A stretch of DNA of 22,567 nt from a virus: positions 1-22,567 of IMG/VR virus record IMGVR_UViG_3300030012_004454; one strand, 5' to 3'. Position numbers and translations under genes: made by a program. The notes under the pieces are model-generated. The model was not told where the DNA came from and made no database searches. It saw only the letters and a program-made list of their open reading frames with translations. Below, in pieces: positions 1 to 22,567 of this stretch. Every line of letters starts with the position of its first letter. Position 1 is the stretch's first letter.

Positions 1-143
1 TGATTGTTTCCAGATGCATTTATTTCTGGTGCGTAAATATTAATGCTACGTAACCAAACAGAATCAAATGTTTCTTCTGGTCTAGCAGGAATAACGAAAG
101 GTTCGTTTCTTGGTATTGGATCTCCTAAATTATCTTCGGGCAT
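1..143 (-). CDS. Truncated gene, N-terminal 47 residues of an unknown phage protein
   Basis: Reading leftward from an ATG at 143-141 the frame stays open to the window edge, giving about 47 residues that start MPEDNLGDPIPRNEPFVIPA and continue through a VWLRSINIYAPE stretch. I do not recognise the family. The many prolines and the aromatic/charged pattern look like a real N-terminus rather than random AT-rich sequence. It is divergent from the rightward gene at 207, and the 63-base gap holds an inverted repeat and a GTGTAATAATA element on its own strand. The product may be structural, but that is only a guess. Confidence 0.5.
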   Translation of the reverse strand, partial: MPEDNLGDPIPRNEPFVIPARPEETFDSVWLRSINIYAPEINASGNN

Positions 144-184
144 GATATATAATAGTTTTAATTATTTAAATTTCTATTTTATTA

Positions 185-198
185 TTACACTTGTGTAA
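185..198. promoter_or_regulatory. Inverted repeat in a divergent intergenic region, two facing GTGTAA elements
   Basis: TTACAC-TT-GTGTAA is a perfect 6-bp inverted repeat with a 2-base centre. Each arm reads as the GTGTAA element seen upstream of other genes here: on the minus strand GTGTAATAATAA faces the truncated gene (start 143), and on the plus strand GTGTAACTAATAAT runs straight into the GTG start at 207. It may be a pair of divergent promoter elements or an operator shared by both genes. Confidence 0.4.
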
Positions 199-206
199 CT
201 AATAAT

Positions 207-539
207 GTGAATTTAATTGTTGTATCTGATTTAACTACAAAAGAAGGACTATATTTTAGGTATTTAACAATGACTGCTAAGTCGTATTTAGGCATGGATG
301 TACTGGTCGAGGCGAGAAAAGAACAAATAGATTACTATTATAAACTACTTAAAAAGAAAGGTTTATATGATTTTGTTTCAGAGATTGTTCCACCAGAGTA
401 TGAAGTTGACGGCATAAGATTGGATACTGAATTAAATTATCCTTTAACAGTACAAACAAATGTAATTCATGCTTTTAATGTTACTAATCTAATAATGAAA
501 ATTAAAGGATTAGCTAAAATAAAAAAAGAATTGCTTTGA
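207..539 (+). CDS. Hypothetical protein, possibly a degenerate HAD-like phosphatase
   Basis: This 110-residue protein uses a GTG start; the ATG two bases earlier is followed at once by a stop in its own frame. It begins NLIVVSDLTTKEG, which resembles HAD motif I (DxDxT) but lacks the second aspartate. A later run, VEARKEQIDYYYKLLKKKGLYDF, resembles the helix of phage HAD-like proteins (a recruitment of residues around a lysine or arginine, then GL.D). The segment PPEYEVDGIRLD resembles the KP...IDD region. If it is a HAD relative it is probably not catalytic. The gene is alone on the plus strand between leftward genes, with only 14 bases from GTGTAA to the start. No Shine-Dalgarno site is visible. 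The functional assignment is weak, though the coding call is fairly good because the protein has balanced composition. Confidence 0.6.
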   Translation: MNLIVVSDLTTKEGLYFRYLTMTAKSYLGMDVLVEARKEQIDYYYKLLKKKGLYDFVSEIVPPEYEVDGIRLDTELNYPLTVQTNVIHAFNVTNLIMKIKGLAKIKKELL

Positions 540-606
540 TTTTTTAAAAATCCAAGAAAATATATCCCCTTATTTGGCAAAATATGATTCGATCTGGGAC
601 TTTTCT

Positions 607-1068
607 TTATTTGAACTTTGTTAATTCGCTCTGCTCCATGCAATAACCTTCACCATGTCCCAGGTTTTTAAGATTAGAAGGCTGTATTAAATCTTTTTTC
701 ATTGCATATCCTTTAATGTCTACCTCAGAATTATCTACAATACAGAGTACATACATATCAACATCTGGATTTTGTTTTTTTGTAGCTAAGAGTCTACCAG
801 ATTTGTATGTGGTGGATTTGATATCGTAAGCGTATCCTTTCAGCTTACCATCTGCACTGCCACTCCTGGGAGTTAACCCTAAGTCTGGAAAAGTATTAAA
901 TTGTTTTGCAAATGCATACTCAGCTTTCATACCCATGACATCTGCCTCACTGCCATCTTGAGTACCAACTTTTGCATCTTTAACTCCAGAACTTCTAGCA
1001 ATTATTGATCTCATTCTGCCTAACTGTTCACAGATTAAAACTTCATCTGGATTTAATTTAACAATCAT
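607..1068 (-). CDS. PD-(D/E)XK nuclease-like phage protein
   Basis: This is a 153-residue protein. Residues 46-56 (GMKAEYAFAKQ) supply an acidic residue in a helix (E50), residues 71-84 give a D73...D82-I-K84 arrangement (ADGKLKG followed by YDIKST), and then come hydrophobic strands (DMYVLCIVD, 104-112). This order, helix E, then D, then DxK, then strand, fits the PD-(D/E)XK nuclease fold known from phage resolvase/endonuclease-like proteins. The substrate is not predictable; recombination intermediates, host DNA or DNA repair are all possible. The ATG start lies 4 bases after the stop of the formyltransferase gene, so the two are probably cotranscribed. No Shine-Dalgarno site precedes it. 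The fold call is inferred from motif order only. Confidence 0.6.
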   Translation of the reverse strand: MIVKLNPDEVLICEQLGRMRSIIARSSGVKDAKVGTQDGSEADVMGMKAEYAFAKQFNTFPDLGLTPRSGSADGKLKGYAYDIKSTTYKSGRLLATKKQNPDVDMYVLCIVDNSEVDIKGYAMKKDLIQPSNLKNLGHGEGYCMEQSELTKFK

Positions 1069-1072
1069 TTAT

Positions 1073-1867
1073 TTACTCAGAATCTTTCCATCTTGGATAA
1101 GGTTTATTATTAGCTATTTTAAAAATCTTTTTAAATGAATCGCTCCATTTGTTTTTTACAATTGCATCATCTGGAGTTCTTGGGGGTAAATATATATTAA
1201 TATTATTATCAATGCAATATTTAAAAATATTTATCACATCCTGGCTATCTGTATGCTTAGCTATTTTTAATTGCCATTTAGCATTATCTATGGGATTATA
1301 ATCATTATTTAAAACTTCTATTAAAGCATCAACAGTTAGATCATCACACTTTTCAGTAAATTCTAACTCTGAACAATTAATATCATAAGAAAACTTTTTT
1401 ACTTTTAAAATTTTACCAGAGTCTACTTTTTTATCTATTTCCATGATAGAAACTCCCCACTGTGTATTATTTAACATTCTGCCCCAAACAAGAGAAGCTC
1501 CACCTTGTACATCAGGTAATATAGCTCCATGATTTCCTATAACAGTAAAAGAATTTATGATTGATTCTGGGACAATTCTAGAGTCGCCTAATAATATAAT
1601 TAAATCAATTTTTTTTTCTTTGCAAGCATTTTCAAAGAGATCCCATTCATTTGATCTTATAATACTTGGAGCATCTACATAAGAGTAGGATGAGAGAAAA
1701 CTGGCAAATGATATCGAATTGACTTTTTTATTAACAGATTGTCTATCAAGGCCAAGTATTATTTTTATTTCAACATTAGGCAGCTTTTTTAAAGCTGTAA
1801 GTCCTTTCAGAGTCAGTTTTGTATTACCTACAACTGCTATTTTAGTGATAGAATTTTGTCCGACCAT
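1073..1867 (-). CDS. Formyltransferase family protein, likely sugar or amino-group formylation
   Basis: This 264-residue protein has the layout of the methionyl-tRNA/sugar formyltransferase family, which moves a formyl group from 10-formyltetrahydrofolate to an amine. A Rossmann-like start (ITKIAVVGN) is followed by a typical active-site block at 109-123 (VIGNHGAILPDVQGG), an ASLVWGRM helix, and VDSGKIL at 148-154. H113 and D149 match the catalytic His and Asp. The usual Asn two residues before His is a glycine (G111), with Asn moved to 112, as in some non-canonical family members. The C-terminus keeps RTPDD...I and NKPYP (232-258), also typical. The substrate is unknown; an amino-sugar on host or phage glycan is plausible. 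Its 5' end overlaps the SGNH hydrolase gene by 31 bases, which implies translational coupling and a joint role. Confidence 0.75.
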   Translation of the reverse strand: MVGQNSITKIAVVGNTKLTLKGLTALKKLPNVEIKIILGLDRQSVNKKVNSISFASFLSSYSYVDAPSIIRSNEWDLFENACKEKKIDLIILLGDSRIVPESIINSFTVIGNHGAILPDVQGGASLVWGRMLNNTQWGVSIMEIDKKVDSGKILKVKKFSYDINCSELEFTEKCDDLTVDALIEVLNNDYNPIDNAKWQLKIAKHTDSQDVINIFKYCIDNNINIYLPPRTPDDAIVKNKWSDSFKKIFKIANNKPYPRWKDSE

Positions 1868-2391
1868 CTCCTGGCTACCTCATTATATCCTTCATGAGTA
1901 AAATGAACTCCATCGATTAGATAGTCTTGCATTCCCTCCATAGAGCAAACATCAAAATCTAGCGTAGCACTTAGATTTTTAATTAATTTATTATATTTTA
2001 AAGTCCAATCTCTATTCCTTGCATAGAAGGGACTAAAAGTTAATTCAGGTAAAGTTCCGACAATTGGAATCATGCCATTAGCTTTTATTGATAAAATTAT
2101 TTGTCTTAAATTATCTTCGTAGATATTTAAAGGGGTAGGTTTTTTTGTATCATTTGTACCAATCAATAATAAACATATTTTTGAGTCTCTATTTGACTTT
2201 ATAATATTCCAAGATCTCCTGAGCAAATCTGAGCTTGTCTCTCCATTTATTCCATAATTGTGACAAATGTAAAAGTCTCCAGTTTTTTCTGAAAGAATTT
2301 TACCTAATTCAGCAGGATAAGAGCGACCATATTTATCTCTAGCCCCATAAGTCAGAGAATCTCCAAGGCATAAAATTTCATTCCAAATCAT
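1837..2391 (-). CDS. SGNH/GDSL-family hydrolase
   Basis: The 184-residue protein has all four SGNH blocks in order. LGDSLTYG carries the nucleophile S12, NYGINGETSSDLL carries G48 (block II), LLLIGTNDT carries N80 (block III), and LIDGVHFTHEGY carries D160 and H163 (block V). The family hydrolyses esters, often acetyl groups on sugars, and the length is normal for a single-domain member. There is no signal peptide, so it acts in the cytoplasm or on phage particles after lysis. It is the first gene after the terminator at 2467 and overlaps the formyltransferase by 31 bases. Together they suggest editing of a saccharide (de-esterification plus N-formylation), but the substrate is inferred only. 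The start at 2391 is the first in-frame ATG and has no Shine-Dalgarno site. Confidence 0.85.
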   Translation of the reverse strand: MIWNEILCLGDSLTYGARDKYGRSYPAELGKILSEKTGDFYICHNYGINGETSSDLLRRSWNIIKSNRDSKICLLLIGTNDTKKPTPLNIYEDNLRQIILSIKANGMIPIVGTLPELTFSPFYARNRDWTLKYNKLIKNLSATLDFDVCSMEGMQDYLIDGVHFTHEGYNEVARRWSDKILSLK

Positions 2392-2397
2392 TAAATG

Positions 2398-2425
2398 ATG
2401 ATAAATATTAAAGTTAGAATTTCAA
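2398..2425 (-). promoter_or_regulatory. Candidate sigma70-type promoter for the SGNH gene
   Basis: On the minus strand TTGAAA (2425-2420) and TATCAT (2403-2398) are separated by 16 bases, matching the -35 and -10 consensus in 5 of 6 positions each. It lies between the terminator at 2467 and the ATG at 2391. The expected transcript start falls almost on that ATG, so the mRNA would be leaderless or nearly so. In such AT-rich sequence chance matches are common. Confidence 0.35.
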
Positions 2426-2456
2426 TACTTATTTATTTTTATTTTGTTAAATCCTG

Positions 2457-2488
2457 GAAATAAAAAGCCCTCTCCCGAAGGAGAGGGC
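2457..2488 (-). terminator. Rho-independent terminator after the ParB-like gene
   Basis: A perfect 9-bp GC-rich stem (GCCCTCTCC / GGAGAGGGC, 2467-2488) with a CGAA loop is followed on the minus strand by a T-rich run (complement of 2457-2466). It sits 16 bases after the stop of the ParB-like gene and ends the leftward early/accessory block. Confidence 0.9.
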
Positions 2489-2504
2489 CGTGAATAAATA
2501 ACTA

Positions 2505-3593
2505 TTAGTTATTTCTTTGATAGTATTTGTGCATATCAAATATAAGTCTCTGCCAACAATCAGCATTTCTTTTTGAAACGCCTTTTATATCTTTAGCTTT
2601 ATATTTGTCTGCAATATTATCATAATCATTAATTGTTTCAACGATTTGATATTTGCCTTTTGTTCCTCCCATTCTCCATTGTCCTCTTCTCATGATTTTA
2701 ATGATTTCATCTACATCATAAGATCCGCCTACACCGAAGTCCTCTCTAGAGTCTGTCAAGAATTGAGTGAGACCTGCCCAAATTTGCTGTCCCCACTGAT
2801 TAGTTACAGTGCCTTCAGCGTGTTCGGCGATCTCTCTTTTAAAGACTTGATCGATTATTGTTACAACATCTGTCATAACTTTAGCTCTAAAAGAGGCTTT
2901 ATCAGCTTCAGCTAACCCTACCCTTGGTACTCTGCCTAGCTCTCTTGCTATTGCATTGTACATAGTTTGGTGATATTTACCAATTTGCCCTGAAATATCG
3001 GTGACTTCAGATTTAAATTTGGTAACATCTTTAGGGTCATACCCCAATGCTTGGAATGCTTTAACTAAACCTTTAACAAACTTATTGTCTGTTTGTCTTA
3101 ATCTAGTTACCGCAACATACTGACACCAAAACTGAGCATGGACATCCCATACACTTTTTGTTTTTGGGTTGTTTGCTTGTAAGCACCTCTCAACTGGAGC
3201 CAGTGTATTAATTACACGGCCAGTTATTTCATCATGCGGATTAGCGCATGTGCGATTTTGGCCATCAATTATTTGCGGATATACCTTACCAGTCTTTTCA
3301 TCTTCATAGAGGTAAAAAGATGGCAAATCACAAATTTCGTCGTCCCAATTCTCTTGGATTTTAGAAATCTGTTTATGTTTTAACGCTCGCTGATATTGGG
3401 AATCTATTCCAAGATTTACGCGAGGTATTGTTGCTAGATTGTAAATGCCTACTTTTACTGTTTTTGGCATTTCATCTAACGGCTTTCCCATCACACCATA
3501 TCTTTCAATGGCTACATGATGTTTTTTATTGAAACCATAATTATGGTTTCGTTTGTTCCACTTGTAGTAAGCGGGGTCGTGGGTGTTGTTCAT
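2505..3593 (-). CDS. ParB-like nuclease-domain protein
   Basis: This is a 362-residue protein. Residues 55-120 resemble the ParB/Srx N-terminal domain: IPRVNLGIDSQYQRAL, then KIQENWD, a strand (PSFYLYED), and IIDGQNRTCA with the family signature DGQxR at 110-114. The rest (about 150-362) is mostly helical and unrecognised. Phage proteins of this type are annotated as ParB-like or DUF6551-like, with roles in DNA binding, nicking or gene control. It has no partner ParA here, so partition is unlikely. The ATG at 3593 is preceded by TATAAT (minus strand, 3615-3610) and, 57 bases up, by one copy of the 25-bp palindrome, which could be its own operator. A strong terminator follows. Confidence 0.65.
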   Translation of the reverse strand: MNNTHDPAYYKWNKRNHNYGFNKKHHVAIERYGVMGKPLDEMPKTVKVGIYNLATIPRVNLGIDSQYQRALKHKQISKIQENWDDEICDLPSFYLYEDEKTGKVYPQIIDGQNRTCANPHDEITGRVINTLAPVERCLQANNPKTKSVWDVHAQFWCQYVAVTRLRQTDNKFVKGLVKAFQALGYDPKDVTKFKSEVTDISGQIGKYHQTMYNAIARELGRVPRVGLAEADKASFRAKVMTDVVTIIDQVFKREIAEHAEGTVTNQWGQQIWAGLTQFLTDSREDFGVGGSYDVDEIIKIMRRGQWRMGGTKGKYQIVETINDYDNIADKYKAKDIKGVSKRNADCWQRLIFDMHKYYQRNN

Positions 3594-3627
3594 ATTCTGA
3601 TATACTTTTATTATACTGCATTCTGTT

Positions 3628-3697
3628 GGGGTTATGGCTTAGAAGACTTGCCACTAACATGCGACATGTGCTAGTTCTAAGTCCAACGGATAGCCCC
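3628..3697. ncRNA. Candidate structured RNA or attenuator around repeat copy A
   Basis: Three nested inverted repeats share one axis. The outer arms are GGGGTTAT (3628-3635) and ATAGCCCC (3690-3697). The middle arms are GGCTTAGAA (3636-3644) and TTCTAAG-T-CC (3675-3684). The inner one is the bulged palindrome at 3653-3675. The single imperfect outer pair is U-G if the plus strand is transcribed but A-C if the minus strand is, which slightly favours a plus-strand RNA. No coding call is convincing across this stretch. It could be an ncRNA, a leader structure of the ParB-like mRNA, or only a DNA-binding region. Confidence 0.35.
3651..3675 (-). repeat. 25-bp bulged palindromic repeat, copy A
   Basis: This 25-base sequence is identical to 4451-4475. 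Its core is ACTA-ACATG-CGA-CATGT-GC-TAGT: a 9-bp inverted repeat with a 3-base loop and a 2-base bulge on one side. It lies 57 bases upstream of the ParB-like gene start, with a TATAAT box between them. It could be a DNA operator or an RNA hairpin. Confidence 0.8.
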
Positions 3698-3746
3698 TCA
3701 TTTGCAATATATATTAAGTTATTATTTTGAGCTTTTGCTCGATTTA

Positions 3747-3777
3747 CATGACACTGACGTATCAGTTTTTCGTCATG
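3747..3777. promoter_or_regulatory. Long bulged hairpin between the Nmad1 gene and repeat A
   Basis: CATGAC-ACTGA (3747-3757) pairs with TCAGT (3762-3766) and GTCATG (3772-3777), leaving a CGTA loop and a TTTTC bulge, 11 bp in all. A second small hairpin (GAGC-TTTT-GCTC, 3729-3740) is adjacent. On the plus strand the inner stem runs into TTTTT and could be a weak terminator. On the minus strand it sits just after the stop codon of the Nmad1-like gene. Its function is unknown. Confidence 0.4.
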
Positions 3778-3785
3778 CAAAAATT

Positions 3786-4127
3786 TTATTTGGATTTCTT
3801 CTGTCCAATCTTAGATCTTTCTTCAATCAACATTGCCTTAGCTAAGATAGCATAATTTACAATGTCATCGCAAGCATCTTCTACTGTTTCATTAGGAACA
3901 GATAGTTCTTTATCTACTGTAAAAGATCTAATTCTTTGTACTTTATCAATCACACGTAACAATAAACCCTGGACTGGATGTATGTCAAGTATTTTTGATG
4001 AATTAAAATTTGCAAAAATATCTGTGGCTGTTTTGCCACCAGTATAGTCATTATTTTTCTTTACCATGATTGATTTGCACTTGGAACAAGTGTCTTCATG
4101 GATATCTAATAATTCATTTATATTCAT
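3786..4127 (-). CDS. Nucleotide modification associated domain 1 (Nmad1/DUF1599)-like protein
   Basis: The 113-residue all-helical protein shows the family pattern in order: a CxxC-containing first helix (residues 14-17), KKNNDYTGG (24-32), IFANF, a hydrophobic LLLRVIDKVQRI helix (about 55-66), and ETVEDACDDIVNYAILAKAM near the end. These match the DUF1599/Nmad1 group, which resembles MazG-type NTP pyrophosphohydrolases and is common in phages. The acidic residues (E, D, D in the last helix) would bind the metal/nucleotide. Its role may be in nucleotide pool control or base modification, but no modification enzyme is visible in this window. It follows a hairpin at 4136 and is probably in the same leftward operon as its neighbours. 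Confidence 0.75.
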   Translation of the reverse strand: MNINELLDIHEDTCSKCKSIMVKKNNDYTGGKTATDIFANFNSSKILDIHPVQGLLLRVIDKVQRIRSFTVDKELSVPNETVEDACDDIVNYAILAKAMLIEERSKIGQKKSK

Positions 4128-4135
4128 AAATTATT

Positions 4136-4163
4136 GGAGTGGGTTTTACCCCACTCCTTTTTT
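4136..4163 (+). terminator. Hairpin with T-run oriented for plus-strand termination
   Basis: A perfect 8-bp stem (GGAGTGGG / CCCACTCC, 4136-4157, loop TTTTAC) is followed on the plus strand by six T (4158-4163). In the minus direction, the direction of the flanking genes, only AATAATTT follows, a poor U-tract. It lies 4 bases from the stop of the gene at 4167. It may end an unseen plus-strand (antisense) transcript, or be a processing or stabilising hairpin in the leftward mRNA. Confidence 0.6.
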
Positions 4164-4166
4164 CAA

Positions 4167-4421
4167 TTAAACACGATCAACACACTTCGAGTGCCAGTTG
4201 TTGTGGAAGTACTTTTGAAGTTTATTGTCCAATAAAACTATCCAGTTATACAATTCAAGCTCTCTGTCTAAGTTTGTAATAGGGGCTGGACCAGCCTCTT
4301 TTACTAACTTATGAGCATAATTTGTAAGGTGAGGCATAGCTTCAAGGATAAAATCAAGTTTATCAGTGCTATCAAGTTCTATATTTATAGGTTTATCAAT
4401 CTTATGGTTGATATCATTCAT
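4167..4421 (-). CDS. Hypothetical protein, 84 residues
   Basis: I do not recognise this protein. From the ATG at 4421 it reads MNDINHKIDKPINIELDSTD, then two amphipathic helices (KLDFILEAMPHLTNYAHKLVKE and LDRELELYNWIVLLDNKLQKYF) and ends HSKCVDRV. An upstream ATG at 4511 would add 30 residues, but that extension translates the palindromic repeat B and the inverted repeat at 4492 and is poor in protein-like pattern, so I chose 4421. A CATAAT box (4433-4428) is only about 7 bases upstream, so the message may be leaderless. It is cytoplasmic and probably helical. A hairpin follows the stop. Confidence 0.6.
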   Translation of the reverse strand: MNDINHKIDKPINIELDSTDKLDFILEAMPHLTNYAHKLVKEAGPAPITNLDRELELYNWIVLLDNKLQKYFHNNWHSKCVDRV

Positions 4422-4450
4422 AGTATTATTATGTCGCGGTTGTTTAGATC

Positions 4451-4477
4451 CCACTAACATGCGACATGTGCTAGTGG
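4451..4477 (-). repeat. Bulged palindromic repeat, copy B, with extended stem
   Basis: Bases 4451-4475 are identical to 3651-3675. Here the outer CC/GG bases also pair (CCACTA ... TAGTGG), so the stem has 11 bp with the same 2-base bulge and 3-base loop. It lies 29 bases upstream of the gene starting at 4421, and its TAGTGG arm falls where a -35 box would be relative to the CATAAT box at 4433. Confidence 0.8.
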
Positions 4478-4491
4478 TCTTTTGTTTTTTA

Positions 4492-4516
4492 TTTGTATGA
4501 TGATATTTCATACAAA
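4492..4516. promoter_or_regulatory. Perfect 9-bp inverted repeat next to repeat B
   Basis: TTTGTATGA and TCATACAAA flank a 7-base spacer (TGATATT). No good T-run follows on either strand, so it is not an obvious intrinsic terminator. It lies 13 bases after the stop of the membrane protein at 4530 and 14 bases from repeat B, which makes this short intergenic region a likely control site. Confidence 0.5.
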
Positions 4517-4529
4517 ATTTATAAATTCA

Positions 4530-4754
4530 TCATGCCACATTACTATGATCCGCAGGATTAAGGTCTAATGGTGGATGTATGTCAAGATCCTCCTCCATTT
4601 CTGGAGGAGGTAAAATTAAAATCTGAGGAATAGGTCTTTGTTCCTGTTCTGGCTCTTGCAATAGAGCAGAAATAATTACTATAATGCAGTACCCAATAGC
4701 ACCTATTATTAATCCAAAAAAGAGATTTAATTTCATTTTCTTAACTGATGTCAC
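4530..4754 (-). CDS. Small single-span membrane protein with proline-rich tail
   Basis: This is a 74-residue protein of unknown family. A basic start (VKKMKLN) leads into one membrane span at about residues 11-31 (FFGLIIGAIGYCIIVIISALL), followed by an acidic, proline-rich tail (QEQRPIPQILILPPPEMEEDLDIHPPLDL). The charge pattern predicts N-in, with the tail on the far side of the inner membrane. The start is a GTG at 4754 whose G is the last base of the TAG stop of the gene before it, a tight coupling. An ATG at 4736 is an alternative. It is second in a set of adjacent small membrane proteins. It could be an i-spanin-like or envelope-acting protein, but there is no coiled coil to support that. 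Confidence 0.6.
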   Translation of the reverse strand: MTSVKKMKLNLFFGLIIGAIGYCIIVIISALLQEPEQEQRPIPQILILPPPEMEEDLDIHPPLDLNPADHSNVA

Positions 4755-4936
4755 TAATCTGGTTGTTTAGCTAGCCTTAATGAAGTCCAGATGCCAAAGA
4801 ATATCATAAATAATCCTGCTAATCCTACTAAGGCTCCATGTGTTAACGGTTTCTCTAATATTACTTCTAATGCTCCCAACGCCATTGGGAATGAAATACA
4901 TAATAAGTTAATTGTAGCTAATACTTTATTTGTCAT
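4754..4936 (-). CDS. Small two-span membrane protein
   Basis: This 60-residue protein has two hydrophobic segments, about 4-24 (KVLATINLLCISFPMALGALE) and 33-53 (HGALVGLAGLFMIFFGIWTSL), with a short EKPLTH loop and a basic/acidic end (RLAKQPD). I do not recognise the family. Size and topology would fit a holin-like or superinfection-exclusion protein, but the lysis operon with a clearer holin is 4.5 kb away. The stop overlaps the GTG start of the next gene by one base. There is no Shine-Dalgarno site at the ATG. Confidence 0.6.
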   Translation of the reverse strand: MTNKVLATINLLCISFPMALGALEVILEKPLTHGALVGLAGLFMIFFGIWTSLRLAKQPD

Positions 4937-4964
4937 GTGTTGTTTAATTTAAGTTGTTGGGGGC

Positions 4965-5285
4965 TTAAATATTTTTATTATTGTTTTTAATTCTTTGAAT
5001 GTGTCTTTCCCACATTTTTTCTGATTCACTTTTTTGTTCTCCTTCTTCTTCGTTCTGCTCTGGAGACTCAGGCATAAAGGCTTGCATCATTATTCTTGTT
5101 TTATATGATTGCATCATCATTCTATAAACTTCTAATGGGAAAGTAATTAGACTCTCCACAAGCTTTATTAAAGAAATACATATAGCAACAACAACACCGA
5201 CTGTCAAACCAGAAATCAAAGCAACCATAACATAGATGATTTTTATTATTGTTAGCTCACTTAATACAAAAGGGTTCTTACTCAT
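4965..5285 (-). CDS. Membrane protein with long hydrophobic N-terminal half
   Basis: From the ATG at 5285 this gives 106 residues (MSKNPFVLSELT...). Residues about 12-50 form a long hydrophobic stretch (IIYVMVALISGLTVGVVVAICISLIKL, then ESLITFPLEVY), enough for one long span or two closely packed ones. A cytoplasmic-looking tail follows, with Met-rich (RMMMQSYKTRIMMQAFM) and acidic parts and a basic end. An earlier ATG at 5321 would lie deeper inside the upstream gene. The 5285 start gives an 8-base overlap with that gene's stop, normal for this genome. The family is unknown. Confidence 0.6.
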   Translation of the reverse strand: MSKNPFVLSELTIIKIIYVMVALISGLTVGVVVAICISLIKLVESLITFPLEVYRMMMQSYKTRIMMQAFMPESPEQNEEEGEQKSESEKMWERHIQRIKNNNKNI

Positions 5286-5625
5286 GATATAAAATTGTAT
5301 AGTTATCAGGCTTGATACCAATTACATTAAAATCAATGTACTCGATAGCCTCCTCCATAGACATACCATCTCCCTTGAAATGTTCAACCATTTTTTCATA
5401 AGAATATACCAGAAACCCTCTTTGGTCTATTCCTGTAATACAATCGTCTAGCCCATCAAACTTGATTGCTTCATCAGCGATGAACGGATCAAGTTCTAAT
5501 ATTTCTTCCCATGTAATTTTATTAGAGACTATTTTGCGTCCCCGATCTGAACACACAGAGAAGAATCGTAAGATAAAAAAGACTACGATTATCCAGGCGG
5601 CAAAAATTAAAATATAATTTAACAT
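5278..5625 (-). CDS. N-terminally membrane-anchored hypothetical phage protein
   Basis: From the ATG at 5625 (115 residues; a TTG at 5640 is an alternative) an N-terminal span covers about 2-21 (LNYILIFAAWIIVVFFILRF). The soluble part has FDGLDDCITGIDQRGFLVYSYEKM, then GMSMEEAIEYIDFNVIG. The core (an acidic FDD/GLDD start, a tyrosine-rich strand, then GMS.EEA.EY..yNV.G) is a pattern I know from small phage proteins of unknown function; those usually lack the membrane anchor. The anchor is therefore the unusual part. It overlaps the following gene by 8 bases. Confidence 0.6.
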   Translation of the reverse strand: MLNYILIFAAWIIVVFFILRFFSVCSDRGRKIVSNKITWEEILELDPFIADEAIKFDGLDDCITGIDQRGFLVYSYEKMVEHFKGDGMSMEEAIEYIDFNVIGIKPDNYTILYHE

Positions 5626-5665
5626 GCCGCAGTTTACCAACTACACTAAAGGTAGTCAAGTAAAA

Positions 5666-5857
5666 TTATTCCTCTTCTTCTGAAATAACTGTAGATTCAG
5701 CTATTTCTGGAGTCTCTGAAGTGCCTCCTACTTCTGCCACTTTTTTAGCTAAAACAACAGCAGCTTCTGCCACGTTTAAGCCTTGAGATTTTACGGCTAC
5801 ATCAAGAAGTTGAATAAGAATATTTAATTCGTTGTCAGTAAATTCAATAGTTTTCAT
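5666..5857 (-). CDS. Small acidic helical protein
   Basis: A 63-residue protein: MKTIEFTDNELNILIQLLDV opens a helix, AVKSQGLNVAEAAVVLAKKV a second one, and the tail is Glu/Ser/Thr-rich (ETPEIAESTVISEEEE). It resembles small phage proteins of unknown function with the same MKTIEFT-helix-AEAA-helix outline. It is the first gene of the leftward accessory block. A TATAAT box (minus strand, 5874-5869) and a small TGCA-AAAA-TGCA palindrome (5877-5888) lie upstream, without a clear -35. Confidence 0.6.
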   Translation of the reverse strand: MKTIEFTDNELNILIQLLDVAVKSQGLNVAEAAVVLAKKVAEVGGTSETPEIAESTVISEEEE

Positions 5858-5914
5858 ATTATGATTTAATTATATATGCAAAAATGCAGTATTCTATTTT
5901 TTTTATTAATTTAA

Positions 5915-5920
5915 GTGTAA
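5915..5920 (+). promoter_or_regulatory. GTGTAA element upstream of the lone rightward gene at 5948
   Basis: AAGTGTAAATTATATTT lies in the 90-base divergent AT-rich gap between the leftward gene starting at 5857 and the rightward gene at 5948. It matches the element found near 193, 7097, 9794 and 11300 in its GTGTAA core. The distance from GTGTAA to the start codon is 33 bases. Confidence 0.3.
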
Positions 5921-5947
5921 ATTATATTTAAATAATATATAAACGAT

Positions 5948-6250
5948 ATGGCAAACGAATTGAAAGACAGAATCCATACAAGTGTCGCTACAGGTTCAGG
6001 AGATTGGGCATCATTTAGAAGTGAAGTTACAGGTAAATTTTTAAATGATGGAGGCACAGGAGCAGGAGCTATTCCAGGAGTTAATTACACAGATTTTTCA
6101 AACCACTTAATTAGAGAATATAATAAACAAGTGGACATAAGAATAGATAGCTGGACAGGAGCAGCGGGACAAACAACTGGTTTACTAATTGAACCATTTG
6201 ATGCTGGATTTAGATATACTGGTACAGGAAACTTTAGTAATTATCCTTAA
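5948..6250 (+). CDS. Orphan rightward protein of unknown function, 100 residues
   Basis: I do not recognise this protein. It starts MANELKDRIHTSVATGSGDW, has a Gly/Ala-rich loop (NDGGTGAGAIPGVNY), a central helix (FSNHLIREYNKQVDIRI) and a Gly/Thr-rich end that finishes with RYTGTGNFSNYP. The Gly/Thr/Tyr style is like the tail proteins at the right of the window rather than its neighbours. It is the only rightward gene between leftward genes, and its TAA stop overlaps the stop of the converging gene, so the ends share three bases. Insertion of a self-contained gene (a moron) is a fair reading. A small virion component is possible, but nothing shows it. Confidence 0.6.
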   Translation: MANELKDRIHTSVATGSGDWASFRSEVTGKFLNDGGTGAGAIPGVNYTDFSNHLIREYNKQVDIRIDSWTGAAGQTTGLLIEPFDAGFRYTGTGNFSNYP

Positions 6251-6777
6251 TCTAATCTAATTGGGTGTGGCAAAAACCAATGTTCACATTCATTAAGGAC
6301 ATCTTGTAATTTTACCATTGACATCCAGTCTTTACGCCCTCTTCTTTGATAGCCTTTATATAAGCAATCATTAAACTTATAAGTTCTATCTTTTAAGTCG
6401 CATTTATCCTTTGCTAAATTAAAAAGATCTGTATTTTTAGCGTGTAGAAAAAAAGCGCCAAAATCAAAAGCTATCCACTCAGGCTTATTAGATTCATTGC
6501 ACCAACCCTCTTTACCGTTTACATTTCTAAATTCAAGCAGTACTAAACCATCTCTAGCTGACTCTTTCATACTTTTTAAATCAACAGTCTTACCATCTAC
6601 TATGTAGTCTGTATGCTCTTTAATATCTTTTTTAGGTGAGGCTGGCTCTACTTTTAGCTTCGCTTTTTTGCAAGCTCTTAAGTAACGCGCTATAGAGTCC
6701 TTGGTCAGTTTGTCTGTTTTTTTTAAATGTCTATTGCCAGACATTCCTTTAGCTCTATTAGATGTAAGGTTGCTCAT
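6247..6777 (-). CDS. PD-(D/E)XK nuclease-like protein
   Basis: The reading frame opens with a basic, helical region (HLKKTDKLTKDSIARYLRACKKAKLK). It is followed by TDYIVDGKTVDLKSMK, where the acidic residues and D-L-K form a D...DxK motif, then a strand with LLEFRNVNGKEGW and PEWIAFDFGAFFLHA. That arrangement (D-xK-E then aromatic strands) is typical of phage PD-(D/E)XK proteins that bind or cut DNA. I chose the ATG at 6777 (176 residues) because an earlier ATG at 6801 lies inside the promoter region. An ATG at 6744 is also possible. The 3' end converges with the rightward gene at 6250. It is expressed separately from the lysis operon, which ends at the terminator just upstream. Confidence 0.6.
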   Translation of the reverse strand: MSNLTSNRAKGMSGNRHLKKTDKLTKDSIARYLRACKKAKLKVEPASPKKDIKEHTDYIVDGKTVDLKSMKESARDGLVLLEFRNVNGKEGWCNESNKPEWIAFDFGAFFLHAKNTDLFNLAKDKCDLKDRTYKFNDCLYKGYQRRGRKDWMSMVKLQDVLNECEHWFLPHPIRLD

Positions 6778-6789
6778 AGATAATAAGAT

Positions 6790-6818
6790 ATTATAATGCA
6801 AAAAAAAAGTTTTTGCAA
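6790..6818 (-). promoter_or_regulatory. Sigma70-type promoter inside an A/T palindrome
   Basis: On the minus strand TTGCAA (6818-6813) and a perfect TATAAT (6795-6790) are 17 bases apart. The expected transcript start is near 6783, just before the ATG at 6777, so the leader would be only a few bases. The spacer is part of a TGCAAAAA...TTTTTGCA inverted repeat (6797-6817), which could be a repressor site or an inherent bend. Confidence 0.6.
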
Positions 6819-6850
6819 TTAAAAACCCCCTAGCCCAAACGGGGAGGGGG
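6819..6850 (-). terminator. Rho-independent terminator of the lysis operon
   Basis: CCCCCT (6826-6831) pairs with AGGGGG (6845-6850), and an inner CCC pairs with GGG around an AAAC loop, with a small internal loop between. On the minus strand it is followed by TTTTTAATT. It sits 22 bases after the stop of the small holin-like gene and closes the leftward operon that starts near 9794. Confidence 0.85.
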
Positions 6851-6872
6851 TGTCTAAGAAATCAGTCTAGAA

Positions 6873-7064
6873 TTAATCCTCAGACTTCTGCTTGGCTTTT
6901 CCAATATTTAGGGCTGCCCAATCTATGAGAGCGTAAACTTTAGCCCAAATTGATCCTTTTTTCGGAGTAGGTGTAGCAGCAGTGACCGCAGAAGCAAAAG
7001 CTATAAGGGCTGTTAAAACACCAAACCAAGGGTTGTCTTCAATAAGTTTAAGTATTATTTCCAT
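6873..7064 (-). CDS. Small holin-like membrane protein
   Basis: This 63-residue protein has one strong membrane span (about 12-31, PWFGVLTALIAFASAVTAAT), then TPTPKKGSIWAKVYALIDWAALNIGKAKQ. The combination of PWFG, a membrane span, TPTPK.G and NIGKAK is one I associate with small phage membrane proteins often annotated as holins. A second amphipathic segment (44-56) could insert as well. It is the last gene of the lysis operon, after the pyrophosphatase, and has its own GTGTAA element at 7081-7097. With another holin candidate at 9460 it may act as a partner, antiholin or pinholin. The holin assignment is not proven. Confidence 0.6.
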   Translation of the reverse strand: MEIILKLIEDNPWFGVLTALIAFASAVTAATPTPKKGSIWAKVYALIDWAALNIGKAKQKSED

Positions 7065-7080
7065 AATATATATAATGGTT

Positions 7081-7097
7081 GTTACTATTAATTACAC
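7081..7097 (-). promoter_or_regulatory. GTGTAA-TAATAGT element before the small holin-like gene
   Basis: On the minus strand GTGTAATTAATAGTAAC starts next to the TAG stop of the pyrophosphatase gene and ends 17 bases before the ATG at 7064. It differs at only three of 17 bases from the element at 9778-9794 that precedes the other holin. It probably gives a second transcript within the lysis operon. Confidence 0.4.
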
Positions 7098-7700
7098 CTA
7101 ATCTGGGTGAACTATGTACTCGCCATTCCTAATTTTTCCCCAAAAATTTTTATCTGACCATTGCTGGTGAAATCTCTCTTTATTGGCATCTTTCCACCTA
7201 TCATATGATTCTTTTAGTGTTTTTATTGCAACCGAAGAGCTTTTCCAATCTCCAACTTTTGTTGTAGATTTTCTATCAAGCTTATAAATTTTAAAGAATT
7301 GTCTAAAAATTTTTAGATGCTCTGGTTCTATGTCATGCAGTTTACTATATCTTTCTTTTGGAGACCAATGTGGAACTGCTATTAATTTATTATCTATCTC
7401 CCCGTCATCCTCAAACCCTAACATTCCCAGGATTCTACAACTTACCAAAGTCCCTCTGTCGATTGGGTCATGATTAAAAACTAAAACATCAAGGGGATCT
7501 TTATCTAAAGCTATTGTTCTAGGAATAAATCCATAATTTATTGGGTATTGTAAAGATGATACCAAACATCTAGTTAGTTCAAAAATATTTAATTTCTCAT
7601 TGTACTCGTATTTAGTATTTGTACCCTTTGGAATTTCAATAATACAGTTTACATGAGCGTAATCGTCATCAGTGATCGGTATATCATTTACTAAATTCAT
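7098..7700 (-). CDS. ppa: Soluble inorganic pyrophosphatase, family I
   Basis: The 200-residue protein hydrolyses PPi to two phosphates with Mg2+. The family signature DxDPxD is present at 66-71 (DKDPLD). Other active-site residues can be placed against the E. coli enzyme: E22, K30, E32, R44, Y52, Y56 (QYPINYGFIPRT), D66, D68, D71, D98, D103 and K105 (EDDGEIDNKLIAVP), plus a YK at 139-140. So it should be active. The C-terminal part (after about 155, ESYDRWKDANKERFHQQW) is not part of the conserved core. Removing PPi pulls DNA and RNA synthesis forward, which would help a phage in a nutrient-poor host. It lies, oddly, within the lysis operon, 15 bases after a 44-residue basic protein. Confidence 0.92.
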   Translation of the reverse strand: MNLVNDIPITDDDYAHVNCIIEIPKGTNTKYEYNEKLNIFELTRCLVSSLQYPINYGFIPRTIALDKDPLDVLVFNHDPIDRGTLVSCRILGMLGFEDDGEIDNKLIAVPHWSPKERYSKLHDIEPEHLKIFRQFFKIYKLDRKSTTKVGDWKSSSVAIKTLKESYDRWKDANKERFHQQWSDKNFWGKIRNGEYIVHPD

Positions 7701-7715
7701 CTTTTACAATGGTCA

Positions 7716-7850
7716 TTATTTTCTACCTTGACCTCTATACTTTTTTTTGTAAAACTTTGAAGCTTTACTTTTAGAACTTTTATTTTTTGAGTGAACTCCC
7801 TTTTTCTTTTTTTTCTCTTCTCTTAAAAAAGATATATTAGCTTTAGGCAT
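7716..7850 (-). CDS. Small lysine-rich basic protein, 44 residues
   Basis: A short frame from ATG 7850 to TAA 7716 encodes a strongly basic protein: MPKANISFLREEKKKKKGVH followed by a Ser/Lys-rich run (SKNKSSKSKASKFYKKKY) and the end RGQGRK. The block GVHSKNKSS.SK.S..Y...YRGQGR is a pattern I recognise from tiny basic proteins in marine phage genomes, with no known function. The charge suggests nucleic-acid or ribosome binding. It is in register with its neighbours: 15 bases from both the downstream pyrophosphatase start and the upstream gene's stop. Confidence 0.65.
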   Translation of the reverse strand: MPKANISFLREEKKKKKGVHSKNKSSKSKASKFYKKKYRGQGRK

Positions 7851-7865
7851 TTTAATTAATTTTAA

Positions 7866-8195
7866 TTATTTTATAATTATGTATTTAGGTGACATTTCTA
7901 ATATTTCATCACAAACTTTTTTTACCTCTGATTCTTTTATATTTGGATAATTTTGTATTATTGATCTAAGCTCATCAATTTCAGATATGAAAATATTATA
8001 CTCTGATTTTTGTATAATTTTTAGATCATTGTGACAATCAAAAATAAACCTATCAAACACTTCGTATTTATTATTTGGATCAAGAGGATCATCACTTGAA
8101 CCTAAAGCTTTCTCAATGGGATGTATTATAGTTCTTCCATGAACATATTCTAAGATATGCTCTACAAGAATAGTTATCTTTTTCTCTTTATACAC
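7866..8195 (-). CDS. Hypothetical helical protein, 109 residues
   Basis: I do not recognise this protein. It starts at a GTG (the in-frame TAG two codons upstream excludes a longer form) directly after AGGGG, an unusually close ribosome-binding-like sequence. The protein is mostly helical: KKITILVEHILEYV, a loop with DDPLDPNNKYEVFD, then long helices (FIFDCHNDLKII, FISEIDELRSII, SEVKKVCDEILEM). It has no membrane span or signal. It is cotranscribed with the endolysin upstream and the basic protein downstream. The stretch used is very AT-rich (one 60-base line I counted has 10 G/C). Confidence 0.55.
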   Translation of the reverse strand: MYKEKKITILVEHILEYVHGRTIIHPIEKALGSSDDPLDPNNKYEVFDRFIFDCHNDLKIIQKSEYNIFISEIDELRSIIQNYPNIKESEVKKVCDEILEMSPKYIIIK

Positions 8196-8236
8196 CCCCT
8201 AATTGTATTTAAAAAGGAGCTTTGTTCAACAATAAA

Positions 8237-8857
8237 TTAAGAAATTCTTATTCTGCTTCTTATTTTAGAAACGTGACGCTTTTTTTCTAAAACAGATCCA
8301 CCCTCGCGACTACCAGCTCCATTTGTATTGCCCTCTATAGTCACTACATAACCACTTGAGTCTATGTCTTTTACAGCTAAACCAATATGAGAAAACGTAA
8401 AAACAACTATATCTCCAGCTTTAATATCCTCATTTGTGGGTTTACGCAGATCAATACCATTAGCGACTTGTTGCTTAGCCCAATTTTCAAAATCCCAGGC
8501 TCCAGCAGTTCTTGGTCTTTTAAATTTTATATCCTCTCCATCAATAGCCTCTCTAACCAGCCAGCAAATAAAAGCCGCACACCAAGGCCAACCTTTATCT
8601 GGATCAAGCCAAGTGGCTGCTTTGTATTCATCTACTCTTGGTCCACAATTGCTACCATCAACTTCTGAAACTCCTATCTCTTCTCTAGCCAATAAAACCA
8701 TTTTTTGTGCTATGTTACCATCTGGGGCTGGAGTGTTTTTAGTAGACAATTTTGCTAAAATAGCGTTCCAGGTTACAGGGCCATCTGCACCATCAGCAGA
8801 AACACCCAATAATTTTTGTACAGCTTTAACTACTTCTTTTTTACCTTTAAAATTCAT
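8237..8857 (-). CDS. Endolysin: peptidoglycan-binding domain plus CHAP amidase/peptidase
   Basis: The 206-residue lysin has two parts. Residues about 8-36 (VVKAVQKLLGVSADGADGPVTWNAIL) fit a peptidoglycan-binding type 1 repeat (VQ..LGV..DG..GP.TW.AI). Residues about 50-200 form a CHAP (NlpC/P60-like) domain with the nucleophile C93 in WPWCAAFICWLV, H157 in FSHIGLAV, and an acidic partner around E175 (IEGNTN). It cuts peptide or amide bonds in the cell wall. There is no signal peptide, so it needs a holin to reach the wall. The domain order (binding module first) is the reverse of many Gram-positive phage lysins. Its ATG directly follows the stop of the two-span gene, so the two are coupled. 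Confidence 0.88.
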   Translation of the reverse strand: MNFKGKKEVVKAVQKLLGVSADGADGPVTWNAILAKLSTKNTPAPDGNIAQKMVLLAREEIGVSEVDGSNCGPRVDEYKAATWLDPDKGWPWCAAFICWLVREAIDGEDIKFKRPRTAGAWDFENWAKQQVANGIDLRKPTNEDIKAGDIVVFTFSHIGLAVKDIDSSGYVVTIEGNTNGAGSREGGSVLEKKRHVSKIRSRIRIS

Positions 8858-9463
8858 TTATTTACATTTTTTACTGAATGAAGCGCATATAGACATAACG
8901 AAACATAAAGCCAGCAAAGTGCATATAAAATCAGAAAACCTATCTATTTTTTTATTTAGAATCTCTGATTGCTCTTCATTATAATACATTTTTGTGTCCA
9001 TAATATTATTTATGGCATCTATAGTGGGATCAGTCATGTCGTACATCCTAGGTATAGAAGCTTTAATCATTTCTATATCCCCTTTTTCTGCCCACTCAAT
9101 CAGCTCATTAACATATAAGTTTATTTTTTTTTCTTGGCTAAAAACAAAATCAGCGTACTCTTTTTCTTTTGGGGTAATATCTTTTTTATATCCCTCTAAA
9201 TACTCATCCTTATAACCGCTCTCCTCTTTTAAAGTATCTACCATCTCTGCTGGTGTCATTGTGCCATGAGATGTTTTAATTACAGAGTTAACAATTATTA
9301 CACCATACCAATCAAAGCACATTCCTATCTCCATAATAGAAGACTCTGATTGTCGGGCATTTTCTTTTAGCGTGTTCTGTATATCTTTATTTAACTCAAA
9401 TCCTTTCAGTCCAAAAATTAAACAAATGGCAGATAAACAATAAACTATAAACTTAGGTCTCAT
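8858..9463 (-). CDS. Two-span protein with a periplasmic helical domain, in the lysis operon
   Basis: A 201-residue protein. A span at about 3-21 (PKFIVYCLSAICLIFGLKG) is followed by a helical, mostly acidic domain (about 23-172) and a second span at about 176-195 (FICTLLALCFVMSICASF), with a basic end (SKKCK). This layout (span, four-helix-like ligand domain, span) looks like the sensor half of chemotaxis receptors (4HB_MCP type), but the signalling part is missing. It starts 4 bases inside the holin gene (ATGA overlap) and stops directly before the endolysin ATG. That position is typical for antiholin, lysis regulator or spanin genes. A periplasmic signal sensor for lysis timing is a plausible but unproven role. 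Confidence 0.6.
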   Translation of the reverse strand: MRPKFIVYCLSAICLIFGLKGFELNKDIQNTLKENARQSESSIMEIGMCFDWYGVIIVNSVIKTSHGTMTPAEMVDTLKEESGYKDEYLEGYKKDITPKEKEYADFVFSQEKKINLYVNELIEWAEKGDIEMIKASIPRMYDMTDPTIDAINNIMDTKMYYNEEQSEILNKKIDRFSDFICTLLALCFVMSICASFSKKCK

Positions 9464-9777
9464 TTCTTAATAAATTTTTCTGGATTCTTTTCGAATTTTT
9501 GGCCTAAACGAACTATACCTCCAATAACTTCAGGACTTACAACCCCAATAATACCATAAGCAATAGCTTTTGTTAAAGATGATACATCAGTTTGTTCTAA
9601 TACAAACCATGCGATACCTGCTGCTATAGCTGCTGTTAAAATTCTTTTAAATTGTTGTTTGACTGATAAACCACTATCACCAGAGAGTAACCGTGCAAAC
9701 ATTGCAGCAGCTCCTACTAGTGGGACAAGCCATCCTCCGTTAAGAAACTCTTTTAAAATAGACTTTTCGGGTTCCAT
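9460..9777 (-). CDS. Holin, LydA-like
   Basis: The 105-residue membrane protein has hydrophobic segments at about 15-31 (GWLVPLVGAAAMFARLL), 46-60 (RILTAAIAAGIAWFVL) and 70-88 (AIAYGIIGVVSPEVIGGIV), with a basic C-terminus (KFEKNPEKFIKK). The outline (E.FL.GGW.VPL.GA.AM.AR.L; L.AAIAAG.AW; AIA.G..GV.SPEV) resembles the LydA/phage holin superfamily, whose members make the inner-membrane hole that lets the lysin out. It is the first gene of the lysis operon, just after the shared GTGTAA-type element. The following gene overlaps by 4 bases. Confidence 0.75.
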   Translation of the reverse strand: MEPEKSILKEFLNGGWLVPLVGAAAMFARLLSGDSGLSVKQQFKRILTAAIAAGIAWFVLEQTDVSSLTKAIAYGIIGVVSPEVIGGIVRLGQKFEKNPEKFIKK

Positions 9778-9794
9778 ATAACTATTACTTACAC
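9778..9794 (-). promoter_or_regulatory. GTGTAA-TAATAGT element before the holin gene
   Basis: GTGTAAGTAATAGTTAT (minus strand) lies directly before the ATG at 9777 and directly after the terminator hairpin at 9798-9825. As the only sequence between a terminator and the first gene of the operon it must hold, or sit in, the promoter or translation start signals. It matches 7081-7097 at 14 of 17 bases. Confidence 0.45.
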
Positions 9795-9797
9795 AAA

Positions 9798-9825
9798 AAA
9801 AAGCCCTCCTTGCGGAGAGCTTTTT
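9798..9825 (-). terminator. Bidirectional-looking intrinsic terminator after the beta-barrel gene
   Basis: AAAAAGC-C-CTCC (9798-9809) pairs with GGAG-A-GCTTTTT (9814-9825) around a TTGC loop; one C-A mismatch interrupts the stem. Both strands end in T-runs, so it can stop transcripts either way. It is 27 bases past the stop of the outer-membrane protein gene. Confidence 0.85.
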
Positions 9826-9851
9826 AAGTTTATTTAATTTATTTTAAAAAA

Positions 9852-10538
9852 TTAAAAATCAAATTTTAGTCCAGCACCAACAATCCACTCATCTTCAACA
9901 GTAAAAGCTGAATTATCAAAGTCGTTATTGTTGTAGGATAACTTAGCTGAAACAGAAAGCTTATCACTAATTGGATAGCTAGCTCTGACACCAGCTTCTA
10001 CAGCTGTATACTCATCTGCAAGATTTACAGTGAGGAATGGGGTCGCAATAAGATCATTGACTGGAGTGCCTACGGCGCGTGAAATGCCTAGTTCTACTCC
10101 AAACCAATCGTTTTCTAGCTCATGCCAAACTGCTGCTGATGCATCAAAAAGGCTGTAGCCATATGTGAGACCAACCGCAACTTCTTCGCGATCACCGAAA
10201 GCAGAATCGAGACCAGAGAAGCTTGCTTTTGCTCCAAGCTTTTGCCCTGCAATTTCAATTGGTCTACTATAAGAAACAGAATATGATCCATCTGTATCAT
10301 CATCTGCGTCTGCAAGACCTAAACCAATAGAAAAATCTCCACCAGCAAGAGGGGCTGTCAATGACAGGGAGTAATCAAATGAATCTTCTCTTACTGCTAA
10401 ACCTCTATCTGTAGTGAAGTTGCTTACTGAAATACCACCACTAACACCAATATTATCGGCTAATGTAGTAGCATTTGACTCTGCACCACTAAAAGCGATG
10501 CCTAACGCGGCCAGGAGGCCAAGTATTATATTTTTCAT
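9852..10538 (-). CDS. Secreted outer-membrane beta-barrel protein
   Basis: The 228-residue protein has a signal peptide (residues 1-23, MKNIILGLLAALGIAF core, likely cut after SNA). The mature part shows alternating hydrophobic/polar strands (SFDYSLSLTAPL, DFSIGLGLAD, SYSVSYSRPI, VAVGLTYGYS, WFGVELGISRA, TAVEAGVRASYP) and ends WIVGAGLKFDF. The terminal Phe and penultimate strand are the usual signal for BAM insertion, so this should be an 8-10 stranded barrel in the outer membrane of a Gram-negative host. It might block superinfection, alter permeability, or mimic a host porin. Two 60-base lines counted in it are 40-43% G+C, above the neighbours, which suggests recent acquisition. It is followed by a terminator. 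Confidence 0.75.
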   Translation of the reverse strand: MKNIILGLLAALGIAFSGAESNATTLADNIGVSGGISVSNFTTDRGLAVREDSFDYSLSLTAPLAGGDFSIGLGLADADDDTDGSYSVSYSRPIEIAGQKLGAKASFSGLDSAFGDREEVAVGLTYGYSLFDASAAVWHELENDWFGVELGISRAVGTPVNDLIATPFLTVNLADEYTAVEAGVRASYPISDKLSVSAKLSYNNNDFDNSAFTVEDEWIVGAGLKFDF

Positions 10539-10577
10539 ATTGTTGTATTATGAATAAAATTTAATCTTTTTCAAGAA

Positions 10578-10868
10578 TTATTTACTAGAATTATAAATTT
10601 GTCTTTCTAGCCTTCTAAACCTGCTGTCAGAATGCCAAACTTCAGTGCTTTGTGGTGTATAAATACCGTCAATTGTTTGTATCTGTTTCCCTTTTTCTAA
10701 TCTTAGAGTAGAAGGCTGATATATGTTCAAATTCCCTACGCTCGGTGTTGAGGTAGTCTCGCAAGAGGTCAGCCCTGTCAGCGCTATTAGTATCACCGCG
10801 CATCCTAAGGTTCTCAATTTCTTGTACGAGCTTCTGCTCTCTTTCTTTGAATTCTTTATAAAGATCAT
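10578..10868 (-). CDS. Nested lipoprotein, Rz1/o-spanin-like
   Basis: Up to 96 residues in a frame shifted from the coiled-coil gene that covers its first two thirds. LRTLGCAVILIALTGLTSC gives a lipoprotein signal with lipobox LTSC (Cys36), so it should be lipid-anchored; the next residues (ETTS) contain no Asp+2 inner-membrane retention signal, so the outer membrane is expected. The mature part is short, polar and Tyr/Arg-rich. The ATG at 10868 gives a long N-region; a TTG at 10817 would give a normal 18-residue signal. An outer-membrane lipoprotein embedded in another gene just upstream of the lysis block is how Rz1 sits within Rz. As an o-spanin it would help fuse the two membranes at lysis. 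Confidence 0.65.
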   Translation of the reverse strand: MIFIKNSKKESRSSYKKLRTLGCAVILIALTGLTSCETTSTPSVGNLNIYQPSTLRLEKGKQIQTIDGIYTPQSTEVWHSDSRFRRLERQIYNSSK

Positions 10869-10941
10869 AATAAAATTTTTTATTTTTTAAAGTTAAGTAT
10901 AGTTCTATAGATTTTAGAACAGATTTTATCACCTGAAACAT
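10669..10941 (-). CDS. Coiled-coil protein hosting the nested lipoprotein gene, possible Rz-like partner
   Basis: This 90-residue protein begins MFQVIKSVLKSIELYLTLKN, then a charged helix with heptad-like spacing (YYDLYKEFKEREQKLVQEIE, NLRMRGDTNSADRADLLRDY, LNTERREFEHISAFYSKI). The composition and ADLLRD block resemble small coiled-coil phage proteins I know of without function. Its position over the lipoprotein frame suggests an i-spanin, but it has no clear N-terminal membrane span; the first 20 residues are amphipathic at best. Either it binds membrane by that helix, another protein anchors it, or the pair is not a true spanin. It starts 2 bases after the stop of the gene before it. Confidence 0.6.
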   Translation of the reverse strand: MFQVIKSVLKSIELYLTLKNKKFYYDLYKEFKEREQKLVQEIENLRMRGDTNSADRADLLRDYLNTERREFEHISAFYSKIRKRETDTNN

Positions 10942-10942
10942 T

Positions 10943-11236
10943 TTATGGGCAACAGTAAGTTTGAGGTTTAAATTTTAATTGAACAGTCCCTACATTGTTT
11001 TTATCATCAGATAAAAAACCGTTACAATAAACATCTTGCGATGTAAAATGTACAGCTTTTTGCTCAAACAAAAAAGACTCATCATCGTCATTATCTGAAA
11101 CTTTTTTTAATTTAAAAATCATTGATCCTGTAGCTGAACTCATCGTTTTTACTACGTAAAACTCTTTTTTAAGTAGTTTTTTCATGTTCTCAACGCAGCC
11201 TACAACCTCAAATATAGTTTTTTGATTAGTGTCCAT
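10943..11236 (-). CDS. Hypothetical protein, 97 residues
   Basis: I do not recognise this protein. It has MDTNQKTIFEVVGCVENMKK, a basic helix (LLKKEFYVVKTM), beta-like strands (SMIFKLKKVS, FLFEQKAVHF, TVQLKFKP), an acidic loop (NDDDES) and a CC pair before the final proline. There is no signal or membrane segment. It is the first gene of the leftward unit that leads into the coiled-coil/lipoprotein pair and the beta-barrel, with a TAAAATG join to the next gene. Confidence 0.5.
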   Translation of the reverse strand: MDTNQKTIFEVVGCVENMKKLLKKEFYVVKTMSSATGSMIFKLKKVSDNDDDESFLFEQKAVHFTSQDVYCNGFLSDDKNNVGTVQLKFKPQTYCCP

Positions 11237-11313
11237 ATATAAATTTACAGTTATTTATTATATAAATTCATCTTCTTTTTTATATTATAAGTACCAAAAG
11301 TGTAAAAGAAAAT
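11237..11313. promoter_or_regulatory. Divergent AT-rich promoter region between leftward and tail operons
   Basis: This 77-base gap separates the leftward gene (start 11236) from the rightward tail operon (start 11314). On the plus strand a TATATTATAA box and then AAGTGTAAAAGAAAAT (GTGTAA at 11300-11305) lead into the ATG, 14 bases from the GTGTAA start. On the minus strand TATAAT occurs without a good -35. No Shine-Dalgarno site precedes either start. Confidence 0.4.
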
Positions 11314-13335
11314 ATGGCGGCAGAAGGAAAAAATGAAGTAGCAAGAAATTTATTAGATTTACAGCCTACAGCTGTTCTAGAATTTTTTCAATTACAGTTA
11401 AAAGATCCAAATACTCAGAAGGAGGAAAAGTTTTTTTTCCACGGTGGATCTTTGTTTTCTGATACAATCATATGGCAAGAAAATCAATATTTTCCGATAG
11501 CTGTAGAAACAGAAGGTTTTGAGGTTTTAGGGGACAGGAGGTTACCTAGACCAAAACTAAGAGTGGCAAATAAAGACTTTATTGTAACTGCTTTATTACA
11601 AAAGTATAACGATTTTATAAACGCTAAAATCATAAGAAAAAAAGCTTTTGTTAAAAATTTAGATGATGCTAACTTTGATGGGGGTAATCCATGGGGAACC
11701 GCAAATGCTACAGCTGAAATATCATCTGAAACCTGGATTGTGGGCAGAAAAGCATCAGAATCTAAACTTTATGTAGAGTTAGAGCTTAACTCTCCGTTAG
11801 ATTTAGAGTCATTTAATGTTAATGATAGGGCGATAGTCTCTAAATATTGTGCTTGGCAATATAGAGGACTAGGTTGTAGATATGCTGGACTACCCGTAGA
11901 GACAGAGGATGAAAAACCTTTTGTAAACCCAACGGGTGGAACGGTGCTTCCTGTTTATAGATCTCCAAATGGATCATCAATAGATTTTTGGCATAGTTCT
12001 GACGCTGAATGGAACGCAAACAAACAATACATTGCTGGAGATATCATTTGGATTTCAGGTAACTCTACCCCAATGCCCCCATTAGATTTTGTTGGAAATA
12101 AACCTTTCAGCGCTAGATCTTTCAATGATCAGCCGTATAAAACAGTATATGTTTGCGTAAGCGGTAATAGTGGTCAATTTCCTAATTTAAATCCTACTTT
12201 TTGGGCTAAAGATGGCTGCTCTAAAAATTTAGGCGCTTGCAGAAAAAGATTCAACTTAGAAAACCAATTTACTTACGTATTTGATGAGCCAGATCCAACT
12301 GGATTTGATACAATAAAATTTTCTGGAAACAAATCTATATTTAATGGTGACTCATTAACTGGAAGTTGTGCTGGACTTTTTTATTCTATAGATCCAACTA
12401 TTGTAGGCACATTAACTGGAACTTTTACTATAGCTGGCTGGGTTAGTGGTAATAATGCATCAAGTCAACTTAGCGCCATTTTAAGTACAACTCCCAGAGG
12501 TGAAAACACTGGTGATAATCAAGATTCAAGCATAAATGATTTTTTCAATTTAACTAGAGTTAATAATGGAATACCAGAAAATCAAAACGATTTACAATTT
12601 TCTTATTTAACTCGAAACACTACCCCTACTGAAGATGCTCCAGCTAAAGTTAACTATACTTTAGGACAGGTTGATGCGGGTTGGCAATTTTTCATAATCT
12701 CAAATGAGGGTCCAGATACAAAGATACCTGATTATATTGATGAATCAAGCCCTACAAGATTTCAAGTACAAAAACGAGTTAACGGACCAACGGTAAATTA
12801 TCCTTTCATGAAGTTTAGATTATCACAAAATCTTACTTATAGACGCGCCAACAACAAAACTCCAAAACATTTCATGTTAGGAGCCATACCTGTAACACTA
12901 CCCGATAAGGATGGCACTTCACATCCTGTTGGATATCATGCCACTATGAATGGAGAAATAGGGCCATGGGCTTTATGGAATCGAACATTAACCGAAAAAG
13001 AAAAAGATTTTTTATATAAAAGTGTTTATACACCTGAACCAGATACAATAGATTTTATGCCTAGGAATTACTATGAATGTACAGGCACATTTACTGGAGT
13101 CACAGGTAATAATTTAGTGGCTTGGTGGGATGCCACAACAGGTATAGTTGATGGTGGAACTACTTTGGGCATGTTGGATATACACACAGTGGGACCATAT
13201 CATTTAACTGGTTCAGGTAATTTTGAGACTGGTGATGTTAACATTGTACATAGAAACGAGATTCAAGTCTCTAACCCTAGTTTTTTCTATCCTCGATTCG
13301 GAGGATTCCCAGGAACTGATGGATTTGGTTATTAA
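11314..13335 (+). CDS. Minor tail protein L-like (gpL) with carbohydrate-binding-like and LamG-like insertions
   Basis: The 673-residue protein contains a lambda gpL-type frame. Its N-terminal part (PTAVLEFFQLQL, FFFHGG, GFEVLGDRRLPRPKLRVANK, residues 18-120) leads to the cysteine block KYCAWQYRGLGCRYAG (C179, C188) and then CSKNLGACRKRF (C302, C309). Lambda gpL uses four such Cys for an iron-sulfur cluster. The frame ends RFGGFPG (661-667), the usual gpL terminus. gpL is normally about 230 residues; two insertions explain the excess. Residues 233-302 (WNANKQYIAGDIIWI ... VYVCVSG ... PTFWAKDGCS) look like a CBM5/12-type module. Residues about 324-575 (TGTFTIAGWVSG, WQFFIISNEG, GEIGPWALWNRTLTEKEKDF) look like a LamG/concanavalin fold. 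It is a tail-tip protein. Its TAA stop overlaps the next ATG by one base. Confidence 0.82.
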   Translation: MAAEGKNEVARNLLDLQPTAVLEFFQLQLKDPNTQKEEKFFFHGGSLFSDTIIWQENQYFPIAVETEGFEVLGDRRLPRPKLRVANKDFIVTALLQKYNDFINAKIIRKKAFVKNLDDANFDGGNPWGTANATAEISSETWIVGRKASESKLYVELELNSPLDLESFNVNDRAIVSKYCAWQYRGLGCRYAGLPVETEDEKPFVNPTGGTVLPVYRSPNGSSIDFWHSSDAEWNANKQYIAGDIIWISGNSTPMPPLDFVGNKPFSARSFNDQPYKTVYVCVSGNSGQFPNLNPTFWAKDGCSKNLGACRKRFNLENQFTYVFDEPDPTGFDTIKFSGNKSIFNGDSLTGSCAGLFYSIDPTIVGTLTGTFTIAGWVSGNNASSQLSAILSTTPRGENTGDNQDSSINDFFNLTRVNNGIPENQNDLQFSYLTRNTTPTEDAPAKVNYTLGQVDAGWQFFIISNEGPDTKIPDYIDESSPTRFQVQKRVNGPTVNYPFMKFRLSQNLTYRRANNKTPKHFMLGAIPVTLPDKDGTSHPVGYHATMNGEIGPWALWNRTLTEKEKDFLYKSVYTPEPDTIDFMPRNYYECTGTFTGVTGNNLVAWWDATTGIVDGGTTLGMLDIHTVGPYHLTGSGNFETGDVNIVHRNEIQVSNPSFFYPRFGGFPGTDGFGY

Positions 13336-13733
13336 TGAAATTATATAAATCAGCAAGAGCAGCTTTAGAACAGATAAAAATTATTTCTAACAGAAGTATT
13401 AGGAATGAAATATGTGGTTTTTTAGGATATTGCAAAAAAACTAAACAGTTTGTAGTTAAAGAAACTAAAAATGAAGCAGATGACCCAACTCAGTTTTTTT
13501 ATATTAATCCACTAAGCTATTTATTATTCAAGGAGGATTATGAAATAATAGCTATTTATCATAGTCATGTGTTGGGAGATGAGGAAGAATCTGATTTTGA
13601 TGTAAAAATGTCAGAAAATTGTTGTCTACCTTTTTTAATTTTTAGTTTAAACACACAAAAAATAAATATTTATGAGCCACAAAATTCAGATTCAGATGTA
13701 AATATCTTAGAAAGGATAAAGGCTTTAGCATGA
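13335..13733 (+). CDS. Tail assembly protein K-like, JAMM/MPN+ metallopeptidase domain only
   Basis: A 132-residue protein with a complete JAMM motif: E25 in NEICGFLG, then HSH (76-78), S86 and D89 (H-x-H-x7-S-x2-D), which bind zinc. Lambda gpK joins this domain to a C-terminal NlpC/P60 peptidase; here the protein ends after the JAMM fold and no NlpC/P60 domain follows in the operon. It probably processes or helps assemble the tail tip with the gpL- and gpI-like neighbours. The start overlaps the gpL stop (TAATG) and its own stop overlaps the next start (ATGA), so translation is coupled. Confidence 0.85.
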   Translation: MKLYKSARAALEQIKIISNRSIRNEICGFLGYCKKTKQFVVKETKNEADDPTQFFYINPLSYLLFKEDYEIIAIYHSHVLGDEEESDFDVKMSENCCLPFLIFSLNTQKINIYEPQNSDSDVNILERIKALA

Positions 13734-14395
13734 CAGACGTTTTTATACATGGAATTCTCGCAAAAGAGTATCAGTCGCATTTTAAATTTAATTTAAAATC
13801 GTCAACCGATGTATTAAAAGCGATTGATTGTAACAGAGAGGGTTTTATAGCCAGGATATTCGAGCTTCAAGAGCAAGGATTCTATTACGATGTTATAGTT
13901 GATAAAAAAACAATTAAAAATGCTCAGGATTTTAAAGTTTTAAACGCAGCTTCTAGAATTGATTTAGTTCCAGTTATAATAGGATCTGGTCCAGTTGGTG
14001 CTATACTTAGTACTATTGGTGGGGTTTTATTTCCAGGGGCAGGTGCGAGTTTAGCTGCTAACGTTTTTGCGGCAGTAGCTTTAGCAGGTATATCTTATCT
14101 ATTGACACCTAAACCAGATTTAGGATTGCCCGCTCAACAAGACATATCAGCAGAAGCAGCCGCACAAAAAGAGTCTTACGTTTTCTCTGGTAATATAAAT
14201 TTATCTAGGCAGGGGACACCGTTACCTTTAGGATATGGTAGGTTGAAAGTTGGTTCATCAGTTGTACAGGCTTCAATAAGGTCATTTCCTTTAATTAAGC
14301 CTGACAGCGAATCAATGAACGCTAACAACTTCGTTGATCAAACAGAGGAGGGATCATTAGTTACCCCTATAACCGCAAACTCCATATCTAATTAA
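13730..14395 (+). CDS. Tail assembly protein I-like
   Basis: The 221-residue protein fits the lambda tail assembly I family. A ubiquitin-like beta-rich N-terminus (about 1-80) with FKFNLKSSTDVLKAI leads to a Gly/Ala-rich hydrophobic segment (82-125, PVIIGSGPVGAILSTIGGVL and on) and then PLPLGYGRLKVGSSVV, a usual family feature before the C-terminus. gpI is needed for tail tip formation with gpK, gpL and gpJ, though it is not found in the finished lambda tail. The C-terminal about 40 residues are polar and less conserved. It overlaps gpK by 4 bases and gpJ by 1. Confidence 0.85.
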   Translation: MTDVFIHGILAKEYQSHFKFNLKSSTDVLKAIDCNREGFIARIFELQEQGFYYDVIVDKKTIKNAQDFKVLNAASRIDLVPVIIGSGPVGAILSTIGGVLFPGAGASLAANVFAAVALAGISYLLTPKPDLGLPAQQDISAEAAAQKESYVFSGNINLSRQGTPLPLGYGRLKVGSSVVQASIRSFPLIKPDSESMNANNFVDQTEEGSLVTPITANSISN

Positions 14396-17300
14396 TGAAG
14401 CATTATTTAGATAAAATAAAATTAGCTGGAGCTGGATATGGAACCCGACTTGGAGGGGATGAGGCAGAAGTAGTAGGCAGTAATCGTACTATTCCTGGAG
14501 TAGCTGCTAACTCTCCAATTTATAGACCTCCAAAATTAGGAGATATGCAATATGGGGCATCGTTTAGTTTTTTAGAAACATTAGACTTAGTAAGTGACGG
14601 GCCAATTGAAGGAGTAGTAAATCAACAAGGCCGATTAGTTAATAACGATGGTGAACTATTACAAGGTATCTATCTAGATGATACACCTGTAGCTATAACT
14701 ACAGAACCTGAAGATCAAGCTGCAAATGTAATTAAAGCGGCATCTTTAACTGGTGTTATACCATTAACAGGATTTTTCACTGAGTTACAAAATAAAAATC
14801 CTAATGATTTACGGTTAGATCCTAAGGGTCAACAAGCTAGCTCTGATGGAAGTTTAGCTCCAAATTGGAATTTTAAATCAGAAATGCCACTGGTTTTTAC
14901 AAAGCAAGCTGGGCAGACAGCTCCAAATTCTTTTACATTAGCTCAAGTCGCAAGACATAAGAAAGGTACACCTGTACAAAGTATAGATGGAGGACCAATT
15001 GATGAGGGAACCCCATTCGATGGTGAACTTAAAGCTACGTCCTTAACAATTAGAAATGATTTTACCGACATAAATCTTTTTATGGGTAGAGAATCTTCAG
15101 TCGGTGATAACACTATAAAAAAAGTAGGCGCTTCTATCACTGTAAATTATACTGTAACGGTGCAAAATGTTGGAGGCGCTAATAAATATTTTATTGATGG
15201 AGTTCAACAACCAACTTTAGAGCTAACAGAGGGTAATACATATGTATTTGACTGGTCAGCCGCCACAAGTCATCCAGTTAGATTCTCTACAACAAGCGGT
15301 GGAACACATTCGGGAGGTTCAGAGTATACGATTGGAGTTACAAAAGATGATTCTAGTTATAAAACTACTATAGTTGTAGCGGTCGGTGCGCCAACTCTTT
15401 ATTACTATTGTCAATATCATGGTGGAATGGGAGGTCAAGCTAATACACCGACTGTCGACCCCATAACTATTGTACAGAGAAAAAGCTCTAAAAGTAGACA
15501 AGCTCAAAAAAGAGCTTATATGCTCTATGCTGATACTGAAACAGCTACAACAACAAACCAAATAGCTAGCGACTACAAATTTTTATTTTCTTTTGGTAAT
15601 CTTTATAACTCTATATTCATACGCTCTAATGGTAGCGGGCATATAAATGATCATTTTGGAGGTAAAATTGAAAATTCTGCTATGAAGTTAGCTTCAATTC
15701 TCTTACCAGATGTTAAAAAAATTACTAATTTATTTAATAAAGGGATACAGGATAAGTCAAGTGGTGGTAAATATCAAGCCATGCTGGCAAAAAAAGCATT
15801 AGATTTACTTGATTCTGAACTTAGTAAAAACTTAGAAGAGATTACTCCATCAAATGACAACGATTTAATTAGAATAATTAGTAAATTTTTAGCTTTTGAA
15901 AATTACGGAACTTTTATTGTTTATAAACCAGATGAGGATCAGGACAATCTATTAAATTTGAATCTAATAGATGAGCAGGGTCCAATTGTAAATTTACAAT
16001 CAGACAATTATGAATACAAAACTTTAAGAGATTATAATTTTAGATTCACGCTAAGTAATGGAGATGATTTAACATCTTTTGCTAGGCAAAATGCATCTTT
16101 AGCAAAAGTTTTTGATTTTTTAGTACCTCAAATTGATGGTGATGGTAAGTTAACAGGTAAGATCAATGGGTTTTACTTGATAGCTGCCCGTGTAGAATCA
16201 AGTGACGCTGAAACACCGAGAACTAAACATTATAATTTAGACACTCATTTTAAAGGTATATCTAATGATATTGTATCAAAGTTATCTAATATATCATCAA
16301 TTGATTACTTAGAAAATTTAAATTCGTCTTTAACTATACAAGGTAATGTAAATCCAGGCCAGAGGAAAAAATTTAATTATAGTAATGTTTTAGTTGAATT
16401 AAAAAAAGGAACAGAGAATCAAACTCCTTTTAAATTCTTTAAAAATATTTATATAGATAAAAATTACAATAACACCTTATTTGGACCATTTAGATTAGAA
16501 GCGGGGAAAAACGTTCAAAGAATAACATCTGACGCAAAGATGTTAAGTCCAAATGAATTTAATGTTACTGTACCAAATAATGAAATCGAAGGAAGTGTTG
16601 ATGCAAGAAGAGGCGAGAATCTAGCTGGTGGGAATGTTAACTTGCTTAATTACTCAGACTGGGCTGCTGGATTAAATGGTCCTGATGAAGAAGCATCCCC
16701 TATAACACATACTATTTATAATCCTAATATAGAAGAAGTTTTTGTAACTTTATCTATTAATCAGCTTAAAGATACTTTGCATGTAGAGGTTACACCTGAG
16801 GCTTTAGCAAATGATGAATCAATTAAAAAAGATGTAAATAAAAGACTAGCTCCAGCTTCAAGCTACCCAGCATTACTAGAGGTCAGGATTTCCACAGGAA
16901 TAATCGATGGCAAAACAAAAAAGAAAATACCAAATGGAGAGGTAAGAGACTATAAGTTCGTAGCTTTAGTAAACTCAACAACACTTGTAGATCTAGGTAA
17001 CCCTGAATCATCACCCACAGATTATCCTTGGGTAAAAATTGGTGAATTTACAGGAAGAGGAGAGACAAATAATAAGATAAATCAACCTATAAAACTTCCT
17101 CCAGCAATAAGAAATAAAACAGCAGGGTTGGGAGAAGAAGATAACGTTAAGCCTTTAAGATATGTTGAGGTAACAAAATTATCTTGTGAAACTAATTCTG
17201 TTTTATTAGCAAGAGATGTCTCTATAAATAAAGTAACTGAAATAATACCTGTTGATTTAATCTATCCTTTCTCTGCTATAATTGGAACAAAGATTGACTC

Positions 17301-19485
17301 TAGAACTATTGAGGGTGTTCCAAGTCGTAATTTTGATTGTAAGCTTAAGCTTGTAAAAGTACCAAGTAATTATTTTCCGTTAAACGAAAACGGAGAAGAT
17401 AAAAGATATTACAATACAAAAAATGAGTTTGAGGCTGCCACAAAAGAAGAAAAAAGGGTTTATTTAGGAGATTGGGATGGGACTTTTAAAGATGAGCTAC
17501 AATGGACTGATAATCCAGCCTGGGTTATATATGATTTGTTATCTAATAATAGATATGGCTTAGGACAACATATCGATGAAGAGACTATAAATAAATGGGA
17601 GCTTTACAAAATAGCAAGATTTTGTGATTCGGTAAATGAAGATGGGATATTTCAAGGTGTGCCAGATGGACAAGGAGGAATAGAGCCAAGATTTTCTTGT
17701 AATGTAGTTTTTAAAGAAGGAGAAAAAATATATGACGCTATAAATACGGTAGTTGGACTATTTAGAGGTAGTGTATATTATGGAAATAATGAAATAAATT
17801 TTGTTGATGATAGACCAAGGACACCTGTAAATTTAATAACCAATGAAAGCGTTAAGGATGGATCTTTTTCTTATTCAAACAACAGAAGAGATGAAACTTT
17901 TAATACTATAGAAATATCTTATAAGGATAGGTTTGAAAACTTTTTACCAAAGATAGAAACTGTAGAGAATGAAAAAGACATAAGAGAAAGAGGAGTTTTT
18001 AAAACTCGTATAGAGGGCGTTGGTATAACATCTCGTGCAATGGCTAGAAGAGCTGCTTTGCACCATATGTTCCACAAAATAGAAGAAAATCAAACAGTCA
18101 ACTTCACAGCTGGTTTACCAACTTTACTTGCACAACCTGGAGATCTCATAACTATTGAAGATGAGCTTAAATCAAATGTTATAAATTTTGGTAGGATTTT
18201 ATCTGTAGATGCAGAAAATGAAACTATAAGAATATCAAACACTTTTGAGACAGGTGCAGGATTTAATATGACAGGTAGATTGACTGTATATGATCCGACT
18301 GGTATAGATACAATAGATGAAATATCTGAAACGGCAGAAACAAGTCGACAAAGAATATTAGGTGGATTTACAATCACTGGAAACTTGCCATCTTCACCTG
18401 CTACCTGGCCTCAGTTTACTGGCGAGTATAATTTTTCTGGTTATACAGATGGATATCAATCAACTGGATCTGTTGGATTTGCTCAATATGCACAGTACAC
18501 TGGAACTGGTAATAATATTTTATATTTTGATTCTACTTTAACTGGTTGGGTTTTTGCCACAGGTAAAAGTTTCTCAAGAAATAATAATAATGATAAATGG
18601 ATAAATTCATCTACAACGATTCATACTTTAGCAGATTTAAGCACTGGTGTTTTAAATGATTATGATGCATCTGCTGCTAATAATAGGGGTAGTCAAAGCA
18701 AACAGTTTAATAACTTCTCTGGAAATATTTTTAATCCTCCTTTGGGTTACACAAAAGGAATTTTAGATTCTGAGATAAATGTTGCATCTCCATCTCAATT
18801 AAAAGTAATTACAGTCACTGGTGGCATAACACCTAAAATACCAATAAATCAAAATTACGGAACTTTAGTATCTGGCGTTGATAACCCTTCATTATTATCA
18901 AGTTTAATAGTAGGAACCCCATGCAAGTTTGAAATAAGTGGAGCAACTCCTTTTACTTACAAAGTATTAGAAATAAAAGAAGCAAATCCTAATGAGTATT
19001 CAGTTACAGCATCTTTATATGATACTGGTAAGTATGATTTAATTGAAAACAATATAAGTATTCAAACATTACCAAACACTCACAGCTATCAAAGTGCATC
19101 TGCATCTGTAAATAATTTTAATTATTTTAATTTAAAACCAGTAACGTCTTTAGCTTTTGAAACTGGAGCTGATGCTGATAATGATACATTTTTTATTAGT
19201 GGAAGTTGGTCAGATCCTAATGGGGCTAACTCTCTTGGTTATGATGTGATTTTAAACAAACCAGAGAATACGATAGATAGCGCTCAAACAACTGAAGATT
19301 TTCATATCTTTAGTGGCTTAGATAGCTTTGGAGATTTTACATTCAAAGTTATTGCTACTGGAGATACTAGTTCAACTTTAAACGCATACTTCAATTCATC
19401 TCCAGCAGTCTTGAGTAAATTTTTAATTTTCAATGAGGCTTTATCAATAGATAAAAGTTTTGTGAAAGGATTTACAATTTTATAA
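14395..19485 (+). CDS. Tail tip/host-specificity protein J-like (gpJ) with cupredoxin-like insertion
   Basis: A 1696-residue gpJ homologue (lambda: 1132). The N-terminus has SFLETLDLVSDGPIEGVVNQ and YLDDTPV (about 60-100), as in gpJ. The conserved core is at about 1023-1175 (LGDWDGTFKDELQWTDNPAW, DLLSNNRYGLGQHI, PRFSCNVVF, VVGLFRGSVYY). Residues 248-350 are an insertion with cupredoxin features: SHPVRFS (H293) and YYYCQYHGGMGG (C339, H342, M345), the ligand set and CxxHxxM spacing of type 1 copper proteins such as amicyanin. A second insertion (about 1323-1450, Gly/Thr/Tyr-rich) and a FNIII-like stretch (about 1580-1665) follow. gpJ forms the tail tip and binds the receptor, so the extra domains may sit at the adsorption site. 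Start overlaps the gpI stop (TAATG). Confidence 0.88.
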   Translation: MKHYLDKIKLAGAGYGTRLGGDEAEVVGSNRTIPGVAANSPIYRPPKLGDMQYGASFSFLETLDLVSDGPIEGVVNQQGRLVNNDGELLQGIYLDDTPVAITTEPEDQAANVIKAASLTGVIPLTGFFTELQNKNPNDLRLDPKGQQASSDGSLAPNWNFKSEMPLVFTKQAGQTAPNSFTLAQVARHKKGTPVQSIDGGPIDEGTPFDGELKATSLTIRNDFTDINLFMGRESSVGDNTIKKVGASITVNYTVTVQNVGGANKYFIDGVQQPTLELTEGNTYVFDWSAATSHPVRFSTTSGGTHSGGSEYTIGVTKDDSSYKTTIVVAVGAPTLYYYCQYHGGMGGQANTPTVDPITIVQRKSSKSRQAQKRAYMLYADTETATTTNQIASDYKFLFSFGNLYNSIFIRSNGSGHINDHFGGKIENSAMKLASILLPDVKKITNLFNKGIQDKSSGGKYQAMLAKKALDLLDSELSKNLEEITPSNDNDLIRIISKFLAFENYGTFIVYKPDEDQDNLLNLNLIDEQGPIVNLQSDNYEYKTLRDYNFRFTLSNGDDLTSFARQNASLAKVFDFLVPQIDGDGKLTGKINGFYLIAARVESSDAETPRTKHYNLDTHFKGISNDIVSKLSNISSIDYLENLNSSLTIQGNVNPGQRKKFNYSNVLVELKKGTENQTPFKFFKNIYIDKNYNNTLFGPFRLEAGKNVQRITSDAKMLSPNEFNVTVPNNEIEGSVDARRGENLAGGNVNLLNYSDWAAGLNGPDEEASPITHTIYNPNIEEVFVTLSINQLKDTLHVEVTPEALANDESIKKDVNKRLAPASSYPALLEVRISTGIIDGKTKKKIPNGEVRDYKFVALVNSTTLVDLGNPESSPTDYPWVKIGEFTGRGETNNKINQPIKLPPAIRNKTAGLGEEDNVKPLRYVEVTKLSCETNSVLLARDVSINKVTEIIPVDLIYPFSAIIGTKIDSRTIEGVPSRNFDCKLKLVKVPSNYFPLNENGEDKRYYNTKNEFEAATKEEKRVYLGDWDGTFKDELQWTDNPAWVIYDLLSNNRYGLGQHIDEETINKWELYKIARFCDSVNEDGIFQGVPDGQGGIEPRFSCNVVFKEGEKIYDAINTVVGLFRGSVYYGNNEINFVDDRPRTPVNLITNESVKDGSFSYSNNRRDETFNTIEISYKDRFENFLPKIETVENEKDIRERGVFKTRIEGVGITSRAMARRAALHHMFHKIEENQTVNFTAGLPTLLAQPGDLITIEDELKSNVINFGRILSVDAENETIRISNTFETGAGFNMTGRLTVYDPTGIDTIDEISETAETSRQRILGGFTITGNLPSSPATWPQFTGEYNFSGYTDGYQSTGSVGFAQYAQYTGTGNNILYFDSTLTGWVFATGKSFSRNNNNDKWINSSTTIHTLADLSTGVLNDYDASAANNRGSQSKQFNNFSGNIFNPPLGYTKGILDSEINVASPSQLKVITVTGGITPKIPINQNYGTLVSGVDNPSLLSSLIVGTPCKFEISGATPFTYKVLEIKEANPNEYSVTASLYDTGKYDLIENNISIQTLPNTHSYQSASASVNNFNYFNLKPVTSLAFETGADADNDTFFISGSWSDPNGANSLGYDVILNKPENTIDSAQTTEDFHIFSGLDSFGDFTFKVIATGDTSSTLNAYFNSSPAVLSKFLIFNEALSIDKSFVKGFTIL

Positions 19486-19486
19486 A

Positions 19487-22400
19487 ATGTCTAGAACTAT
19501 AATATTAGATACTACTCCATCAGGTTTTACCCCTTATTATTCAGGGGCTTTTACAGAGTTTTCAATAGCTACTGGAGCAGGTAAAATTTATAACAATTCT
19601 GGTTTACATGAGGGTTTCGTTGTTGGTATTTCTGAAAATCCAGCAAAACTCTCTGATGAGTTATCTGTTTTTGACTTATCAACAATAACTATTGCTTCAG
19701 GCATAGAAATTGGCACAAAAGATGTTAGGGGTAGTGGCGATAATTATTTTAATGGTATTACTAAAGCAGCTGATTCTTTAGATGCTAACACTACTTTTCA
19801 CCACGCACTTTATGCACAATTAACTGGTGTTGGTGGAGTTGCAGCAGGTATCAAAACTGGAATAGTAGGATCAGGAGCAAGTGCAACAGATTTTGCAGAT
19901 GGTAATTATAGTGGAGTATTTACAACCGATGAATCTATTTTTGATTTTTCTACAGTTTACAACACAGGCACTCAAATAGGTAGTGGTGTTTATCTAGATA
20001 GGAATTTGAATATTGGTCTATCAGTAGTAGATAGAAATAATACTGAAGTTCTCACTCAGGAACAGTTACTGCAAAACCCTTTTATATCAGGTTTACACAT
20101 TGATATTTTAAACAGTGATGGAACCACAGCTGAATCAGGTTTTGTATCAGGTTTTAAAGATGTATCGTTTGAATTTTCAGAAGATGATAATGAGCAAATT
20201 TTTGGGTCTTACACAAAAAACTTTGGAATACAAACAAGAACTGTAAGTGAAAATGGATTAGTATCGACAGGTAAATTTTTCTTATTTGCAAATGAAATAG
20301 AGATATCTACCATAAATGTAATAGATGGCTCTGGTCAATTTAAGGATGATAATGCTATAAATTTTATAGCCCCAGACCCTACATTATCAAACAGTTTACC
20401 TGAAACAAACAGACAAAAAATTTCAGATGCTAATATTAGTGGTGAAATACAATTCACACTAAGGCTTGATGATACAATTAGTAAGCCTAGTACAATATCT
20501 GTTTATGGTAAATCTGGCAGCGCAGATTCACTAACTTTAGAGTCTATTTATTTACTTAGATCATTTGATGTCACATCAAATCCTCTAAATATTTATAGAT
20601 TAAGGTTAACGCAAGAAGATAATATTGTACCAAACACAGATTATCATTTTAAATTTGTACCAGAATCTACTGTAGGAACAGGTCAAACATGGACAGTTGG
20701 TCCTTATAGAATCCAGGGTGTAGATTTAACAGCAGATACCCCAATCACCACTGATGCTCCAAATCAGTCCATAAAACATAGTGTTGGAATAGGAACTAAT
20801 TCTATTACTGACTCTGACAATAAAGCTCTTGTTGTTTATTGTGAGGGACAAACCACAGCATCAATAGCTGTTGCAGGTACATCTGTCTCTGATAAGCAGG
20901 GCAACGTTGGAATTAGAACAAATGACCCTGGCCTTCAATTTGATGCAGGTAATGTTGATAAAGCTAATGTCGCTGCATCTGAAACATCTATAGATGGAAC
21001 TGATACAGTCGCTTTAGCTGGAAGCGGCCATTTTATGTCTGGAGACGCAAATGTTATAGCTGGTGGTCAAGTCGCTAGCATATCAGGCGGCAACTTAAAC
21101 TTTATTGGAGGTGGATCAGGTATAAATGTAGATCATAGCACTTTCTCTACTAGCATAGGTGGTAGAAATAATGACATATTTAGTGGGGATTTTTCAGTTA
21201 TAGGTGGAGGTTTAAACAATTTAATTAGTGGAATAGCTTCTGATTCTCACGTTGACAAAGTAGCTATAGTAGGTGGAGAAAACAATAAAGTTATTTCAGC
21301 ACCTTATGCTTTTATTGGAGCTGGTAATGACAACTTGATAAGCGGAACTAATTCTCTCTACAGTACTATAATAGGTGGTGGTTTTAATAAAATTAAAGAA
21401 TCTCAATTTGCCTCCATCCTAGGAGGAGATAATAATACAATCACCTCTGCCAATCACAGTGTTTCTGCGGGTAATTATTCGGTTGTCCAGTCAGGTCACG
21501 CAGGAGCTTTTGTTTTCTCTGACAATAGAAGCACACAGTATAAATCAACTGGTGGTAACACTTTAAATTTAAGATTCCAAAGTGGTGTATTTGTAGACAC
21601 TGAAAGTGGTATTTATATTAATGGTAATCCAGTAGTCACAGGTTCCTCTGATGCTGATGTAGACACCTTACAGATTGTTACTGATAGAGGAAATACTACG
21701 ACAACAACGATACAGGCAGCATCATTTACAGGAACTGCTGGACTTAACCAATTTAAAGGTTCAACTGCTGATACTGCTTCTCATACAATCGTTGCGAGAA
21801 ACTCATCAAACGCTAGCTTATTTAGTATAAGGAATGATGGGCGTGTAGATATACCTATTGGGCCTGTTAACATAGGCAATAATTTATATTTAGATAATAA
21901 TGAAATCTGGGCGCAGAATAGTAACAACTTAAATGTCAAAGCTGACGGAACAGTAAGAATCCAACCTCAAAGCTACGGGACTGCTGCGACTTTTGCGACT
22001 AATGGAAATGTAGGTATAGGAGCGGAGGCTACAACTCCTTTAGCCAAGCTTGATGTAAGAGGAACAATTTCTGGTTCAGGAGATTTCTTAGGCACAGGTA
22101 TTGATAATCGTATTACAAACAACGGTGTTCCTTATCTTTTGTCAGGCGATGCGGCAGGTGGAGGAAGTGTTGGGACTTTACAAACAGTTACAGATAATGG
22201 AGCGACTACCACAAATTCAATAGGAGCTAACATTATAACAGGAGCAAGCCTCGTTATTACTGGAGCTAATTCTACTTTTAAAGCTTTCGAACAAGCCAAT
22301 GATGATTTCCGCATAGGGACAGATACTGCTGATGACATAAGCATAATAACCAATGGGAGCAGAAGGTTAACTGTTACTGATGCTGGTAATGTCGGCATAG

Positions 22401-22567
22401 GAACAAATGATCCTTCAGTTCAATTAGACATCGAAGATTCAAGTAATGTAATTTTAGATTTAAATACTACCACATCAGACGCTAATACAACAATCAGATT
22501 CAGAGAAGGTTCATCAAACAAAGCAACGATTGGCTATGAAGGAACTCAAGATGGATTAGTTCTTGCG
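19487..22567 (+). CDS. Tail fibre protein, truncated at the window edge, with YadA-like and GNVGIGT repeats
   Basis: From ATG 19487 (one base after the gpJ stop) the frame is open for 1027 codons to the edge. Residues 1-460 are beta-rich and unrecognised (start MSRTIILDTTPSGFTPYYSG). Residues about 515-668 contain repeated GG..N.I units (ANVIAGG, SIGGRNNDIFSG, VIGGGLNNLISG, IVGGENNKVISA, FIGAGNDNLISG, IIGGGFNKI, ILGGDNNTITSA) as in the YadA-like heads of trimeric adhesins. GNVGI-T-DP...LD modules occur near 472, 840 and 967, and TLQ.VTD.G.TTT twice (near 728 and 898). GNVGIGT modules are common before intramolecular chaperone (peptidase S74) ends, so one may lie past the window. It should be a trimeric receptor-binding fibre. 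Confidence 0.8.
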   Translation, partial: MSRTIILDTTPSGFTPYYSGAFTEFSIATGAGKIYNNSGLHEGFVVGISENPAKLSDELSVFDLSTITIASGIEIGTKDVRGSGDNYFNGITKAADSLDANTTFHHALYAQLTGVGGVAAGIKTGIVGSGASATDFADGNYSGVFTTDESIFDFSTVYNTGTQIGSGVYLDRNLNIGLSVVDRNNTEVLTQEQLLQNPFISGLHIDILNSDGTTAESGFVSGFKDVSFEFSEDDNEQIFGSYTKNFGIQTRTVSENGLVSTGKFFLFANEIEISTINVIDGSGQFKDDNAINFIAPDPTLSNSLPETNRQKISDANISGEIQFTLRLDDTISKPSTISVYGKSGSADSLTLESIYLLRSFDVTSNPLNIYRLRLTQEDNIVPNTDYHFKFVPESTVGTGQTWTVGPYRIQGVDLTADTPITTDAPNQSIKHSVGIGTNSITDSDNKALVVYCEGQTTASIAVAGTSVSDKQGNVGIRTNDPGLQFDAGNVDKANVAASETSIDGTDTVALAGSGHFMSGDANVIAGGQVASISGGNLNFIGGGSGINVDHSTFSTSIGGRNNDIFSGDFSVIGGGLNNLISGIASDSHVDKVAIVGGENNKVISAPYAFIGAGNDNLISGTNSLYSTIIGGGFNKIKESQFASILGGDNNTITSANHSVSAGNYSVVQSGHAGAFVFSDNRSTQYKSTGGNTLNLRFQSGVFVDTESGIYINGNPVVTGSSDADVDTLQIVTDRGNTTTTTIQAASFTGTAGLNQFKGSTADTASHTIVARNSSNASLFSIRNDGRVDIPIGPVNIGNNLYLDNNEIWAQNSNNLNVKADGTVRIQPQSYGTAATFATNGNVGIGAEATTPLAKLDVRGTISGSGDFLGTGIDNRITNNGVPYLLSGDAAGGGSVGTLQTVTDNGATTTNSIGANIITGASLVITGANSTFKAFEQANDDFRIGTDTADDISIITNGSRRLTVTDAGNVGIGTNDPSVQLDIEDSSNVILDLNTTTSDANTTIRFREGSSNKATIGYEGTQDGLVLA

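Follow-up and report, generated by a model that had tools for sequence, protein, structure and literature searches.

A 25-bp bulged palindrome repeated upstream of two accessory genes of an uncultured marine phage: a possible shared control site

We analysed a stretch of 22,567 bp (hereafter the window), which is the whole of its virus record, and found that it contains two copies, and only two, of a 25-bp palindromic element, duplicated exactly; each copy precedes an accessory gene, in a segment specific to this lineage, and one of the two genes has a terminator behind it. The reading that we favour, tentatively and with somewhat less than even confidence, is that two accessory (moron-like) transcription units have the element in common as a cis-acting control site, which probably acts as DNA. 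The copies, the genes below them and the terminator are located as follows.

3651..3675, minus strand: first exact occurrence of the 25-bp element (copy A), in front of the accessory 'ParB-like' gene; present in contig L003 too
4451..4477, minus strand: second exact occurrence (copy B), in front of the ORFan p84; CC/GG pairing lengthens its stem, for 27 bp in total
2505..3593, minus strand: accessory gene of 362 aa with a DGQ-type 'ParB-like' N-terminal domain; sub-threshold DUF6551/DndB matches in family members
2466..2489, minus strand: intrinsic terminator after the ParB-like gene, GGCCCTCTCCTTCGGGAGAGGGCT followed by a T-run
4167..4421, minus strand: the ORFan p84 (84 aa), below copy B; searches gave neither a family or phage match nor a relative

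The initial annotation of this DNA had reported that one 25-mer recurs exactly, and this was reproduced, as CCACTAACATGCGACATGTGCTAGT is identical at 3651-3675 and 4451-4475, with both copies in the same orientation. Its description of a bulged palindrome (ACTA-ACATG-CGA-CATGT-GC-TAGT) was also accurate, as were the two additional stem pairs of copy B (CC/GG, 4451-4452 with 4476-4477) and the distances to the start codons, 57 bases for copy A (ATG at 3593) and 29 bases for copy B (ATG at 4421). At copy A the partner for the extra pairs is missing, with TC at 3676-3677. The absence of a third copy was borne out by a scan of the window allowing up to three mismatches, which returned the two sites alone, and none in 100 dinucleotide shuffles; moreover, the 25-mer was the sole direct repeat found in an exact 17-mer scan of the window. 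The 25-mer is palindromic beyond chance: an inverted repeat of at least nine pairs with at most one bulge occurred in 69 of 20,000 random 25-mers from the window (0.35%), and in 18 of 20,000 shuffles of the 25-mer itself (0.09%). Both copies are intergenic and share the same orientation relative to the downstream gene. Their flanks are unrelated, while the 25 bp are identical including the loop and the bulge, which fits either recognition of the sequence or recent copying.

We then focused on the genomic setting of the two copies. The window is part of an uncultured marine phage with lambda-type tail genes (tail protein L and a J-like tip protein), and includes a leftward run of small genes, all genes of the copy A/B region being leftward. 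Using the DUF1599 protein (3786-4127) as a query, a large set of syntenic relatives was obtained. Compared with the closest of these, the window is colinear to 4521, divergent from 4520 to 4128, conserved in the DUF1599 gene and divergent again below it, and two segments stand out.

4128..4520, minus strand: replacement segment of 393 bp with copy B and p84; homology to L006, L011 and L014 ends at 4521 and resumes at 4127-4133
3535..3718, minus strand: segment with copy A, differing from L005; 184 bp here against about 69 bp in L005

In place of the replacement segment, relatives have a 125-aa gene together with further genes, of HNH type or other. In L006, L011 and L014 the gene after p74 is this 125-aa gene (start ATGTGGCAT), of which the window retains the first nine bases (4540-4532), followed by new sequence with copy B and p84. 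On the other side, DUF1599 directly abuts a 153-aa gene in L014, while between these two the window has the 'ParB-like' gene, a GDSL hydrolase and a formyltransferase gene. Judged from these sequence comparisons, each copy is in the upstream region of an accessory gene and within sequence common to no known relative.

Several other features of this region were also observed. The p74-DUF1599 interval (4128-4520) is a hypervariable spot, where two HNH-family genes precede DUF1599 in L005. The replaced segment also contains a perfect 9-bp inverted repeat at 4485-4509 (TTTGTATGA/TCATACAAA), immediately upstream of copy B. After DUF1599, on the minus strand, a second bulged hairpin is found at 3747-3777 (CATGAC-GAAAA-ACTGA-TACG-TCAGT-GTCATG), which is kept in L005 with its bulge and loop changed (GGAT, TAAG) and is thus a candidate conserved 3' element. 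In L027, a 17-mer from the DUF1599 end (GAAAGATCCCAGATCGA) at 5306 recurs 1.6 kb downstream, at 6908, which suggests a partial duplication of the DUF1599 gene end around inserted genes. In addition, the window carries auxiliary-type genes for a formyltransferase, a GDSL hydrolase, an inorganic pyrophosphatase and a possible outer-membrane beta-barrel protein (sub-threshold OMP_b-brl), at 1073-1867, 1837-2391, 7098-7700 and 9852-10538.

Regarding the products of the two accessory genes, the ParB-like protein has the DGQ motif and no Pfam match of its own, its matches to DUF6551 (E 0.0067) and DndB being sub-threshold and obtained via homologues. Its predicted structure (pLDDT 51) was too poor for fold assignment, and a fold search with this weak model ranked sulfiredoxin, a protein of the ParB/Srx fold, third and fourth with E above 2. 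The protein is only weakly ParB-like. The structure prediction of p84 (pLDDT 60) was too poor to use.

Outside the window, the element was found in a single further contig, L003, which is evidently from the same virus: it is 100% identical over window positions 1-4067 and includes copy A with its flanks. No independent contig carries copy B. With the provision that collection scans may omit records very near the window's own genome, the 25-mer, exact or with the loop and bulge bases left free, was found in none of 2.9 million viral contigs except L003, and was absent in either form from the GTDB genome collection; the inner 16-mer GCACATGTCGCATGTT was likewise matched in L003 alone. A search for covarying arms in the viral contigs and GTDB genomes gave 120 outer-arm sites, with inner pairing at chance level. 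Among the relatives, the element was absent from 39 related records at up to three mismatches, and 686 kb of related loci together with the window gave no match beyond the two known copies at up to six mismatches. A covariance model run on the related loci and the window recovered the two copies only, plus a weak reverse-strand shadow of copy B, and Rfam gave chance-level matches only, none at gathering level. A similar core (ACTANNACATG) in L028 and L031 lies within the coding sequence of a conserved gene and was attributed to chance. Absence at equivalent positions in related phages, the outcome that the initial annotation had named as refuting its proposal, was observed for every relative found; this speaks against an operator that is conserved, but one specific to the lineage would be compatible with it.

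In the shared control site that we favour, a putative dimeric regulator, from the phage or the host and other than the ParB-like protein, would bind the palindrome just upstream of each -10 region and would switch p84 together with the 'ParB-like' gene, which has a terminator of its own. This supposes that the -10-like boxes below the copies act as promoters, that a protein may bind the site, and that the signal is probably read as DNA rather than RNA.

3610..3615, minus strand: TATAAT, resembling a -10 box and lying between copy A and the ATG, without a recognisable -35; the strand has 23 such hexamers in the window
4428..4433, minus strand: CATAAT, a weak -10-like hexamer, by sequence, between copy B and the p84 ATG

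The TATAAT box lies 35 bp downstream of copy A and lacks a -35, a pattern as found at activator-dependent promoters. Identity between the copies extends to bases that a hairpin alone would leave unconstrained, and a strong terminator, over which windows gave the top folding z-scores, closes the ParB-like unit, a further point in favour. On the opposite side, promoter-like matches in the region occur at shuffled frequency. The dyad is 54 bp from the -10-like box at copy A and 36 bp at copy B, a difference that is not a whole number of helical turns. Relative to the assumed starts the dyad would lie near -61 and -43, an activator-like spacing that depends on the -10 chosen for copy B and was set aside. 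Because of the bulge, the centres of the palindrome halves are 1 bp apart, which is odd for a dimer site. Moreover, just two copies are known, from about 22.6 kb of available genome, and the relatives carry none. If the element is indeed a shared switch, the phage would be placing recently gained add-on genes under common control through copies of a 25-bp tag in front of them, and the case would come from an uncultured marine phage group of whose regulation little is known.

The same bulge is easier to reconcile with an RNA hairpin than with a dimer site in a duplex, and the main rival, which we consider rather unlikely, is a leader-RNA element, in which leftward transcripts carry a hairpin with stem ACUAGCA/UGUUAGU and loop CAUGUCGCA. 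In the gene-sense RNA, a G.U pair makes the stem continuous over 7 bp at copy A and 9 bp at copy B, with a 9-nt loop, and RNAfold slightly prefers this form over the bulged one for both copies; the continuous 9-bp stem of copy B exists on the gene-sense strand only. Furthermore, the loop of copy B has a candidate partner.

4430..4436, minus strand: GCGACAU, complement of the copy B loop AUGUCGC, with which it may form the second stem of an H-type pseudoknot; the p84 ATG follows after 8 nt

The resulting pseudoknot, with stems of 9 bp and 7 bp and loops of 1, 1 and 13 nt, is the best H-type candidate in the window (summed stem energy -28.9 vs -22.4 for the runner-up), and none of 1000 shuffles was as good, in a test that is partly circular as the hairpin was chosen beforehand. 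Given the hairpin, the chance of a 7-nt partner so near is about 0.003, or about 0.01 when two copies and two strands are allowed for. Such a structure at p84 might control translation or RNA processing, or an RNA-binding protein might bind. However, the loop of copy A has no partner, its hairpin lies 4.0 kcal/mol above the best fold, the folding z-scores of the element are ordinary compared with the rest of the window, and neither a covarying version nor an Rfam match was found. The -10-like boxes also lie downstream of the element, so that a transcript starting at the TATAAT between copy A and the ATG would exclude it. A lineage-specific RNA regulator, with one hairpin copied before two unrelated add-on genes and one RNA-binding factor controlling both, through a pseudoknot near the start codon of p84 and an extended hairpin before the other gene, we regard as quite improbable. 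We place DNA slightly ahead of RNA because the copies share their sequence but no common RNA context. A -1 ribosomal frameshift signal (A-AAA-AAC, 6 nt before the copy B stem) was considered and rejected, the zero frame being closed by a TGA just upstream and having no standard start codon.

It is also conceivable, though improbable, that the element marks junctions of accessory-gene exchange, as a recombination seam or mobile palindrome that need not control expression. The hypervariable spot holds both copies, each within a replaced segment and with unrelated flanks, relatives carry HNH-endonuclease genes, one of them directly upstream of DUF1599 where the window has copy B and p84, and a similar role has been proposed for the promoter/stem-loop cassettes of T4-type phages. 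Nevertheless, neither copy sits exactly at a homology breakpoint, copy B being about 45 bp and copy A about 43 bp inside, and the scan of window genes recognised neither a recombinase nor a transposase. The relatives, the other viral contigs and the GTDB genomes likewise yielded no copy. The conserved DUF1599 gene lies between the copies, so that the pair bounds no insert, and an excised or inserted element delimited by the two copies was ruled out on this ground.

An intrinsic terminator for rightward transcription is very improbable, as copy A lacks a T-run (TCTAAGTCC) and the genes of the region are all leftward, even though copy B is followed on the plus strand by TCTTTTGTTTTTT and a further plus-strand terminator occurs at 4136-4157. 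The hairpin at the latter position is strong and terminator-like, with a T6, in spite of neighbouring genes that all run leftward.

The interpretation given in the initial annotation is supported in part: an operator or an RNA hairpin target may still be right, whereas the idea of an operator of the ParB-like protein, suggested by copy A lying immediately upstream of its gene, is rejected as its homologues lack the palindrome upstream: among the five checked, it is absent from L005, which encodes an 83%-identical protein in the same place behind a shorter leader, from the three 45% homologues (L084, L085, L086) and from the 24% homologue (L011, the same as L087), and the protein is not recognisable as a DNA-binding ParB. 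The element does not co-occur with the ParB-like gene in these homologues and was not assigned to ParB/parS-type operators; the 24% homologue has two upstream hairpins, unrelated to the 25-bp element.

The PeSL cassette of phages contains an early sigma70-type promoter, and its stem-loop works as a terminator in the direction of the genes. PeSLs were described in T4-type phages (Arbiol et al. 2010 and Comeau et al. 2014, cited in PMC4503421 and PMC3950731), and a parallel in archaeal viruses is reported; the criteria applied here are those given by the two citing papers, together with general knowledge. As far as these accounts go, the element resembles PeSLs in being an intergenic repeated stem-loop beside exchangeable accessory genes, with a promoter-like box nearby, but differs in that there are two copies and a candidate promoter only, in a phage with lambda-type tail genes that is not T4-like. 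The leftward strand has no T-run after either copy, and the stem-loop is therefore no terminator for the genes; the boxes at the two copies (TATAAT and CATAAT, respectively) have no -35, with promoter-like matches at the level of shuffles. Cluster O mycobacteriophages carry 17-bp palindromic repeats, 34 of them in phage Corndog, some within genes; the 7-bp arms are perfect, the centre varies, and all cluster members have the repeats (PMC4351075). The present element is likewise an invariant inverted repeat with a 3-bp centre at several places in one phage group, but has two copies in 22.6 kb, contains a bulge and is found in none of the 39 related records. In Cluster K mycobacteriophages, the ESAS of the SAS/ESAS elements has 17-bp arms, is tied to a conserved start-site motif and is conserved between phages with its gene (PMC3203893); imperfect inverted repeats near a start codon, upstream of a subset of genes, are common to both cases, but none of these ESAS features is present here and the element is absent beside the 83% identical gene in L005. 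Overall, the element is like all three in placement, and probably in role, but lacks at least one defining feature of each and was not assigned to any of them. It is one more lineage-specific repeated intergenic palindrome, which nothing yet distinguishes from those known in other phages.

Tandem repeats with a 21-bp period (TCTAGCG.TGGTATCGGATCG or similar) were also observed in several relatives, L042 (835-950), L045 (3-180), L046 (1029-1235) and L047 (1095-1217).
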